From assembly GCA_017427775.1 (NCBI GenBank), contig JAFRSD010000015.1, forward strand, positions 1 to 64,000: DNA of 64,000 nt, given 5' to 3'. A model generated the notes under the pieces. The model did not search any database. It worked only from the letters and a program-made list of their open reading frames with translations, and had not been told where the DNA came from. Shown here piece by piece: positions 1 through 64,000 of this stretch. The translations under genes and the position numbers were made by a program. Numbering within the stretch: position 1 is the stretch's first letter; each line of letters starts with the position of its first letter. The DNA is from Lachnospiraceae bacterium. GTDB lineage: Bacteria; Bacillota; Clostridia; Lachnospirales; Lachnospiraceae.

Positions 1-204
1 AACATCTGACTTATTAATAAGCCTGTGTTTCCTGAAATTTACATTTGTTAAAGTTCGCTTCTCTTCATTGAAATGAAGGAAACATTTCAAACGAATCTTC
101 AAGGTTGTTTCACTATTCAGTTTTCAAAGTTCATTGCGCTGTTATCAAAGAAAACAAAGCACTCAGAAGAGAATTCGTAAGGCGTTGTCATCTCAGCGAC
201 AGCT
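1..204 (-). other. probable rRNA operon leader (rRNA gene itself outside window)
   Basis: Read on the minus strand, this AT-rich stretch follows a strong promoter and holds two boxA-like sequences, GAACTTTGAAAACTG (near 132-146) and GAACTTTAACAAATG (near 45-59). Such boxA-type motifs are typical of Firmicutes rRNA leaders and of the 16S-23S spacer, where they load antitermination factors. No protein-coding frame with a ribosome binding site is visible. The inference is that an rRNA gene starts just left of position 1. It could instead be a tRNA or other stable-RNA leader. Confidence 0.5.
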
Positions 205-209
205 TTTAC

Positions 210-238
210 ATATTAACGCAGAAGCTTTGATTTGTCAA
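210..238 (-). promoter_or_regulatory. strong sigma-A promoter, leftward, with UP-like element
   Basis: On the minus strand the -35 TTGACA (233-238) is a perfect match and the -10 is TAATAT (210-215), with a 17-bp spacer. The sequence just upstream (about 240-265) is A/T tracts resembling an UP element. This arrangement is typical of rRNA promoters. Transcription would start near 203 and leave the window at position 1. Confidence 0.7.
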
Positions 239-365
239 CAGCTTTTTGTAAAAAAATATCGCAAAACAATCACCAATTTTTCCGGCATTTTCCAGCATAT
301 AATCGGCACATTTTCCAAAACGCCGGCATGTGTCTTTTTACGACGCACAAATGCTTTTATCGGCA

Positions 366-392
366 AGAAAAAACGGGGCTGAACGCCCCGTT
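366..392 (-). terminator. Rho-independent terminator of the CotH/YD-repeat operon
   Basis: A perfect 8-bp stem AACGGGGC (372-379) and GCCCCGTT (385-392) with a 5-nt loop is followed on the minus strand by six T residues (368-373). It lies 25 bp after the stop codon of the small protein at 417-590 and closes the four-gene operon that starts near 5.9 kb. Confidence 0.9.
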
Positions 393-416
393 CTTTACAT
401 TATGAATACAATCTCC

Positions 417-590
417 TCATTTTCCTTCTTTGATTACCCTCTTCACATCCACCGTGATCTCCGGGGTTCCGTACTCCGGATTAAAGAGTCCCGCGATGCT
501 TTTCTCATACCACTCGCGGATCTGCGCGTCGCTCATCTCACAGACGTCGCCTTTGGTCTTTACCGTAATTGTAATGATCTGTTCTTCCAT
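417..590 (-). CDS. small acidic hypothetical protein, 57 aa
   Basis: This is a 57-residue soluble protein with no signal peptide or membrane segment. It begins MEEQIITITVKTKGD and has a central Trp-Tyr (REWYEKS). The ATG at 590 is chosen because GGAGGT sits 4 nt upstream; a TTG-initiated extension to 602 would overlap the ribosome binding site. It is the last gene of the CotH/YD-repeat operon and is followed directly by a strong terminator. The even spacing of charged and beta-forming residues suggests a compact alpha/beta fold, but I do not recognise the family. Clear ribosome binding site, operon position and terminator make it a real gene; its function is unknown. Confidence 0.7.
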   Translation of the reverse strand: MEEQIITITVKTKGDVCEMSDAQIREWYEKSIAGLFNPEYGTPEITVDVKRVIKEGK

Positions 591-650
591 GTGCACCTCC
601 AAAGTTCACAGTGATAAAACCTCGGCCGCCGAAATACGGAACGGCACGTA

Positions 651-2021
651 CTATTTATAAACCGGAACATCAACAAGGATCCATTCATATTCGAGGATCT
701 CCTTGTTGAGAACGTCCGTCATCTTTACCAGATTCCAGTTGTCATCCAGTTTCGTGTATACATCATACGGGTTAGTGGTATCGTAGTACCTTGTAAGCTT
801 CCCGCTCGCATCATACTCATAGTACTTTTGCTCAAACCCGTCCCCGTAAGCGGGCTGCCCGTCCGGCCGTACTTCTACCGTATCCTGCGGAACTTCATTG
901 CCGTGTTCGTCATAGTATACATCATCGATACAGCTGAAACTTTTAGGCGCGTAACCCTCAATCGTATAATTAGTATCGAAAAAAGCCGGGAAATTGCCTT
1001 TCGGCCGATAAACGATTCCCCTGTACATATCCGGAAATACCTGATTCTCGTCAGTCACATTCAATGCCCCCGGCCAATCCTCATCATATCCCATGAATCT
1101 GGCATACATAAGCATATTGTTGTCTTTAAACTTGAAGGTATAAGTTCCGTTCATCTCATCCGTATAATAGGTGTAGCCGTCTTCGTAGGTCAGTCCCCAA
1201 TACGAAATACTCTCTGCCAGATCATCCAAAAAGATAAAGCCTGTCAGTCTTCCCTCATCATCATATCGAAATTGAATCGCGGAATTCTGCTTTCCGCTCG
1301 GTTCATATAGCCGACGTTCTTTCAATAATCCGTTACTGTCAATCGTCCAATCGGAAGAGTATTCACCGGACAGAGACGACGCCCAATACGGATGGTATGA
1401 TGTTCTGAGTGCCGTCAGATTTCCATCCGCATCATACTCTGCATTCTCAACCTTTTCTCCGCCGTATATATCTATATAGTAACCCCACTCCGCCATATCG
1501 GTGTTTCCGCCGGCTCCGTGGATGAATCTTGTCTCCTCCAGTTCACCGTCCTCCGTCGGAACCCATTGCTCAACAAGAACGATTCCGCTCCGGTCATAGA
1601 CAAATACAGCCGTTAATTCCGGTTCGCCGGCATCATCATAAACGATTCTCTTCGACTCACGACCCTGATCGTCGTACTCGCGGACACTGACCGGTTCCTT
1701 TATCCCGTTACTGTCCGTTTTATACTCTTTTGCAAGTTTCCATACCTGTTCGTAATGATCCACTTCCGGTGTCGGTGAAGGAGTCCGGGTAGGTGTCGGC
1801 GAAACCTTCGGCGTTGTTTCCTTCGGTACTTCCTTTTTCAGGACCGGCGCAGGGGTTACCTGAGCGGGCTCTTTCTTCTCCGGTTTCTTTGAAAGTCCGT
1901 GTATCAACAGCACGGCTTCCGCAATAATTGCCGCAAGACTCAGCACGACTAAACCGATTATGATCTTTTTGCGGGAACTCATAGGACTCCCTTTTTTCTT
2001 TTCTGAATTGTTACTCTCCAT
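651..2021 (-). CDS. membrane-anchored YD-repeat-like extracellular protein (paralog 1)
   Basis: The protein is 456 aa. A short cytoplasmic tail is followed by one hydrophobic segment (about residues 20-41), then a Pro/Thr-rich stalk (about 45-88, TPTRTPSPTPEVD). The large extracytoplasmic part carries repeated strands of the type YDxxGR/N-L (YDDQGRESKR, YDADGNLTALR, YDDEGRLTGF, YDASGKLTRY), resembling RHS/YD repeats. There is no cysteine lipobox, so it should be a type II single-pass membrane protein. The start at 2021 follows GGAGGAAGG. It is adjacent and similar to the gene at 2076-3416, and a third relative lies at 43128-44420. YD-type repeats form beta-shell or beta-strand surfaces, often sugar-binding, but no toxin or protease core is visible here. 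Function unknown. Confidence 0.75.
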   Translation of the reverse strand: MESNNSEKKKGSPMSSRKKIIIGLVVLSLAAIIAEAVLLIHGLSKKPEKKEPAQVTPAPVLKKEVPKETTPKVSPTPTRTPSPTPEVDHYEQVWKLAKEYKTDSNGIKEPVSVREYDDQGRESKRIVYDDAGEPELTAVFVYDRSGIVLVEQWVPTEDGELEETRFIHGAGGNTDMAEWGYYIDIYGGEKVENAEYDADGNLTALRTSYHPYWASSLSGEYSSDWTIDSNGLLKERRLYEPSGKQNSAIQFRYDDEGRLTGFIFLDDLAESISYWGLTYEDGYTYYTDEMNGTYTFKFKDNNMLMYARFMGYDEDWPGALNVTDENQVFPDMYRGIVYRPKGNFPAFFDTNYTIEGYAPKSFSCIDDVYYDEHGNEVPQDTVEVRPDGQPAYGDGFEQKYYEYDASGKLTRYYDTTNPYDVYTKLDDNWNLVKMTDVLNKEILEYEWILVDVPVYK

Positions 2022-2075
2022 TTTCCTTCCTCCACACTTTTCAATATAATCCGAACGGCAGAAGCCGGTTCATAA

Positions 2076-3416
2076 CTAGTACACCGGATACGCAATGGCA
2101 ACCCACTTATAATCGGTCTGATATCCGTATGTTTCACTGCGGAACTGCGTCAGGTTTCCTTCCCCGTCAAACGTAAAAGAATAGATCTCGTTGCCATCCG
2201 TAATTCTGCTGAGCTGTCCGTTGTCCCCGTATTCATAGATTTTCTCTGCGACTTCAGACGCGAGGCGCACATCTGACATCCCGTCCGCGCTTCGAAGTTC
2301 CTTAAGAGGCTGTCCGTCCTCCCGAAATTCGGTCTTTCTCAGCACCCGCGCCGTCATTCCTTCGGAATACACGATATAGTCCATCGAGCCTAGGATCTGC
2401 TTATACGTTTCCGCGCCGTGCGGGAATCTTCCGCGCGGAAGATGATCCGTGTGTTCATAACCGACAGTAATGCTTCTGTCCGGATTCACCTCACGCGTCA
2501 TCCGCTCCCACGAATCTTCGGAACCGCAGTCATAAAACGTACCGGTTTCGACATCTCCCTTATAAATATATCCGTTCGTTCCTTCGCTGTTCATATAGAT
2601 ATACGTGGTTTCTTCATCCCCGGAGCTATAGCCGGAATAACCCTCATAGCGATAAATGGCATACGGCTTGGAAGACCCGTCTTCAACCTTTACGATCTCG
2701 CTGATTCTTCCTGCATAATCGTATGTAAACTGATATTCCGCCGTCAGTCTGTCATCCGCATCATATTCTTCGTGCGAAGTCAGCTGCCCATACGGACTGA
2801 TCTTCACAACCGAATGCACCGGCGGTTCTGAAAGAAACTGGTGATATCCCCGAAGCTCGCCCGTCAGATTTCCGTCCTCATCGTAGCTGCAGCTCTCTAA
2901 AATCTCTCCCTGGAAAAGCTGAGGGTTATGTATCAGCATGTAATCGATCGAAACGCCGTAACAGGTCGGGTAATAGCACCGTTTCTCCTCGAGACGTCCT
3001 TTTTCATCCGGCACCCAGTGTTCCGCAATGATGATGCCGCTCCGGTCATGATGGATCAATATCGTTTTCTCGGGTGACTCGCCTTTCGAATCGTAATAGA
3101 CTCTTTTAATCTCATTGCCGTAGTCGTCATATTCATACGACACGCGATCGCTCGTATCAATGTTTGAATAGGTGGTCTTCTCCCCGGCCAGTCTCCAAAC
3201 CCGGACAAACCTTGGTTCCCGTTCGATTGTCGGCGTCGGGTCATCGACAACCTTTCCCTGATCCGTCGGCGTGACCTTTGCCTTGTTCTTATCATTCTTT
3301 TTGGAAAATGTGCAGATTAACAACACAGCTTCCGCAATAATCGCAATCAGACATACCGCCGCAAGCGCAAGAAAAAACTGCCTGCGTTTCAGCGTGATTC
3401 TCTTTCGGTTTTTCAT
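2076..3416 (-). CDS. membrane-anchored YD-repeat-like extracellular protein (paralog 2)
   Basis: This 446-aa protein has the same architecture as its downstream neighbour: a basic N-terminus (MKNRKRITLKRRQF), one membrane segment (about residues 15-37), a short polar stalk, then YD-like strands (YDDYGNEIKRVYYDSKGE, YDEDGNLTGELRGY, YDADDRLTAEY, YDYAGRISEIV, YGDNGQLSRI, FDGEGNLTQF). The ATG at 3416 is preferred over upstream in-frame codons because GGGGGAG lies 6 nt ahead. It begins 24 bp after the CotH gene and is therefore probably co-transcribed. The two neighbours share the segment around IIAEHWVP / IVLVEQWVP, consistent with local duplication. Both end with a hydrophobic strand close to the C-terminus (WVAIAYPVY / WILVDVPVYK). 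Exported, surface-displayed role inferred; ligand unknown. Confidence 0.75.
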   Translation of the reverse strand: MKNRKRITLKRRQFFLALAAVCLIAIIAEAVLLICTFSKKNDKNKAKVTPTDQGKVVDDPTPTIEREPRFVRVWRLAGEKTTYSNIDTSDRVSYEYDDYGNEIKRVYYDSKGESPEKTILIHHDRSGIIIAEHWVPDEKGRLEEKRCYYPTCYGVSIDYMLIHNPQLFQGEILESCSYDEDGNLTGELRGYHQFLSEPPVHSVVKISPYGQLTSHEEYDADDRLTAEYQFTYDYAGRISEIVKVEDGSSKPYAIYRYEGYSGYSSGDEETTYIYMNSEGTNGYIYKGDVETGTFYDCGSEDSWERMTREVNPDRSITVGYEHTDHLPRGRFPHGAETYKQILGSMDYIVYSEGMTARVLRKTEFREDGQPLKELRSADGMSDVRLASEVAEKIYEYGDNGQLSRITDGNEIYSFTFDGEGNLTQFRSETYGYQTDYKWVAIAYPVY

Positions 3417-3439
3417 ATTCTTCTCCCCCGCACGGAAAG

Positions 3440-5806
3440 TTACTGTGTCCACCACTTTCCAAAATAACTCTTCATCTGGTCATCGGACAGCTTAAAATAC
3501 GACTTGATATCCTTCAGCACGGTCTTCGTGCGGGCGTTGTCTTTGACGTAGTCGTACATCTTCTTAACGGCGTTCTTCCAGCCGGCAACGGTGTAGCCCC
3601 AGCGGGCGCGGTCCTTTTCCATCTCGGGTTCCATAAACGCCACGTAACGGTCGAGCTCAGCCGTGATGAACTCCTCATTCATAAACGAATCGAGCAGCTC
3701 CGCGTAACGCTTCAGGAACGTGTCCCGCATATTTTTATTCTTTAACAGGTTGTACATCAGAATGTTATGGTCGTCATTCTTGATGAAACCGGAGATCGGC
3801 TGGTCGGTCGTATGCCAGAATGCCCAGTCGAGGTCGAAATACATCCATCTCCATTTGCTGTCATATTCGGTCGAACGGAAGTAACGGATGTTGGCAACGT
3901 CCGTGTCACCCACATAGGAACGGCAAATGTACCAATCCATCAGGCTGAGAACGTCGATGCGGTCAGTCACGTAATTGCAGTACTCGTCATTCGAAAGGTC
4001 ATGGTTGCGGACATACGAAAGAAGCGAATTGTAATCCTTCGCGCTTCCGCTCTGCACGCCGCCGTAACTGAACAGCAGGTCAACCGACTTCGCGGATACG
4101 TCGAAATGATCCGCCACATAGTCGTCGCTGAACCGTTCACGCAGGTAATAGATGCCCCAGTACTGGTCGCCGAGGTACAGCACGCACGGCTTGCACTCAA
4201 GCACATAGAGGTGTGTCCGTCCGTTAACGATGCCGGTACAGAATTCGTCACGCATTACCGCGTACGGATAGTCCTCGCTGCCGCCCTTCAGAAGGAGCGA
4301 ATCGAATGTATCGATATCCAGGTTTTCAAAAAGCTTGTAGTGTAATTTGCCGGGGCCGTATTCGGAACGGAACCGAAGCTGGAAGTTCTGCTTCGCGCCT
4401 TTACGGCTGTCGTTTCCGTGAAGCCGGAAGCCGCACGGAACGGAAAATTTCACGTCCCCGTCTTCATAAAGCGTCAGCACGCATTCCTTCTCGATCGTTT
4501 TCGAAACGTTGTCGAGAATGCCTTCGCCGCCTCGCAGATAACTGCTCGGGATGCTGACCGAAACGACCGGAAGCGTATGGCTGATGCCGACAAGATAGGT
4601 GTATTCGCCGATTTCGCTGACACGGCTGCCGGATACGGCAAATGTGCGGATCGTCTTCACATCGCTCACTGTGATCGGCTGCGAATAAACGGCCGAGCGC
4701 TCGGTAGGCCGCGTTCCGTCAAGCGTGTAATAGATCGTGCCCTCGCCGCTCAGTGTAACGGTAATTGCCGAATCGTAAAGACCCGGTTTTACATCCGGAA
4801 CGGGAATCGAAACACGCGCTTCGAATCCGTCATTGTTCTTCGTCCCGGGAGACGGAACTTCCATATAAACCCAGCGGTTGTCATTCCGCCCGTAACTCTT
4901 GTCCTTCTCGAGGTCGCCGGGAACATCAATCATATCGATCAGATTCACGCCGTCCGAAAGGTAGATAGCTTCTCCGCTGCTGGAGATCTTGAACGGCGCA
5001 TGCCCGTCAGCTTCCAAGCCGGAACAGTAGATAACAACATACTCATCTGCGCCGAGTTCCCGGTTCGGAAGCGCGTATTGGGTCAGCTTACTTCTCTTAT
5101 CCGAGAGATAATAGTCGCCGAGATTGATCGTGTGTCCGGAATTGTTCTTCAATTCCACAAAATCATAATAGTTCCCGTTCACGGGATAATACTTCGAGTT
5201 GTCAGACATTGCCTCCGTGAAGATCAGCTCCGGCAGCTTCACCGTCGACAGATACTCCTCATACCCCTCCTGCGTATTCGCATATCCGGGGGTTGCGAAA
5301 GGAAGCACGCCGTCTTTCGAAACGGACTTGTCTCCGATTTCCTCCGTGTAGGTCAGGGAGTCGGCAACCTCATCGTTTCTGATCAGATAAATCGTCTCGC
5401 CCTCGCCGCTCAAATGGAACGGCGCATCCTTCGGCAGAAGCACGACGACGAAACCGTTCTGCTCGATCACATTGCCGGTAAGCGGAAAAGCGTGGGGCTT
5501 CGACTTGTCGTCCGTCAGGTAATAGCCGTTCAGGGATACTACCTTCTCCTCATGGCTTCCGATCTCAATCCAGTCCGCGTCGGTATTCAGGTAGAGCCTG
5601 CGGTTGTCCGCCATTGCCTCGCTGAGATAGAGGTCATACTCCTCTGCTTTTTCGTTCGACGGATCCGCGGTCGGCTGCTTGCCCGACGGGTTGCTTCCGT
5701 GCGTGCTGTCATCCGGGTCCGGGATATCTTTATGTGTCTCCTTTCCGCATGCCGCAAGGCTTACCACCATGCACAGCAGGAGGACAAATGTGATAAATCT
5801 CTTCAT
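3440..5806 (-). CDS. CotH-family lipoprotein with lamin-tail domains
   Basis: The protein is 788 aa from the chosen start (MKRFITFVLLLCMVVSLAACG), which gives a lipoprotein signal with lipobox SLAAC. Domains follow in order. Two lamin-tail (LTD)-like beta domains lie at about residues 60-180 and 190-320 (EAMADNRRLYLNTDADWIE, EAMSDNSKYYPVNGNYYDF). A chitobiase C-terminal-like beta domain (about 335-405) contains GTIYYTLDGTRPT. A CotH domain (about 430-770) contains FRLHGNDSRKGAKQ and YFDLDWAFW. CotH is a protein-kinase-like fold that in Bacillus phosphorylates spore-coat proteins, and acidic residues of such DLDW motifs are expected to bind metal/ATP. It heads an operon with two YD-repeat membrane proteins and a small protein, driven by the promoter at 5886-5914. 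An extracellular phosphorylation or surface-assembly role is inferred. Confidence 0.85.
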   Translation of the reverse strand: MKRFITFVLLLCMVVSLAACGKETHKDIPDPDDSTHGSNPSGKQPTADPSNEKAEEYDLYLSEAMADNRRLYLNTDADWIEIGSHEEKVVSLNGYYLTDDKSKPHAFPLTGNVIEQNGFVVVLLPKDAPFHLSGEGETIYLIRNDEVADSLTYTEEIGDKSVSKDGVLPFATPGYANTQEGYEEYLSTVKLPELIFTEAMSDNSKYYPVNGNYYDFVELKNNSGHTINLGDYYLSDKRSKLTQYALPNRELGADEYVVIYCSGLEADGHAPFKISSSGEAIYLSDGVNLIDMIDVPGDLEKDKSYGRNDNRWVYMEVPSPGTKNNDGFEARVSIPVPDVKPGLYDSAITVTLSGEGTIYYTLDGTRPTERSAVYSQPITVSDVKTIRTFAVSGSRVSEIGEYTYLVGISHTLPVVSVSIPSSYLRGGEGILDNVSKTIEKECVLTLYEDGDVKFSVPCGFRLHGNDSRKGAKQNFQLRFRSEYGPGKLHYKLFENLDIDTFDSLLLKGGSEDYPYAVMRDEFCTGIVNGRTHLYVLECKPCVLYLGDQYWGIYYLRERFSDDYVADHFDVSAKSVDLLFSYGGVQSGSAKDYNSLLSYVRNHDLSNDEYCNYVTDRIDVLSLMDWYICRSYVGDTDVANIRYFRSTEYDSKWRWMYFDLDWAFWHTTDQPISGFIKNDDHNILMYNLLKNKNMRDTFLKRYAELLDSFMNEEFITAELDRYVAFMEPEMEKDRARWGYTVAGWKNAVKKMYDYVKDNARTKTVLKDIKSYFKLSDDQMKSYFGKWWTQ

Positions 5807-5885
5807 AAATATCATACCGGCCGCTGTTTCCGGCGCGTTACACACGCGGAAAAGCGGCCTTCCTTCCGTTTTATACGCCTCGTCT

Positions 5886-5914
5886 ATTATACCTTTTTTT
5901 CGGCGGAATAGCAA
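5886..5914 (-). promoter_or_regulatory. promoter of the CotH operon
   Basis: On the minus strand the -35 is TTGCTA (5909-5914) and the -10 is a perfect TATAAT (5886-5891), with a 17-bp spacer. An inverted repeat (GGCGGAATA at 5936-5944 and TATTCCGCC at 5902-5910) spans the -35 region. It lacks a U-tract, so it is not an obvious terminator of the upstream gene and could be an operator. Confidence 0.65.
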
Positions 5915-5968
5915 GTATTCCGGTCCGACCGGGTGTATTCCGCCATCCTGACAGGCGTCGAACCCGCA

Positions 5969-7156
5969 TTAATACAGGATTCCGTCATAGTACTGTAGGA
6001 GCAGTCCGACAACCTCGCCGTAAGACGCCATACCCGTCTGTCCGCTCATTTTGATCGTGATATCCGCTACATCGCTTCCCACTTTATCAATGGTCTCCGG
6101 CGAAACGATATCCGTCAGAAATTCATCGGATTCGTCCAGCTGTTCCTTCTGCTCCGGCTTCAGGAAGCACCAGTCCTGATCAACGAAAGAATTCCACAGA
6201 ATAAAAATCTCCGGAAGTCCCATCGCAAGCATTTCCTCTTCCGTATAGTTAGCAACGGAGTTCCACACATCCCGCTCAAGATAACCATATACTCCCAGAT
6301 AACCGCAGTAGATCAGGAACGGATCATCGCTCTCCGTACATGCGGCAAATGCCAGGAAATTCGCCTCGTCCTCCCGCATGAATCCATGCGAATGCGACAG
6401 TTCGTGGGCAAATGTGTCATAATTGCTCTCGTACATCAGCGCATTATAATTGGCTTCCATCGAATACGGATAGAAATAGCCGGCAAATCCCAAGCGCGTT
6501 ACGATTCCCGAGAAGAACAGCGGTTTCAGCCGCGGATACCAGCCGGCAAGTGCCGGATAACGGTCCGAAATACCGCGAAGTGCCTCCGCCGAACGCTCCA
6601 TTGCAACTTTCTTATCCTGTATGATCCAGCCGTCAACGTCACGCGTCTGCATTTGGGAATATATGTCCAACTGCTCGCAGACGTAATTGTGAACCAGGAT
6701 CAGTTCCTCTAACGTGTACTCCCGCTTCTCTCGTTTGGGATTCGGATCGAGCGGCGTAGTATGATAGATAACGAACTCCGTCAATGTCATGTAAAGAAGA
6801 ACGATGCATCCGGCAAGAAGGGCAACCCGGTAGAGCGAACAGGTGAAGCGGCGGAACCGCTCTCCTTTCTTGCAGATCTTCAGGATAACCGCCGGAATCC
6901 ACCATAGCGCAAGGATGACTAACGCGTTGATCACGAAAAATGCCAGCCACTCACCGATCGAGAACGGGAACAGATTTGCTAACCGTCCGATCGTATTGAG
7001 AAATGCCGGGTAGATATACTTCAGATACCAGTCATTGAACGGCGTGCATAGGAGGGAGAGCCCATTGATGCAAACCGTAACGGCCGCAATAATGATGACG
7101 CTCAGCCAGTACCCGCGCCGGCTCTTCTTCCCGGATTGTTTCTTCTTTTTCGACAT
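5969..7156 (-). CDS. DUF3810 family membrane metalloprotease-like protein
   Basis: The 395-aa protein has a lysine-rich start, then three hydrophobic segments in the first 145 residues (about 18-38, 65-88, 108-128), followed by a soluble extracytoplasmic part. That part contains HELSHSHGF (about 249-257) followed by EDEANFLAF. This HExxH plus downstream glutamate arrangement is the zinc-site signature of the DUF3810 family and makes a zinc peptidase likely. The ATG at 7156 follows a GGGGGG stretch. It is the last gene of the phosphodiesterase-sbcD-sbcC run, 50 bp after sbcC. The family is common in Firmicutes, and its substrate is not known to me. Confidence 0.8.
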   Translation of the reverse strand: MSKKKKQSGKKSRRGYWLSVIIIAAVTVCINGLSLLCTPFNDWYLKYIYPAFLNTIGRLANLFPFSIGEWLAFFVINALVILALWWIPAVILKICKKGERFRRFTCSLYRVALLAGCIVLLYMTLTEFVIYHTTPLDPNPKREKREYTLEELILVHNYVCEQLDIYSQMQTRDVDGWIIQDKKVAMERSAEALRGISDRYPALAGWYPRLKPLFFSGIVTRLGFAGYFYPYSMEANYNALMYESNYDTFAHELSHSHGFMREDEANFLAFAACTESDDPFLIYCGYLGVYGYLERDVWNSVANYTEEEMLAMGLPEIFILWNSFVDQDWCFLKPEQKEQLDESDEFLTDIVSPETIDKVGSDVADITIKMSGQTGMASYGEVVGLLLQYYDGILY

Positions 7157-7206
7157 GTGGTAATCCCCCCCTGTAAATATATGATGTGAAGCAATGTCTC
7201 TTGCGA

Positions 7207-9975
7207 TTACATGATAATCTCCGCTTTGCTTCCGCCGCTCGGTTCCTTTGTCACAACGATCTGCTTATCGATACGGCTCTTCAGTTCCACGACATGCGAG
7301 ATGATCCCGACCAGACGGTTTCCCTCCGCAAGTCCCGAAAGCGCGCGCATGGCCTGCTCAAGCGATTCGTCATCGAGCGAACCGAATCCTTCGTCCACAA
7401 ACATCGTGTCAAGCTTCACGCCGCCCGCCGAAGACTGAATCTCCTCGGACAATCCGAGTGCCAGGGCAAGCGATGCCTTAAACGACTCGCCGCCCGACAG
7501 CGTTTTAACGCTTCGCTCCGTTCCGTTGTAGTGGTCAATGACATCCAGGTCAAGGCCGGATTTCTTCTGTTTGTCCTCCGCGATTTCCCTTCGCTTCAGT
7601 TCATACTGTCCGCCGGACATGACCATAAACCGGGTATTGGCTCTCGCCAGGATCCGGTCAAAGTAGGTCATCTGGATATAGGTCTCGAGCATGACCTTTT
7701 CCTTACCATTCAAGTTGCCGTTCGCCGTATCGGACAGAGCCTTGACGGCCTTGTACTTTTCCTCCGTCTTGGATAGTCCTTCGGAACCCTTTCGAAGTTC
7801 CGAAAGAATCGAGCTGTTCGTCTGGATTCTCGTGTGGATCTGCTTCTCCTGCTCTCCGATCGCACCGATTGCTTCAGTGAGTTCCGTCCGTTTTTCAAGT
7901 AAAGTTTCCTTGTCGGGAATCACACCGAAGGCATCCTTTGCTTCCTGAAGTCCCTTGATTTCCGAAGTTAGAGACGTAACCCGTCTCTCGGCATCGCGGT
8001 ATAGTTCCTCCGCAAGTTCCCGGGCGCTATTCCGCTTCGCGATTTCCTTTTCAATCGACGCCTTCTCCGCTTCGGCTTCCTTTTTGCCGGCAAATCTGAG
8101 TGCCTTACGGCTCTCTTCCGCCTGCTTCTTCTCCGCCTGAATCTTCGTCTGGGCGGAAACCAGCTTCGTGGAGAGTTTATCAATCGAAGCCTTTTCCTCT
8201 GACAGCTGCTTCTCCGTCTCGGGAATGATATTATCGAGTTCGATCCGGCGAGCCACACGCTTATCTTCTTTGCGGATTGCCTCGGTAAGTTCACGGATTT
8301 CCTTCCCGACATCCGTCAGATCCTTTTCAATCTGCTTCGCCGCATCATCGACGGTACACTTCATCTCAAGTTCTTTGAGCTCGCCTTCAATCACGCTCTT
8401 CTGTTCGTTAACTTTAGCCAGGTAAGACGCACATGCCTCGCTCTTTGCGCGAGCTGCTGCGTCCGCATCTTCGGCTGCCTTCTTCGCCTGCTTCAGCTGT
8501 GCCTCGGTCGGAGCTGCCTGCGACTTTCCCGCGGGATGCGGATGCTCTAAAGAGCCGCATACAGGGCAGGGTTTCCCGGCTTCCAGACGTTCTGCAAGAA
8601 TACCCGCCTGCTCATCTAAAAATGCCTTATTCTTTGCTTCATAATCCTGTTTTGCAAGGTCACTTTCATGAGACAGTTTCCGGTATGCCTCCTGGAGAGT
8701 TTGAAGCATTTCTTTCTCAACAGCATACGTATCCAACTGCTCAGAGAGTTTTTGCATCCTGGCACGCCGTTCTTCCTTCTTCTCCTTTTCCGAAACGAGC
8801 GTTGCCTTGGTCTCCCCGGCATCATTAAGCGTCATTCGTTCTTCACGCATCTTCTCGAATTCCGCATGCTTCTTCTCCTGGGCGGACTGTCTTTCGTCCC
8901 GTGCCGCCGTCTCTGTTTCGAGTTCCTTCTCCTGCTTTTCGATTCCCGATAAAAGCGCATTCAGTTCATCGTATTTCGGAAGCTCGCTTTCAATCTTTCC
9001 GAGCTCTACCTTCTTCTTTTCGGTTTCGGGAATAAGTTCCTTTTCCGCTTCCCACGCTTTCAGAAGTTCCGGTATCCGTAAAGATTCCTTGTCCTTATCC
9101 GCGCGTTTCAACACAATCGATGCTTCGTTCTTCTCCGCATCGGAAATGGTCTGGAGCCCTGCTTTCACCTTATCCAGCTCTGCGTTCTTCTTAATTTTAT
9201 CATCCTGCGTCGCGGTCTGCTTTGTCTCGTCCCGCTTCAGCATGGATTCAAGCATTTCAATCACGTCGGCAGTCAGCATACTGCCTTCCTTGGCAAGTCT
9301 CACGCCCGCTGCTTCCGGGTCGTCTTCGGCAACCTGAATACCGTCAATGTACTGCTTCAGGCTGCTCTTTACGGCCTTGATCTCTCCACTCAGAGCCTGC
9401 GATTCCGACCACAGTCTTTCCTGCAGGAAGCTGTACGGTTCGGTCTTAAAGATCTGACGAAAGATCTTCCCCCGCTCATCGGTCGAGGCATTCAACAGTT
9501 TCAAAAAGTCTCCCTGCGCGATCATCGCGATACGCATAAACTGTTCACGGGTAATGCCCATGATATTCCGGATTGCCTCATCCACCTCGGCGCTCTTGCT
9601 GATAACACGTCCGTCCGGGCAATGCAATTCCGCACTCGCATCAGCCGCCGTGAGACCTTCGCCTCTCGATTTGAGCCTCATATATTTCGGGTTGCGGCGT
9701 ACGGTGTAAATACTTCCGCCATAGGAAAAGGTCAGTTCCACCTCGGTCGGTGTCCCCGGCTTTGCATACTTCGAGCAGAACATCCCGGGCTCTCTGATAT
9801 CGCCGCTCGCCTGTCCGTATAAGGCAAATGTGATCGCGTCGAAGATCGTCGTCTTGCCCGCACCGGTATCACCGGTGATCAGGTACAAGCCGCCCTCTCC
9901 GAGCTTCTCTAAATCAAGCACATTTTCCCCTGCATAGGGGCCAAATGCGCGCATCGTTAATTTCAAAGGTCTCAT
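7207..9975 (-). CDS. sbcC: SbcC/Rad50-type ATPase subunit of the SbcCD nuclease
   Basis: The 922-aa protein is an SMC-like DNA double-strand-break and hairpin processing ATPase that works with SbcD. The N-terminal Walker A is GDTGAGKTT (about residues 35-43). Two long Glu/Lys-rich coiled-coil arms flank a zinc hook CPVC (about 468), which dimerises the complex through zinc. The C-terminal lobe carries the signature LSGGE and Walker B/D-loop MFVDEGFGSLDD. Length and motif order are normal for the family. It starts 65 bp downstream of the sbcD stop, so the pair is almost certainly co-transcribed. It acts on cytoplasmic DNA to cleave palindromic or protein-blocked ends. Confidence 0.95.
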   Translation of the reverse strand: MRPLKLTMRAFGPYAGENVLDLEKLGEGGLYLITGDTGAGKTTIFDAITFALYGQASGDIREPGMFCSKYAKPGTPTEVELTFSYGGSIYTVRRNPKYMRLKSRGEGLTAADASAELHCPDGRVISKSAEVDEAIRNIMGITREQFMRIAMIAQGDFLKLLNASTDERGKIFRQIFKTEPYSFLQERLWSESQALSGEIKAVKSSLKQYIDGIQVAEDDPEAAGVRLAKEGSMLTADVIEMLESMLKRDETKQTATQDDKIKKNAELDKVKAGLQTISDAEKNEASIVLKRADKDKESLRIPELLKAWEAEKELIPETEKKKVELGKIESELPKYDELNALLSGIEKQEKELETETAARDERQSAQEKKHAEFEKMREERMTLNDAGETKATLVSEKEKKEERRARMQKLSEQLDTYAVEKEMLQTLQEAYRKLSHESDLAKQDYEAKNKAFLDEQAGILAERLEAGKPCPVCGSLEHPHPAGKSQAAPTEAQLKQAKKAAEDADAAARAKSEACASYLAKVNEQKSVIEGELKELEMKCTVDDAAKQIEKDLTDVGKEIRELTEAIRKEDKRVARRIELDNIIPETEKQLSEEKASIDKLSTKLVSAQTKIQAEKKQAEESRKALRFAGKKEAEAEKASIEKEIAKRNSARELAEELYRDAERRVTSLTSEIKGLQEAKDAFGVIPDKETLLEKRTELTEAIGAIGEQEKQIHTRIQTNSSILSELRKGSEGLSKTEEKYKAVKALSDTANGNLNGKEKVMLETYIQMTYFDRILARANTRFMVMSGGQYELKRREIAEDKQKKSGLDLDVIDHYNGTERSVKTLSGGESFKASLALALGLSEEIQSSAGGVKLDTMFVDEGFGSLDDESLEQAMRALSGLAEGNRLVGIISHVVELKSRIDKQIVVTKEPSGGSKAEIIM

Positions 9976-10040
9976 CGCAAACCTCCCGCAGACTGTGTGC
10001 CGGACAACCGGCGTCTTTCCGCTCCCGTCAGCACCGTGGC

Positions 10041-11171
10041 TCAGCCGAATACACTTTCAATCAGTTCCTTCATATGCGCGGCCTGTCCGTCGCTCATCGG
10101 CTGGTTATTCTGCAGCTGATAGAAATCCGAGAACAGTTCGTATGGCGATTTCGTCTCCACTGCCGCGTCAGCCGAGATGACTGCGTTGCTCTGCGTCCGC
10201 TTGTTGTCATAGTTCAGTTTCATCAGGTTATGATACACGATTCGCAGGCGTCCGATCGCATCCGGAATATCGTCCTCGTCGGTCAGCGTGATGTGGACGT
10301 AATCCTCCTGATACGTCGTTCCGTCATAGAACGATTTCAGCATGAGGTCATTATATTTGCCCTTCAGTTCTACAAGGTCTCGCTTCGGCTTGAGCGGTAC
10401 CGTGCGGACGGTCAATTCTCCTTTGTCCGCGAGTTCCACAACCGTCACGCTCTTCGTATCATTTGCCTCCGAGAAAGAGTATTTAAGAGGCGTCCCGCAA
10501 TAACGGATCTTCTGCGAGCCGCAGTTCTGCGGCGAATGAAGATGTCCCAACGCAACATAATCGAAATCCGCGAAAACCGACGCATCGACATTGTCGGAGC
10601 CGCCGACCGAAACATCCTCAGACTCGGACCGCGTCGCGCCGGTAACGAACTGATGGGTAACTAACACGTTTCTCTCCGCCGGATTCACTTCCATCTTATC
10701 GATGACCAGCCGGAGCGCGTCCGTATAGGTGCCAACCTCCGCGTCTTCATTGTATTTGCGCACCTGCACGGGCTTCAAAAACGGCAGCAAGTAAAAGTTC
10801 ACTGGCCCGTACGCATCCTTCAATGTAACGGGCGCAATACTCCCCTTATAAACCGGTGAAAGGTGCACCCCTCCCGCCTCCATGATCCTTGAGCCAAACG
10901 CGATGCGCTCCGCCGAATCATGGTTGCCGCTGATGACGAAGATTTCAAGCCTTCTCTTCGCAAGCCCTACCAGAAAATCATCAAACAGGCTCACCGCCTC
11001 CGCCGGAGGGATGGATTTGTCATAAATATCGCCCGCCAGGATCACGCCGTCCGGCTTCTCCTGATTGATCACGTTAAGGATCTGCCGAAGGATATACTCC
11101 TGGTCTTCTATCATGGAGTATTCGTATACCCTTTTCCCAAGATGCAGATCGGAAAGATGTATCAGTTTCAT
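10041..11171 (-). CDS. sbcD: SbcD/Mre11-type exonuclease subunit
   Basis: The 376-aa protein has all the metal-binding blocks of the calcineurin-like phosphoesterase fold in order: DLHLG (near residue 8), GDIYD (about 47), GNHD (about 81), THQF and GHLH. SbcD supplies the Mn-dependent 3'-5' exonuclease and endonuclease active site of SbcCD. The family's DNA-binding cap lies in the C-terminal third. The start at 11171 follows AAGGATAACGGT. It sits between a small phosphodiesterase (34 bp upstream) and sbcC. Confidence 0.95.
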   Translation of the reverse strand: MKLIHLSDLHLGKRVYEYSMIEDQEYILRQILNVINQEKPDGVILAGDIYDKSIPPAEAVSLFDDFLVGLAKRRLEIFVISGNHDSAERIAFGSRIMEAGGVHLSPVYKGSIAPVTLKDAYGPVNFYLLPFLKPVQVRKYNEDAEVGTYTDALRLVIDKMEVNPAERNVLVTHQFVTGATRSESEDVSVGGSDNVDASVFADFDYVALGHLHSPQNCGSQKIRYCGTPLKYSFSEANDTKSVTVVELADKGELTVRTVPLKPKRDLVELKGKYNDLMLKSFYDGTTYQEDYVHITLTDEDDIPDAIGRLRIVYHNLMKLNYDNKRTQSNAVISADAAVETKSPYELFSDFYQLQNNQPMSDGQAAHMKELIESVFG

Positions 11172-11205
11172 ACCGTTATCCTTTCATCTAAACAAATCGT
11201 CTTAG

Positions 11206-11733
11206 TTATTCGTCTTCCTTCCCGCCCATTTCCGGCATTTCGACCTTCTCAAGCACTTCGTTATCGATCGATTTCAGGTAGATATATCCATCCTCAATCG
11301 TAGCAAAACTGTTGGGACCTTTTCGGGACGCTTCAACCGACCCGGGATTCAGAACAACCCTGTTTTTAGCGACCGATATGGATGGGCGGTGCGTATGCCC
11401 CTGGCAGATAATATCGGCGTCCTCCCTAAGCATGATGAACAGACCGAACCTGTGACCGTGCGTCAGCGTGATCTTAACCCCCTCAATAATCAGTCGCTGT
11501 ATGTCCTCGCACCTTAGCGTCTGCGGATCACAGTTTCCGCGAACCATGACGCAGTCCTTGATCCCGTTGAGGCGCTCAAGAATCCGGTCCTCAGCCTGGT
11601 CATAGGAATACCCGAACAGGTCTCCGAGGACGAAAAGCCGGTCAAAGTGTTCGTTCTCATAGATTGCGAGCACCTTCTCCAAATTATATATTCCGCCGTG
11701 TATATCCGAAATGATCATGATTCGCGTTTGCAT
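11206..11733 (-). CDS. YfcE-type metallophosphoesterase (phosphodiesterase)
   Basis: The 175-aa protein is a compact calcineurin-like phosphoesterase with SDIHG (residues 9-13), GDLF, GNCD, THGH and GHTH, the complete two-metal site. Size and motif spacing match the YfcE/MJ0936 phosphodiesterase group, which hydrolyses artificial phosphodiesters; the physiological substrate is not settled. ATG at 11733 with an AAGGAG-type site upstream. It is first in the sbcDC operon, with a candidate promoter at 11775-11804. Confidence 0.88.
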   Translation of the reverse strand: MQTRIMIISDIHGGIYNLEKVLAIYENEHFDRLFVLGDLFGYSYDQAEDRILERLNGIKDCVMVRGNCDPQTLRCEDIQRLIIEGVKITLTHGHRFGLFIMLREDADIICQGHTHRPSISVAKNRVVLNPGSVEASRKGPNSFATIEDGYIYLKSIDNEVLEKVEMPEMGGKEDE

Positions 11734-11774
11734 TTCCGAAATCTCCTTATTCCGAAGTTTCTCGTTCTCTCTTC

Positions 11775-11804
11775 ATCATACCATAGAATTACCGAAAAAG
11801 GCAA
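11775..11804 (-). promoter_or_regulatory. candidate promoter of the phosphodiesterase-sbcDC operon
   Basis: Minus-strand -35 TTGCCT (11799-11804) and -10 TATGAT (11775-11780) are separated by 18 bp. The -35 overlaps the T-tract of the tRNA-Ser terminator, so the call rests mainly on the -10 and on its position 41 bp before the start codon. Confidence 0.45.
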
Positions 11805-11837
11805 AAAGAAAACCCGTAAACATTACGTTTACGGGTT
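11803..11837 (-). terminator. terminator of the tRNA-Ser pair
   Basis: The 11-bp perfect stem AACCCGTAAAC (11811-11821) / GTTTACGGGTT (11827-11837) with loop ATTAC is followed on the minus strand by TTCTTTTT. It lies just after the 3' end of tRNA-Ser(GGA). Confidence 0.9.
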
Positions 11838-11839
11838 GA

Positions 11840-11928
11840 CGGAGAAGGAGGGATTTGAACCCTCGCGCCGCTATTAACGACCTGCACCCTTTCCAGGGGT
11901 GTCCCTTCAGCCTCTTGGGTACTTCTCC
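11840..11928 (-). tRNA. tRNA-Ser(GGA)
   Basis: Class II tRNA of 89 nt with a 7-bp acceptor stem (GGAGAAG/CTTCTCC), G73 discriminator, a long variable arm and anticodon loop CTGGAAA, giving anticodon GGA (codons UCU/UCC). The T-arm contains GGTTCAAATCC. CCA is not encoded. Confidence 0.95.
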
Positions 11929-11961
11929 AAATAGCCTGAATCTCCGAGGAGATATACAATT

Positions 11962-12008
11962 GTAGGTCATAAGGAATCTTCCCACTTCGTGGGCCCCTCC
12001 TTATGACA
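11962..12008. repeat. 47-bp palindromic repeat, copy 1
   Basis: The outer arms GTCATAAGGA (11966-11975) and TCCTTATGAC (11998-12007) are perfect complements, and an inner hairpin CCCAC-TTC-GTGGG lies at 11981-11993. The whole 47 bp is identical to 12053-12099. It lies in the transcribed spacer between two tRNA-Ser genes, so it should appear as a long hairpin in the precursor RNA. Confidence 0.85.
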
Positions 12009-12014
12009 CAAGGA

Positions 12015-12052
12015 GCAAACGCGATTATAGTTGGCTTCGCCAAAGCGTTTGC
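12015..12052. repeat. hairpin element between the 47-bp copies
   Basis: The outer arms GCAAACGC (12015-12022) and GCGTTTGC (12045-12052) enclose an inner hairpin TTGGC-TTC-GCCAA (12031-12043). The design (outer stem, internal bulge, inner stem closed by a TTC loop) is the same as in the flanking 47-bp repeats, but the sequence differs. Confidence 0.75.
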
Positions 12053-12099
12053 GTAGGTCATAAGGAATCTTCCCACTTCGTGGGCCCCTCCTTATGACA
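12053..12099. repeat. 47-bp palindromic repeat, copy 2
   Basis: Base-for-base identical to the repeat at 11962-12008. Outer arms lie at 12057-12066 and 12089-12098, and the inner CCCAC-TTC-GTGGG at 12072-12084. Confidence 0.85.
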
Positions 12100-12103
12100 A
12101 ATG

Positions 12104-12148
12104 GTCATCAGGACTCCGTCAGTTGCTTCGCAACTGCCACCTCATGAC
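12104..12148. repeat. third related hairpin element
   Basis: Outer arms GTCATCAGG (12104-12112) and CCTCATGAC (12140-12148) pair with one mismatch, and the inner stem CAGTTGC-TTC-GCAACTG lies at 12120-12136. Its ends resemble the GTCAT...ATGAC ends of the 47-bp copies, suggesting a diverged family member. It ends 6 bp from the 3' end of tRNA-Ser(TGA). Confidence 0.7.
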
Positions 12149-12153
12149 AAGTA

Positions 12154-12239
12154 CGGAGAGGATGGGATTCGAACCCATGCGCCCTTGCGGACAAACGGTT
12201 TTCAAGACCGCCTCGTTATAGCCACTTCGATACCTCTCC
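12154..12239 (-). tRNA. tRNA-Ser(TGA)
   Basis: Class II tRNA of 86 nt. Acceptor GGAGAGG/CCTCTCC, G73, anticodon loop CTTGAAA giving anticodon TGA (UCN, mainly UCA/UCG), long variable arm and canonical GGTTCGAATCC T-arm. CCA is not encoded. It is the first gene of the tRNA-Ser transcription unit. Confidence 0.95.
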
Positions 12240-12305
12240 AAGACAGTGCCCGAAATATGAATCTCACACTCACGGCCGCCGTGTAACACATCAGCGACGC
12301 ATATC

Positions 12306-12334
12306 ATATTAACACCCGGCGCCTTTTCTGTCAA
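12306..12334 (-). promoter_or_regulatory. promoter of the tRNA-Ser pair
   Basis: On the minus strand a perfect -35 TTGACA (12329-12334), a 17-bp spacer and -10 TAATAT (12306-12311) lie about 65 bp before tRNA-Ser(TGA). The same -35/-10 pair is used by the promoter at 210-238. Confidence 0.85.
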
Positions 12335-12384
12335 TACCGGATTTTCGTTTCCGCATCCGTCTTTTCTTCGTTATAAAAGCCCTT

Positions 12385-13530
12385 CTACCGCTCCCCGAGT
12401 TTCAGGTTCGGAACCGCATTTAACGTCCAGTCCGCGGTGTGTCCGGCGAGATACTCATAATATGCCGCCGAGCCGATCATTGCCGCGTTGTCGGTGCACA
12501 GGATCGGGTCCGGATAGTAGATCTTCTTGCCTGCCGCCTCGCCGACTTCGCGCATCTTCGCACGAAGCGCGCTGTTGCACGCAACGCCTCCCGCGATTGC
12601 CACCTTGTCCATGCCGAGCGCGTCGGCTGCCGCAATTGTACGCGTTACCAGAACGTCCACAACTGAAGCCTGGAACGATGCCGCGAGGTCTGCTTTCGTG
12701 ATTCCGTCCGAGAATACGTCGGGGCAGAACTCCGTGCCTTCCGCGTCACCGCCGGTCGGTACACCGTGATGCGCGGGAGCAGCCGTCTTACGCCCGCCTT
12801 CCGCTTCGAGATCGGCGCTTCGGCCGTTGTCTCTTGCTTTCATCTTCTCGGTATTTAAATAATTCAGTACCGCCGACTTCACGCCGCTGAAACTGAAATC
12901 ATAAGGACATCCGTCAATATGTGCTCTCGGAAATGCGATCGCATCCGGATTTCCTTCCTTGGCAAGCTTGTCAAGCTTCGGTCCGCCCGGGTAGCCGAGT
13001 CCGATGGCGCGCGCGATCTTATCAAATGCCTCGCCGGCCGCGTCGTCATGCGTCCGTCCGATAATCCGGTACGTTCCGTAGTCTTCCACCACAACGATGT
13101 GCGTGTGTCCGCCCGAAACGATCAGACATAAAAACGGCGGTTCAAGATCCGGATGGCAGATGTAATTGGCCGCCACGTGTCCCTCGATATGATGCACGCC
13201 GATCAGCGGTTTCTGCGCGGCGTAAGCGATCGCCTTTGCCGTCCCGACACCGACAAGAAGACATCCGACGAGTCCCGGTCCGTAAGTTACGGCAACCGCA
13301 TCGATGTCATCCATGCTCATGCGGGCTCCCGCGAGTGCCTCCTGCACGACCGGGATAACCTTCTCGATATGCTTTCTCGAAGCGATTTCCGGAACCACGC
13401 CGCCGTACAGCGTATGAAGCGCGATCTGCGAGGAGATCACGTTCGAGAGTACCTCCCGTCCGTTCTTCACTACCGCTGCGGCTGTCTCGTCGCACGATGA
13501 TTCAATTGCAAGTATGTATGTTCCCTTCAT
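12385..13530 (-). CDS. tsaD: tRNA t6A37 threonylcarbamoyltransferase TsaD
   Basis: TsaD transfers the threonylcarbamoyl group onto A37 of ANN-decoding tRNAs, together with TsaB and TsaE, both encoded just upstream. The ASKHA-fold motifs are clear: [12 protein letters not shown] (10-21), the metal-binding HHIEGH (113-118), VSGGHTH (138-144), [10 protein letters not shown] and NSALR near the C-terminus. The protein is 381 aa, longer than the usual 335-345. The excess is a polar, Gly/Ala-rich insertion at about residues 231-272. It closes the tsaE-tsaB-rimI-rnz-tsaD run, with 21 bp separating it from rnz. Essential cytoplasmic enzyme. Confidence 0.95.
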
Positions 13531-13551
13531 GATAAAAGCTCCAAAAAGCCG

Positions 13552-14463
13552 TTACTCCTCTTCAAAATGCAGCGTCACGGTCCGCCCGTCCTTACACGTC
13601 TTCGTGTTGGGGAAGATCTCCCTGGCACTGTCGATAAAATCCTCCGGGCGTACAAGCGACGGACTGTAATGTGTCAGCCAGAGTTCTTTCACGCCTGCGT
13701 TCTTCGCGATCGTCGCGGCCTCGGCATAGTTCATATGGCTGTGCTCCTTTGCCTTTGCCTCAGAGCCTTTCTCGCCGTACATTCCTTCACAGATAAACAG
13801 ATCCGAACCGCCCGCCTTCTCGGTGATCAGCTTGGTCGGTCTCGAGTCGGTACAGTATGTCAGCTTAATTCCCTTCCGCTCGGGTCCGAGGATCATATCC
13901 TGCGTAAAAGTGCGTCCTTCGAATTCGACAATCTGTCCCTTCTGCAGTCTGCTCCAGCAGCACATCGGAACGTTGTTCTTCTTGGCCTTGTCGGGGTCGA
14001 ATTTGCCCGCGCGGGAGATGATCTGTGAATAGCCGTAACAGGTCACGTTATGTCTCGCCTTGAATGCTTCCAGCCGGTATCCGTGCAGCTCGAGGGATAC
14101 GACCGGCTCCTTCAATTCGATGAATTCGAGTTCAAACGGGAGCTCCGGCGCAATGATCCGAAGCGCGTTCACAACCGTCTCAAGTCCGGGAGGTCCGATC
14201 AGCGTGACGGGTTCGGTTCGTTCGGAATTACCGATGGAGAGAAGCAGACCCGGAAGGCCGCTGATGTGGTCGCCGTGGTAGTGGGTAAAGCAGATCGTGT
14301 CAATATCGTGACAGCTGAGTCCGCTTTTCCGAAGGGCAACCTGCGTACCTTCTCCGCAATCGATCAGAAGACCGCTTCCGTTGAACCGCGTCATACAGGA
14401 TGTAAGAAAGCGCCCGGGAAGCGGCATCATTCCGCCGGTGCCGAGCAGTGTTACTTCCAGCAT
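13552..14463 (-). CDS. rnz: ribonuclease Z
   Basis: The 303-aa metallo-beta-lactamase-fold endonuclease removes 3' trailers from tRNA precursors. Its zinc residues are visible in FTHYHGDH (about 60-67), RHN (about 138), CTDSRP (about 208) and a final HYSP block. The GTGGMMPLPGRFLTS start is typical of the short (tRNase Z-S) form. It lies between rimI and tsaD in a tRNA-maturation cluster. The five tRNAs in this window lack encoded CCA, so they are the type of substrate that RNase Z matures. Confidence 0.93.
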   Translation of the reverse strand: MLEVTLLGTGGMMPLPGRFLTSCMTRFNGSGLLIDCGEGTQVALRKSGLSCHDIDTICFTHYHGDHISGLPGLLLSIGNSERTEPVTLIGPPGLETVVNALRIIAPELPFELEFIELKEPVVSLELHGYRLEAFKARHNVTCYGYSQIISRAGKFDPDKAKKNNVPMCCWSRLQKGQIVEFEGRTFTQDMILGPERKGIKLTYCTDSRPTKLITEKAGGSDLFICEGMYGEKGSEAKAKEHSHMNYAEAATIAKNAGVKELWLTHYSPSLVRPEDFIDSAREIFPNTKTCKDGRTVTLHFEEE

Positions 14464-14536
14464 AAAACTCCGAACCTTTCCGCCGCATCACGCGGCTTAT
14501 GTGTATTGCCGGACCTCTTATAAGATCCGAAACCGG

Positions 14537-14977
14537 TTACCGTTCGATCCGGTAGCCGTAAATGAAAGCATCTTCCTTCGGCTTATCGTAAAAGCCCTTC
14601 CGGACTCCGAGCCGTTCAAATCCGCACCGCTCATAGACGCGGATTGCCGCCGCATTGCCTGCGCGGACTTCGAGGAATATCGTCTGTGCTCCCAGTTCGG
14701 AAGCCTCTTTGATAATTTCTTTGATAATGGTGCCCGCAACTCCTCTGCCGCGTGCCTCAGGCTCTGTCGCGATATTGGTAATCGACGCCTCATCCGCGGC
14801 AACATAGAACCCGCCGTAGCCGAGCATCTTCTCACCCTCGCAGGCGATCAGATAACGAAACTCCGGTCTTTCGAGCACTTCCGTAAGCGACTCTTCGCTC
14901 CACGGTTCCGAGAAACACCGGCGCTCCAGATCCGCCACCGCGGGAACCCATTGTTCAGTCATCGTTACGATGTTCAA
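14537..14977 (-). CDS. rimI: ribosomal protein S18 alanine N-acetyltransferase RimI
   Basis: GNAT-fold acetyltransferase of 146 aa. The acetyl-CoA loop is ATEPEARGRGVAGT, followed by LEVRAGNAAAIRVYERCGF, the classic RimI signature. RimI acetylates the N-terminus of ribosomal protein S18. The start is debatable: a TTG at 14977 has GGAGGAAAGG at good distance, whereas the first ATG (14962) has the same site 20 nt away, so TTG is preferred. The coding start overlaps the end of tsaB, indicating translational coupling. Confidence 0.88.
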   Translation of the reverse strand: MNIVTMTEQWVPAVADLERRCFSEPWSEESLTEVLERPEFRYLIACEGEKMLGYGGFYVAADEASITNIATEPEARGRGVAGTIIKEIIKEASELGAQTIFLEVRAGNAAAIRVYERCGFERLGVRKGFYDKPKEDAFIYGYRIER

Positions 14978-15671
14978 GCCTTTCCTCCCGTTCGCGTTCC
15001 GCCTGGGAAAGACGCAGGTACTCAGGCACCAGTTCGGTTGCCGTGACCGTCTTCCCTTCCCGCAGATACGTGCAAGCAAGATACCCAAGTGATGCCGCGC
15101 TCTGCACCGAGCGGTGCATCGGGGCCAATGTATAAGGCACGGTTACCTGCCCGGCAATCTCCTGCCTGTGAACCGGCACGCCGTCGCCGAGGAATATAAC
15201 CTTTTCCCCGAGTTCGTTAACCTTCGCCAATATGTCGTTAAGCATCGTGCATACCTGCGGCACGACTGTCGTAAGCTTTCCGTCCGTAAACCGGTAAAGT
15301 CCGGTATACACCTGACCGCGTCTTGCATCCATCAAAGGACATATCAGTCCGTCATAATCCGCATAATTGGCCGCAAGCGTATCGACCGTCGGCACCGGGA
15401 TGATGGGCTTATCCCAGACCATGGCAAGCCCCTTCACGGTCGAAGAACCGATCCTGAGTCCTGTGTAGGAACCCGGTCCGTTCGTTACCGCAACGGCATC
15501 CAGCTCCTTCCCCTCGGTTCCGGTCATCTTCATGACCTCCTCCACCATCGGCAGAAGTGTCTGCGAATGCGCCTTCTTATAATTCACCGAATACTCCGCG
15601 AGCACCGCTTCGTCCGTGACGATTGCCACGGATGCGACCTGCCCGGAGCTGTCGATTGCAAGAATCTTCAT
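14955..15671 (-). CDS. tsaB: TsaB, t6A synthesis scaffold (YeaZ family)
   Basis: The 238-aa protein starts MKILAIDSSGQVASVAIV and contains TNGPGSYTGLRIGSS, the TsaB signature. TsaB is an inactive TsaD paralog that dimerises with TsaD and recruits TsaE for t6A formation. The metal-binding histidines of TsaD are absent, as expected. It follows tsaE by 24 bp and overlaps rimI by 23 bp. Confidence 0.93.
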   Translation of the reverse strand: MKILAIDSSGQVASVAIVTDEAVLAEYSVNYKKAHSQTLLPMVEEVMKMTGTEGKELDAVAVTNGPGSYTGLRIGSSTVKGLAMVWDKPIIPVPTVDTLAANYADYDGLICPLMDARRGQVYTGLYRFTDGKLTTVVPQVCTMLNDILAKVNELGEKVIFLGDGVPVHRQEIAGQVTVPYTLAPMHRSVQSAASLGYLACTYLREGKTVTATELVPEYLRLSQAEREREERLEHRNDD

Positions 15672-15695
15672 ACTCTCACCTGCTTTGTAACACGC

Positions 15696-16115
15696 TTACT
15701 CAATACTGATCTTCCGGTAAGACAAACCCTTATCGAGGTCTTTCGTGATCGTGATCTTCAGGGCGCCGTCCGGGATCAGCTCCGCAACGTTCTTCGCCCA
15801 CTCGATCAGACACACGCCTTCCCCGTACAGGTATTCATCAAATCCGATCTCGTACATTTCCTCCGGGTCTTCGATCCGGTATACGTCAAAATGATAGAGC
15901 GGCATCCGCCCGTCCCGGTACTCCTGCAGAATCGTAAACGTCGGGCTGCATACGGTATCGGTAATGCCGAGTCCCTTCGCAACACCTTTGACAAATACGG
16001 TCTTGCCGGCGCCGAGGTCCCCGTCGAGACAGATCACCGCGCCGGGCTTTAATTTCCCGCCGGTCATCTCTCCGAGACGGAAGGTTTCCTCCGCCGAATA
16101 ACTTTCCATAACCAT
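15696..16115 (-). CDS. tsaE: TsaE, ATPase of t6A synthesis (YjeE family)
   Basis: The 139-aa P-loop ATPase has Walker A GDLGAGKT (about 32-39), the family-specific SPTFTILQEY and the LIEWAKNV block near residue 104. TsaE hydrolyses ATP to reset the TsaBD complex. ATG at 16115 follows GAGGTAGGCT. It is the first of the t6A genes and lies 30 bp after the YcxB-like gene. Confidence 0.93.
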   Translation of the reverse strand: MVMESYSAEETFRLGEMTGGKLKPGAVICLDGDLGAGKTVFVKGVAKGLGITDTVCSPTFTILQEYRDGRMPLYHFDVYRIEDPEEMYEIGFDEYLYGEGVCLIEWAKNVAELIPDGALKITITKDLDKGLSYRKISIE

Positions 16116-16145
16116 AGCCTACCTCACAAAACGGCCGAACCTTTT

Positions 16146-16679
16146 TTACATCTTCCCCGCTCCCCTAAGGTAGCCGCGGAGTGCCTCGGTCTGATCTTTA
16201 AGAATATCCTTGCCGAAGACAAATGCCGAGTTCTTCATCACGTAAAGGTAGAACCGCTTCCCGGTTTCCTTCACTTTACGGATCATCTCCCAGGTGATCA
16301 CTTCGCTCCGGTCTCCCTGGTTAACAAGAATACCGTTCGAGTTGACGGTGTACGACACCTCGATCCCCTGTGCCTTGAGCGTCGCAGTATACTGAAGCGT
16401 CTTCAGCGCGGTCGTCGCGGGCAGGTAGATCACCATGATCACGAGAAGGAGCACAAGCAGAACCTTCGTCTTCGTTTCATAAGAATTCCAGTGACCGATC
16501 AACAGCCCTCCGATCAGAACGACAACGATCCAGTACGCCACCGCGTTTAATCCGAAATACGAATACTTCAGGCGGAAAGCGAAAAGGTCGCGGAAACGAA
16601 GCGGACCGGAAAGACATACTTCCCCGTCTTCATGGATAAACTCCGGTACTGCCTGATTGTTGCTCTCGTTCGGTTCCAT
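16146..16679 (-). CDS. YcxB-like membrane protein
   Basis: 177-aa protein with two membrane segments (about 45-62 and 69-88), followed by a C-terminal beta domain with VNSNGILVNQGDRSEVITWEMI-type strands, resembling the YcxB-like C-terminal domain (a PH-like fold). The ATG directly follows the ribU stop codon (TAGATG), so the two are translationally coupled. Function unknown; membrane-facing regulator or sensor is a guess. Confidence 0.7.
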   Translation of the reverse strand: MEPNESNNQAVPEFIHEDGEVCLSGPLRFRDLFAFRLKYSYFGLNAVAYWIVVVLIGGLLIGHWNSYETKTKVLLVLLLVIMVIYLPATTALKTLQYTATLKAQGIEVSYTVNSNGILVNQGDRSEVITWEMIRKVKETGKRFYLYVMKNSAFVFGKDILKDQTEALRGYLRGAGKM

Positions 16680-17342
16680 CTACACTCTCTCCATGGGATT
16701 CTTCAGAACACGGCTGATACTCTTATAAATGATGATCGTGACCAGCGAGATCACGCCGAATTTCAAAAGGTTAAACGGTGCTACCGCGAAAAGGATAAAG
16801 GTCGGCAGATCCTTGATGATGGCATGCACTTCCGTACCTTTTCCGATAAAGTATTCAATCGGTGCGCCGTACATTTTGCTGTATGCGGGAAGAAGAACGA
16901 ACGCGTTCAGCAGGGAGCCGAACGTAACACAGACGATCGTGGAAAGAACCAGACCGATTACCGCTCTCTTCTTGGTCTTGCGGAAATAGTAGATCAGGGA
17001 AGCCGGCAGAACGTAACATACGCCGACAGCGAAGTTGGCAATCTCGCCGATATACTTCGTATTGGTCCCGAAGAACAGTATCTTCAGGAGATTCTTCAAT
17101 CCCTCTATAATGACACCTGCTACCGGACCAAGGGCAAATGAACCGATGATCGCCAGGAGATCGCTGAAATCGAGTTTGTAAAAATCGGGAGCGATGAATA
17201 ACAACGGAAACTCCAGCCGCATCAATACGCATGCGATTGCGGAAAGGATTCCGATCAACGCGATCTTGTAGTTGCGGACAAAGGATTTGCTGTGCTTTGT
17301 GCCGCCTTTCTGTTCTTTCTTCACTGCTTCTGTCTCACTCAT
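16680..17342 (-). CDS. ribU: ECF transporter S component, riboflavin type (RibU)
   Basis: The 220-aa integral membrane protein has six hydrophobic segments. The stretch FYKLDFSDLLAIIGSFALGP with following IEGLKNLLK is the signature of RibU substrate-binding components, which capture riboflavin and work with a shared EcfA/A'/T energising module (not in this window). The start codon overlaps the preceding stop (TAATG). No FMN riboswitch is visible upstream; the gene depends on upstream transcription. Another vitamin is possible, but the DFSDLPA-like block favours flavin. Confidence 0.8.
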   Translation of the reverse strand: MSETEAVKKEQKGGTKHSKSFVRNYKIALIGILSAIACVLMRLEFPLLFIAPDFYKLDFSDLLAIIGSFALGPVAGVIIEGLKNLLKILFFGTNTKYIGEIANFAVGVCYVLPASLIYYFRKTKKRAVIGLVLSTIVCVTFGSLLNAFVLLPAYSKMYGAPIEYFIGKGTEVHAIIKDLPTFILFAVAPFNLLKFGVISLVTIIIYKSISRVLKNPMERV

Positions 17343-17893
17343 TATTTCTCCTTTTCTTCCCCAAAGTTAGAATCTTTAAATGCAAACCCAATGAACATTA
17401 ATTTCTGCGGGATCATATCCCTGATGGAATTATAGGTATGAACATCCGTGCTGTTGCTGTAACGGTTGTAAACCTGCATCCTCCCGTCCTCGCCCTTACA
17501 GTAGAACACGAAGTGCGAACCCGAGAAAATCGGACGTTTTGTCCAGAACAATAACACACCTGCACGGGTTTGGTCAATCTTCTTTATTCTCCATACCGGA
17601 CGGAATTTCACGTGATGCCGCCAGAAGAAGATCATCATCAGAGTCGCCGAGGATCCGAAACGGGCTCCGAGAGGCGCCGCGTATATCTCCATTTCGCGGA
17701 TCACCTTCGGCAGGGAAACCGGCTTACGCATATACTGCATGGCATTATACACGGCAAGCGGACCGCACCCCGCGTCATCAATGGTACTGCTACCGAATTT
17801 CATCGGACCGAGATTTCCCATGGACTGCCCATTCAGTAACCCTTCGGGAATCTCTACCCGGCAATTACTCTTGTAATTCTTCGGCTTATACAT
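17342..17893 (-). CDS. C39-like papain-fold protein
   Basis: The 183-aa protein has no signal peptide. DDAGCGPLAVYNAM (about 40-53) supplies a plausible catalytic cysteine and helix as in C39-like peptidases, and SGSHFVFYCK (about 124-133) supplies a histidine followed by a polar strand (MQVYNRYSN). The arrangement fits a cysteine protease or amidase of the peptidase C39-like group, often found in peptide export systems, but no exporter is adjacent. It ends in a one-base overlap with ribU. The substrate cannot be deduced, so the family call is tentative. Confidence 0.6.
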   Translation of the reverse strand: MYKPKNYKSNCRVEIPEGLLNGQSMGNLGPMKFGSSTIDDAGCGPLAVYNAMQYMRKPVSLPKVIREMEIYAAPLGARFGSSATLMMIFFWRHHVKFRPVWRIKKIDQTRAGVLLFWTKRPIFSGSHFVFYCKGEDGRMQVYNRYSNSTDVHTYNSIRDMIPQKLMFIGFAFKDSNFGEEKEK

Positions 17894-17917
17894 CGCTGCC
17901 TCCTGCTGCGGCCGTTC

Positions 17918-18922
17918 CTATCTGCAGAGTTTTCTCGAAATCTCCCAAAGCGAATTATCGATATCCTTCTGCATTTCGAGTGCCTCGAAAATGTCCATGT
18001 CGGTGAATTTGCCTTCCCGGTAGCATACGACACGGTTCTTTCCTCCGCTCACGAGAATATCCACTGCCTTCGAACCCATAACGGAGGCAAATACCCTGTC
18101 TCTGCAGGTCGGGCTTCCGCCGCGCTGGATGTAACCGATAATGGTTGCTCTCGTCTCCAGTCCGGTTGCTTCCTCGATCCGCTTCGCCATACCGTTGGAG
18201 TCCCCGATTCCTTCGGCATTGATAATGATATGCAGTCTCTTTCCGAGCCGCTTTCTTAACGCGATACGGTCAATGATCGCCTGCTCCTCATAATCATAAC
18301 GTTCCGGGATGAGGATTTCCTCAGCGCCGTTCGCGATACCGCACCAGAGCGCGATATGTCCGGCTTTACGGCCCATAACTTCGATGATGCTGCAGCGCTC
18401 ATGGGAAGCGGATGTGTCACGCACGCGGTCGATACATTCCATAGCCGTATTCAATGCGGTATCAAATCCGATCGTATAATCCGTGCATGCGATATCCAGA
18501 TCGATCGTCCCGGGTACGCCTACTACGTTGGCGCCTTTCTCGGCAAGTGCTCTCGCACCGCGGTAAGAACCGTCGCCGCCGATTACCACAAGACCGTCGA
18601 TGTTGTTCTTCTTAAGAATCTCTGCTGCCCGCGCAACGCCCTCGTCGTGCATCATCTCTGCGCAGCGCGCGGTGTAAAGGATCGTACCGCCGTGCTGGAT
18701 GATATCGGACGTGCTGCGCGCATCCATATCAACGAAATCCTCTTCGAGAAGACCGGTATATCCTCTGCGGATACCCTTCACCTTCAGTCCGTTGACAACC
18801 GCCGTACGGACAACGCCACGGATCGCCGCATTCATGCCGGGAGCGTCACCGCCGCTCGTTAATACCGCGATTGTTTTTATGTCTGCTGTCTTACCCTTCA
18901 AAAAAGCCATTCTTCGTGTCAT
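17918..18922 (-). CDS. pfkA: ATP-dependent 6-phosphofructokinase
   Basis: The enzyme phosphorylates fructose 6-phosphate to fructose 1,6-bisphosphate, the committed step of glycolysis. Visible motifs are TSGGDAPGMNA (start of the fold), GGDGSYRGA (ATP-binding) and GTIDLDIACTDYTIGFDTA with the catalytic base; VMGRKAGHIA and GYIQRGGSPTCRDR contribute fructose-6-phosphate contacts. GGDGS (rather than a GGDDS variant) is typical of ATP-dependent enzymes. The start at 18922 (MTRRMAFLKG) follows GGAAGG; an inner ATG at 18910 is possible. Length 334 aa. It is 41 bp downstream of dnaE. Confidence 0.93.
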   Translation of the reverse strand: MTRRMAFLKGKTADIKTIAVLTSGGDAPGMNAAIRGVVRTAVVNGLKVKGIRRGYTGLLEEDFVDMDARSTSDIIQHGGTILYTARCAEMMHDEGVARAAEILKKNNIDGLVVIGGDGSYRGARALAEKGANVVGVPGTIDLDIACTDYTIGFDTALNTAMECIDRVRDTSASHERCSIIEVMGRKAGHIALWCGIANGAEEILIPERYDYEEQAIIDRIALRKRLGKRLHIIINAEGIGDSNGMAKRIEEATGLETRATIIGYIQRGGSPTCRDRVFASVMGSKAVDILVSGGKNRVVCYREGKFTDMDIFEALEMQKDIDNSLWEISRKLCR

Positions 18923-18963
18923 CCGGACCTTCCGGGCCGGATATGCTCCTTTCTGAATTTGCT

Positions 18964-21900
18964 TTATTTCCACGCTCCCGGCTTAAATCCGCCGGCAGGT
19001 TTTGAAAACCTTAATTCGCCGTGCACAAGTGCCACGCTGTCTTCCCCGTATTCCTGTTTCAGGCGTTCCAGAAATGCCTTGTCCGCGGTAATACAGAGGT
19101 TTTTGGGCATCGCGAACCGCTTCTTCTCCTCCTTGAGATAAGCGTACACATCGCTGGTTCCTTCGCTCTGCCTGAGTAATTCCTCAAGATGCGGCCGCCC
19201 TGCCTGGAAGACCTCCGCGTTTTGGAACTGAATATAGACATCCACCGGTATTTCTTCAAACGGAACGATGTCGGAAAGAAGCAGCTTCGCTGCCTTTTCC
19301 TCTTCTACGGAAACCCGTCCTCGGATAAACATTTTGGCATCCGTGTTCAGCTGTGTCCGGAACCGTTCAAAGTCTTTCGGGAATACAAGTACTTCAATCG
19401 TTCCGACCATATCCTCAAAGGTAAGGATGGCCATCATCTGATTGTTTCTCGTCGTCTTGACCTGCTTTGCCGTGATCATGCCGCCGATTGTAACAACGGA
19501 CTGATCCTTCACCTCGGGAACATCGTTCTCCCCCGGTTCGAAATCGGCCGAAGTACAGGTGGAATACTTCCGAAGAAGCGTGAGATACTCCTGCATCGGA
19601 TGCCCGCTGATGTAAACGCCGAGCACTTCCTTCTCAAATGCGAGCCGCTCCTCGGGGAGGAACTCTCCGCAATCCGGAAATACCGTCTCTTCAGGCCGGT
19701 TCTCCGGTTCCATCATATCGAAGAAGGACAACTGTCCTTCGATATTCTTCTTCGTTTCGAACGCCACCCCGTCCATGATGCTGTTGTAAACCTGCATCTT
19801 CTGCTTTCTCGTACCGGGAAGGGAGTCAAATGCGCCCGCCTTTATGAGGTTCTCTATGGCGCGCTTGTTCACGCCCTTTGTCGACATTCTCTTGATGAAG
19901 TCCTTCAGATCCGTGAACGGTCCGCCGTACGCGCGCTCTTCGGCAACCGCGTCGATGATCGGCCGTCCGATACCTTTGACAGCGGAAAGCGCATACACGA
20001 TTGCAAGCTTTCCGTCCTCGTTCTCGGCAACGCCGAATTTGCTCTCGCCCTTATTGATATCGGGAAGCATGAGCGTAACGTTCATCGGTTTCAGGTTTAA
20101 GATATAGCCGGCTAATTTGCCCGAGTCATGAAGCACTGAGGTCATCAATGCGGCCATGAACTCAACGGGATAATACCGCTTGAGGTATGCCGTCCGGTAT
20201 GCCACCACCGCGTAGCAGGCGGCGTGGGATTTGTTGAAAGCGTACTTGGCGAAATCGGTCATGCGGTCGAAGATCCGGTTGGCGGTCTCTTCGGAGATGC
20301 CGTTCGCCTTACAGCCGGGAACGCCTGCCTCTTCGTTTCCTTCGATGAAGTAGACTCGTTCCTTTGCCATGACTTCGGCCTTTTTCTTACTCATGGCACG
20401 GCGCACGAGGTCGCTTCGTCCCATGCTGTAGCCGGCAAGGTCACGAACGATCTGCATAACCTGTTCCTGGTATACGATACAGCCGTACGTCGGCTCGAGG
20501 ATCGGCTCAAGCTGCGGACAGTCGTAGGTAACTTCCGCGGGGTGTTCCTTTCCGGCGATATACTGCGGAATGAAATCCATCGGACCGGGCCGGTAAAGGC
20601 TGATGCCGGCAATGACTTCCTCGAGATTCTTCGGCTTCAGTTCCTTCATGAAACTCTTCATGCCGCCGCTTTCAAGCTGGAACACGCCGTCCGTCTTGCC
20701 GGACGCGATCAGCGCGTAAACCTCGGGGTCATCGTAGGAAATATCATCCATCCGAAAATCCGGAATTCTGCGTCTTACAAGGTCTTCGGCGTCCTTGATA
20801 ACGGTCAGTGTACGGAGGCCGAGAAAGTCCATCTTGAGCAGTCCGAGTTCCTCGATCGTCGTCATCGTATACTGTGTCGTTACAACGCCGTCGGGGTTAC
20901 AGGAAAGCGGAACATATTCATCGACCGGGGCATTCGAGATCACGACGCCTGCGGCATGCATCGAGGTATGCCGCGGAAGGCCTTCGAGTCTTCTCGAGAT
21001 CCGGATCAGTTCGCCCACCTCGGGGTCGCTCTGCACAAGTTCGGCAAGCTCATGATTGACCGTGAGCGCCTTGTCGATCGTCATGTCAAGCTCGCTCGGA
21101 ATCATCTTGGCAACGGCGTCTGCACGCGCGTAAGGCATGTCAAGCGCCCGCGCCACGTCACGGATTACGAGCTTCGCACCCATCGTACCGAACGTTACGA
21201 TCTGCACGACCTGTTCCTTGCCGTATTTACGGTTTACATAGTCAATGACTTCCTGTCTTCTTTCATAACAGAAGTCGATATCGATATCGGGCATCGTTAC
21301 TCGTTCCGGATTCAGGAAACGCTCGAAAATGAGATTGTACCGGATCGGATCAATGTCCGTGATTCTTAAACTGTATGCGACAATGCTTCCCGCGCCGCTG
21401 CCTCGTCCGGGACCGACCGGGATGTCATTCTCCTTTGCGTAACGGATAAAGTCCCACACGATCAGGAAGTAGTCGACAAATCCCATATCGCGGATAACGC
21501 CGAGTTCGTACTCGAGTCGTTCCGTATGCTGCTGCCAGCTGTCGGGATAACGCTTTTTGATACCGTCCTCACAAAGCTCGCGCAGGTAGTCAAATGCGTT
21601 CTTTCCGTCCGGAACATCAAACCGCGGCAATTTATAATGGCCGAATTCAATCTCGACATTGCACCGTTCCGCGATCTTGCCGGTGTTATCAATCGCCTCT
21701 TCCGCATACGGGAAGAGCGTGCGCATTTCCTCTTCGGTCTTCAGGTAATACTGGCCGCCGTCATAGCGCATGCGGTCCTCGTCGCTCACCTTTGCCTGCG
21801 TCTGAATGCAAAGGAGCACATCGTGGATCGCGGCATCGTCGGCCGTAATATAGTGTACGTCATTGGTAACAACCATCGGAATACCGGTCTCCTTGTGGAG

Positions 21901-22476
21901 CTTTAAGATTCCCTGGTTGACAACCTTCTGGTCCGGGATTCCGTGGTCCTGCATCTCAAGGAAGAAGTTCCCCTCCCCGAAGATGGACTGCAGATGAAGC
22001 GCTCTGTCCCTAGCCTCATCGTAAAGGTGCGCCCGGAGAGCCGTCGCAACCTCGCCCGCCAGACACGCCGACAGCGCGATCACGCCCTCATGGTATTCCT
22101 GCAGTACTTCATAATCGACTCTCGGACGGTAATAGAAGCCCTCCGTAAAGCCCTTCGAAACAATCTTCATCAGATTGCGGTAGCCCTGATTATTCTCGGC
22201 AAGAAGCACGAGATGGTAATAGCGGCGGTCATTTACGGAACTTTCGCGGTCGAAACGGGAGCCCGGGGCAACATACACCTCGCATCCGATGATCGGACGG
22301 ATGCCTGCGTCGCGGCAGGCCTTATAGAAATTGATCGCACCGTACATTACCCCGTGGTCGGTTATGGCAAGCGAGGTCATGCCGAGCTCCTTCGCCCGCG
22401 CCACCATCTCTTTGATCTTGCCCGAACCGTCCAGAAGACTGTATTCCGTATGCAAATGCAAATGTGTAAAGCCCAT
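18964..22476 (-). CDS. dnaE: DNA polymerase III alpha subunit DnaE
   Basis: The 1170-aa replicative polymerase has an N-terminal PHP domain (FTHLHLHTEYSLLDG), the polymerase palm with catalytic acids in PDIDIDFCYERR, GPGRGSGAGSIVAY, and a C-terminal OB-fold (VVTIGGMITAKQVKTTRNN). In Firmicutes, DnaE works with PolC at the fork, extending primers and acting on the lagging strand. The ATG at 22476 gives the normal MGFTHLHLH start, with CAGGGG upstream. A promoter lies at 22548-22576, and pfkA follows as a second gene. Confidence 0.96.
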   Translation of the reverse strand: MGFTHLHLHTEYSLLDGSGKIKEMVARAKELGMTSLAITDHGVMYGAINFYKACRDAGIRPIIGCEVYVAPGSRFDRESSVNDRRYYHLVLLAENNQGYRNLMKIVSKGFTEGFYYRPRVDYEVLQEYHEGVIALSACLAGEVATALRAHLYDEARDRALHLQSIFGEGNFFLEMQDHGIPDQKVVNQGILKLHKETGIPMVVTNDVHYITADDAAIHDVLLCIQTQAKVSDEDRMRYDGGQYYLKTEEEMRTLFPYAEEAIDNTGKIAERCNVEIEFGHYKLPRFDVPDGKNAFDYLRELCEDGIKKRYPDSWQQHTERLEYELGVIRDMGFVDYFLIVWDFIRYAKENDIPVGPGRGSGAGSIVAYSLRITDIDPIRYNLIFERFLNPERVTMPDIDIDFCYERRQEVIDYVNRKYGKEQVVQIVTFGTMGAKLVIRDVARALDMPYARADAVAKMIPSELDMTIDKALTVNHELAELVQSDPEVGELIRISRRLEGLPRHTSMHAAGVVISNAPVDEYVPLSCNPDGVVTTQYTMTTIEELGLLKMDFLGLRTLTVIKDAEDLVRRRIPDFRMDDISYDDPEVYALIASGKTDGVFQLESGGMKSFMKELKPKNLEEVIAGISLYRPGPMDFIPQYIAGKEHPAEVTYDCPQLEPILEPTYGCIVYQEQVMQIVRDLAGYSMGRSDLVRRAMSKKKAEVMAKERVYFIEGNEEAGVPGCKANGISEETANRIFDRMTDFAKYAFNKSHAACYAVVAYRTAYLKRYYPVEFMAALMTSVLHDSGKLAGYILNLKPMNVTLMLPDINKGESKFGVAENEDGKLAIVYALSAVKGIGRPIIDAVAEERAYGGPFTDLKDFIKRMSTKGVNKRAIENLIKAGAFDSLPGTRKQKMQVYNSIMDGVAFETKKNIEGQLSFFDMMEPENRPEETVFPDCGEFLPEERLAFEKEVLGVYISGHPMQEYLTLLRKYSTCTSADFEPGENDVPEVKDQSVVTIGGMITAKQVKTTRNNQMMAILTFEDMVGTIEVLVFPKDFERFRTQLNTDAKMFIRGRVSVEEEKAAKLLLSDIVPFEEIPVDVYIQFQNAEVFQAGRPHLEELLRQSEGTSDVYAYLKEEKKRFAMPKNLCITADKAFLERLKQEYGEDSVALVHGELRFSKPAGGFKPGAWK

Positions 22477-22547
22477 TTTGTAACCCCTGCTCTGTGTCCT
22501 TTTCCGCCTTGAGCGCATGAAAATGCACCCATTTTTACCCAAATTTT

Positions 22548-22576
22548 ATCATATCACATTTTCCGTAAATCATAAA
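22548..22576 (-). promoter_or_regulatory. candidate dnaE promoter
   Basis: Minus-strand -35 TTTATG (22571-22576), 17-bp spacer, -10 TATGAT (22548-22553), about 70 bp before the dnaE start and just after the crh-like terminator. Confidence 0.5.
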
Positions 22577-22609
22577 GGGTATTTTTCTGCCCGACGGGAT
22601 CATTTTTCG

Positions 22610-22651
22610 CAAAAAGAAATACCGAACGCGGTGTGTCCCGCACTCGGTATT
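22610..22651 (-). terminator. terminator after the crh-like gene
   Basis: Outer arms AATACCGA (22618-22625) and TCGGTATT (22644-22651) enclose an inner GCGG/CCGC stem, followed on the minus strand by TTTCTTTTTG. It ends the hprK-glk-murB-whiA-crh run. Confidence 0.85.
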
Positions 22652-22684
22652 CCGGTTCATTCAATGCCTGTTGTCAGACCGCTT

Positions 22685-22939
22685 CTACCGGCCGCAGAGG
22701 AAATCCTCGATTCCCTTCATGGCTTCCTGCTCGTCGGCACCGTCAGCGGTAACTCTGATATTGGTTCCTGCGGGAATCGCAAGGCTCATCATTCCCATGA
22801 TGCTCTTGGCGTTCACCTTCTTATTCTCGCACTCAACGTAAATACTGGAGTCATAACGGCTGGCAACCTGTACGAGAAGTGCCACGGGTCTTGCTTCCAG
22901 ACCGCTCGGAATGCGGATTGTCATGTCCTTTGAAATCAT
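22685..22939 (-). CDS. Crh-like HPr-family protein (no His15)
   Basis: The 84-aa protein aligns along its length with HPr, but the PTS phosphorylation site is altered: SGLEARPVA (residues 12-20) has Glu at position 15 where HPr has His. The regulatory Ser46 is kept in KSIMGMMSLA (45-54). Loss of His15 with retention of Ser46 is the hallmark of Crh, the catabolite-repression HPr paralog of Bacillus (which has Gln15). It follows whiA, the same gene order as B. subtilis whiA-crh, and hprK, the kinase acting on Ser46, is 3 kb upstream. It should be unable to pass phosphate to sugar permeases. ATG at 22939 follows AAGGAGGG. Confidence 0.88.
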   Translation of the reverse strand: MISKDMTIRIPSGLEARPVALLVQVASRYDSSIYVECENKKVNAKSIMGMMSLAIPAGTNIRVTADGADEQEAMKGIEDFLCGR

Positions 22940-22982
22940 ATAATAACCCTCCTTGGTTGGACCTCGCGCAGCGGATGCGCAG

Positions 22983-23912
22983 CTATTCAGACCGTAAACC
23001 TTCCGCAATGTTGCATAGTTTCTGCAGGCGGTGATTGATTCCCGACCTTCCGAGAGGCGGAACCGATAACTCGCCCAATTCCCCCAACGATGCTTCCGGA
23101 TGATTCAGCCGAAGTATCGCCGTATTTTTAAGATCCTCCGACAGGTTCCCAAATCCTATCGTATCACGGATCAATTCAATATCTTTGATCTGCTTTTCCG
23201 ATGCCCGCGCCGACTTTTCAATGTTGGCGACTTCGATGTTGACCTTCCGGTTGATATTGCCCCGGACTTCCCGGACCGCGCGCTCACTCTCGTAAGTAAG
23301 CAGTGACCCGTGGGCCTCCATCACATTAAGCATATCCGCGATGCTGTTGCCGTCCTTCAGGTAAAGGCACGGATTTCCGCGTCGCTCTGTCCACTTCGGG
23401 ACACAGCCGAACGAACTCATATGCCCGGCTATCACCTTCCCGGTCGGTTCATCGGGTACGGCAATCTCGAAATGGTAGGATTTCTTCGGGTCGTTCATCG
23501 TTCCGCCCATGCAGAACGCCGCCCGCAGAAAACTCCGCTTACAGCAGCTCTGTGAAAAGATGTCCTCCGAGAGGATCGTAAGCTTTCCTTCCCTCTGGAA
23601 ATTCACGCCGAGCGAAAGTCCCTTAAGAAGCTCGGTTGCCTCTTCCGGGTCGGGTACGCGAACCACATGTTCGGTCCTTGAATGCCCTTCCGCCTTACGT
23701 TTCACGGAGACCAATCCAATATTAAATGACTTTTTCAAAAATGTAAAGACCTTTTTTGCGATTGCGTCCTGTTCGGTGACAAATTCAACGCTCTCGTCCG
23801 GCAGGATGGTTCCGCGGTAGACCAAATACCCGCAGAGCTCTGCTTTTCTGCAATGCGCGGCCGAAGGCAATCTGGCAATCAGTTCTTCTTTTACATCCGC
23901 GGCAAATGACAT
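22983..23912 (-). CDS. whiA: WhiA, DNA-binding protein
   Basis: The 309-aa protein has a LAGLIDADG homing-endonuclease-like N-terminal fold without the nuclease role (CYLVYRGTILPD-type core), and a C-terminal helix-turn-helix with NHPEASLGELGELSVPPLGRSGINHRL, a strong WhiA signature. WhiA controls sporulation-septation genes in actinomycetes and affects division and chromosome segregation in Firmicutes. It follows murB by 12 bp and precedes the crh-like gene by 43 bp. The rapZ and glmR genes that often adjoin it are absent here. Confidence 0.94.
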   Translation of the reverse strand: MSFAADVKEELIARLPSAAHCRKAELCGYLVYRGTILPDESVEFVTEQDAIAKKVFTFLKKSFNIGLVSVKRKAEGHSRTEHVVRVPDPEEATELLKGLSLGVNFQREGKLTILSEDIFSQSCCKRSFLRAAFCMGGTMNDPKKSYHFEIAVPDEPTGKVIAGHMSSFGCVPKWTERRGNPCLYLKDGNSIADMLNVMEAHGSLLTYESERAVREVRGNINRKVNIEVANIEKSARASEKQIKDIELIRDTIGFGNLSEDLKNTAILRLNHPEASLGELGELSVPPLGRSGINHRLQKLCNIAEGLRSE

Positions 23913-23924
23913 GGCTTCCTCCCG

Positions 23925-24845
23925 CTAAAACCCGAGGAACCGTACCTCCGGTTCCAGTAATATGCCGGTCTCGTCAAGCACCTTCTTCTGTACGGCTCCG
24001 ATGAGTCCGAGGACGTCGTCCGCCGTCGCGCCGCCGCGGTTGATCACAAACCCGCAGTGCTTCTCGGATACCTGTGCCCCGCCGAACGTGAAGCCGCGCA
24101 GCCCGCAGTCATCGATCAGCTTGCCGGCGAAGTTGTCTTTCGGTCTCTTGAACGTGCTTCCCGCGCTCGGATACTCAAGCGGCTGCTTGTCCTTCCGCTT
24201 TCCGGAAAGTCCGTCGACCGTTGCCTTGATGGCTTCGGCATCACCCTTTTTGAGGGCAAATTCCGCCGCGATCACGATATATCCGCGCTCCGTCACGATG
24301 CTGTGCCGGTAGGACAGGTCCAGTTCGGGACCGGTCAGTCTCAGCACTTCTCCGTCCGGGGTCAGTACATCGGCATTTACAAGGCAGTCCTTGATCTCGC
24401 CGCCGTATGCGCCCGCGTTCATCACTACCGCGCCGCCGACCGAGCCGGGAATACCGGTTGCGAACTCGAGACCGGTGTAGCCGTCCTTACATACGCCCTT
24501 AGCGAATCCCGAAAGAAGCGTTCCCGCCGAAACGCGGAAATGCGTCTCCCCGTCTCCGCCCGGAATCTCTTCCACGCGGTTTCCTTCCATGCGGATCACC
24601 AATCCTTCAATTCCCTTGTCCGAAACCAGAAGGTTGCTTCCGTTTCCGATGATGCAGTACGGTACGCCTGCTTCTTTGCAGAAACCAGTAAGCGCGCGGA
24701 TCTCCTCCGCGTCGTCAGTTACGGCGTAGCACTCCGCCGGTCCGCCAACGCGGAATGTCGTATGCTTTGCCATCGGTTCATCGAAGAAAAGTCTCTCTGC
24801 GGGATGGATCGATCGTATCCTGTTTTTCCAGTCTGACTGTACCAT
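23925..24845 (-). CDS. murB: UDP-N-acetylenolpyruvoylglucosamine reductase MurB
   Basis: FAD-dependent reductase of 306 aa that makes UDP-MurNAc for peptidoglycan. Visible features are [12 protein letters not shown] (start of FAD domain), [33 protein letters not shown] and [10 protein letters not shown], with the catalytic Ser in the last block, typical of type IIa MurB. ATG at 24845 follows AAGGAGACAA, giving normal length. It overlaps neither neighbour. Confidence 0.95.
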
Positions 24846-24970
24846 TTGTCTCCTTAAAATGCCTTGTCTGTGCAATGGACTACGCTAGTAGAACACATAT
24901 TTTATCAGCTTTTTCATAATTCGAAGAGGTCTCCGTCAAGCTAGCCTTCGGCTGTCCGGAAAGGTCCGTT

Positions 24971-25906
24971 CTACTTTTCGATCATGCTCATCGCACCGTA
25001 GATGCCCGCGTCGTTTCCGAGCTCGGCAAGCATGAACTTCTTGCCCTTCAGTGCGCGAAGAATGTTTTCGTTATAATGTCTCTCGATCGTCTCGGTTAAG
25101 ATCACGCCGGCACGGCTTACGCCGCCGCCGATGACAAATGCCTGCGGATCCGCCACTGCTGCCACATGCGTCAGCGCGAGAGCCAGATATTTTCCGAGTT
25201 CCTCGGTCAGTTCGATGGCAACCTTGTCGCCCTTCTTGGCTTCGTCGAAGATGTCCTTTGCCGTCAAGGGAACAAATGCGCGAAGCGAGGACTCAAGCGT
25301 CTCGTCAAGAAGCTTCTTCTTGGCAAGGCGTACGATTCCGGTCGCGGAAGCATACTGCTCGAGGTGTCCGTGTCCGCCGCAGCCGCAAACCGCGCTCTCA
25401 TCGGGATTTACGATAATGTGGCCGATCTCCGCTGCCGCACCGTTGCTGCCGCATACGATCTTGCGGTTGATGACGAGTCCGCCGCCGACACCCGTTCCGA
25501 GCGTCACCATCAGAATGCTGTCATAATCGCGGCCGCCGCCGAATACCGCCTCGCCGAGTGCCGCAACATTGGCGTCGTTGCCGACTGCCACAGGAACGTT
25601 GATCATCTCCGCCATAACCTTCTTAACGTTAACGATCTCCCATCCGAGATTCGGGCAGTAGTTGACCGTTCCGTCCGCAAGTACCGGTCCGGGAACGCCC
25701 ATGCCGATACCGATGATGTCTTTCTCTTCGATCTTCTTTTCAGCTGCTTTGTCACGGATCGCCTTTACGACATCGCGCAGGATGTTCGCGCCCTTGTCGG
25801 TACGGTCGGTGGGGATTTCCCATTTGTCCGTAAGCTTGCCGTCCTCGGTGAACAGACCGCACTTGACCGTCGTTCCGCCGATATCGATTCCGAATAAATA
25901 CTTCAT
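24971..25906 (-). CDS. ROK-family glucokinase
   Basis: 311-aa ROK sugar kinase: ATP-binding GIDIGGTTVKCG (7-18), GNDANVAALGEA (109-120) with the catalytic Asp, GTGVGGG and the zinc-motif region CGCGGHGHLEQYAS (174-187). It likely phosphorylates glucose to glucose 6-phosphate. In most ROK proteins the zinc motif is CxCGxxGCxE. Here the third Cys is His181, with His163 (EIGHI) and Cys174/Cys176 kept; His could still bind zinc. ATG at 25906 has AAGGAG 7 nt upstream. It is directly after hprK, consistent with a sugar-sensing unit. Confidence 0.88.
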   Translation of the reverse strand: MKYLFGIDIGGTTVKCGLFTEDGKLTDKWEIPTDRTDKGANILRDVVKAIRDKAAEKKIEEKDIIGIGMGVPGPVLADGTVNYCPNLGWEIVNVKKVMAEMINVPVAVGNDANVAALGEAVFGGGRDYDSILMVTLGTGVGGGLVINRKIVCGSNGAAAEIGHIIVNPDESAVCGCGGHGHLEQYASATGIVRLAKKKLLDETLESSLRAFVPLTAKDIFDEAKKGDKVAIELTEELGKYLALALTHVAAVADPQAFVIGGGVSRAGVILTETIERHYNENILRALKGKKFMLAELGNDAGIYGAMSMIEK

Positions 25907-25987
25907 AACCATTCTCCTTATATGCGCTTGTTCTGCTCCGGTACGCCCGCGTCCGCGGAGTGCCGGAGACCGGTATTCCTGCAATTC

Positions 25988-26923
25988 TTACTGCATGCTC
26001 TTCTTCAGATTGTTCATAACGCGGTTGTGAAGCTCCTTGGCCGCATTGTAACCCATCTTCTTCTGACGATAGTTGATCGCAGCCGCCTCGCAGATGATCG
26101 CAAGGTTACGGCCGGGACGGACCGGGATATCGTTGCAGACAACGCGGTTTCCGAGGAACTCGGTGTAGTTGTCCTCAAGACCGAAGCGGTCATAATCCTT
26201 CTCACGATCCCACTCCTCCAAACGGATCACGAGGTTGATGGACTGCGTCTCCTTTACGCTCTGTACGCCGTACAGCGTCTTAACATCGATAATGCCGATA
26301 CCGCGAAGCTCGATCAGATGTCTCGTCACGTCGGGCGCGGTTCCGACCAGCGTCTCGTCGCTGACTTTCTTGATCTCAACAACGTCGTCACTTACGAGAC
26401 GGTGTCCTCTCTTAATCAGCTCAAGAGCCGCCTCACTCTTACCGATACCGCTCTCTCCGGTGATCAGAACGCCTTCGCCGAATACATCGACAAGTACGCC
26501 GTGGATCGAGATACGGGGAGCAAGTTCAACCTGCAGCCATCTTACAAGATCGGCGACAAGTGCGGTTGTCTCCATGGCGCATCCGAACAACGGAACACCT
26601 TTCTCGATCGCGAGTTTCTTCATGCCGTCGCTGACCGGCAGATTCCGGCAGAAGATAATGCACGGAACGCCGAAGCCCATCAGTTTCGAAAAGCACTCAT
26701 GGCGCTGCTCCGAAGTCATCTCGTTATGATACATATAAGCATATTCCACGTTTCCGATCAGCTGGACGCGCTCCGGATCGAAGTCGCTGAAGAAACCTGC
26801 CAGCTGCAGAGCGGGACGGTTAATCTCGGGTGTGGAAATCAGTCTTCCCGTAATATCGATTTCCGGTGTAAGGTTGGTCAGATGCATTCTGTCAACCATC
26901 TTCTGTAATTCAACTGTGTACAT
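25988..26923 (-). CDS. hprK: HPr kinase/phosphorylase
   Basis: The 311-aa bifunctional enzyme phosphorylates and dephosphorylates Ser46 of HPr/Crh in response to glycolytic intermediates, driving CcpA-type catabolite repression. The P-loop is GESGIGKSE (about 154-162), preceded by the H-x-x-L-V-D-x-F-G block (IHGVLVDVFGEG). The family block ELRGIGIIDVKTLYG is at about 207-221, and the VRPGRNLA region lies near the C-terminus. ATG at 26923 follows GGAGG. It heads the hprK-glk-murB-whiA-crh run behind the promoter at 26967-26995. Confidence 0.95.
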   Translation of the reverse strand: MYTVELQKMVDRMHLTNLTPEIDITGRLISTPEINRPALQLAGFFSDFDPERVQLIGNVEYAYMYHNEMTSEQRHECFSKLMGFGVPCIIFCRNLPVSDGMKKLAIEKGVPLFGCAMETTALVADLVRWLQVELAPRISIHGVLVDVFGEGVLITGESGIGKSEAALELIKRGHRLVSDDVVEIKKVSDETLVGTAPDVTRHLIELRGIGIIDVKTLYGVQSVKETQSINLVIRLEEWDREKDYDRFGLEDNYTEFLGNRVVCNDIPVRPGRNLAIICEAAAINYRQKKMGYNAAKELHNRVMNNLKKSMQ

Positions 26924-26966
26924 ATAAAACCTCCGTAACATCCGGACTTGTGACCGGACTGCATAC

Positions 26967-26995
26967 AGTATACTCGAGATTGCCCTCCGTTGCAA
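26967..26995 (-). promoter_or_regulatory. promoter of the hprK operon
   Basis: Minus-strand -35 TTGCAA (26990-26995) and -10 TATACT (26967-26972), 17-bp spacer, 44 bp before the hprK start codon. Confidence 0.65.
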
Positions 26996-27045
26996 CGGCA
27001 ATCCCGCAAAATAGAAGAAAAATACGACGAAAATGACGTATATAA

Positions 27046-27092
27046 ACGAAGAACCGCCCGGACGGCAATGTCTCTGCCGCCCGAACGGGTTC
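27046..27092 (-). terminator. probable terminator after uvrC
   Basis: A long GC-rich imperfect hairpin (27051-27092; TGCCG/CGGCA core) lies just downstream of the uvrC stop on the minus strand and is followed by TTCTTCGTTT. The stem is strong, but the T-tract is broken. Confidence 0.6.
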
Positions 27093-27096
27093 TATG

Positions 27097-28933
27097 TCAG
27101 CTGTGTTCTTTCAGGTATGCCGCGATTTCCTCCGCGACCTTGCGGTTCATCCCGGGCAGTGCCGCGATCTCATCGGTCCCGGCTTTGCGGATGCTGTCGA
27201 TGCTGTCATAATATCGCATCAGCACGCGCCGGCGCTTCGGGCCGATTCCCGGAATATCATCGAGGGAGGAATGGATCTGTCCTTTCGAGCGCAGGCTCTT
27301 ATGGTACTCGATCGCGAAACGGTGCGTTTCGTCCTGGATGCGTGTCAGCAGGGAAAAGCCTTCGCTCTTCGTATTGATCGGCAGTTCCACATCGTGAAAA
27401 TACAATCCGCGCGTGCGGTGGTTGTCATCCTTGACCATACCGGCAACCGGGATGGAAAGGCCAAGTGACGCGATGACCTCCTCGGCGATATGCACCTGTC
27501 CTTTGCCGCCGTCCATCAGGATCAGATCGGGATACCGGGTAAAACTCGACTCCTTGCCGGTCCGCCGTTCCTCCTCGCCGTGGCGGAAGCGTCTGGTCAG
27601 CACCTCCTCCATCGAAGCGTAGTCGTTCGGTCCTTCGACACCCTTCACGCGGAACTTGCGGTACTCGCTTTTACGCGGCTTGCCGTCGGAAAATACGACC
27701 ATCGAGCCGACACTCAGAAAGCCGCTGATATTACTGATATCATAAGATTCCATCCGGTGAACGTCCGACAGTCCGAGCAGTCCGGCAATCTCCGAAACCG
27801 CTCCGAGCGTCCTCTTCTCCTCGCGGGCAATCTTATCGAGATCCTGACGAAGAACCATCTCCGCATTCTGCTTCGCGAGCTTAACGAGATGCTCCTTGCC
27901 GCCGATCTTCGGAACGCGGATATGAACGCCCCGGCCTCTCTTCTTTGCAAGCCACTCCTCGAGAAGCTCTCTGTCTTCGGGTTCGGTCTCCGTGACAATC
28001 TCCTTCGGGATATACGGAATCCCGTCGTAGAACCGTTTCAAAAACTCACCGAGTATTTCCGAACTTCCCTGTCCTTCCGTCTCGGAGAGATAATGATGCT
28101 CGCGTCCGATCAGCCTGCCGTTCCGCTCGAGAAATACAGAGATCACCGTGCTTCCGTCCTTTGAAGCAAGAGCGATGATATCGCGTTCCTCGGTATGCGA
28201 ATCGTCTGCCTTCTGCTCCTCGTGGAGCGACTCCACGCGGCGGATCAGATCACGGTATTCCGCAGCCTTTTCAAAATCAAGCACGTCGCTTGCCTCCTGC
28301 ATCTTCGCCCGGAGCGTACGGCACACTTCCTCATAATCATGGGAAAGGAAACGGAGGACCTTGTCCACCGTTTCCCTGTAATCTTCCTTCGAAATATACC
28401 CCATACACGGGGCGTTGCATTGTCCGAGCTGATAATAAAGGCACGGACGTTCCTTGCCGATATCCTTCGGAAGGGAACGGTTGCAGGTACGGATCAGGAA
28501 CAGTTTACGGATTAGTTCGATCATGCCGTTCACCGATCCGACAAGTGCGTACGGTCCGAAATACCGCGCGCGGTCCTTCTTCTGTTCGCGGGTCATCAAT
28601 ACCCGCGGAAAATCCTCATCCACCGTAACCTTGATGTAAGGATACGTCTTTCCGTCCTTTAACAGCGTATTGTATTTCGGCGTATGTTCCTTGATCAGAT
28701 TATTCTCAAGAATCAGCGCCTCCAGTTCGGAATCGACAACGATGTATTCAAACCAGGCAATCCGGCTGACCATCATCTCGATCTTGGCGGTCCGGCGGAC
28801 ACCGGTCTGAAAATACTGGCGGACGCGGTTCTTTAAAACCTTCGCCTTTCCGACATAAATGATCTGATCGTCGCGGTCGTGCATCAGATACACGCCGGGT
28901 CGGTCCGGAAGCTGTTTCAATTCCTTTTTCAGA

Positions 28934-28947
<14 letters not shown>
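27097..28947 (-). CDS. uvrC: UvrABC excinuclease subunit C
   Basis: 616-aa DNA-repair nuclease making both incisions around UvrB-marked lesions. The N-terminal GIY-YIG domain reads DRPGVYLMHDRDDQIIYVGKAK (split around residues 15-36), then a UvrBC motif (about 200-235). The RNase H-like domain contains MESYDISN, LILMDGGKGQVH and DDNHRT, and a C-terminal helix-hairpin-helix contains DDIPGIGPKRRR. The start overlaps the last 14 bases of ftsH, showing co-transcription. Confidence 0.95.
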
Positions 28948-30940
<1,993 letters not shown>

Positions 30941-30971
30941 GTTTCACCTCCGGGTGTGTATTGTTCTCCCC

Positions 30972-31724
30972 TCACGTACGGTCTTTCTTCAGACCGTCAA
31001 CTGCTTCACGAAGCACTTTTGCGATATCGTCATGAATGACAAGCCCGGCCATAGAATCGGCAGGCGTTTCGCTCTTATTGATCAGAACCAGCTTCTTTCC
31101 GCGGAAATACTGGATCAGTCCCGCTGCCGGATATACGACAAGCGAGGTTCCGCCGATGATCAGCATATCGGCGTTGCGGATTGCCCGCACGCTCTGACTC
31201 ATGAGCCAGTCGGACAGCCCCTCTTCATACAAAACGACGTCCGGACGAACCATGCCGCCGCATGCGTCGCATTTCGGAACGCCCTCACAGTTCATCACAT
31301 AATCTGCGTCAAATCGCTTGCCGCAGTTCACACAGTAGTTCTTATGGACGGTTCCGTGGATCTCGTAAACTTCCTTGGATCCGGCCATCTGGTGAAGACC
31401 GTCGATGTTCTGTGTCACAATGGCTTTCAGCTTGCCCATCTCCTCAAGTTCCGCCAGGGCGTAGTGCGCCGGGTTCGGCTTTGCCTCGGGATAGACAAGG
31501 TACTTCTTGTAAAAATCGAAGAATTCTTCGGTATGACGTACGAGGAACGTATGAGAAACCATTTCCTCCGGGGAGCACTGCCGGTTCAGCTTTCGAACAT
31601 ACAAGCCGTTCGAACTCCGGAAGTCCGGGATATTGCTCGCCGTCGACACGCCTGCGCCGCCGAAAAATACGATGTTGTCCGATTCTCTGAGCCATTCCGT
31701 GAGTGTTTTGATATTCCCGTCCAT
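30972..31724 (-). CDS. cobB: Sir2-family NAD-dependent protein deacylase
   Basis: The 250-aa sirtuin removes acyl groups from lysine using NAD+. The NAD site GGAGVSTASNIPDFR (about 18-32) and TQNIDGLH (about 100-107) are followed by the catalytic His in YEIHG. Two zinc-binding pairs, CVNC and CDAC, are separated by about 20 residues. The chromosomal context with ftsH and an AraC regulator gives no target. No signal peptide. Confidence 0.92.
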   Translation of the reverse strand: MDGNIKTLTEWLRESDNIVFFGGAGVSTASNIPDFRSSNGLYVRKLNRQCSPEEMVSHTFLVRHTEEFFDFYKKYLVYPEAKPNPAHYALAELEEMGKLKAIVTQNIDGLHQMAGSKEVYEIHGTVHKNYCVNCGKRFDADYVMNCEGVPKCDACGGMVRPDVVLYEEGLSDWLMSQSVRAIRNADMLIIGGTSLVVYPAAGLIQYFRGKKLVLINKSETPADSMAGLVIHDDIAKVLREAVDGLKKDRT

Positions 31725-31767
31725 GATTTCTCCTTTCCGTCAGGTCTTAATACCTTCCTCTGCTCCG

Positions 31768-32625
31768 TCAGTCATCCTCCATTGCCTTCTTGCGGTACTG
31801 CATCGGGGACACGCCGAAGTGTTTCTTAAACAGCTTACTGAAATGATATACGTCGTCATAGCCGACGAGCGCGGAGATGCTGCGGATGCTGCCGCGCCCG
31901 TCCTCCAGCATGTCCTTTGCCTTCTCAAGACGAAGCTTGATCAGGTAGTTGATCGGCGAATCACCGGTCTTCTCCTTGAAGATCTTCGAGATGTATACCG
32001 GACTCAGGTACATATTCTTCGCGATCTGGTCGAGGGAAATGTGCTGCGAATAGTTCTCGTTCAGGTACTCGAGAAGATTCTTCGCAACATAGCCCTTCGA
32101 ATAGCTCTCGAAGTTCATGCCCTTCGTGTCGTCCTTACGGTTGCCGTACAGCGTACGGAATATGAGCACGATGATACGCATCATCTGCGCCTGGATCATG
32201 TAATAGCGTCCGGGCTCGTTCGAGTTGTATTCCTCGATGATCTCATAGCAGCAGCGGCTGACTTCTCTCTTGTTCTCGCTCGAAAGCGCGAGGATCGGCG
32301 AGCTGCCCGGGGGAATGATCGTATTTTCCGGCATATCATGCAGATGGATATCGGAGAATCCGCAGACAAATTCGAGCGTCGGATCGTTCGGGTCCGTTAC
32401 GATGCTCTGATGCATCACGCCGGGGTTGCACACGAGAAGATCGCCCTGCTTGACGTCATAGGTCTTTCCGTCAACGAAATACTGCCCCTTGCCGGCAAGG
32501 ACAAATGCAATCTCGATGCACTTGTGCGAATGGTAATGCGCGAACCGCGAATCATGTACCCGGCTCGCATACCAGATGGTAGGGTGCAGATCCTGATAGG
32601 AAATGTCCGAATAGATTTCCGCCAT
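31768..32625 (-). CDS. AraC-family transcriptional regulator with cupin sensor
   Basis: 285 aa. The N-terminal cupin (about 1-130) contains HYHSHKCIEIAFVL and a QGDLLVCNPGVMH block, the sugar- or effector-binding half. The C-terminal half carries two helix-turn-helix units (DQIAKNMYLSPVYISKIFKEKTG and IRSISALVGYDDVYHFSKLFKKHFG, quoted as regions about 190-212 and 240-265). Such regulators usually act on carbohydrate-use genes. ATG at 32625 follows GGGGGA; the longer frame to 32661 would begin inside ung. No obvious adjacent target operon. Confidence 0.88.
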   Translation of the reverse strand: MAEIYSDISYQDLHPTIWYASRVHDSRFAHYHSHKCIEIAFVLAGKGQYFVDGKTYDVKQGDLLVCNPGVMHQSIVTDPNDPTLEFVCGFSDIHLHDMPENTIIPPGSSPILALSSENKREVSRCCYEIIEEYNSNEPGRYYMIQAQMMRIIVLIFRTLYGNRKDDTKGMNFESYSKGYVAKNLLEYLNENYSQHISLDQIAKNMYLSPVYISKIFKEKTGDSPINYLIKLRLEKAKDMLEDGRGSIRSISALVGYDDVYHFSKLFKKHFGVSPMQYRKKAMEDD

Positions 32626-32639
32626 AATATCCCCCTGAG

Positions 32640-33311
32640 TTAAATATTTTCGATCTGCCAATCAATCGGTGCAAGCCCGTGCTCCGTAAGGAACGCGTTC
32701 GTTTTCGCGAAATGGCCGCAGCCGAAGAAGCCCCGGTACGCCGAAAGCGGACTCGGATGAGGCGCTTTCAGGATCAGATGATTCGGGTTGTTGAGCATCG
32801 CCGCTTTGCGCTGCGCGGGACTGCCCCAAAGCAGGAACACGATCGGACGGTTCTCCCTGTTAAGCGCGGCGATCACGGCGTCCGTGAACGTCTCCCAGCC
32901 GATATCGCGGTGGGAAAATGCCTGATGTGCCCTTACGGTAAGCACCGTATTGAGAAGAAGCACGCCCTGCTCGGCCCATTTGACGAGATACCCGTTGTTC
33001 GGGATCTCACAGCCGAGTTCGTCATGCAGTTCCTGGTAGATATTTCGTAACGAAGGCGGGATGTCCACACCCGGTTTCACCGAGAAACACAGGCCGTGTG
33101 CCTGTCCCGGTTCATGGTACGGATCCTGCCCGAGAATCACAACCTTGACCTTCGAAAGCGGACTCAGCCGGAAAGCCGTGTAGATGTCCTCTTTGGCCGG
33201 ATAGACGGTGTATTTCGCGTATTCGCTGTTTACGATCCGTCCGAGTTTCCGGTAATAATCCTTTGAAAACTCTTCGCCGATGGCCGGAAGCCATTCGTCA
33301 ATCGGTCCCAT
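32640..33311 (-). CDS. ung: uracil-DNA glycosylase
   Basis: 223-aa family I UDG that excises uracil from DNA. The water-activating loop GQDPYHEPGQAHGLCFSV (about 62-79) and the C-terminal HPSPLSAYRGF (about 184-194) are both complete. It starts 20 bp after the hisF stop and ends 14 bp before the AraC gene, in the same leftward run. Confidence 0.95.
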   Translation of the reverse strand: MGPIDEWLPAIGEEFSKDYYRKLGRIVNSEYAKYTVYPAKEDIYTAFRLSPLSKVKVVILGQDPYHEPGQAHGLCFSVKPGVDIPPSLRNIYQELHDELGCEIPNNGYLVKWAEQGVLLLNTVLTVRAHQAFSHRDIGWETFTDAVIAALNRENRPIVFLLWGSPAQRKAAMLNNPNHLILKAPHPSPLSAYRGFFGCGHFAKTNAFLTEHGLAPIDWQIENI

Positions 33312-33331
33312 TTGCGGTTCTCCTTTCGGAT

Positions 33332-34090
33332 TTATAAGCGGACGCTGACACCTCTTCCGCGAAGGTATTCCTTTAGCTGGTCGATCTCCATCTCCTTATA
33401 GTGGAACAGCGTTGCGGCAAGTGCCGCATCTGCGCCGCCGACGGTCAACGCGTCGTAAAAGTGCTCCATCTTACCGGCTCCGCCCGAGGCAATGACCGGA
33501 ATCTTAACGGCATCCGAAACCTTTCTGGTCAGTTCGAGATCATAGCCGTCTTTCGTGCCGTCACAGTCCATGCTTGTCAGAAGGATTTCACCGGCGCCGA
33601 GGCGCTCCGCCTTCTTCGCCCACTCGATCGCATCCAGTCCCATGTCAATGCGGCCGCCGTTTTTGAATACGTGGAACGTGCCGTCATCGGAACGCTTCGC
33701 GTCGATCGCGCATACCACGCACTGGCTTCCGAACTTGTCCGCCGCGCGGCTGATCAGTTCCGGATCCATAATGGCCGCCGAGTTTACGGCAACCTTGTCC
33801 GCGCCTTCGCGGAGGATCATTCTGAAATCGTCCACGGTCCGGATACCGCCGCCCACGGTAAATGGAATAAATACCGTCTCGGCTACTCTTCTGACCATCT
33901 CCGCACGAATCTCACGGGCATCCGAGGAAGCCGTGATATCCAGAAACACCAGCTCGTCCGCATCGGCTTCGCCGTAGGCTCTGCCGACCTCAACCGGGTC
34001 GCCGGCATCACGGAGATTCACAAAATTGATACCCTTTACCACGCGTCCGTTGTGAACATCGAGGCAGGGAATGATACGTTTCGTAAACAT
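33332..34090 (-). CDS. hisF: imidazole glycerol phosphate synthase subunit HisF
   Basis: 252-aa (beta/alpha)8 cyclase that uses ammonia from HisH to make imidazole glycerol phosphate in histidine synthesis. Catalytic Asp11 lies in [14 protein letters not shown] (8-21) and the second Asp in [13 protein letters not shown] (about 126-138). [11 protein letters not shown]-type phosphate loops are visible. It pairs with hisH, 57 bp upstream, but the rest of the histidine operon is not in this window. Confidence 0.95.
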
Positions 34091-34147
34091 GCTTTTATCC
34101 TCTTTCCGGCGCCGCTTTCCGGCACCGGATCATTCTCCTTTATCGTC

Positions 34148-34753
34148 CTACAGGTCTCCGAAATTCTTCAGGATTCGGAGGCCGACATCACCGCTCTTCT
34201 CCGGGTGGAACTGGCACGCGAAGATGTTTCCGTGCTCCACCGCCGCGTGAATGTGCGCGCCGTATTCGGTCGTTGCCGCAACATCGCTTTCATTCTGCGC
34301 CTCCAGGTAATAGGAGTGGACAAAGTATACATAACTGCCTTCCGGAATGCCTTCGAAAAGACGTCCCTTCTTCGGGAAGGACAGGTCATTCCAGCCGATA
34401 TGCGGGATCTTGCGTCCGCCGCCTTCGGGAATCCGTACGATCTTGCCGGGAAGCAGCGACAGCCCCTTTACACCGGGGGTCTCTTCACTTTCATCGAACA
34501 TGAGCTGCAGTCCGAGACATATTCCTAAAAAAGGCTTTCCTGCCGCAACGGCCTCGCGGATCACGTCCGTAAGTCCGTAGTTATTCAGTTTATCCATCGC
34601 GTCCCCGAATGCGCCGACACCGGGAAGGATGACTTTATCGGCTTTTCCGATCACCGCGGGGTCACGGGTGACGACGGCGGGAAGCTTCAGTGCCGCAAGG
34701 GCATGCTCCACGCTCCGGATGTTGCCGGCATCATAATCGATCACTGCTATCAT
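34148..34753 (-). CDS. hisH: imidazole glycerol phosphate synthase glutaminase HisH
   Basis: 201-aa class I glutamine amidotransferase. The nucleophile elbow PFLGICLGLQLMFD carries the catalytic Cys (about residue 77), and the HPEKS block supplies His and Glu. It provides ammonia to HisF. It starts 12 bp after the sensor kinase gene, with no separate promoter obvious, so expression may depend on the two-component operon. Confidence 0.95.
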   Translation of the reverse strand: MIAVIDYDAGNIRSVEHALAALKLPAVVTRDPAVIGKADKVILPGVGAFGDAMDKLNNYGLTDVIREAVAAGKPFLGICLGLQLMFDESEETPGVKGLSLLPGKIVRIPEGGGRKIPHIGWNDLSFPKKGRLFEGIPEGSYVYFVHSYYLEAQNESDVAATTEYGAHIHAAVEHGNIFACQFHPEKSGDVGLRILKNFGDL

Positions 34754-34765
34754 GTTCTGTCTCCT

Positions 34766-36370
34766 CTATTGCTTCGGACGTTCATCGTCCGCAGATTCCA
34801 GTTCAAACCAGAATTCGACACCGCCTTCGTGGTTGATAACGCCGCACTTCTGATTGTGCGCATCCATAACCGCTTTTACTACCGAAAGGCCGATTCCGGT
34901 ACCGCCGTATTCCCGCGTTCTCGCCTTGTCCACTTTATAGAACTTGATCCAGACTTTATCGAGGTCTTCTTCGGGAATGCGCTCACCTGTATTATACACG
35001 GAAACACGCACGACTGCATCTGTTTTTTTCACGGATACGGCAATCTCTTTCGAGAGGCTCACATGGTGGAACGCGTTGCTGATGTAATTGGTCACGACTT
35101 CTTCGATCCGGTACTCGTCCGCCCATACATAACAAGGTCCTTCGCCGTACAGTGTTACCTTGACGTTCTGCTGTTTTTCGAGGATCTCCGTGTCGCGCAG
35201 AACGCCGCGCAGCACGTCGAAAATATCAAAGCGGTCATACTCCAGCGCCTGCTCGCCGTACTCCAGCTGGTTCAGCGACAGGAGCTTGCGCACGATACTG
35301 TTCATCTTGCCCGCCTCGTCGATGATGACGTCACAGTAATAGTTGCGGCTTTCCGCGTCATCGTTAACGTTATCCTGCAAACCTTCCGCATAACCCTGGA
35401 TCAGGGCGATCGGCGTCTTCAGTTCGTGCGAAACATTGGAGATGAAGTCACGCCGCATCGACTCGACCTCTTCTTTCTTCTTAATGTCCCGTTCGAGTTC
35501 GTTATTTGCCTGCTTCAGATCGGCAATCGTCTTCTCCAGCCTCTCCGAAAGCATATTCAGCGAACGGCCGAGTTCACCGATTTCATCATTGCGGTCCTCG
35601 GGACAATGCGCGTTGAAATCGAGCCGGCACATCTTCTCGGCTGCTTTGGACATGTCTTCGATCGGACGGGTGATGATCTTACAGAGAAGGAAGATCACAA
35701 ATGCCGCCACCACAAGAATGCCGACCGCAACCTTGAACTGGAAACTTGTCGCGATGGCGGTTGCTTTCGAAATGCTTTCGTAGTCGCTGCTCAGGTAGAC
35801 ATAATAGGACTCGCCTTCGCCGACGATACCGAACAGATCGATATACGTGCCACCCTTTTCGTTGTGCTGGGAACTCTTCGCCCCGCTCTCGCTGCTGCTG
35901 TTGAAAACGCCCGTTCCGTCTTCGTTGTCCGCGGCGATCATCTCATAAATCTCGTAGCTGTCCGTTTTGCGGAGCATTTTCTTCTCCCAGGCAGGATCCT
36001 TCTGAATCCCGAACGGGTTCCGCTCGAGCAGAATCTCGTCCAGACGGTCCTGTACGCGCTTGGTTCCGTTCGAATAAAGCGGATTGGCCATGATCACGCG
36101 CTTGCCGTCCTTTATGACGAGCATTATGTTCTTGCCCACCATAAGACTGTCCAGGCTGGACGTCGTGTCCTCACTGAATCCGTCGCTCTGCTGAAGAATT
36201 GCCTGTACGGTTTCAAACGTGCTCGTGAGATCATTCAGCTTTGATTTCAAATACACCTTCGGAAGGACAAACTTCGTCATCATCCAGGTCGTAAACAAAA
36301 GCGCAAACGTAACCAGGACAAATGCAACTACCATTTTCACACGAAGGGTTTTTGACCTTGCTCTGTACAT
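34766..36370 (-). CDS. sensor histidine kinase
   Basis: The 534-aa membrane kinase has transmembrane segment 1 at about 12-32, an extracytoplasmic sensor of about 170 residues and transmembrane segment 2 at about 208-230. It continues with a HAMP linker, HisKA with the phospho-accepting His in NVSHELKTPIAL (about 317), and HATPase_c with NAFHH (N box), NTGERIPEED (G1) and GTGIGLSVVKA (G2). It phosphorylates the partner response regulator encoded 88 bp upstream. The sensor region has no recognised domain, so the signal is unknown. Confidence 0.92.
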   Translation of the reverse strand: MYRARSKTLRVKMVVAFVLVTFALLFTTWMMTKFVLPKVYLKSKLNDLTSTFETVQAILQQSDGFSEDTTSSLDSLMVGKNIMLVIKDGKRVIMANPLYSNGTKRVQDRLDEILLERNPFGIQKDPAWEKKMLRKTDSYEIYEMIAADNEDGTGVFNSSSESGAKSSQHNEKGGTYIDLFGIVGEGESYYVYLSSDYESISKATAIATSFQFKVAVGILVVAAFVIFLLCKIITRPIEDMSKAAEKMCRLDFNAHCPEDRNDEIGELGRSLNMLSERLEKTIADLKQANNELERDIKKKEEVESMRRDFISNVSHELKTPIALIQGYAEGLQDNVNDDAESRNYYCDVIIDEAGKMNSIVRKLLSLNQLEYGEQALEYDRFDIFDVLRGVLRDTEILEKQQNVKVTLYGEGPCYVWADEYRIEEVVTNYISNAFHHVSLSKEIAVSVKKTDAVVRVSVYNTGERIPEEDLDKVWIKFYKVDKARTREYGGTGIGLSVVKAVMDAHNQKCGVINHEGGVEFWFELESADDERPKQ

Positions 36371-36457
36371 GACACCTGCTTTCCCGCAGCCGTGCGACTG
36401 CTTCTGAAAATCGAAAATGCCCTGCTGTTACACAGGGCAGAAAAGGCTGTCGGGGGA

Positions 36458-37126
36458 TCAATAATCGAACTTATATCCCATACCCCATATGGTTTTGATA
36501 TACTCGCCCTTCTCTCCGAGCTTGCTGCGGAGCTTCTTGACGTGTGTGTCGATCGTTCTGGCATCGCCGAAATAATCGTAGTTCCAGACGTTGTTCAATA
36601 TCTTCTCGCGGGAAAGGGCAACCCCGCGGTTCGTAACAAAGTAGGAAAGAAGCTCAAACTCCTTGACACTTAACTCGATCGGCTTACCGTCGATCGTCAC
36701 CTGATGCGCGGTCTTATCGATCACGATACCGCCCGCCTCGCAGTTTTCTTCTACAGAAGTAGTACGACGTAAAATGGCATCTACGCGTGCCATAAGGATC
36801 TTCGGGCTGAACGGTTTCGAAACATACTCGTCAACTCCGAGTTTGAACCCGAGCAGCTCATCACGCTCCTCTGATTTCGCGGTCAGCATAATGATCGGAA
36901 CCTTGGAATACTGCCGGATCTCCTTGCAGACTTCCCAGCCGTCCATCTTCGGCATCATGACATCGAGAAGCACCAGGTCGATGTTCTTCTTTTCAAAGAA
37001 CAGTTCCACCGCACGCGCGCCGTCCTCAGCCTCTATCGTAATATATCCTCTCTTCTGCAGGAAATCGCATACCAGTTTCCTCATCCGGGCCTCATCATCC
37101 ACTACAAGAACACGAATCTCATCCAT
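36458..37126 (-). CDS. OmpR-family response regulator
   Basis: 222 aa. The receiver domain has acidic residues VVDDE (8-12), phospho-acceptor Asp55 (LVLLDVMMPKMDG), Thr in MLTAKS and the KPFSP lysine. The winged-helix effector domain follows (ELSVKEFELLSYFV, DARTIDTHVKKLRSKLG, TIWGMGYKF). It is paired with the kinase downstream. Upstream lies a short inverted repeat GTTCA-N5-TGAAC (37186-37200) that might be a binding site. Confidence 0.93.
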   Translation of the reverse strand: MDEIRVLVVDDEARMRKLVCDFLQKRGYITIEAEDGARAVELFFEKKNIDLVLLDVMMPKMDGWEVCKEIRQYSKVPIIMLTAKSEERDELLGFKLGVDEYVSKPFSPKILMARVDAILRRTTSVEENCEAGGIVIDKTAHQVTIDGKPIELSVKEFELLSYFVTNRGVALSREKILNNVWNYDYFGDARTIDTHVKKLRSKLGEKGEYIKTIWGMGYKFDY

Positions 37127-37185
37127 ATCGGTTTCCTTTCCGCATGCTTTGCATTATTCTTACTGTAAAGATATAAAATGCCTAT

Positions 37186-37200
37186 GTTCAAAATGTGAAC
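37186..37200. promoter_or_regulatory. short inverted repeat upstream of the response regulator
   Basis: GTTCA-AAATG-TGAAC lies 60 bp before the response regulator start codon, in the only sizeable gap of this run. It may be an operator; the evidence is symmetry and position only. Confidence 0.3.
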
Positions 37201-37229
37201 AACGCCGTAATAATCTGCGAAACGGCGGG

Positions 37230-38048
37230 TTACTGCACTACCTCGACCGTGACCGATTCAATGAAGATGCCCGGGTTCGGTACGCAATGCGACGTCACCT
37301 TTGCCTCACTGATCGTATCGAGGACGTCAAAGCCGTCTACTACCTGCCCGAAGACGGTCTGGTGTCCGTAGAGCCACGGCGCGCCGCCGTATGTATAGTA
37401 AAAGTTCAGCTGCTCTTCCGTCAGCTTCGTATTATAAGCTTCTTTCAGATAGTCGGAAAATGTCATCTGATACCGCGCGTCTAACGGCTCACTCAGATTT
37501 CGGAGCACGGAAGCCTTGGTCTGCACGATAAAGAAGGAACTGGTGTTGGTTCCGTCCTCGCCGGCATCCGCCATGCAGAGCGCGCCGCGTACCGGCATCA
37601 GCTTGTCGGACGTTTCGACTTCGAATCCGCCGCCGTATATGCTTGATGTATAACCCTGCGCCGTTCCCGACTGGATCATGTAGTCGGCGACAACGCGGGA
37701 GAATTTGATACCGTTATAGCAACCCTGGTCCGCGAGTGCCTTAAAGTTCTCCACGGCTTTAGGTGCTTCTTCCGGGAATAGTTTCACCGTGATGGTCCCG
37801 TATTTCTTCACCGTGATCTTCACGAGAATGTCGCCCGTCTTCGGCGCGGCAAACTGGTAAATCTTCTGCGCGTCCGAAGTCTGGGAAGCCTCCGAAGGCG
37901 TCTGCTGTTCCTCGGTCGGAACGGGCGTCGGCGTTTCGGTCGGTTTCTTTTTCTTGCCGCAGGCGGAAAGAAGGACGCAAAGAACAAGCATTGTCAGAAA
38001 TAACAATACCCTGCGCCGTCTCTTTTGTGCGAAAATAGCCATTTTCAT
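37230..38048 (-). CDS. cyclophilin-type peptidyl-prolyl isomerase lipoprotein
   Basis: 272 aa. The basic N-terminus and hydrophobic segment end in lipobox LLSAC (cysteine near residue 30), followed by a Pro/Thr-rich linker (about 35-65). The cyclophilin domain then reads KLFPEEAPKAVENFKALADQG, FSRVVADYMIQSGTAQG, NTSSFFIVQ, HQTVFGQVVDGFDVLDTI (blocks about 85-245). It should assist folding outside the membrane. The ATG at 38048 has AAGGA 7 nt upstream and a promoter at 38081-38109. Confidence 0.9.
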   Translation of the reverse strand: MKMAIFAQKRRRRVLLFLTMLVLCVLLSACGKKKKPTETPTPVPTEEQQTPSEASQTSDAQKIYQFAAPKTGDILVKITVKKYGTITVKLFPEEAPKAVENFKALADQGCYNGIKFSRVVADYMIQSGTAQGYTSSIYGGGFEVETSDKLMPVRGALCMADAGEDGTNTSSFFIVQTKASVLRNLSEPLDARYQMTFSDYLKEAYNTKLTEEQLNFYYTYGGAPWLYGHQTVFGQVVDGFDVLDTISEAKVTSHCVPNPGIFIESVTVEVVQ

Positions 38049-38080
38049 ACCAGTTTCCTTAACCACAAAACTTCAATCGT

Positions 38081-38109
38081 ATTATACCACAATCCGCCCC
38101 CCGCCGCAA
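38081..38109 (-). promoter_or_regulatory. promoter of the cyclophilin gene
   Basis: Minus-strand -35 TTGCGG (38104-38109) and perfect -10 TATAAT (38081-38086), preceded by TGG, with a 17-bp spacer; 33 bp before the start codon. Confidence 0.65.
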
Positions 38110-38156
38110 GCAAGCCTGGGAAGAACACTGATTTTTCAGAAAAAAAGAAAAAATTA

Positions 38157-38184
38157 TTGACAAACGATAATTTCATGCTATGAT
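38157..38184 (+). promoter_or_regulatory. promoter of the DUF2975-XRE operon
   Basis: Plus-strand -35 TTGACA (38157-38162) is perfect; -10 TATGAT (38179-38184) with a 16-bp spacer. It drives the only multi-gene rightward unit of the window. Confidence 0.7.
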
Positions 38185-38193
38185 AATTATCGT
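38164..38193. promoter_or_regulatory. candidate operator overlapping the DUF2975-XRE promoter
   Basis: The perfect 8-bp inverted repeat ACGATAAT (38164-38171) and ATTATCGT (38186-38193), separated by 14 bp, covers the spacer and -10 of the promoter. A related ATAATTTCA occurs at 38167-38175 and again at 38200-38208. The position is ideal for repression by the XRE regulator encoded in the same operon (inference). Confidence 0.55.
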
Positions 38194-38227
38194 AAAACAA
38201 TAATTTCACCGTGTGGGGGGAGTATTT

Positions 38228-39205
38228 ATGCGGAACAAAAAACTATTCTTTGTTTTACTGGCTGAAGCGGTGATCCTCATCGCGTTCTACTGTCTTTGCA
38301 GGGCTTATCCGAAACTGCTCGGAAATGTGATGGCATTTCCGATTGCGCAGCTTCGGTTGCTGTTCTGCTTTCTGTTATCGAAAGGCGTGTTCGGGCAGGG
38401 ACTCGCCGTTGCGGTCTGGATTACCGTTTCCCTGCTCCCGTCGGTCTTCATCCTTTTCTACCGTCGCAAAAAGGAAGTCATCCTGGAATGCGTTACGCTT
38501 CTCTTTCTTTCCGGGGCGCTCCTTTTCATCCTGCGCTACATGCCTTGTATGGATCCGACCGTGGAGGACACCGCTTTCTGGTGGGGCGACCGGCTCTTTT
38601 CGTTAAACACCGAGATGTTCTTCGGAGCCATGACAATCTGGGGAATCGTATTTCTGTTCCTCGTTTTTTTGATCGTCCGCAAGATCCGTAACGGAAACAA
38701 AGAGAAACTTCGCCGTTATCTTGGCATCCTTCTTGCCGTCTGTTCCGTCATCTATACCGGACTCTTTTTCACGACGTTTCTCGGCAAGACCGGCTCATTG
38801 CAGAATTTCTCCGAAATTACCGCGGAGGCCAGGGTGACCGCGATTCTCTCGCTGATTCACCCGCTTCCGTATCTGCTTGTTGTCGCGGTATTTCTGAGCG
38901 TAATCGGTTTTCTTAAGCCGTCCCCGGAAACTGAGGAGGACGAGCTGTCCCGCTCTGCTAAGCGGATTGAGAGGCTGTGCCGCATATCGCTCGCATTTAC
39001 CGCGGCCGAAACGGCGTTATCGAATCTCACGCTTTACATCATGGTATTTCTGCGCCGCTACTATACGGCTTCCCACCCGGTCAACGCGGAGTTTCATTTT
39101 CGGCTGCCCGTTGACAGTCTCGTATTTGCCGTTACGATCCTGCTGATCCTGCACCTCGTCAAAGAAAACCGCAAGCTACAAGATGACAATAACCTGTTTA
39201 TCTGA
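38228..39205 (+). CDS. DUF2975-like multi-pass membrane protein
   Basis: 325 aa with about eight hydrophobic segments spread through the protein (first at about 5-25, last at about 295-315). The ending KENRKLQDDNNLFI resembles the charged tail of DUF2975 proteins, which are typically encoded directly before a small XRE regulator of the YozG type, as here. It is about twice the size of the usual four-helix DUF2975 protein, so it may be an expanded member or a related family. ATG at 38228 follows GGGGGGAG. Function unknown; probably a partner or target of the regulator. Confidence 0.65.
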   Translation: MRNKKLFFVLLAEAVILIAFYCLCRAYPKLLGNVMAFPIAQLRLLFCFLLSKGVFGQGLAVAVWITVSLLPSVFILFYRRKKEVILECVTLLFLSGALLFILRYMPCMDPTVEDTAFWWGDRLFSLNTEMFFGAMTIWGIVFLFLVFLIVRKIRNGNKEKLRRYLGILLAVCSVIYTGLFFTTFLGKTGSLQNFSEITAEARVTAILSLIHPLPYLLVVAVFLSVIGFLKPSPETEEDELSRSAKRIERLCRISLAFTAAETALSNLTLYIMVFLRRYYTASHPVNAEFHFRLPVDSLVFAVTILLILHLVKENRKLQDDNNLFI

Positions 39206-39217
39206 TTGGAGGACGCG

Positions 39218-39445
39218 ATGGCAATATTGGTACATTTGGAAGATGTGTTGAAAGCCCGCGGAATGACCTCGAAGGAGCTTTGCGCAAAAATCGGCATTAC
39301 CGAAGCCAACATGTCCATTCTTCGGAGCGGAAAAGCCAAAGGTATCCGGTTTGAAACCATTAATAAGATCTGTTTCTATTTGCAGTGTGATGTGGGGGAC
39401 ATCCTGAAATTTGACGGAAATCCGGAGGAGAGAAATGAAAACTGA
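39218..39445 (+). CDS. XRE-family (YozG-like) transcriptional regulator
   Basis: 75-aa single-domain helix-turn-helix protein: LEDVLKARGMTSKELCAKIG then TEANMSILRSGKAKGIRFETINKIC, and the typical ending CDVGDILKF. Small regulators of this type accompany DUF2975 membrane proteins and probably autoregulate. ATG at 39218 has GGAGG 5 nt upstream; the stop overlaps the next start by 11 bp. Confidence 0.88.
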   Translation: MAILVHLEDVLKARGMTSKELCAKIGITEANMSILRSGKAKGIRFETINKICFYLQCDVGDILKFDGNPEERNEN

Positions 39446-40466
39446 GAAAAAACTGTTGATTATTGTACCCGGTATCTTTTTGATTGCTTTTATACTCGGC
39501 GCAATCGGCATCTTAAGACTGCCGCCGGAAAGCTGGGCAAAGCAACCCGAACCTGAAAAGCGGCTGATCGGCGTTCTGATCACCTTCCGGCCGCTCCACG
39601 ACTATGACTATACGGAAGAACAGGTTACGGACTATTTACTTGCGAATGCAGACGGGAATGCGGCATCCATAAGCGACCGTATTGACGAACGCGTCTTCGC
39701 AACCCTGACCGCTGAGGAATTCCCCGGTTACGGGACCGGCAACAACGGCTGGAAATATGTATTTGAATATGTGGAAGGAATTCCTTTCTTCTGTCCTCAG
39801 TATTATAACGAGAACGGTTCTTCTTACACGTACATGACGTACAACAACCTCGTAAAAACGGATTTGTTGCACTGTATCTCATATGAAGCGGACACGCCGC
39901 CGTCGATAACACTGGAAGGTACGCTTGCCCTGACCGAAGAACATTTTCAGAAAGAAGGCGGCTCAATCGACAACTGCATTATCTTCTTCAATCCGGTATA
40001 TCAGGATTCAAACGGGGCGGTTTACGCGCTTCCCGGTCAGGCCTTGGCCCTTTCCGAATACTCTGACACAACTTATGCGTTGAATGAGTCCAAAACCCGG
40101 ACCGATTCCTACCACACCTTTTCCGGAGATTACGAATCTTCCGAAACGAAGGAAAACGGATCGGTTACCGTCCACGTGAAGCAGATGAAACCTTCCGCCG
40201 AAATCAACGTGGCGCAGTATGATACGGAAATGAATCTCATTAAGAAGGAAGTCTATACTCCCGAAACGATTCCGGACGAATACGCCGTGAGTCCCGATGC
40301 CTCTTTCCTGGTTGTCGAAACGGCGGCACCGGACACATACGGCCACATGAACACCACTCAGAAAGAACTGTTGAACCGCGGCGACACTTCCGCGAGCAGC
40401 ATCGTCTACTATATTGACCGCGGGGACGGCGTCCTGATCATAGAAGGCTCGAAGCTCAAATGGTAG
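39435..40466 (+). CDS. membrane-anchored hypothetical protein
   Basis: The 343-aa protein has one N-terminal hydrophobic segment (about 7-27) without a lipobox, followed by a soluble extracytoplasmic part rich in Thr, Tyr and acidic residues. I recognise no domain. A notable stretch is AINVAQYD-type strands (near 255-275) suggesting beta structure. The start is fixed by GGAGGAG at 39424-39430 and overlaps the XRE gene, so the three genes form one operon. The stop overlaps the 3' end of the convergent Nudix gene by 11 bp. A surface or signalling role with the DUF2975 protein is possible but unsupported. Confidence 0.6.
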   Translation: MKTEKKLLIIVPGIFLIAFILGAIGILRLPPESWAKQPEPEKRLIGVLITFRPLHDYDYTEEQVTDYLLANADGNAASISDRIDERVFATLTAEEFPGYGTGNNGWKYVFEYVEGIPFFCPQYYNENGSSYTYMTYNNLVKTDLLHCISYEADTPPSITLEGTLALTEEHFQKEGGSIDNCIIFFNPVYQDSNGAVYALPGQALALSEYSDTTYALNESKTRTDSYHTFSGDYESSETKENGSVTVHVKQMKPSAEINVAQYDTEMNLIKKEVYTPETIPDEYAVSPDASFLVVETAAPDTYGHMNTTQKELLNRGDTSASSIVYYIDRGDGVLIIEGSKLKW

Positions 40467-40944
40467 GCTGAACGGGCTGTCCGTTCAGCATTACTTCCGT
40501 AAGCCGGTCATCTTTCGTGTAAACGAGTTTCAGGGAGAAAAAGGGCACGTCTTCTTTCAGCAGTTGAAAGAACACCTTATCTCCCTCCCAGATCGGGAGC
40601 TCCGAAACGCGTTCCTTCGGGATCCAGACGAGCTCACCTTCGTCGCACTCATGCATCTCTCCCTGCCATGTGTCGGCCGTATAAAGATGCATGTATTCGA
40701 CGACGTCTTCGCCGTAGACAAATGTCACAATCCCCCTCGCACGGAATGACCGTAACGTCAGTCCGGTTTCTTCCAGCACTTCGCGGCACAGACACTCGTC
40801 CGGGCTCTCTCCGTACAGAAAATGCCCGCCGACGCCGATAAACTTATCCTTATTGATGTCCTTTTCCTTCTTCACGCGGTGCAGCATCAGATACTGCCCG
40901 TCCTTTTCAAGATAGCATAAGGTTGTGAGCTCCGGTGTCTTCAT
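40456..40944 (-). CDS. Nudix hydrolase (MutT-like)
   Basis: 162 aa with a complete Nudix box GHFLYGESPDECLCREVLEETGL (about 39-61; G-x5-E-x7-R-E-x2-E-E-x-G). The N-terminal TLCYLEKDGQYLMLHRVKKE matches the 8-oxo-dGTP diphosphatase group of Firmicutes, so nucleotide-pool cleaning is likely, although other NDP-X substrates are possible. ATG follows GGAGGAAGG; promoter at 40989-41017. Confidence 0.9.
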   Translation of the reverse strand: MKTPELTTLCYLEKDGQYLMLHRVKKEKDINKDKFIGVGGHFLYGESPDECLCREVLEETGLTLRSFRARGIVTFVYGEDVVEYMHLYTADTWQGEMHECDEGELVWIPKERVSELPIWEGDKVFFQLLKEDVPFFSLKLVYTKDDRLTEVMLNGQPVQPTI

Positions 40945-40988
40945 TCTGTTCCTTCCTCCGTACCGCTTTGCTTGTGCAATACACGGAA

Positions 40989-41017
40989 ATTATACCACGA
41001 CCCCGTCCTTCAGGCAA
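40989..41017 (-). promoter_or_regulatory. promoter of the Nudix gene
   Basis: Minus-strand -35 TTGCCT (41012-41017) and perfect -10 TATAAT (40989-40994), 17-bp spacer. Confidence 0.7.
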
Positions 41018-41037
41018 GAATCCGGGCGTTTTTGCTC

Positions 41038-41066
41038 TTGCATTTCCCGACTTATCATTGTATAAT
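41038..41066 (+). promoter_or_regulatory. promoter of tRNA-Arg
   Basis: -35 TTGCAT (41038-41043), 17-bp spacer, perfect -10 TATAAT (41061-41066); the tRNA begins 14 bp after the -10. Confidence 0.8.
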
Positions 41067-41079
41067 AAAGTTCGCTTCT

Positions 41080-41153
41080 GCACTTGTAGCTCAGCTGGAT
41101 AGAGTAGCAGCTTCCGAAGCTGATGGTCGGGGGTTCGAATCCCTTCAGGTGCA
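41080..41153 (+). tRNA. tRNA-Arg(CCG)
   Basis: 74 nt, acceptor GCACTTG/CAGGTGC with one G-T pair, A73, canonical D arm and GGGTTCGAATCCC T-arm. The anticodon loop TTCCGAA gives anticodon CCG (codon CGG). The outermost anticodon-stem pair is a G-A mismatch. CCA not encoded. It has its own promoter and terminator. Confidence 0.93.
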
Positions 41154-41163
41154 CGGCTTCAAG

Positions 41164-41198
41164 ACCGGCGTATGGTTTCATACGCCGGTTTTTCTTTT
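41164..41198 (+). terminator. terminator of tRNA-Arg
   Basis: Perfect 11-bp stem ACCGGCGTATG (41164-41174) / CATACGCCGGT (41179-41189), loop GTTT, then TTTTTCTTTT. Confidence 0.95.
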
Positions 41199-42150
41199 AG
41201 GCCGGCAAACCGAGTGTCTTTATGATCTTTCTTCGAAGCGTGCCGTACCGGTATACGCCGTCCGCCAGGAAATCCTCCTCCGGCACTTCCTTTTCGTTGA
41301 CTTCCTGCACCATATCCATAAGCCTGTCTTCGCCGGGTGCCGCCGACACCGGTATCAGGATCAGTTCATGAACGCTCGAAGGCAGGATGAAGAAATCCTC
41401 CTTCAGTTTCTCTCTCACCTTGTCCATAAACGGAATATTCAGTATCGATGTCGCTCCGAAATGGTTCAGCGAATTGGACAATACATACATCGGAAGCCCC
41501 GCACGGTTCTTCTGGTCAAGCACTTCGTCGATGATCTCCTTTGCCCTCTCGTCGGCGTCCTCCGCCTCCTTCATGCTGTAATCCGAAAGCAGCAGTCCCG
41601 CAAGCACCTCTTCGATCGGCTCCACCTTCGACGGGATCAGGCAGAAGGTATTGGTGACGGCAAGTTGGATCATTGTTTCAAGTGTGACATCCCACTCCTT
41701 TGCCATGCGGTCATCGATCCGCACCGCACCGACATGGCCGCCCTCACGCGCAATTACACACTCAAAGCAGACTGCCCACTCCTCTAAACGGAGATGCGGC
41801 ATTGTCTCTAACATTTTCCGGTTCTTCTCATAATTCACAACGCGGAACGCAATCTTGTTCTTAACGCCGCCAAAGGAGAAATCTATTCCGTCCGGCCACG
41901 GATTGCGGTTGTTCTCATAGACGCGCACGAGTTCCTCGACCACCTTGCCCATAGGCATACCGTGCTTATATTCCTTGTAAAACGCCTCCAGATAAATGGT
42001 CGGCAGGACCGTGTCCTCTCCCTTTCGTATCGTAATACTCCGAAACTCCGTTCCGTTATTCTTGACGATGCTGCGAAGCTCCGCCTCACAGTCTCCCAGC
42101 TGTTCCTCCACGCGCCGTTTCAGTTCTTCGCAAAAGCTCGTAAAATCCAT
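41197..42150 (-). CDS. DUF5688 family protein
   Basis: 317-aa soluble protein beginning MDFTSFCEELKRRVEEQLGD. The NNGTEFRSITIRKGEDTVLPTIYLEAFYKEY-type N-terminal half (about 25-55) and C-terminal half (ILPSSVHELILIPV) match DUF5688, a family very common in Lachnospiraceae and often multi-copy. Its role is unknown. The ATG at 42150 has GGGGGAG upstream, somewhat far (12 nt); longer in-frame starts exist to 42390 but lack better sites. No operon partner. The stop falls at the end of the convergent tRNA-Arg terminator. Confidence 0.75.
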   Translation of the reverse strand: MDFTSFCEELKRRVEEQLGDCEAELRSIVKNNGTEFRSITIRKGEDTVLPTIYLEAFYKEYKHGMPMGKVVEELVRVYENNRNPWPDGIDFSFGGVKNKIAFRVVNYEKNRKMLETMPHLRLEEWAVCFECVIAREGGHVGAVRIDDRMAKEWDVTLETMIQLAVTNTFCLIPSKVEPIEEVLAGLLLSDYSMKEAEDADERAKEIIDEVLDQKNRAGLPMYVLSNSLNHFGATSILNIPFMDKVREKLKEDFFILPSSVHELILIPVSAAPGEDRLMDMVQEVNEKEVPEEDFLADGVYRYGTLRRKIIKTLGLPA

Positions 42151-42401
42151 AATGATATAGTTCTCCCCCGTATTCAGGCATAATGATTCCATAGTTTCCT
42201 TCGTGATAATAAGCGGTCCCAAAAAGGCCGCACTTCTTCCATGATGGCAGGCGGTCCTTAAGACCTTTCTTCCTTTGCTGATAATGCCGGATTTCCGCTT
42301 CGGTTCCTGCGCGAACCGGTTAGAAACGGCTGATGCCCGTTCTTTCGGGCTGAGACGGGGCGAACCCCGATAAGAAAATAGAACTGTCAACCGACATATT
42401 C

Positions 42402-42430
42402 ATCGTAGCATTTTCCGCTCTTTTAAGCAA
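42402..42430 (-). promoter_or_regulatory. candidate promoter of the DUF5688 gene
   Basis: Minus-strand -35 TTGCTT (42425-42430) and -10 TACGAT (42402-42407), 17-bp spacer. It implies a 5' leader of about 240 nt before the chosen ATG. Confidence 0.4.
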
Positions 42431-42612
42431 TCCGGAACCGACCTCCTCCATGGAGAAAAACGGGCCGGAAAACCGACGTTTTGCACAACGAAAAGCAGGG
42501 AAAATGAGCCACACCCGTCGGCAGATTGTATATCCGTCCCGCCGCGATTCGTGCAAAACGACGGAAAAGGGCAGGCGCAACGGAGAGACATCCGCAGCGG
42601 AAGGCCTGAAAA
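42431..42612. other. non-coding gap between DUF5688 promoter and tRNA operon terminator
   Basis: No frame here has a ribosome binding site or recognisable product. The only structure noticed is a distant inverted repeat, CGTTTTGCAC (42477-42486) and GTGCAAAACG (42551-42560), 64 bp apart. Confidence 0.4.
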
Positions 42613-42645
42613 CAAAAAAAGACTGCCGTTACATAAACGACAGTC
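42613..42645 (-). terminator. terminator of the Pro-Thr-Pro tRNA operon
   Basis: Stem GACTGCCGTT (42621-42630) / AACGACAGTC (42636-42645) with one mismatch and a 5-nt loop, followed on the minus strand by seven T (42614-42620). Confidence 0.9.
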
Positions 42646-42649
42646 CTGA

Positions 42650-42723
42650 TCGAGGCGACGTGACTTGAACACGCGACCCCCACGTCCCTAACGTGGTGCT
42701 CTACCAAACTGAGCCACGCCTCG
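42650..42723 (-). tRNA. tRNA-Pro(AGG)
   Basis: 74 nt including A73. Acceptor CGAGGCG/CGCCTCG and D arm are identical to the tRNA-Pro(CGG) nearby. The anticodon stem is CCACG/CGTGG with loop TTAGGGA, so the anticodon is AGG (codon CCU). T-stem intact with loop TTCAAGT. A34 is rare in bacterial tRNA-Pro; it would be read as A or, if deaminated, inosine. CCA not encoded. Last gene of the three-tRNA operon. Confidence 0.9.
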
Positions 42724-42744
42724 AAATATTAACCCTTATGGGAA

Positions 42745-42817
42745 AGCTGGAAATCAGATTTGAACTGACGACCCCTTCATTACGAGTGAAGTGCTCTACC
42801 GGCTGAGCTATTCCAGC
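42745..42817 (-). tRNA. tRNA-Thr(CGT)
   Basis: 73 nt, acceptor GCTGGAA/TTCCAGC, anticodon stem CTTCA/TGAAG with loop CTCGTAA, anticodon CGT (codon ACG). T-loop TTCAAAT. CCA not encoded. Middle gene of the tRNA operon. Confidence 0.92.
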
Positions 42818-42878
42818 ATCATCAAATGCCTGTGAACCAAGCACTTAACTATCCTTTCCGCGGTACTCCGCAGGAAAA

Positions 42879-42952
42879 TCGAGGCGACGGGATTCGAACC
42901 CACGACCTCTGCGTCCCGAACGCAGCGCTCTACCAAACTGAGCCACGCCTCG
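42879..42952 (-). tRNA. tRNA-Pro(CGG)
   Basis: 74 nt including A73. Acceptor CGAGGCG/CGCCTCG, anticodon stem CTGCG/CGCAG, loop TTCGGGA, anticodon CGG (codon CCG). Canonical GGTTCGAATCC T-arm. First gene of the tRNA operon behind the promoter at 42998-43026. Confidence 0.95.
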
Positions 42953-42974
42953 AACTTGCGATTAAAACAAGCCA

Positions 42975-42992
42975 AGCATGCATTTGCATGCT
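42975..42992. repeat. short palindrome in tRNA leader
   Basis: AGCATGCA-TT-TGCATGCT, two perfect 8-bp arms, lies between the promoter and tRNA-Pro(CGG), so it falls in the 5' leader. It could be a processing hairpin. Confidence 0.6.
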
Positions 42993-42997
42993 CGACT

Positions 42998-43026
42998 ATT
43001 ATGCAACAAAAATACGGAATTGTCAA
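42998..43026 (-). promoter_or_regulatory. promoter of the Pro-Thr-Pro tRNA operon
   Basis: Minus-strand perfect -35 TTGACA (43021-43026), 17-bp spacer, -10 CATAAT (42998-43003). Confidence 0.85.
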
Positions 43027-43127
43027 GCGCGAAAATGGATTTTTTCATACTTGCCGCAAAAAGCTTTTTCGTTGCTTTCCATTCCCGCCCGCAATGAGCG
43101 GGATTTCCTTTGAAAGGCTCCGAATGC

Positions 43128-44420
43128 CTAATAATACTTATATTCTATCACATACTCGCCGGTAATCTTTCCGTCTGCATCGTATTCTTCCGTCTTGGTA
43201 GGATTTCCGTAGCGGTCATAGTAATGAATCGACTTTCCTCCGTCACTGCTATAGCTGCGCCACTCCTTCAGCATTCCGTCATCAGAGAACAATGTATCAG
43301 CCTGTGTTACCATCTTTCCGTCCACTTCTTTGTCCCAGAGAAGTATCCGGGGGTTCCTTCCCGCGCCAACAACGGATTGAAAGGGCTGACCGTCTGGTTT
43401 CCAGGTATATGTCAAGGAAATCAGCTTCTTTTCTCCGTTTTCATCATACCGGTAACTTTTCAGAATCTCCATCTTGCGATTCGGATATTCGGGAAGTTCT
43501 ACATCGTACTCCGTTTCTGAAGATCTCTCTTCCACACCGTTTTCGTAGTCTCGCGAGCAGACTTCCCTTCCGTTTTTATCAAAGACTTCGTACTGTTTTA
43601 TAACCCCTTCCATATCATACGTATATTCTTCATAATCAAGGGTTTCATCCCCTGAATAGTAGGTAAACACGCTTTTCTCATACGGAACCGGCTCTTCCCC
43701 GTCTTCCGCATCCCAAGGTTTCAAGTATCCGATTGTTTCGGCAATTCTGCCATCCTCATTGAGACGGCTGATACTGATCAGTGCTCCGGTCTTCCCGTCC
43801 GGATATTCCTTCCCCTTCGGGTAAAATCTTTCATAGCATGACAGTTCACGCGTTTCTTCATTGTATTCTTTCTCAATCAATACAATATGTGCGGTGCGTA
43901 TTATCTTCGAAATTTCTACCCCACGGTCATTGTATACCGACTCTATGGTATAATCCGAACCTACCTTTTCATAAACACGTTGTCCCTTTTCATCATATCG
44001 GTATGTCCGAACCACTGTCTTTCCTAACGGCCATACTGTTTTGCTTTCCGTTATACGATTGGAATCCCCTTCATACTGATAGTAAACGGTTTCAGAAGTG
44101 ACTTCCCCGAACCATATCTTTTTCATTTCTTTCTTCATGGTGATCCGGTTCAGTTCATCGTACTCGAAATGAAAAATCCGAGTTTCCTCACCGACCGCTT
44201 TATCATTTGCATAAATCAGATTGCCCCGCTCATCATAATGCTCCTTTGTCACGCTCAGCAGAATCTTCCTTCCGTTTTCAACCCGATATTGCTTCGCGGT
44301 AAAACTCTTCGTTCCCTTCGGAGCCTTCGGCGGCCGGGATTTAACGAACAGGAAAATGACACACGCCGCTGCCACAAGAACCACAGCGGAAATGACGGCG
44401 ATTAAAACTTTCTTTTTCAT
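43128..44420 (-). CDS. membrane-anchored YD-repeat-like extracellular protein (paralog 3)
   Basis: 430 aa: basic N-terminus, one hydrophobic segment (about 4-26), a short Pro/Lys linker, then an extracytoplasmic domain with YD-like strands (YDERGNLIYAND, YDELNRITMKKE, YDEKGQRVYEKV, YDRYGNPTKTEEYDADGKI). It shares architecture with the two CotH-linked proteins at 651-2021 and 2076-3416 but stands alone, 40 kb away, with its own promoter (44471-44499). There is no lipobox; the AAAC in the membrane segment is internal. ATG at 44420 follows AAGGAGGGGG. The repeats suggest a beta-rich surface protein; ligand unknown. Confidence 0.75.
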   Translation of the reverse strand: MKKKVLIAVISAVVLVAAACVIFLFVKSRPPKAPKGTKSFTAKQYRVENGRKILLSVTKEHYDERGNLIYANDKAVGEETRIFHFEYDELNRITMKKEMKKIWFGEVTSETVYYQYEGDSNRITESKTVWPLGKTVVRTYRYDEKGQRVYEKVGSDYTIESVYNDRGVEISKIIRTAHIVLIEKEYNEETRELSCYERFYPKGKEYPDGKTGALISISRLNEDGRIAETIGYLKPWDAEDGEEPVPYEKSVFTYYSGDETLDYEEYTYDMEGVIKQYEVFDKNGREVCSRDYENGVEERSSETEYDVELPEYPNRKMEILKSYRYDENGEKKLISLTYTWKPDGQPFQSVVGAGRNPRILLWDKEVDGKMVTQADTLFSDDGMLKEWRSYSSDGGKSIHYYDRYGNPTKTEEYDADGKITGEYVIEYKYY

Positions 44421-44470
44421 ACAATACCCCCTCCTTGGAAAAATCATTTACCGTAAACCTTATTTACATC

Positions 44471-44499
44471 ATAATACCAAGTGTCTTCCATGCTGTCAA
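44471..44499 (-). promoter_or_regulatory. promoter of YD-repeat paralog 3
   Basis: Minus-strand perfect -35 TTGACA (44494-44499), 17-bp spacer, -10 TATTAT (44471-44476), 50 bp before the start codon. Confidence 0.75.
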
Positions 44500-44518
44500 G
44501 TACTTTCTTCCGTTACCG

Positions 44519-44550
44519 CAAAAAAGCGGAAGTACCACAGGCACTTCCGC
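44519..44550 (-). terminator. terminator of htpG
   Basis: Perfect 8-bp stem GCGGAAGT (44526-44533) / ACTTCCGC (44543-44550), then six T on the minus strand; 20 bp after the htpG stop. Confidence 0.9.
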
Positions 44551-44569
44551 TCCTTCATCATGATCCGGA

Positions 44570-46597
44570 TTACTTTCCGGCATTTGTCAGCAATGTCATG
44601 ATCCTTGTGCTTCTCTCCATGAACTTCGTCATGGCTTCCGGCGCAAGCGGCGCATGCGCGATCATCGCAAGGTCAAAGAGCTGTTCGCAGATCATATCGG
44701 TGTTCGAGTCGTTCGGGTTTTCAAAGACGAACTTCACGAGGCTGTTGTTCGCGTTCAGGATGAGTGTTACTTCCGGCTTGAACGCGTCGTCCATACCGCC
44801 CATGCCGTACATCTTCATCATGTCCTGCATACGGCGGCTTTCCTCGGAAAGCGTTACAACCGAAGCGATGCCTGCATTCTTCAGCTTATCTACCTTGACT
44901 TCGAGCTTGTCGTTTGCAAGAACCCTGCGGAACAATGCGGTAAGCGCATCGGTCTCGCCCTTCAGCTCGTCAGCGTCGGTCTCCTCTTTAAACGCTTCGG
45001 TCACGTCCGCGTCAATGCGCATGAACCGACACGTATCGTTGTCCTGCTCAAGCTGCGTGATGAAAGGCTGGTCGATGTTATGTGTCATGATAAGCGCATC
45101 GGTGCCGGTCTCTTTAAACATGTTGATGTACTGGCTCTGCTGACGCTCGTCGGTAACGTAGTAAACGATCTTCTTCGCCTTTTCCTTCGCCTCCTCGGCA
45201 TCGGTGATCGGCGTGTCGGACGGTTCCTTTGTCTCCCCGTCAGTCTCCGCTTCAATCTTCGGCGCAGCCGCCTTCTCAAGATACTCCGGAAGCGTAATAT
45301 ACTTGCCCTCGAGGTTCTTGAAGATGATGAAATCCTTCATCTTGTCGCGGAACTTCGTATCCTTCAGGCAGCCGAACTTGATGAACGGGCAGATGTCATC
45401 CCAGCACTTCTCGTACGTCTCGCGCTCGGTCTTATACATGCCGGAAAGCTTGTCGGCAACCTTCTTCGAGATGTAATCGCTGATCTTCTTCACGAAGCCG
45501 TCATTCTGCAGCGCGCTTCTCGAAACGTTCAGCGGGATATCCGGGCAATCGATAACACCCTTTAAAAGCATCAGGAACTCGGGAATGACTTCCTTGATGT
45601 TATCGGCAATGAACACCTGGTTATTGTACAATTTGATCGTACCTTCGATGCTGTCGTATTCCGTATTGATCTTCGGAAAATACAGAATACCCTTCAGATT
45701 GAACGGATAATCCATATTCAGATGGATCCAGAACAAAGGCTCCTTGTAGTCGTGGAATACCTTACGGTAGAACTCCTTGTACTCGTCCTCCTTGCACTCG
45801 CTCGGATTGTGAAGGAACAACGGATAGGTCTCGTTGACGGGCTCTGGCTTCTTCGGCTCTTCCGCTTTGGCCTCGCCGTCCTTTGCTTCCTCACCGTCCT
45901 TCTTCTCGGCAGCCTTCTTCGCAGCCTCTGCAGCTTTCTTCTCGGCCTCTTCGGCTTCCTTCTGCATCTTTATCTCGTCTTCAAAGAAGATCGGTACCGG
46001 CATAAACGAGCAGTACTTCTCGAGTACGCCCTTGACGCGGTATTCATTCGAGAACTCATAGCTGTCCTCATTCAGATAAAGCGTGATCTCGGTACCGCGC
46101 TCCGTCCGGTCGGAATCGTCCATAACGAACTCCATTCCTTCCTCGGACTCCCAATGTACTGCCTTCGCGTCCTTCTGATAAGAAAGCGTATCGATGGTCA
46201 CCTTGTGGGCTACCATGAACGCGCTGTAAAAGCCGAGACCGAAATGACCGATGATCTGGTCCTCGTTGGCTTTGTCCTTATACTTTTCAAGGAAATCGGC
46301 AGCGCCGGAAAATGCGATCTGGTTGATGTACTCCTCAACCTCGTCCGCGGTCATACCGATTCCGTTATCGATAAAGGTGATCGTCTTCTCCTCGGGATTG
46401 GTGCGGACCGTGATCTTCCACTCGTTGTCGTCCGCAAGCTCCGCTTCGCCGATCAGCGCCAGCTTCTTGAGCTTCGTAACCGCATCGCAGCCGTTAGAAA
46501 CAAGCTCTCTTACGAAGATATCATGATCGGAATAGAGCCACTTTTTAATGATCGGAAATATGTTTTCGGAATTAATGGATAAACTACCCTGTTTCAT
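44570..46597 (-). CDS. htpG: molecular chaperone HtpG (Hsp90)
   Basis: The 675-aa ATP-dependent chaperone has an N-terminal GHKL ATPase domain with ELVSNGCDAV (31-40), DNGIGMT (77-83) and GHFGLGFYSAFMV (117-129). The middle domain has the catalytic loop SRSALQND, and the C-terminal dimerisation domain follows. A 45-residue Lys/Glu/Ala-rich segment (about 209-254) separates the N and middle domains, resembling the charged linker of eukaryotic Hsp90, and a second acidic insertion lies at about 445-480. Most bacterial HtpG are around 620-630 aa without this linker. Expression is probably HrcA-controlled, as a perfect CIRCE and promoter precede it. Confidence 0.95.
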   Translation of the reverse strand: MKQGSLSINSENIFPIIKKWLYSDHDIFVRELVSNGCDAVTKLKKLALIGEAELADDNEWKITVRTNPEEKTITFIDNGIGMTADEVEEYINQIAFSGAADFLEKYKDKANEDQIIGHFGLGFYSAFMVAHKVTIDTLSYQKDAKAVHWESEEGMEFVMDDSDRTERGTEITLYLNEDSYEFSNEYRVKGVLEKYCSFMPVPIFFEDEIKMQKEAEEAEKKAAEAAKKAAEKKDGEEAKDGEAKAEEPKKPEPVNETYPLFLHNPSECKEDEYKEFYRKVFHDYKEPLFWIHLNMDYPFNLKGILYFPKINTEYDSIEGTIKLYNNQVFIADNIKEVIPEFLMLLKGVIDCPDIPLNVSRSALQNDGFVKKISDYISKKVADKLSGMYKTERETYEKCWDDICPFIKFGCLKDTKFRDKMKDFIIFKNLEGKYITLPEYLEKAAAPKIEAETDGETKEPSDTPITDAEEAKEKAKKIVYYVTDERQQSQYINMFKETGTDALIMTHNIDQPFITQLEQDNDTCRFMRIDADVTEAFKEETDADELKGETDALTALFRRVLANDKLEVKVDKLKNAGIASVVTLSEESRRMQDMMKMYGMGGMDDAFKPEVTLILNANNSLVKFVFENPNDSNTDMICEQLFDLAMIAHAPLAPEAMTKFMERSTRIMTLLTNAGK

Positions 46598-46663
46598 ATA
46601 AATCGCACTCCTGTCCAGCCTGAAAAGGCATCAAAATATTGCCGAGATTCCGGCAACAACAAC

Positions 46664-46692
46664 AGTATAGACCCCGAAAATGCAAATGTCAA
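46664..46692 (-). promoter_or_regulatory. htpG promoter
   Basis: Minus-strand perfect -35 TTGACA (46687-46692), 17-bp spacer, -10 TATACT (46664-46669). The CIRCE element begins 7 bp upstream of the -35. Confidence 0.85.
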
Positions 46693-46699
46693 TACAAAA

Positions 46700-46726
46700 T
46701 TAGCACTCAGCAGTGCCGAGTGCTAA
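46700..46726. promoter_or_regulatory. CIRCE operator (HrcA binding site) of htpG
   Basis: TTAGCACTC (46700-46708), 9-bp spacer, GAGTGCTAA (46718-46726): a perfect match to the CIRCE consensus. It sits immediately upstream of the htpG -35, 103 bp before the start codon, between htpG and the preceding TraX-family gene. HrcA repression released on heat or unfolded-protein stress is expected. Confidence 0.95.
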
Positions 46727-46754
46727 TAATCTGAATTTCGTTGTATTTGTTTTC

Positions 46755-47780
46755 TTAAACGTTGCCGTATGTCTTGCCGTAACGGATAATGGCAAGCAGA
46801 CAGAGCACGGCCAGAATTACAAGGTAGTACATATAGAAAGAAATCTTGGTCCCCGGGCGTTTCTCCTTATCATAGCCGAGCTTGCCGCGATAAAAACGGA
46901 ACAGGAACGGCGGAAGACACGCGCCGGCACCGAAGAAGATGCGTCCGTCATCCGGTCCCATGAGCATTCCGAAGGTCAGTCCGATGATGCCGCAGACCAG
47001 TGCCTGCAGGTCCGGCTTGCTCTTCAGCAGGATAACGGCAAATACGAGCATGAGCGTCAGGATCGGCGACTCCACGATCTTCAGCGACTGCAGGAAGAAA
47101 CCTGCGAGGAAGCCGATCGTAAAAAGGAGCACCATGCACGCTCCGAGGAGTCCCCTCCATGCCATTTTCGTGCTCGGAGACATAAACTTCTGATACAGAA
47201 GATCGAGAAGCCATATGAAAAGCAGCGCGAACATGACCGTAAAAATGTAATTGAGCATCGGGAACTCGCGCCATTTAAGCAGATATTCCATCTGGCCGGC
47301 TTCATCCAGGCCGTTGAAATAATCGATATTCATCTGCGCGTTTCTGGCATTGTCATAGCTGCACAGATAATTCATCGGAAACTGCGCGAGGACGCCGCAG
47401 ATCAGCAGCCGCAGAAAGTATTTCGGGCGGCTCGATGTCCGGTAATAAGCCTCTACGGTAACAAATACCGCGATCGGAACACCCATGATCCCGACACCGC
47501 GGAGCACGTGCCGCATCTGCTGCGTCGGGTCGAAATACACGATTCCGGCAACCCCGACAGCCGTTACAAGCAGAAGCAGACATTTCAGCATGGCAAGATT
47601 GATCGCGATCTTGCGTTTCTTCGGCTGTTCCGGAACAACCGCCGCTTCCCGCTCCTTCATCCGTTCTTTCTTGATCTGGTCCTTGGAGACCTTCTTCGGA
47701 ACGTTCTCGTTCGGGTTCGGCAGGTTCTTATTCTGCTTCCGGAGTTTTCGCTTTCTTTCGCTTACGTTGTTCTGTGCCAT
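46755..47780 (-). CDS. TraX-family membrane protein
   Basis: 341 aa. A charged N-terminus of about 60 residues (many Lys/Arg) precedes about nine hydrophobic segments. The block VEAYYRTSSRPKYFLRLLICG followed by AQFPMNYL is characteristic of TraX-family proteins, named after the F-pilin acetylase, but chromosomal members in Firmicutes are of unknown function, possibly acyltransferases. ATG at 47780 follows GAGGAG. The first 53 bp overlap the end of the upstream GH13-like gene in another frame, so the two are likely coupled. Confidence 0.75.
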   Translation of the reverse strand: MAQNNVSERKRKLRKQNKNLPNPNENVPKKVSKDQIKKERMKEREAAVVPEQPKKRKIAINLAMLKCLLLLVTAVGVAGIVYFDPTQQMRHVLRGVGIMGVPIAVFVTVEAYYRTSSRPKYFLRLLICGVLAQFPMNYLCSYDNARNAQMNIDYFNGLDEAGQMEYLLKWREFPMLNYIFTVMFALLFIWLLDLLYQKFMSPSTKMAWRGLLGACMVLLFTIGFLAGFFLQSLKIVESPILTLMLVFAVILLKSKPDLQALVCGIIGLTFGMLMGPDDGRIFFGAGACLPPFLFRFYRGKLGYDKEKRPGTKISFYMYYLVILAVLCLLAIIRYGKTYGNV

Positions 47781-49704
47781 TGTTCTCCTCACTCTGCAGT
47801 ACTACTATCGTTCTGGGCGCGACGGCAAGTCTCGCCTCCTTGACCGGTCCTTCCGGTGTTTCGGGGCAGGTCGAAAGGACAACCTTCCATGTCCGGCCGC
47901 CGGGCAGATGCGGTATTTCAAAGATCTGCTCTTCCCAGTACATATTGAAGATCAGATAGAAAGAATCGTCATGTTCGTTCTTGCCGCGCAGGGCAAATTC
48001 GCCGCCGAGCAGGATTCCGACACTCCGGTTATACGGACTCTCGTCCGGTCTCCACGCGGTCTTGCTGTGAACGGACACATCCGGACATCCGCAGGAAAGG
48101 TAATCGGTTCCGCGGAGTCCCAACGGATTATGCAGCGCGGGATGTGCCGCGCGTAGTTCCGCCATACGCTTCACAAACGCCGTCAGCTCCGTATTCTTCC
48201 TGGCTTCCTTCCAGGATACCCAGCCGACCGGATTGTCCTGGCAGTAGGCATTGTTGTTGCCGTCCTGCGTATTGCCGAACTCGTCGCCCGCAAGGATCAT
48301 CGGAACCCCCTGCGAAAGGAACATCGAAAGAAGCGCGTTCTTGCGCATCCGAAGACGCAGTTCGCGAATCCGCTTGCGGCGGTCCGGTCCTTCGCTTCCG
48401 CAGTTCCAGCCGTAATTGTAATCGCTTCCGTCGAGCCCGCGTTCGCCGTTTGCTTCGTTATGCTTTACGTCATACATATAAAGGTCGTTCAGCGTAAAGC
48501 CGTTATGGTCCGTGATATAATTGATGACCGCCGAACGGTCCGGGCGCCGTATGATGCGGGAGGCAAATGCGCCTGCCATCCCTTCATCGCCCTTGAGGAA
48601 TTTTCTCGCGTCGGTACGGAAACCGTCATGGAATTCCGCAAGCGTGACCGTAGACGGAACGCGGTCCTTCGGATAGATCGCCGGAATATCCCAGCCCCCT
48701 CCGATGAGTTTCGTGCCGGACAGGTAAGGATCGCCTGCAAGAAGCAGCGGATCGGTCTGCTCAAGATTGATCCGGAAACCGTCCACATGATATTCCTTTA
48801 CCCAGAAACGAAGCGCGTCCACAAGCATGCAGCGGTTCGTCCCGACCGGGATATTCATCTCCATCAGTACTTCGATCCCGCGCTCATGGAGCTTCTTAAC
48901 CATCGTTTTGAATTCCGTATCCGCGCGCTCCGGTTTCGATGCATAAGAGGCCTTCGGCGCGAAGAAGAAATAGTGGTTCGTGTAGCCCCAGTAGTTGATG
49001 CGGTACTTTCTGACATCCTCGGGAGCATCTGCCTCCGTTGACGCCTGTTCCACCATGTTTTTGTATGTACTACTTCTGTAGAATGTCGAGGAGAAGAAGG
49101 ACGGGATATCCTCATTTTCCTCGGGCTCATCGATTTCATTGAACTCTGTACACGGCATTAAGAGCACCGCGTTAACGCCGAGGTCCTTCAGATAGTCGGC
49201 CTTCTCCGCGATACCGAGATACGTTCCCTTATGCGAGACGCCGGCCTCCATCGTGAAGCCGCGCACATGAAGCTTATAGAGTACCATGTCCGTGTAAGCG
49301 ATTGCCGGATGGCGGTCCTCCTGCCACGAAAAATCATGGAAGGCCACAAGTGAACGGAGCGATTTGCGTTCCTTCTGCGACAGCTTGTGTCCGAACACGC
49401 CGCGGCCGAGCACCAGCTTCGAATACGGGTCAAGAAAATGCTCTCCCTTTGTCTCATACAGATAAGTGCGGTCCTTTGCCGTATCGGCAACCTTTACGGA
49501 GAAGATGTCACCGTAACGGTCCTCCTCGCCGAGGCGGATCGAATAAAGCGGCGTCTTGCCTTCGCCGTCATAGACATGCAGCACAACTTCCGAAACGGAA
49601 GGAACCGCAACCGCGAAGTTTACGAACCGTCCCGTGACCGTCGTTCCGAGCACGGACGGGTCGCCTGCCGCAACCGTTATGTTGTAATCCCCAAGTACCT
49701 TCAT
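47728..49704 (-). CDS. GlgX/isoamylase-like GH13 protein lacking catalytic residues (pseudoenzyme)
   Basis: 658 aa with an N-terminal CBM48-like beta domain (about 10-95), a GH13 barrel (about 140-560) and a C-terminal beta domain. Overall it follows glycogen debranching enzymes: INYWGYTNHYFFFAP, AEFHDGFRTDARKFLKGD and KHNEANGE-type blocks are kept. The active site is not. The nucleophile Asp is Asn313 (DGFRIN), the acid/base Glu is Gly336 (KLIGGGWD where family members have KLIAEPWD) and the third Asp is Asn401 (TDHNGFTL). Region I (DVVxNH in family) is EMNIPVG. The frame is intact and well expressed-looking, so it is not decaying. A glucan-binding or regulatory role is inferred; glgB lies 5 kb upstream in the same run. 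Confidence 0.85.
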   Translation of the reverse strand: MKVLGDYNITVAAGDPSVLGTTVTGRFVNFAVAVPSVSEVVLHVYDGEGKTPLYSIRLGEEDRYGDIFSVKVADTAKDRTYLYETKGEHFLDPYSKLVLGRGVFGHKLSQKERKSLRSLVAFHDFSWQEDRHPAIAYTDMVLYKLHVRGFTMEAGVSHKGTYLGIAEKADYLKDLGVNAVLLMPCTEFNEIDEPEENEDIPSFFSSTFYRSSTYKNMVEQASTEADAPEDVRKYRINYWGYTNHYFFFAPKASYASKPERADTEFKTMVKKLHERGIEVLMEMNIPVGTNRCMLVDALRFWVKEYHVDGFRINLEQTDPLLLAGDPYLSGTKLIGGGWDIPAIYPKDRVPSTVTLAEFHDGFRTDARKFLKGDEGMAGAFASRIIRRPDRSAVINYITDHNGFTLNDLYMYDVKHNEANGERGLDGSDYNYGWNCGSEGPDRRKRIRELRLRMRKNALLSMFLSQGVPMILAGDEFGNTQDGNNNAYCQDNPVGWVSWKEARKNTELTAFVKRMAELRAAHPALHNPLGLRGTDYLSCGCPDVSVHSKTAWRPDESPYNRSVGILLGGEFALRGKNEHDDSFYLIFNMYWEEQIFEIPHLPGGRTWKVVLSTCPETPEGPVKEARLAVAPRTIVVLQSEENNGTEQRKRKKAKTPEAE

Positions 49705-49742
49705 CGGCTTTCCTTCCTGAAAGAATTCATCAGATATGCGGA

Positions 49743-51377
49743 TCAGTCATCCTCTTCCGCATTAACAACAAGCTTCTGACGCTTTCTTGCCATCTCGTCG
49801 TTTGCGAGATATTCATCGTATGTGGTAACCTTATCGATCAGCGTTCCGTCCGGAATGATCTCCATGATACGGTTTGCAACCGTCTGGATAAACTGATGGT
49901 CAAGCGCGGTAAAGAGCGCCACGCCCGGGAACTTGATCAGACCGTTGTTGAGTGCCGTGATGCTCTCCATGTCGAGGTGGTTGGTAGGCTCGTCAAGGAT
50001 CAGTACATTGGCTCCCATGATCATCATCTTCGAAAGCATAACGCGCACGCGCTCGCCTCCGGAAAGTACGTTAACCGGCTTCACGCCGTCGTCGCCTGCG
50101 AAGAGCATGCGGCCGAGGAAACCGCGGACATAGGTGACATCCTTCTCCGGGGAGAACGGCATCAGAAAGTCAACGATCGACTCGCTACCGCGGAACAGTT
50201 CGGTGTTGTCCTTCGGGAAGTATGCCTGCGTCGTCGTAACGCCCCATTTGACTTCACCGGAATCGGGCTCCATCTCACCCGCGAGAATCTTAAAGAGCGC
50301 CGTCGTTGCAAGCGTATTGCCGCCGACAAATGCAATCTTGTCTTCGCGTCCCGCAACGAACGAAATGTCATCGAGAAGCTTTACGCCGTCGATCGTCTTC
50401 GAGATGTGCGAAACCGTCAGCACTTCGTTTCCGATCTCACGCGCCGGGCGGAAATCAATGTAAGGGTATTTACGGCTTGAAGGACGGATGTCGTCAAGCT
50501 CGATCTTCTCAAGGGCACGCTTACGGGAAGTCGCCTGCTTCGATTTCGAAGCGTTCGCGGAGAAGCGCTGGATGAATTCCTGCAACTCCTTGATCTTCTC
50601 CTCTTTCTTACGGTTGGCTTCCTTCATCTGGCGGATCATCAGCTGGCTGGACTCGTACCAGAAGTCATAGTTGCCGGCGTACAGCTGGATCTTCGAATAG
50701 TCGATGTCGGCAATGTGCGTACATACCTTATTGAGGAAGTAACGGTCATGGCTGACAACGATAACGGTATTGTCGAAATTGATCAGGAACTCTTCGAGCC
50801 AGCTGATCGCGTCGAGATCGAGGTGGTTGGTAGGCTCGTCGAGAAGCAGGATGTCGGGGTTTCCGAACAGTGCCTGCGCAAGCAGAACCTTAACCTTGTC
50901 GTTGCCGTTCAGCTCGCTCATCTGGGTGTAGTGCATATCGGGCTCGATTCCGAGTCCGTTCAAAAGCGTTGCCGCGTCAGACTCCGCTTCCCATCCGTTC
51001 AGTTCGGCAAATTCGGTCTCCAGCTCGCTCGCCTTGATTCCGTCTTCCTCGGTAAACTCTTCTTTCGCGTAGATGGCGTCCTTCTCCTGCATGATATCAT
51101 AGAGACGCTTGTTGCCCATGATAACCGTATCGAGAACGTTGAACGCGTCGTATTTGAAGTGGTCCTGCTGCAGGAAGGAAAGCCGCTGTCCCGGCGTGAT
51201 GACAACCTCGCCCTTGCTGGGCTCAAGCTGTCCGTTCAGGATCTTTAAGAAGGTGGATTTACCGGCGCCGTTGGCACCGATGATTCCGTAGCAGTTGCCT
51301 TCCGTAAATTTGATATTCACATCTTCAAAAAGCGCTTTCTTTCCGATGCGAAGGGTAACATTGCATGCCTGTATCAT
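49743..51377 (-). CDS. ABC-F ATPase with one degenerate ATP site (YkpA/YbiT-like)
   Basis: 544-aa soluble twin-ATPase of the ABC-F family, which acts on ribosomes rather than in transport. The first domain has an intact Walker A GANGAGKST (34-42), Walker B and His210, but its signature is LNGND (156-160) instead of LSGGE. The second domain has an intact signature LSGGE (438-442) and Walker B, but its Walker A is GGNTLATT (352-359), with Thr for the lysine, and its H-switch histidine is Leu492. The three changes fall on the same composite ATP site. The linker (about 245-290) is Lys/Glu-rich. ATG at 51377 follows GGAGAGG. Sequence style is closest to the YkpA/YbiT group. Confidence 0.9.
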   Translation of the reverse strand: MIQACNVTLRIGKKALFEDVNIKFTEGNCYGIIGANGAGKSTFLKILNGQLEPSKGEVVITPGQRLSFLQQDHFKYDAFNVLDTVIMGNKRLYDIMQEKDAIYAKEEFTEEDGIKASELETEFAELNGWEAESDAATLLNGLGIEPDMHYTQMSELNGNDKVKVLLAQALFGNPDILLLDEPTNHLDLDAISWLEEFLINFDNTVIVVSHDRYFLNKVCTHIADIDYSKIQLYAGNYDFWYESSQLMIRQMKEANRKKEEKIKELQEFIQRFSANASKSKQATSRKRALEKIELDDIRPSSRKYPYIDFRPAREIGNEVLTVSHISKTIDGVKLLDDISFVAGREDKIAFVGGNTLATTALFKILAGEMEPDSGEVKWGVTTTQAYFPKDNTELFRGSESIVDFLMPFSPEKDVTYVRGFLGRMLFAGDDGVKPVNVLSGGERVRVMLSKMMIMGANVLILDEPTNHLDMESITALNNGLIKFPGVALFTALDHQFIQTVANRIMEIIPDGTLIDKVTTYDEYLANDEMARKRQKLVVNAEEDD

Positions 51378-51456
51378 ATATTCCTCTCCATTCAAAAGTT
51401 TATCCGGGCAAGGCACTCCCAAAGGAAGCGCCTCGTCCGGCATCCCTCATCGTTTC

Positions 51457-53562
51457 TTAAATCTCATACAGCAGTTCGCCGTAGGTCGGAACCGGCCAAA
51501 GGTCATGGTCCACGATCGTCTCCAACTCGTCCACGGGCTCGCGCAGACGGTCCATGGCGGGAACAACTTTCTCACGGAAGAATACCGCCATCTCGCGGCC
51601 TTCGTGCTTCGTTCCTGCCTCTTCATCAAGACTCTTCAGTTCATTCAAAGCATCCTGCGCTTTGCGAAGAAGAGCCGAAGTCTTCGTTACAAGCTCAGCC
51701 TGTACACCGGTATCCGCATCGGGACATGCAGCCTTCACTTCGTTCAGCGAAGAAGCCACATTCTTCAGATAACGCATTGCGGCGGGAATGAACTTGGTCG
51801 CAGCCATCGAGATCATCGTGCGTGCCTCGATGTTGATCTGCTTTGCGTAAATCTCGTAATAAATCTCGGAACGGCTTCTAAGCTCGGTCTCGGTCAGAAC
51901 GTTCTGACGGGTAAATACGGTGATCGCCTTCTCGGTCGTAAGCGCCGGGATTGCCTCCACCATGGAATGCAGGTTCGGAAGACCTCTGCGTTCCGCTTCC
52001 TCCACCCATTCCTTCGCGTATCCGTTTCCGTTGAAGATGATTCGCTCATGCTCCGTAAGGGAATCCTTGATCAGGTTGTGTACGGCCTGCTCAAAATCGG
52101 GCGACTTCTCAAGAATATCCGCGAACTTCTGCAGCGTATCCGCAACGATCGTATTGAGTACGGTGTTGGCATCCGCGATGGACATCGAGGAACCTACCGA
52201 ACGGAATTCGAATTTGTTGCCGGTAAATGCGAACGGGCTCGTACGGTTACGGTCGGTCGCGTCACGTCCGATCGTCGGCAGCGTGGACACACCCGTGTAA
52301 AGCCGTCCGACCTTCTTAAGACGTGCTGCCTCGCCGGTTTCGATCAGCTGTGTTACAACGTCGTCGAGCTGCTCACCGAGGAATACGGATACGATTGCCG
52401 GCGGAGCCTCGTTGCCGCCGAGACGGCGGTCGTTGCCGGGATTGGCCGCGGAAAGACGAAGCAGATCCGCATGTGTGTCAACAGCCTCCAGAACTGCTGC
52501 CATAAAGAGCAGGAACTGGATATTTTCATTGGGTGTCTTGCCCGGATTCAACAGGTTCTTTCCGGTATCGGTCACAAGCGACCAGTTGTTATGCTTACCG
52601 GAGCCGTTCACGCCGGCGAACGGCTTCTCATGAAGAAGACACTCAAGACCGTGACGCTTTGCAACCTTCTTCATGCACTCCATGATGAGCTGGTTATGGT
52701 CGGTTGCGATATTCGCGGACGTGTAGATCGGAGCAAGCTCATGCTGCGCGGGAGCTGCCTCGTTGTGCTGTGTCTTCGCGTAAATGCCGAGCTTCCACAG
52801 CTCGCGGTTCAGTTCCTTCATAAAGGACGCAACACGTTCCTTCAGGCTTCCGAAGTAATGGTCGTCCATCTCCTGTCCCTTCGGAGGCTTTGCGCCGAAC
52901 AGCGTGCCGCCCGTGAAGATCAGGTCTTCTCTCTGCATATAGGAACGATGGTCAACCAGGAAATACTCCTGCTCGGCACCGACCGAACAATCGACTTTCT
53001 TGACATCCTTCGCACCGAAAAGGTGAACGATGCGGACAGCCTGCTTGCTGACTGCTTCCATCGAACGAAGAAGCGGGGTCTTCATATCAAGCGCTTCGCC
53101 GGTATACGAACAGAACGCGGTCGGAATGCAGAGCGTAACGCCTGCGGCATCCTCACGGAGAAACGCGGGAGACGTGCAGTCCCATGCGGTGTACCCTCTC
53201 GCCTCGAAGGTTGCACGAAGTCCGCCGCTCGGGAACGAAGATGCATCCGGCTCGCCCTTGATGAGCTCTTTACCGGAAAATTCCATCAATACCTTTCCGC
53301 CCGGTGCGGGAGTGATAAACGAGTCATGCTTCTCGGCCGTAATTCCGGTCAGCGGCTGGAACCAATGCGTATAATGCGTTGCGCCGTGCTCGATAGCCCA
53401 GTCTTTCATGGCACCCGCGATCACGTCCGCCACTTCACGTTCCAGCGGCTCGCCGTCCTCCATTGCTTTCTTCCATGCGAGAAAAGCCTCCTCGGGAAGC
53501 CTCTCCTTCATCACCGTCTCATTAAAGACGTCAATTCCGAATATGTCCGTCAAGCGTTCCAT
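51457..53562 (-). CDS. glnN: glutamine synthetase type III
   Basis: 701 aa, the size of GSIII enzymes (GSI and GSII are much shorter). It makes glutamine from glutamate, ammonia and ATP. Visible features are [11 protein letters not shown] and EKHDSFI in the N-terminal part, [10 protein letters not shown] with active-site Glu, [28 protein letters not shown] (metal/ATP), and [17 protein letters not shown]-type blocks. These motifs are near-diagnostic for GSIII, common in Bacteroides and Clostridia. ATG at 53562 follows GGAG. It starts 15 bp after mscS. Confidence 0.95.
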
Positions 53563-53577
53563 ATCTGCTCCTATCTC

Positions 53578-54426
53578 CTACTGCTTTCCTTCTTTCGGCG
53601 CGGGATTTTTAATCTCCACGTCAATCTGATGGAACGGAATCGTAAATCCGTTCTCAATAAATGCGTACCGTACCTGCTCCTGTGTCTCAAAGAAGCATGA
53701 CCAGTAGTCTTCCCTCTTCACCCAGAAACGGAACACGAGGTTGATACTGTCCGCACCGAATTCCTTTGTCAGTACATCGACCGAATGATGCTTCAGAATC
53801 TTCGTCTGCTCTTCCGCAATATCAAGGAGCACACTCCGTACCGAACGGATATCGTCGCTGTACGAGATCGGGATGATCATATCGATCCTACGCTCGGGCT
53901 CCGCAGAAACGTTAATAAGATTGCTGTTACTGAGCGTGCCGTTCGGAAGCACGACCATCCGGTTGTCGGGCGTGTTCAGTTTCGTGTAGCAGACGCCGAT
54001 GTTCTTAACGGTTCCTTCCATGTTTCCGACGATGATGTAATCGCCGATTGAGAACGGCTTATTTACCAGCAGAAGAACTCCGCCGGCGAGATTGGAAAGG
54101 CTGCCCTGAAGCGCCAGACCGATCGCCAGTCCCGCGGAACCGAGGATTGTCACAAGCGATGCCGTTGAGAACCCGAGATATTCGATGATCGCGAAGATCA
54201 GCACGAGATTCAGAAGAACCCCTGCCGCGCTCTGCAGGAAACCTGCCACGGCGGGTTCCAGTTTCGGTGTGACCGCGTTCACGATGATCTTGCGGGTCCA
54301 GCGGATGATCTTCCGTCCGATGATGAAGATCACAACCGCCATGATCAGCTTGAAGATCAGCGGCCATACGAGCTCGGCTGCGGCGCTGATATCGCCTTCT
54401 TGTAGTAATTCAATGAACTTAACCAT
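53578..54426 (-). CDS. mscS: small-conductance mechanosensitive channel MscS
   Basis: 282 aa with three membrane helices: about 22-42, 66-86 and the pore-lining segment about 95-120 (GSAGLAIGLALQGSLSNLAGG), rich in Gly/Ala as in MscS TM3. The beta domain follows (NKPFSIGDYI, VVLPNGTLSNSNLIN), then an alpha/beta cytosolic cage. It opens under membrane tension to release solutes. It lies between glgB and glnN with 9 and 15 bp gaps. Confidence 0.93.
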   Translation of the reverse strand: MVKFIELLQEGDISAAAELVWPLIFKLIMAVVIFIIGRKIIRWTRKIIVNAVTPKLEPAVAGFLQSAAGVLLNLVLIFAIIEYLGFSTASLVTILGSAGLAIGLALQGSLSNLAGGVLLLVNKPFSIGDYIIVGNMEGTVKNIGVCYTKLNTPDNRMVVLPNGTLSNSNLINVSAEPERRIDMIIPISYSDDIRSVRSVLLDIAEEQTKILKHHSVDVLTKEFGADSINLVFRFWVKREDYWSCFFETQEQVRYAFIENGFTIPFHQIDVEIKNPAPKEGKQ

Positions 54427-54435
54427 ATTTCTTTC

Positions 54436-56664
54436 CTATTTGCCGGAGGGCGTGCACGTAAAGATCGCGCATCCGAGCGGCGGGATCGTGATCACAACGG
54501 AATTGTCACGGCCGTCCGTCCGGACTGCCTTCGACTGTTTCGCGCGCGGATTCGTGTTGCCCGCGCCGCCGTAGATCACAGCGTCACTGTTGAAGATTTC
54601 TTTGTATTTGCCGGCGAACGGAACACCGAGCGCCTGCTTCTCATAAACGACCGGCGTGAAGTTGCACACAATGAAAAGCGTGTCGTTCGGGTCTTCGGTC
54701 TTGCGGACAAATGTTACGATGCTGTGGTCGGCATCAAGGCAGCTCATCCACTCGAAGCCGTCCGGATCCTGATCGAGCTCGTAAAGAGCGGGATGCGAAC
54801 GGTATACATTGAACAGATCCTTCATCATGTGGTGGATCTTCGCGTTCAAAGTGCCGCCGCGGTCACCCTCGACCGGATCGGTCAGAAGATGCCACTCAAG
54901 GCTCTTCTCCTCGTTCCATTCGGAAAGCGGAGCCATATCCTGTCCCATGAACAGAAGCTTCTTGCCGGGATGCGTCATCAGGTAACTGTATGCCACGCGA
55001 AGGTTCGCGAACTTCTCTTCGTATGTGCCGGGCATCTTGCCTAACATCGAGCCCTTGCCGTGTACAACCTCGTCATGCGAGAATACAAGGATGAAGTTCT
55101 CACTGTAAGCGTAGATCATGCTGAAGGTGAGCGATCCGTGGCAGCCTCTTCTGAACAGCGGGTCCTGCCGCATGTAGGTCGTGAAATCGTTCATCCAGCC
55201 CATGTTCCACTTAAAGTCGAAACCGAGACCGTCATCATTGAGGTCGCCGGTGATCTTCGGCCATGCGGTCGACTCTTCGGCGATCATCAGACGTCCGGGA
55301 AGTCTCTTCTTTACGATCGAATTCAGGTGCTTCAGAAGTTCGATTGCTTCGAGGTTCTCGTTGCCGCCGTACATATTGGCAACCCACTCGCCGTCATTCT
55401 TGCCGTAATCGAGATACAGCATCGAAGCGACAGCGTCCATGCGGATACCGTCGGCATGGTAAACGGAAAGCCAGAACAGCGCGTCGGCGATCAGGAAGTC
55501 GGAAACCTCCGGACGGCCGTAATTGAAGATCAGCGTGCCCCAGTGCGGGTGGCTTCCCTTTCTCGGATCCTGGTGCTCATAGAGACAGGTTCCGTCGAAG
55601 TTCGAAAGGCCGAACGTATCTCTCGGAAAATGAGCCGGCACCCAGTCAAGGATTACGCCGATGCCCTGCTCATGCATATAGTTCATGAAGAACATGAAGT
55701 CCTCGGGCGAACCGTAGCGTGCGGTAACACTGTAGTAACCGGTCACCTGATAGCCCCAGGAAGCGTCGAGCGGATGCTCCATCACGGGCATCAGTTCGAT
55801 GTGGGTGTAGCCCATCGACTTCACGTATTCCGCGATCATTACGGCGAGCTCGCGGTAGTTATAGAAGCTTCCGTTCTCGTCCGCGGGTTTCTTCCACGAG
55901 CCGAGATGTACTTCATAGATATTCATCGGAGACTTTTTGAAATCCTTCTCCTCAAGCGCCTTCAGATACGCTTCGTCGGTCCACTGGAAACCGCGGAGGT
56001 CGGCAATCTTGCTTGCCGTTCCCGGACGAAGTTCGGAAGCGTTTGCATACGGGTCGGCCTTCAGGTAGGTAAGTCCGCCCTTCACTTTCAATTCGAACTT
56101 ATACAGCTGTCCGGGCTGTGCCTCGGGAAGGAACAGTTCGAACACGCCGCTTCCGCCGAGTCTTCTCATCGGATTGCGGCGGCCGTCCCAGTGGTTGAAC
56201 TCGCCGACCACGCTGACGCGGAGCACATTGGGCGCCCAAACGGCAAAGTAGACACCGTCCACGCCGTCGATCGTCATCGGATGTGCGCCGAGCTTCTCAT
56301 AAATGGTGTAATGGATGCCTGCGTTGAATGCATGCAGGTCGTCCTCCGAAATCTGCGGAGCGAACCGGTAGGCGTCCTCGCACACACGCTCTCCTTCTTC
56401 ATACGTGAAGCGGAGCGTATAACGCGGGATCTTCTTTCCGGGGATGAGCACGGCGAAGAACCCGCCGTCATCCTCTTTCTCCATCGGGATTTCTTTGGAA
56501 CCGGTGCAGACATACACACCGTTCGCATCGGGGTCAAATGCGCCGATCAGCACTCCTTCCGGCGTTACTCTCGGTCCCAAAACCTGATGTGGATTATCAT
56601 GTTCCGAATAAACGACAGCCTCAATCTCGGGCCAATTCATCAACTTGTACAGTTCTTCGTTCAT
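54436..56664 (-). CDS. glgB: 1,4-alpha-glucan branching enzyme GlgB
   Basis: The 742-aa GH13 enzyme makes alpha-1,6 branches in glycogen. An N-terminal CBM48-type region (about 1-230, with AVWAPNVLRVSVVGEFNHWDGR) precedes the barrel. The catalytic residues are intact: nucleophile Asp in DGIRMDAVASML, acid/base Glu in MIAEESTAWP and third Asp in FSHDEVVHGKGS. This contrasts with the GlgX-like protein downstream. ATG at 56664 follows AAGGAG. Preceded by yesL at 48 bp. Confidence 0.95.
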   Translation of the reverse strand: MNEELYKLMNWPEIEAVVYSEHDNPHQVLGPRVTPEGVLIGAFDPDANGVYVCTGSKEIPMEKEDDGGFFAVLIPGKKIPRYTLRFTYEEGERVCEDAYRFAPQISEDDLHAFNAGIHYTIYEKLGAHPMTIDGVDGVYFAVWAPNVLRVSVVGEFNHWDGRRNPMRRLGGSGVFELFLPEAQPGQLYKFELKVKGGLTYLKADPYANASELRPGTASKIADLRGFQWTDEAYLKALEEKDFKKSPMNIYEVHLGSWKKPADENGSFYNYRELAVMIAEYVKSMGYTHIELMPVMEHPLDASWGYQVTGYYSVTARYGSPEDFMFFMNYMHEQGIGVILDWVPAHFPRDTFGLSNFDGTCLYEHQDPRKGSHPHWGTLIFNYGRPEVSDFLIADALFWLSVYHADGIRMDAVASMLYLDYGKNDGEWVANMYGGNENLEAIELLKHLNSIVKKRLPGRLMIAEESTAWPKITGDLNDDGLGFDFKWNMGWMNDFTTYMRQDPLFRRGCHGSLTFSMIYAYSENFILVFSHDEVVHGKGSMLGKMPGTYEEKFANLRVAYSYLMTHPGKKLLFMGQDMAPLSEWNEEKSLEWHLLTDPVEGDRGGTLNAKIHHMMKDLFNVYRSHPALYELDQDPDGFEWMSCLDADHSIVTFVRKTEDPNDTLFIVCNFTPVVYEKQALGVPFAGKYKEIFNSDAVIYGGAGNTNPRAKQSKAVRTDGRDNSVVITIPPLGCAIFTCTPSGK

Positions 56665-56712
56665 ATCGGGGTCTCCTTCCGTCTTCCTTCCGGTCTCTCA
56701 ATCCGGTGAAGT

Positions 56713-57366
56713 TTATTCGTAGTACCAGGCTTCCTGTTCGTTCTCGCCTGCGTCTTCCTTCTTCGGCATATATTTGCGGAGCACGCCTTCCATCGGGAAG
56801 GACAGGACAAATACGTACAGCACCGGAGCAAACAGGAACAGCGGGCTTAACTGGATATATTTCAAACAATAGAACGCGACTACAAGACCGGCCACACCGA
56901 CGATCGTCGTGGGGATGTGGCGGATTGCCATGTACATGGACATGCGGATGATCGGAAAAACTTTCATGTCAAACCGGGAAAGCACCGGATAGATGTAAAC
57001 GCTGATCATCAGATACAGCAGTGCGGTAACGATAACAACCCAGTAATAAACCTGGCCGAGATAAGCGTCGGGATTCATGCTGATCGCAAACTGATAGCAG
57101 ATATACAATCCGAAACCGAATATGATCTGCAGAATGCCGAGGATCGCGGCCGGTTTAAAGTTGGCTTTGAACGAATGGAAAAATGTTCTTGCCGTATAGT
57201 CCCTGCTTCTGCGAATGTTCTTCACAACGGCATAATAAAGTCCCGTGCAGGCAGGTCCGATAAATGCGACCAGCGTAACGAGCCAGAGAAAATTCAACAC
57301 CATCATATCGAAGACTTTCGATAGTGTTGAAAAGAATTTATTATCTGCGTCAAAAATCTTACTCAT
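56713..57366 (-). CDS. YesL/DUF624 family membrane protein
   Basis: 217 aa, about five to six hydrophobic segments. The start MSKIFDADNKFFSTLSKVFD and GPACTGLYYAVVKNIR block are typical of YesL-family proteins, often linked to carbohydrate ABC transporters or glycan use. The function is not established. ATG at 57366 follows GGAGGATGAC. First gene of the glgB run, with a candidate promoter at 57398-57426. Confidence 0.85.
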   Translation of the reverse strand: MSKIFDADNKFFSTLSKVFDMMVLNFLWLVTLVAFIGPACTGLYYAVVKNIRRSRDYTARTFFHSFKANFKPAAILGILQIIFGFGLYICYQFAISMNPDAYLGQVYYWVVIVTALLYLMISVYIYPVLSRFDMKVFPIIRMSMYMAIRHIPTTIVGVAGLVVAFYCLKYIQLSPLFLFAPVLYVFVLSFPMEGVLRKYMPKKEDAGENEQEAWYYE

Positions 57367-57397
57367 GTCATCCTCCGATGAAAGCATATACATAATT

Positions 57398-57426
57398 ATT
57401 GTATCATATATCGGATTATAACGCAA
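57398..57426 (-). promoter_or_regulatory. candidate promoter of the yesL-glgB run
   Basis: Minus-strand -35 TTGCGT (57421-57426) and -10 TACAAT (57398-57403), 17-bp spacer. The region is AT-rich and contains further TATAAT copies, so exact placement is uncertain. Confidence 0.45.
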
Positions 57427-57485
57427 TTATAAGATACAGGCATTTTCATGCATTTTCGTCACATTTTCCGCACGTTTGAAACCCG

Positions 57486-57514
57486 TTGTCAACATACCGC
57501 GGGCATGGTATAAT
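57486..57514 (+). promoter_or_regulatory. promoter of the patatin-like gene
   Basis: -35 TTGTCA (57486-57491), 17-bp spacer, perfect -10 TATAAT (57509-57514). Confidence 0.75.
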
Positions 57515-57562
57515 AAACGGGAGGATAACGCGTTCCTCAGTTTGTATCAGGGAGGATTAATT

Positions 57563-58516
57563 ATGGAGAGAAAGAACTACGGGCTCGTCCTCAGCGGAGG
57601 CGGAGGAAAAGGAGCCTATCAGATCGGTGTCTGGAAAGCGCTTCGCGAGAAGCAGATGGACACCTGGATCAAAGCCGTAGCCGGAACTTCGGCAGGTTCG
57701 TTAAACGCAATGCTCTTCCTTGCGGGCGATTATGACAACGCGGAGAAGATCTGGACCGAGATCCGTCCGGTGCAGTTCCTTGACGTTGTTCCCGAGGGCT
57801 ACTGCTCCCGTGACGGTCTTATGAAACTGATGCGTGAGAAGATTGATATCAATGCGATTTCGAACAGCCCGATTCCCGCTTACATAAGCGTAACGAACGC
57901 TTCGCCCGCGCCCGATATGATCGCCGGAAAGGTTGCCTCGGCAGTATCCAGCCTGAGCCAGGATTCCTACGAGCGCACCGGCGAGTATCTGCTCGTGAAC
58001 GGCCGTTCCAAAGAAGACATTACGAAGATCCTGTTAGCATCTACTGCTATCCCGCTCGTGTATGACCCTGTCGAGATCGACGGACAGTACTTCCGTGACG
58101 GCGGTTTGTATGACAATATTCCGATCCGCCCGCTTCTGGAAACGGGCGTACGTAACCTGATTGTCGTCAAATGCTCCGCCACCCAGGAGTGCAATCCTTA
58201 TCTTCTTTCGCAGGCCGAAACGGTGCTGCAGATCGAGCCGAGCGCCGACATCGGTTCCCTGATCACGGGAACGCTTGATTTCGACGGGCGCAACGCCGTA
58301 TACCGGATGCAGATTGGCTATTACGATACGATAAGAGCGATTGAGTACTACGATCGTAGAATGAACGGTTTTCCTCCTTCCGCGGAGGAAAAGGCGCAGC
58401 GAATCGCGCAGGACCGCGAGCGTGCTCTTTCCAACTCCCGCATGTGGAACCACGTGGAAAGCATCAACCGGAACCGCAGCAAGATTGATGACATTTTGAA
58501 GAAGTACGGGCTGTAA
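57563..58516 (+). CDS. patatin-like phospholipase/esterase
   Basis: 317-aa serine hydrolase of the patatin family. The oxyanion loop GGGGKGAYQIG (about 11-21), nucleophile elbow GTSAGSLNA (Ser near residue 46) and catalytic Asp in RDGGLYDNIP are all present. There is no signal peptide, so it is probably cytoplasmic or membrane-associated. Such enzymes hydrolyse acyl esters of lipids; the substrate here is unknown. ATG at 57563 follows GGGAGGATTAATT. It is a monocistronic rightward unit with its own promoter and terminator. Confidence 0.9.
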   Translation: MERKNYGLVLSGGGGKGAYQIGVWKALREKQMDTWIKAVAGTSAGSLNAMLFLAGDYDNAEKIWTEIRPVQFLDVVPEGYCSRDGLMKLMREKIDINAISNSPIPAYISVTNASPAPDMIAGKVASAVSSLSQDSYERTGEYLLVNGRSKEDITKILLASTAIPLVYDPVEIDGQYFRDGGLYDNIPIRPLLETGVRNLIVVKCSATQECNPYLLSQAETVLQIEPSADIGSLITGTLDFDGRNAVYRMQIGYYDTIRAIEYYDRRMNGFPPSAEEKAQRIAQDRERALSNSRMWNHVESINRNRSKIDDILKKYGL

Positions 58517-58583
58517 TGGAAAGCGGTTTAAGGACTGCACTTTGGAAAGACCCGCAAAGCCCAGGAAATCCAGACTATATACG

Positions 58584-58617
58584 ACGAGGCCGGCAGTGTT
58601 GCCGGTCTCGTTTTCTT
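58584..58617 (+). terminator. terminator of the patatin-like gene
   Basis: 12-bp stem ACGAGGCCGGCA (58584-58595) / TGCCGGTCTCGT (58600-58611) with one G-T pair, loop GTGT, then TTTTCTTT. Confidence 0.9.
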
Positions 58618-58620
58618 TAT

Positions 58621-59736
58621 CTACTCTCTTTTTATCCCCGCAAATGCGGACGGCACGGAGTAATTCGCTCTCATCTCCTCATCCGTCACGACAATATAGT
58701 CTTCGGGAAGCGACTCAATTCCTTCTGCCTTAACTTTGTATACCCGCATCTGCCACTCGATGTGTGTAAAGATATGTTTCGCGTCAGGGAGACGGCCGCT
58801 GACCGTGATCTGGGCGTCGTCTGAACCTTCGTTTCCGCTGTTCTCCGATACCTGACCCGGTCTCCTATCCGGGTTCGTTTCCGGCAGTCGGAGCATTTCG
58901 CGGATTACTTCCGCCATCTCCTTCCTCTTCACATACCCGCTTACATTCGGATACTCCCAGAGCCCCGCAAGGAGTCCCTTTGACGGACGTTTGTGAAGAA
59001 CGATACCTCCTTTGCATTCGATAACGAACACGGTTCGTTGCTCCACTCTTCTTGCCTTGGGTGCGGCTTTTACGGGAATTTCGGAAACCGTTCCGTCGTG
59101 GAATGCGCGGCACAGATGCATTACCGGGCACTCCTCGCAGTGCGGCGCGCCGTTCGGGACACAGATGGTTGCGCCGAGATCCATGATTGCCTGGTTAAGT
59201 TTTCCCGACTCCGCACCGGGCATAACAGCCTTCAGTTCCGCTGCCATGTTCCGCTTCACCTCGGGAACCGTGATATCCTCCCGGCTGCCGGTAATTCTTG
59301 AGAAGACGCGGAGCACATTTCCGTCCACGGCAGGCTCCGGCTTCGCATATGCAATGGAAGCAATCGCACCGGCCGTATAGTCGCCGATTCCCGGGAGCTT
59401 ACGCAACCCGTCCGCGCTGTCCGGCAGCTTACCGCCGTACTGCTCACATACGGCCTGCGCCGCTTTCTTCAGATTGCGGGCGCGGGAATAGTATCCGAGT
59501 CCTTCCCACAGCTTCATCAGCCGGTCGTCCGGACATGCCGCAAGGGACTTGAGGTCCGGCAGCTCATCTAAAAACCGCATATAATACCCGCGAACCGCTT
59601 CCACCCTCGTCTGCTGTAACATGATTTCCGAAACCCAGACATGATAAGGGGAAGGGTCCTCCCTCCAGGGAAGCACCCGAGCGTTATACTCGTACCATTT
59701 CAAAAGATACGGGATCACTTCTTCGTAAAGATTCAC
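58621..59736 (-). CDS. mutY: adenine DNA glycosylase MutY
   Basis: 371 aa. Removes adenine mispaired with 8-oxoguanine. Helix-hairpin-helix LPGIGDYTAGAIAS is followed by the catalytic Asp (VDGNVLRV region), with an N-terminal catalytic Glu in SEIMLQQTRVEAV. The iron-sulfur loop carries four Cys (CVPNGAPHCEECPVMHLC), and a C-terminal Nudix-like recognition domain follows. The start is a GTG at 59736: AAGGAG lies 10 nt ahead, whereas the farther GTG (59757) includes that site. It may lack its own strong promoter. Confidence 0.93.
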   Translation of the reverse strand: MNLYEEVIPYLLKWYEYNARVLPWREDPSPYHVWVSEIMLQQTRVEAVRGYYMRFLDELPDLKSLAACPDDRLMKLWEGLGYYSRARNLKKAAQAVCEQYGGKLPDSADGLRKLPGIGDYTAGAIASIAYAKPEPAVDGNVLRVFSRITGSREDITVPEVKRNMAAELKAVMPGAESGKLNQAIMDLGATICVPNGAPHCEECPVMHLCRAFHDGTVSEIPVKAAPKARRVEQRTVFVIECKGGIVLHKRPSKGLLAGLWEYPNVSGYVKRKEMAEVIREMLRLPETNPDRRPGQVSENSGNEGSDDAQITVSGRLPDAKHIFTHIEWQMRVYKVKAEGIESLPEDYIVVTDEEMRANYSVPSAFAGIKRE

Positions 59737-59772
59737 GGTATATGTACTCCTTCTCACCGGTCCGCCGGCTTA

Positions 59773-59807
59773 CAAAAACCCGCCCGGAGTTTCCTCACGG
59801 ACGGGTT
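59773..59807 (-). terminator. terminator of the DUF1854/ABC exporter operon
   Basis: Stem AACCCGCCCG (59777-59786) / CGGACGGGTT (59798-59807) with one mismatch, followed on the minus strand by TTTTTG. It lies 40 bp after the ABC exporter stop. Confidence 0.85.
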
Positions 59808-59847
59808 GATTCACTCTTATGATTCTACTATACACCTAAGGCATTTC

Positions 59848-62091
59848 TTACGCAAGCACCGGCGCGGCATCACTGCTCAGGACCGGTTCATCACTGTCCT
59901 CACCCTTTAAGGCCTGCATCTGCAGCTGGGCCGTAACGAGGCCGTAGTAAATGCCCTTCTTCTCCATCAGCTCGTTGTGCGTGCCGACCTCGGCGATGTG
60001 GTGTCCGTCAATAACAACGAGACGGTCCGCATCCTTCAGTGTGGAAAGTCTGTGGGCGATGGCAAATGTGGTGCAATTTGCCGTCAGTCTCTCAAGCGCC
60101 TTCTGAATCAGGTATTCGCTCTCAGTATCGAGTGCGGATGTTGCTTCATCGAGGATCAGGATCTTCGGGTTGTTGAGAATTGCTCTTGCGATTGCAAGAC
60201 GCTGTCTCTCACCGCCCGAGATGTTGAAGCCGTGCTCACCGACATAGGTGTTGTAGCCGTCTGGCGTCTTCAGGATGAAATCGTGCGCGTTGGCCATCTT
60301 GGCGGCGCGGATGATCTCCTCCTCGGTCGCGTCGGGCTTAGCAAATTTCAGGTTGTTGTAGATCGTGCCGGCAAAGAGGAAGTTCTCCTGCAGAACGACA
60401 CCGATCTGCGAGTGGTATTTTTCGATCTTCAGGTCGTTGATGTCCGTACCGTCGATCAGAATCTGCCCGTCATCTACCTCGTAGAGACGCATGATCAGGT
60501 TGATCATCGTCGATTTGCCGGTGCCTGATGCGCCGACCAGACCGATCATCTCGCCGGGCTTAACGGAAAGATTGATCTTCTCAAGAACCGGCTCGTAGGA
60601 GTGGTAACCGAACGTTACGTTGCGGAATTCAACTGCGCCCTTCACGTCCATCTCCACCGCGTTCTCATGGTCCTGAATCATCGGCTCTTCGTCAAGAACG
60701 TCGTAGATACGCTCCAAGCTCGTCATCAGCTGCGTGATCATACGGGGCAGGAACGTCATCCATCCGAGCGGTCCGTACAGCATCCAGGAATAGCTGATGA
60801 ACTGCATCAGCTCACCCTGTGTCAGGTGTCCGTTCAGCACGCGTACGCCGCCGAAATACGTTACGAAGTAGATACCGAGACCCATTACGAACGAAATGAT
60901 CGGGAACAGCTTCGCCCAGAACACCTCGTTACGCTTCTGCACCTTGGCGAACTCAGCCGCGAGCTCCTTGAAGTTCTCGGCCTCCTGCTCCTCGGTACCA
61001 AACGACTTTACGACACGGATACCGGTCAGAACATCCTGCAGACCGGAATTGATCTTATCGCTCTTATGCCACTGCATGTGGAAACGGCGATGGATGTTCT
61101 TACGGAACGAAATCGAAAGTCCCAATGCAACGGGGACAAATGTAACGCAGACGATCGTCAGCTGCCAGCTGAGCCGTACCATTACGATAACCGCCGAGAT
61201 CATCGTGATCAGGCACGAGAACATGCCTGCAAAACCGTCTTCCATGAAGCGTCTGATCTGTGCGGTATCACCGGTAATACGGTTCATCAGCGCGCCCGGA
61301 CGGCGGTCCTGAATGAACGACAGCGAGAGCTTCTGGATCTTATGATACAACTGACGGCGAAGGTCCTTGCTGATCCTCGTTCCCATCGACATACAGGTGT
61401 AATAACGGGCCACGGAAATGCCGATCAGCGTGATCGAAAGGATCGCCATCGTGATCGCATACACGATAATTTCCTGCGTCGTGCCGACAGCCGGACGCAG
61501 GTTCTTATCGATGAACCTCTTCTGCACTTCCGGGATCAGCAGCTGAACCGCCGAAGTGGAAAGCATCAATAACGCGATCAAAACGAGAAGCCCCTTATAG
61601 TTTCCGCAGAAACCGAGGAACTTACGGAAAGCGGAGGGTTTTCCGCTGCACTTCGGGCATTCGCTCATGCCGCGAAGCGCGCGTCCGCATATCGGACACA
61701 CATGGTCACGTTCCCTGCTGACCGCTTCCTTTTTGGAACCTTCTTTAATGAGCAGTGCTCCCTTTGCGACAAATGCGACACGGGACACATGCTTCATACT
61801 GAACCGTGCCAGGATCCGGTCTTCGGTATCACCCTCATTGCGGGCTACGAGAATTCCGTTATTGACAAGCGATTCACATTTGAGGAACGCAATATCCGAA
61901 AGCGGTATGTCTTCCGAAACGGCCTGATCCGTCAGGACGACAAGACGGCGGTCGGTTACGACAATGTAGCCGTTACTCGTCCAGTGCCCTTCCGTATCGA
62001 TGTCATATGGCGAACAGTACCGGATCGTTTCCCCTTTCCCGAGCGCCAGCAGTTCCGACTGACGCTTCGGCAATTTAAATTTCAAGTCCAT
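59848..62091 (-). CDS. ABC exporter with N-terminal PH-like domain and zinc ribbon (DUF1854-associated)
   Basis: The 748-aa protein has an unusual N-terminal extension before the exporter: a beta-rich PH-like region (about 1-125; GYIVVTDRRLVVLTDQ) and a zinc ribbon with Cys132, Cys135, Cys145 and Cys148. A type IV ABC exporter follows, with six membrane helices (about 165-450), Walker A GASGTGKST (about 520), Q-loop, signature ISGGERQR and Walker B ILILDEATSALD. Motifs are complete, so it should hydrolyse ATP. The start is the ATG at 62091 after GAGGT. The partner subunit lies upstream of the DUF1854 gene. Such transporter/DUF1854 pairs are known in proteobacteria near cyanophycin genes; the cargo here is unknown. 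Confidence 0.88.
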   Translation of the reverse strand: MDLKFKLPKRQSELLALGKGETIRYCSPYDIDTEGHWTSNGYIVVTDRRLVVLTDQAVSEDIPLSDIAFLKCESLVNNGILVARNEGDTEDRILARFSMKHVSRVAFVAKGALLIKEGSKKEAVSRERDHVCPICGRALRGMSECPKCSGKPSAFRKFLGFCGNYKGLLVLIALLMLSTSAVQLLIPEVQKRFIDKNLRPAVGTTQEIIVYAITMAILSITLIGISVARYYTCMSMGTRISKDLRRQLYHKIQKLSLSFIQDRRPGALMNRITGDTAQIRRFMEDGFAGMFSCLITMISAVIVMVRLSWQLTIVCVTFVPVALGLSISFRKNIHRRFHMQWHKSDKINSGLQDVLTGIRVVKSFGTEEQEAENFKELAAEFAKVQKRNEVFWAKLFPIISFVMGLGIYFVTYFGGVRVLNGHLTQGELMQFISYSWMLYGPLGWMTFLPRMITQLMTSLERIYDVLDEEPMIQDHENAVEMDVKGAVEFRNVTFGYHSYEPVLEKINLSVKPGEMIGLVGASGTGKSTMINLIMRLYEVDDGQILIDGTDINDLKIEKYHSQIGVVLQENFLFAGTIYNNLKFAKPDATEEEIIRAAKMANAHDFILKTPDGYNTYVGEHGFNISGGERQRLAIARAILNNPKILILDEATSALDTESEYLIQKALERLTANCTTFAIAHRLSTLKDADRLVVIDGHHIAEVGTHNELMEKKGIYYGLVTAQLQMQALKGEDSDEPVLSSDAAPVLA

Positions 62092-62167
62092 AATCAAACC
62101 TCATTTCTTCTCTCAGAAACCGCACATTTGTCTTTATCCCGTGCGGCCGATGCAGAGCTGTTTCTTT

Positions 62168-62749
62168 TTACAGGAACAGGTCGAGCATCTTCAGTTCACG
62201 TGCGGACAGCTTCGTGTAATCCGGGATCTCGAAACGGTTTCCGTCGAGATCGCTGATGAGAAGACGCACGTCCGAAAGGTTTACAACCGAACTCGAATTC
62301 ATATAGATCACGAATTTGCACGGTCCCTGGTCGGTCTCCACATCGAAATACGCATGTCCGTATTCGTCTTTGATATTGTTGATCTTCTTGATGATCGGCG
62401 TGAAGTAGCGGATGTCCATCTGCTCTTCGAGCATCTTTCTCGTCTCGGGATCCACATCGGTCTCGAGGTCCTTGATCATGCCGATCTCCTTTGATTTCTC
62501 ATCTATGGTGCGGATGGAAATGTATTTGTTCCGGTCCGTGAACGGGAAGCTCCGCACAACGCGGATTCGGTCATAATGCTCCGGCGCAATGCTGTCCTTC
62601 AGGTCAAGCGAAACGAATCCGCCCTTTGTGCGGGCAAATGTCGCGTTGTCCTTCGTGATCATGCGCAGCCTGAGCATCTGCTCGGTCTCAGCTTCCATCT
62701 GTTCGAGATTGAACTCTTCGTCTGCACCTTCAAACTGTTTAAAACCCAT
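62168..62749 (-). CDS. DUF1854 family protein
   Basis: 193-aa soluble protein. VRSFPFTDRNKYISIRT (about 89-105), a central region GMIKDLETDVDPETRKMLEEQ-like (about 112-130), ITPIIKKINNIKDEYGHAYFDVETD-type strands (quoted in parts, about 135-160) and the basic C-terminus match DUF1854. The family is found next to ABC exporters with PH-like N-termini, as here, and is probably an accessory or regulatory subunit. It sits between the two exporter genes (76 and 95 bp gaps) and must be co-transcribed with them. No catalytic motif is seen. Confidence 0.85.
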   Translation of the reverse strand: MGFKQFEGADEEFNLEQMEAETEQMLRLRMITKDNATFARTKGGFVSLDLKDSIAPEHYDRIRVVRSFPFTDRNKYISIRTIDEKSKEIGMIKDLETDVDPETRKMLEEQMDIRYFTPIIKKINNIKDEYGHAYFDVETDQGPCKFVIYMNSSSVVNLSDVRLLISDLDGNRFEIPDYTKLSARELKMLDLFL

Positions 62750-62844
62750 ATTAACACTCTCCTTTTACGGTGGCGGCACACATCCTTGTGCCTGCCGGTT
62801 CGTCGCCTGACAGTAATCTGCGGTTTGCACCGCCTGTCCGGCTT

Positions 62845-64000
62845 TTATTCAATTCCCTTCAGCGCCAAAGCTTTGGTCTGAAGCTCTTTCAGTTTGTAAT
62901 AAACGCCCTTCTTCGCGATCAGTTCCTCATGCGTACCCTCTTCCGCGACTTTGCCTTCGTCGATGACAATCAGGCTGTTCGCGTCACGAAGCGTCGACAG
63001 ACGGTGCGCGATGGAGATCGTGGTACGGCCTTTGATCAGCAGGTTGATGGACTGCTGGATCGCCTGCTCGGTTTCGGTATCCACTGCCGCCGTTGCCTCA
63101 TCGAGGATGAGGATCTTCGGGTTCGCAAGGATGGCACGTGCGATTGAAATACGCTGCCGCTCACCGCCCGACAGTTCCCGTCCCGAGGATCCGATGATCG
63201 TATCGTATCCGTCCGGCATACGGCATATAAAGTCATGGGCGCTCGCAAGAACCGCCGCCCGGATGATCTCTTCACGGGTCGCATCCTTACGCGCATAGGC
63301 GATATTCTCGGCCACGGTTCCCATGAACATGTATGTCTCCTGGGAAACCATCGCGACATAACCGCGGAGCGTCTCAAATGACAGGTCGCGGACATCATAT
63401 CCGTCCAGAAGAACCTGCCCTTCCTGCGGGTCGTAAAGACGCGAGATCAGGTTGACAATCGTCGTCTTACCCGCTCCGGAACGTCCTACGATACCGAGCA
63501 TCTCACCGCTCTTAACCTTTAAGCTTACGTCCTTCAGAACCGGTTTGTGCTTCTCGTAACCGAAGGTCACGTGCTTCATCTCGACCGTTCCGTCGATGTG
63601 ATCGAGTTTGATCGCATCGGGTTTCTCCTGAATCTCGGGAATGGCGTCGATGATCTCGAACATACGCTGCGCGCTGTTCATGCAGTTCGTGTACCAGCGG
63701 AAGAAGAAGGACATGAAGTCCATCGGTCCCGTAAGCTGGCTTACGTAGCCGGTAAATGTGATCAGCACGCCGAGGGAAAGCGTATGCGCCTTCAGGATCA
63801 AAAACGCACCGATCACGTATACGGTCAGAGAAGCAAAATTCTCCGCCATCGAATACAAAGCACTGAATTTGTTATCATAGTTCAAGACCGCCATATCGGC
63901 GCTTCGAACACGTTCGTTACTCTTGTCAAACCGCCCCACTTCGCTCTCTTCCTGACCGAACGCCTTAACGACACGCGCGCCCTGAAGGTTATCATTTACC
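62845..64000 (-). CDS. ABC exporter subunit, partial at the window edge
   Basis: The coding frame stays open to position 64000 (continuing NDNLQGARVVKAFGQEESE before the first in-window start-like codon), so the 5' part lies outside. The visible 385 residues hold the last membrane helices and a full nucleotide-binding domain: GRSGAGKTT, Q-loop, signature LSGGERQR, Walker B ILILDEATAAVD and H-loop AHRLS. It resembles half of a heterodimeric exporter with the protein at 59848-62091; whether it has an N-terminal extension cannot be seen. Confidence 0.9.
   Translation of the reverse strand, partial: VNDNLQGARVVKAFGQEESEVGRFDKSNERVRSADMAVLNYDNKFSALYSMAENFASLTVYVIGAFLILKAHTLSLGVLITFTGYVSQLTGPMDFMSFFFRWYTNCMNSAQRMFEIIDAIPEIQEKPDAIKLDHIDGTVEMKHVTFGYEKHKPVLKDVSLKVKSGEMLGIVGRSGAGKTTIVNLISRLYDPQEGQVLLDGYDVRDLSFETLRGYVAMVSQETYMFMGTVAENIAYARKDATREEIIRAAVLASAHDFICRMPDGYDTIIGSSGRELSGGERQRISIARAILANPKILILDEATAAVDTETEQAIQQSINLLIKGRTTISIAHRLSTLRDANSLIVIDEGKVAEEGTHEELIAKKGVYYKLKELQTKALALKGIE

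Follow-up and report, generated by a model that had tools for sequence, protein, structure and literature searches.

A probable non-catalytic GlgX paralog of Lachnospiraceae, predicted to bind glycogen and functionally parallel to plant ISA2

Non-catalytic isoamylases are already known as a kind from plants, in which ISA2 (PDB 9j6x_C, 9xvi_C), a GH13_11 paralog devoid of the nucleophile and of most catalytic residues, has been kept throughout the green lineage, with a role described as unclear (PMC12510319). ISA2 carries an additional N-terminal beta-sandwich, and the CBM48 of GH13_11 proteins is reportedly not glucan-binding (PMC12510319). Among GlgX proteins (GH13_11; TIGR02100; PDB 7u39, 2wsk, 2vnc), that of S. 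venezuelae contacts acarbose at the -1 subsite through W222, Y224, H271, D342, E378, W380 and H449, and other sugars through R212, E470, N534 and Y536; the residues by which it binds c-di-GMP are reportedly missing already in TreX and in the GlgX of E. coli (PMC9530166). Searches of the open literature turned up no account of a non-catalytic GlgX in bacteria, and a 2024 review on the alpha-glucan enzymes of prokaryotes, searched by word, did not mention a GlgX pseudoenzyme. The protein reported here is bacterial and related to GlgX.

This protein, hereafter pseudo-GlgX, is encoded in the window, by which we mean the whole 64,000-nucleotide stretch of Lachnospiraceae DNA that was analysed (Table 1). 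Its frame was open over 658 codons, with AGGAAGGA preceding the ATG start, and lay in a run with glgB, as the first-pass annotation, made from the sequence of the window, had stated. Against the NCBIfam GlgX model TIGR02100 the protein scored 357.4 bits and did not reach the curated cut-off of 640.9, and its best solved relative was plant isoamylase 1 (1.6e-78). The debranching-enzyme fold that had been read from the sequence was recovered in an AlphaFold2 model (pLDDT 86.9, pTM 0.88), in which a CBM48, a (beta/alpha)8 barrel and a C-terminal beta-sandwich were present, with Z values of 43-49 to GlgX/ISA structures (rice ISA1, Z 49.1, rmsd 2.1 Å over 572 residues; S. venezuelae GlgX, Z 47.5; E. 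coli GlgX, Z 45.5). Full-length fold, domain order, motifs of the C-terminal half and outer contacts are shared with GlgX, whereas the catalytic triad and region I are missing from pseudo-GlgX, two of its active-site loops are deleted and its profile score of 357 bits lies below the cut-off of 641. Among proteins outside GH13_11, PulA (TIGR02104), a type I pullulanase, was the next-best relative in fold and sequence, with 143 bits and a Z of about 38; unlike pseudo-GlgX, the Lachnospiraceae pullulanases examined keep an active triad, and they fall outside the clade formed by GlgX and pseudo-GlgX.

Table 1. Positions in the window of the pseudo-GlgX gene, of selected residues of its product and of neighbouring genes.
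Feature	Position	Strand	Remarks
Pseudo-GlgX gene	47728..49704	-	658 aa; N-terminal CBM48-like domain followed by a TIM barrel and a C-terminal beta-sandwich
W239 (S. venezuelae GlgX W222), glucan contact	48988..48990	-	invariant, 62/62
Region I, residues 282-287 (E-M-N-I-P-V)	48844..48861	-	canonical GlgX: D-V-V-(F/Y)-N-H
Residues 289-292, where the loop is shortened from 48 residues to 4	48829..48840	-	common to all clade members examined
N313, aligned with the nucleophile Asp	48766..48768	-	alignments to ISA1 and canonical GlgX
Residues 316-318, where ~14 residues of the loop after the nucleophile are missing	48751..48759	-	alignment to canonical GlgX
G336, position of the acid/base Glu	48697..48699	-	alignments to ISA1 and canonical GlgX
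N401, aligned with the third Asp of the triad; H400 just before	48502..48504	-	alignments to ISA1 and canonical GlgX
E421 (S. venezuelae GlgX E470), outer glucan contact	48442..48444	-	invariant, 62/62
N485-A-Y487 (S. venezuelae GlgX N534, Y536), outer glucan contacts	48244..48252	-	invariant, 62/62
TraX-family membrane protein	46755..47780	-	start overlaps the 3' end of pseudo-GlgX by 53 nt
ABC-F ATPase gene, directly upstream of pseudo-GlgX	49743..51443	-	38-bp gap
GlgB branching enzyme, head of the same co-directional, operon-like run	54436..56664	-	

Catalytic columns were compared with those of 65 canonical GlgX proteins and of plant ISA1. The ISA1 motifs FRFD, IAEAWD and HDGFTL read FRIN, IGGGWD and HNGFTL in pseudo-GlgX, and the Asp, Asn and His of region I aligned with E282, P286 and V287; the replacement of the triad by Asn313, Gly336 and Asn401, and the loss of region I, as claimed in the first-pass annotation, were thus both borne out. 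Each of these six positions was canonical in 65/65 GlgX and degenerate in 62 independent relatives, indicating that the substitutions are due neither to chance nor to assembly error. In these relatives, which are full-length members gathered by a genome-contig scan and whole-genome searches, no triad acid was kept in 47 cases, one in 13 and two in 2 (L016 and the Anaerocolumna member L014, which has kept the Glu and an Asp); comparison with orthologs had been proposed with the annotation, and an intact D/E/D triad was found in 0/62. Site by site, the Asp at 313 was essentially absent, the Glu at 336 was kept in 7 members and the Asp at 401 in 9. The single apparent Asp in the nucleophile column occurred in L139 (GFVLDEW), from which both other acids are missing. 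His was never found at 287, H400 was kept in 23 members and the Arg in only 18. Two deletions, one after region I (48 residues reduced to 4) and one of about 14 residues after the nucleophile, were universal in the pseudo-GlgX clade, and both loops were present in every canonical GlgX examined. Ten columns that hardly vary in GlgX lie in the deleted loops, so that the cleavage pocket of pseudo-GlgX is dismantled and its loss goes beyond point mutation. Long insertions near the former acid/base position were observed in three members (L132 of G097, L135 of G248 and L142 of G110), with frames of 739-759 aa.

Sugar contacts were mapped from the alignment of S. venezuelae GlgX and pseudo-GlgX (chain index = residue number + 3; R212 unmapped). 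The -1 contacts fell on W239, Y241, V287, N313, G336, W338 and H400, and the contacts to other sugars, E470, N534 and Y536, on E421, N485 and Y487. The column of Y241 held 58 Y and 4 F, and W239, E421, N485 and Y487 did not vary (62/62). Judged from these alignments, putative sugar-gripping residues remote from the scissile bond have been kept and the cutting positions released. It is mainly because the outer contacts are invariant while the cutting positions vary that retained glucan binding appears probable, and the earlier suggestion of a glucan-binding protein gains indirect support from these contacts together with the intact predicted fold. The motifs 'GNNNAYCQDN' and 'KHNExNGE' may have been retained for folding, not for sugar contact.

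In a phylogeny from which catalytic and loop columns had been removed, pseudo-GlgX and canonical GlgX were split by one branch (SH-aLRT 100), and rooting on four Lachnospiraceae pullulanases placed pseudo-GlgX as a monophyletic group (100) inside the GlgX/isoamylase group (100), which is consistent with a single origin. Its distribution was assessed in 250 Lachnospiraceae genomes, nearly all one per genus, with classes assigned by TIGR02100 score (600-696 bits for canonical Lachnospiraceae GlgX; 267-361 bits for pseudo-GlgX orthologs, the best stretch of which, at about 230-260 bits, covers the C-terminal half only). On this basis pseudo-GlgX was present in approximately 191 of 250 genera (about 76%) and canonical GlgX in 85, with both types in 69 and the pseudo form only in 122. 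At the same score threshold, pseudo-GlgX was found in none of about 327 genomes of the class and none of about 128 of the order sampled outside Lachnospiraceae. Its presence in most genera of Lachnospiraceae and in no other family sampled shows it to be a lineage-specific protein family and not a case of scattered decay. The ratio dN/dS was 0.062 for the pseudo-GlgX genes of two congeneric species (94% identical) and 0.109 between those of the window and of locus L012 (73% identical; dS near saturation), values that argue for a selected gene and not a decaying one. The idea of a selected pseudoenzyme, also put forward in the first-pass annotation, is strongly supported by this single clade, its occurrence across the family, the lack of intact triads and the low dN/dS.

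Taken together, these results are best explained, with a probability that we put at roughly 60%, by a non-catalytic GlgX paralog that is probably glycogen-binding and constitutes a functional parallel of ISA2 in bacteria. The cutting machinery has been lost, and the fold and part of the sugar-gripping surface have been kept; pseudo-GlgX therefore probably binds glycogen and does not digest it. According to this explanation, the GH13_11 GlgX paralog would have arisen once, in Lachnospiraceae or on their stem, and been kept since; it would bind alpha-1,4-glucan chains through the outer GlgX groove (W239, Y241, E421, N485, Y487) without cutting them. Bound in this way, it could be associated with glycogen as a binding protein, a scaffold or a regulator, in a functional parallel to plant ISA2, and might steer branching or mobilisation or tether partners to the glycogen particle. 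Both proteins are GH13_11 paralogs from which the nucleophile and the majority of catalytic residues have disappeared and which selection has retained lineage-wide, yet they also differ: pseudo-GlgX starts at the CBM48-like domain, and ISA2 works in complexes with ISA1, whereas pseudo-GlgX mostly occurs without canonical GlgX. With the A1 profile, ISA1 (417 bits) scored much higher than ISA2 (219-221 bits), which makes descent of pseudo-GlgX from ISA2 unlikely; on sequence grounds, its origin is likely to be independent. It would be the second non-catalytic isoamylase retained across a lineage besides plant ISA2, now in bacteria, and the question of why a dead isoamylase is kept becomes testable in culturable organisms, without the complication of a plant ISA1 partner. 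Where GlgX is inventoried by homology, pseudo-GlgX is likely to be counted among the debranching enzymes of a family that is dominant in the gut, and the presence of the dead form alone in about half of the sampled genera (122/250) raises the question of how these debranch their glycogen.

The gene neighbourhood bears on a different reading, in which the GlgX fold has been repurposed, without glucan binding, for a membrane or signalling role with the TraX-like protein and DUF5662. The minus-strand order in the window was DUF624-like, GlgB, MscS, glutamine synthetase III, ABC-F, pseudo-GlgX, TraX and HtpG (the names DUF624, MscS, GSIII, ABC-F and HtpG were assigned by inspection), with gaps of 9-48 bp followed by the overlap between pseudo-GlgX and TraX; the three closest loci (L010-L012) preserve this order. 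Among orthologous loci, ABC-F was found directly upstream of pseudo-GlgX in about 27, TraX directly downstream and co-directional in about 22 (window included) and DUF5662 downstream, either first or after TraX, in 24. Of the 62 loci with enough flank, about 37 had TraX or DUF5662 directly after pseudo-GlgX in the same direction, frequently with an overlap; among 68 loci of canonical GlgX, neither gene was a neighbour save in one locus where both GlgX types are adjacent. DUF5662 (PF18907), which shows conserved His/Asp-rich motifs, lay just downstream in L016, L018, L035, L038, L104, L107 and others, in a subset of genera different from that with TraX neighbours. The glgB gene was found within 32 kb of pseudo-GlgX in 20 of about 97 genera listed, on the same strand in 20/20 (binomial p = 1e-11 if chance is taken as 3%, the events not being independent owing to shared ancestry). 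The first-pass annotation had also named a possible regulator of GlgB/GlgP. Linkage to glgB is enriched, but the closest conserved partners are the TraX and DUF5662 genes, not glg genes. We know of no glycogen role for either of them.

Besides this association, the repurposed fold is favoured by the faster divergence of pseudo-GlgX relative to GlgB (72% and 85% identity, respectively, between the window and L012); within the run, pseudo-GlgX diverged faster than GlgB or glutamine synthetase, at about the rate of MscS and more slowly than TraX. However, invariant outer glucan contacts next to a variable cleavage site are what selected sugar binding would be expected to produce, and TraX itself was poorly conserved (39% identity to that of L012) and missing from many loci. 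That of the window was a weak member of its family (PF05857, 27.7 bits, cut-off 25), and the only other TraX returned by a search of the same genome was a different one, on contig C35. Weighing both sides, we regard loss of glucan binding in favour of such a role as unlikely, although it is the alternative that survives best. It is likewise rather doubtful that pseudo-GlgX is a Lachnospiraceae-specific glycogen-binding pseudoenzyme, independent of ISA2, that couples particles to the TraX membrane protein and DUF5662; were this coupling true, gut bacteria would possess a glycogen control needing no canonical debranching enzyme.

Less probable still is that pseudo-GlgX serves as an obligate non-catalytic subunit in a heterocomplex with canonical GlgX, as ISA2 does with ISA1. 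The fold and the kind of loss are the same as in ISA2, and in two genera the pseudo and canonical genes were adjacent, within about 2 kb of each other (L110/L147 in G113; L125/L143 in G108), but canonical GlgX was missing from 122 of the 191 genera bearing pseudo-GlgX, including the genome of the window, the two types were distributed independently (Fisher p = 0.21) and the N-terminal beta-sandwich of ISA2 is lacking. An obligate partnership is therefore largely refuted. Continued enzymatic activity, through catalytic residues that are unusual or have moved elsewhere, would have precedent in GH13 enzymes with an aberrant catalytic triad (PMC5347038), and Asn occupied the third catalytic position in 42/62 members and the first in 29/62. 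Nevertheless, no replacement acid was conserved clade-wide at the three catalytic sites; among the clade-wide residues uncommon in GlgX, which include K251, W551, D534 and D542, only the latter two are acids, and both follow the last barrel strand in sequence. With the His of the -1 subsite and the two covering loops gone and the Arg mostly missing, retained catalysis appears very improbable. A decaying pseudogene or an assembly artefact, to which one split same-genus copy (G158) might point, although that copy lies across two contig ends, is refuted by frames open in dozens of genomes, a dN/dS of 0.06-0.11 and the wide distribution.

The glycogen gene complement of the genome was also searched. 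Genes for GlgA (contig C31), GlgP (C43) and two GlgB-like proteins (C11, C39) were found, and neither a canonical GlgX nor a GDE_C protein was detected; a GH133-type debrancher that could supply the missing activity was thus not found. With GlgA, GlgP and GlgB present and no GlgX or GDE_C, glycogen is probably made and phosphorolysed. The only other GH13 protein was maltodextrin-glucosidase/cyclomaltodextrinase-like (contig C1), and probably either this protein carries out debranching or the step is missing. Across the family, GlgA was detected in 246 and GlgB in 248 of the 250 genomes, so that their co-occurrence with pseudo-GlgX has no power to support a link to glycogen. The second GlgB-like protein (596 aa; L009, G000 contig C39, 2583-9191) was encoded between two SGNH/GDSL-type esterase-like genes, with products of 600 and 440 aa, the latter bearing a lipoprotein-type signal, which is an unusual setting for a branching enzyme.
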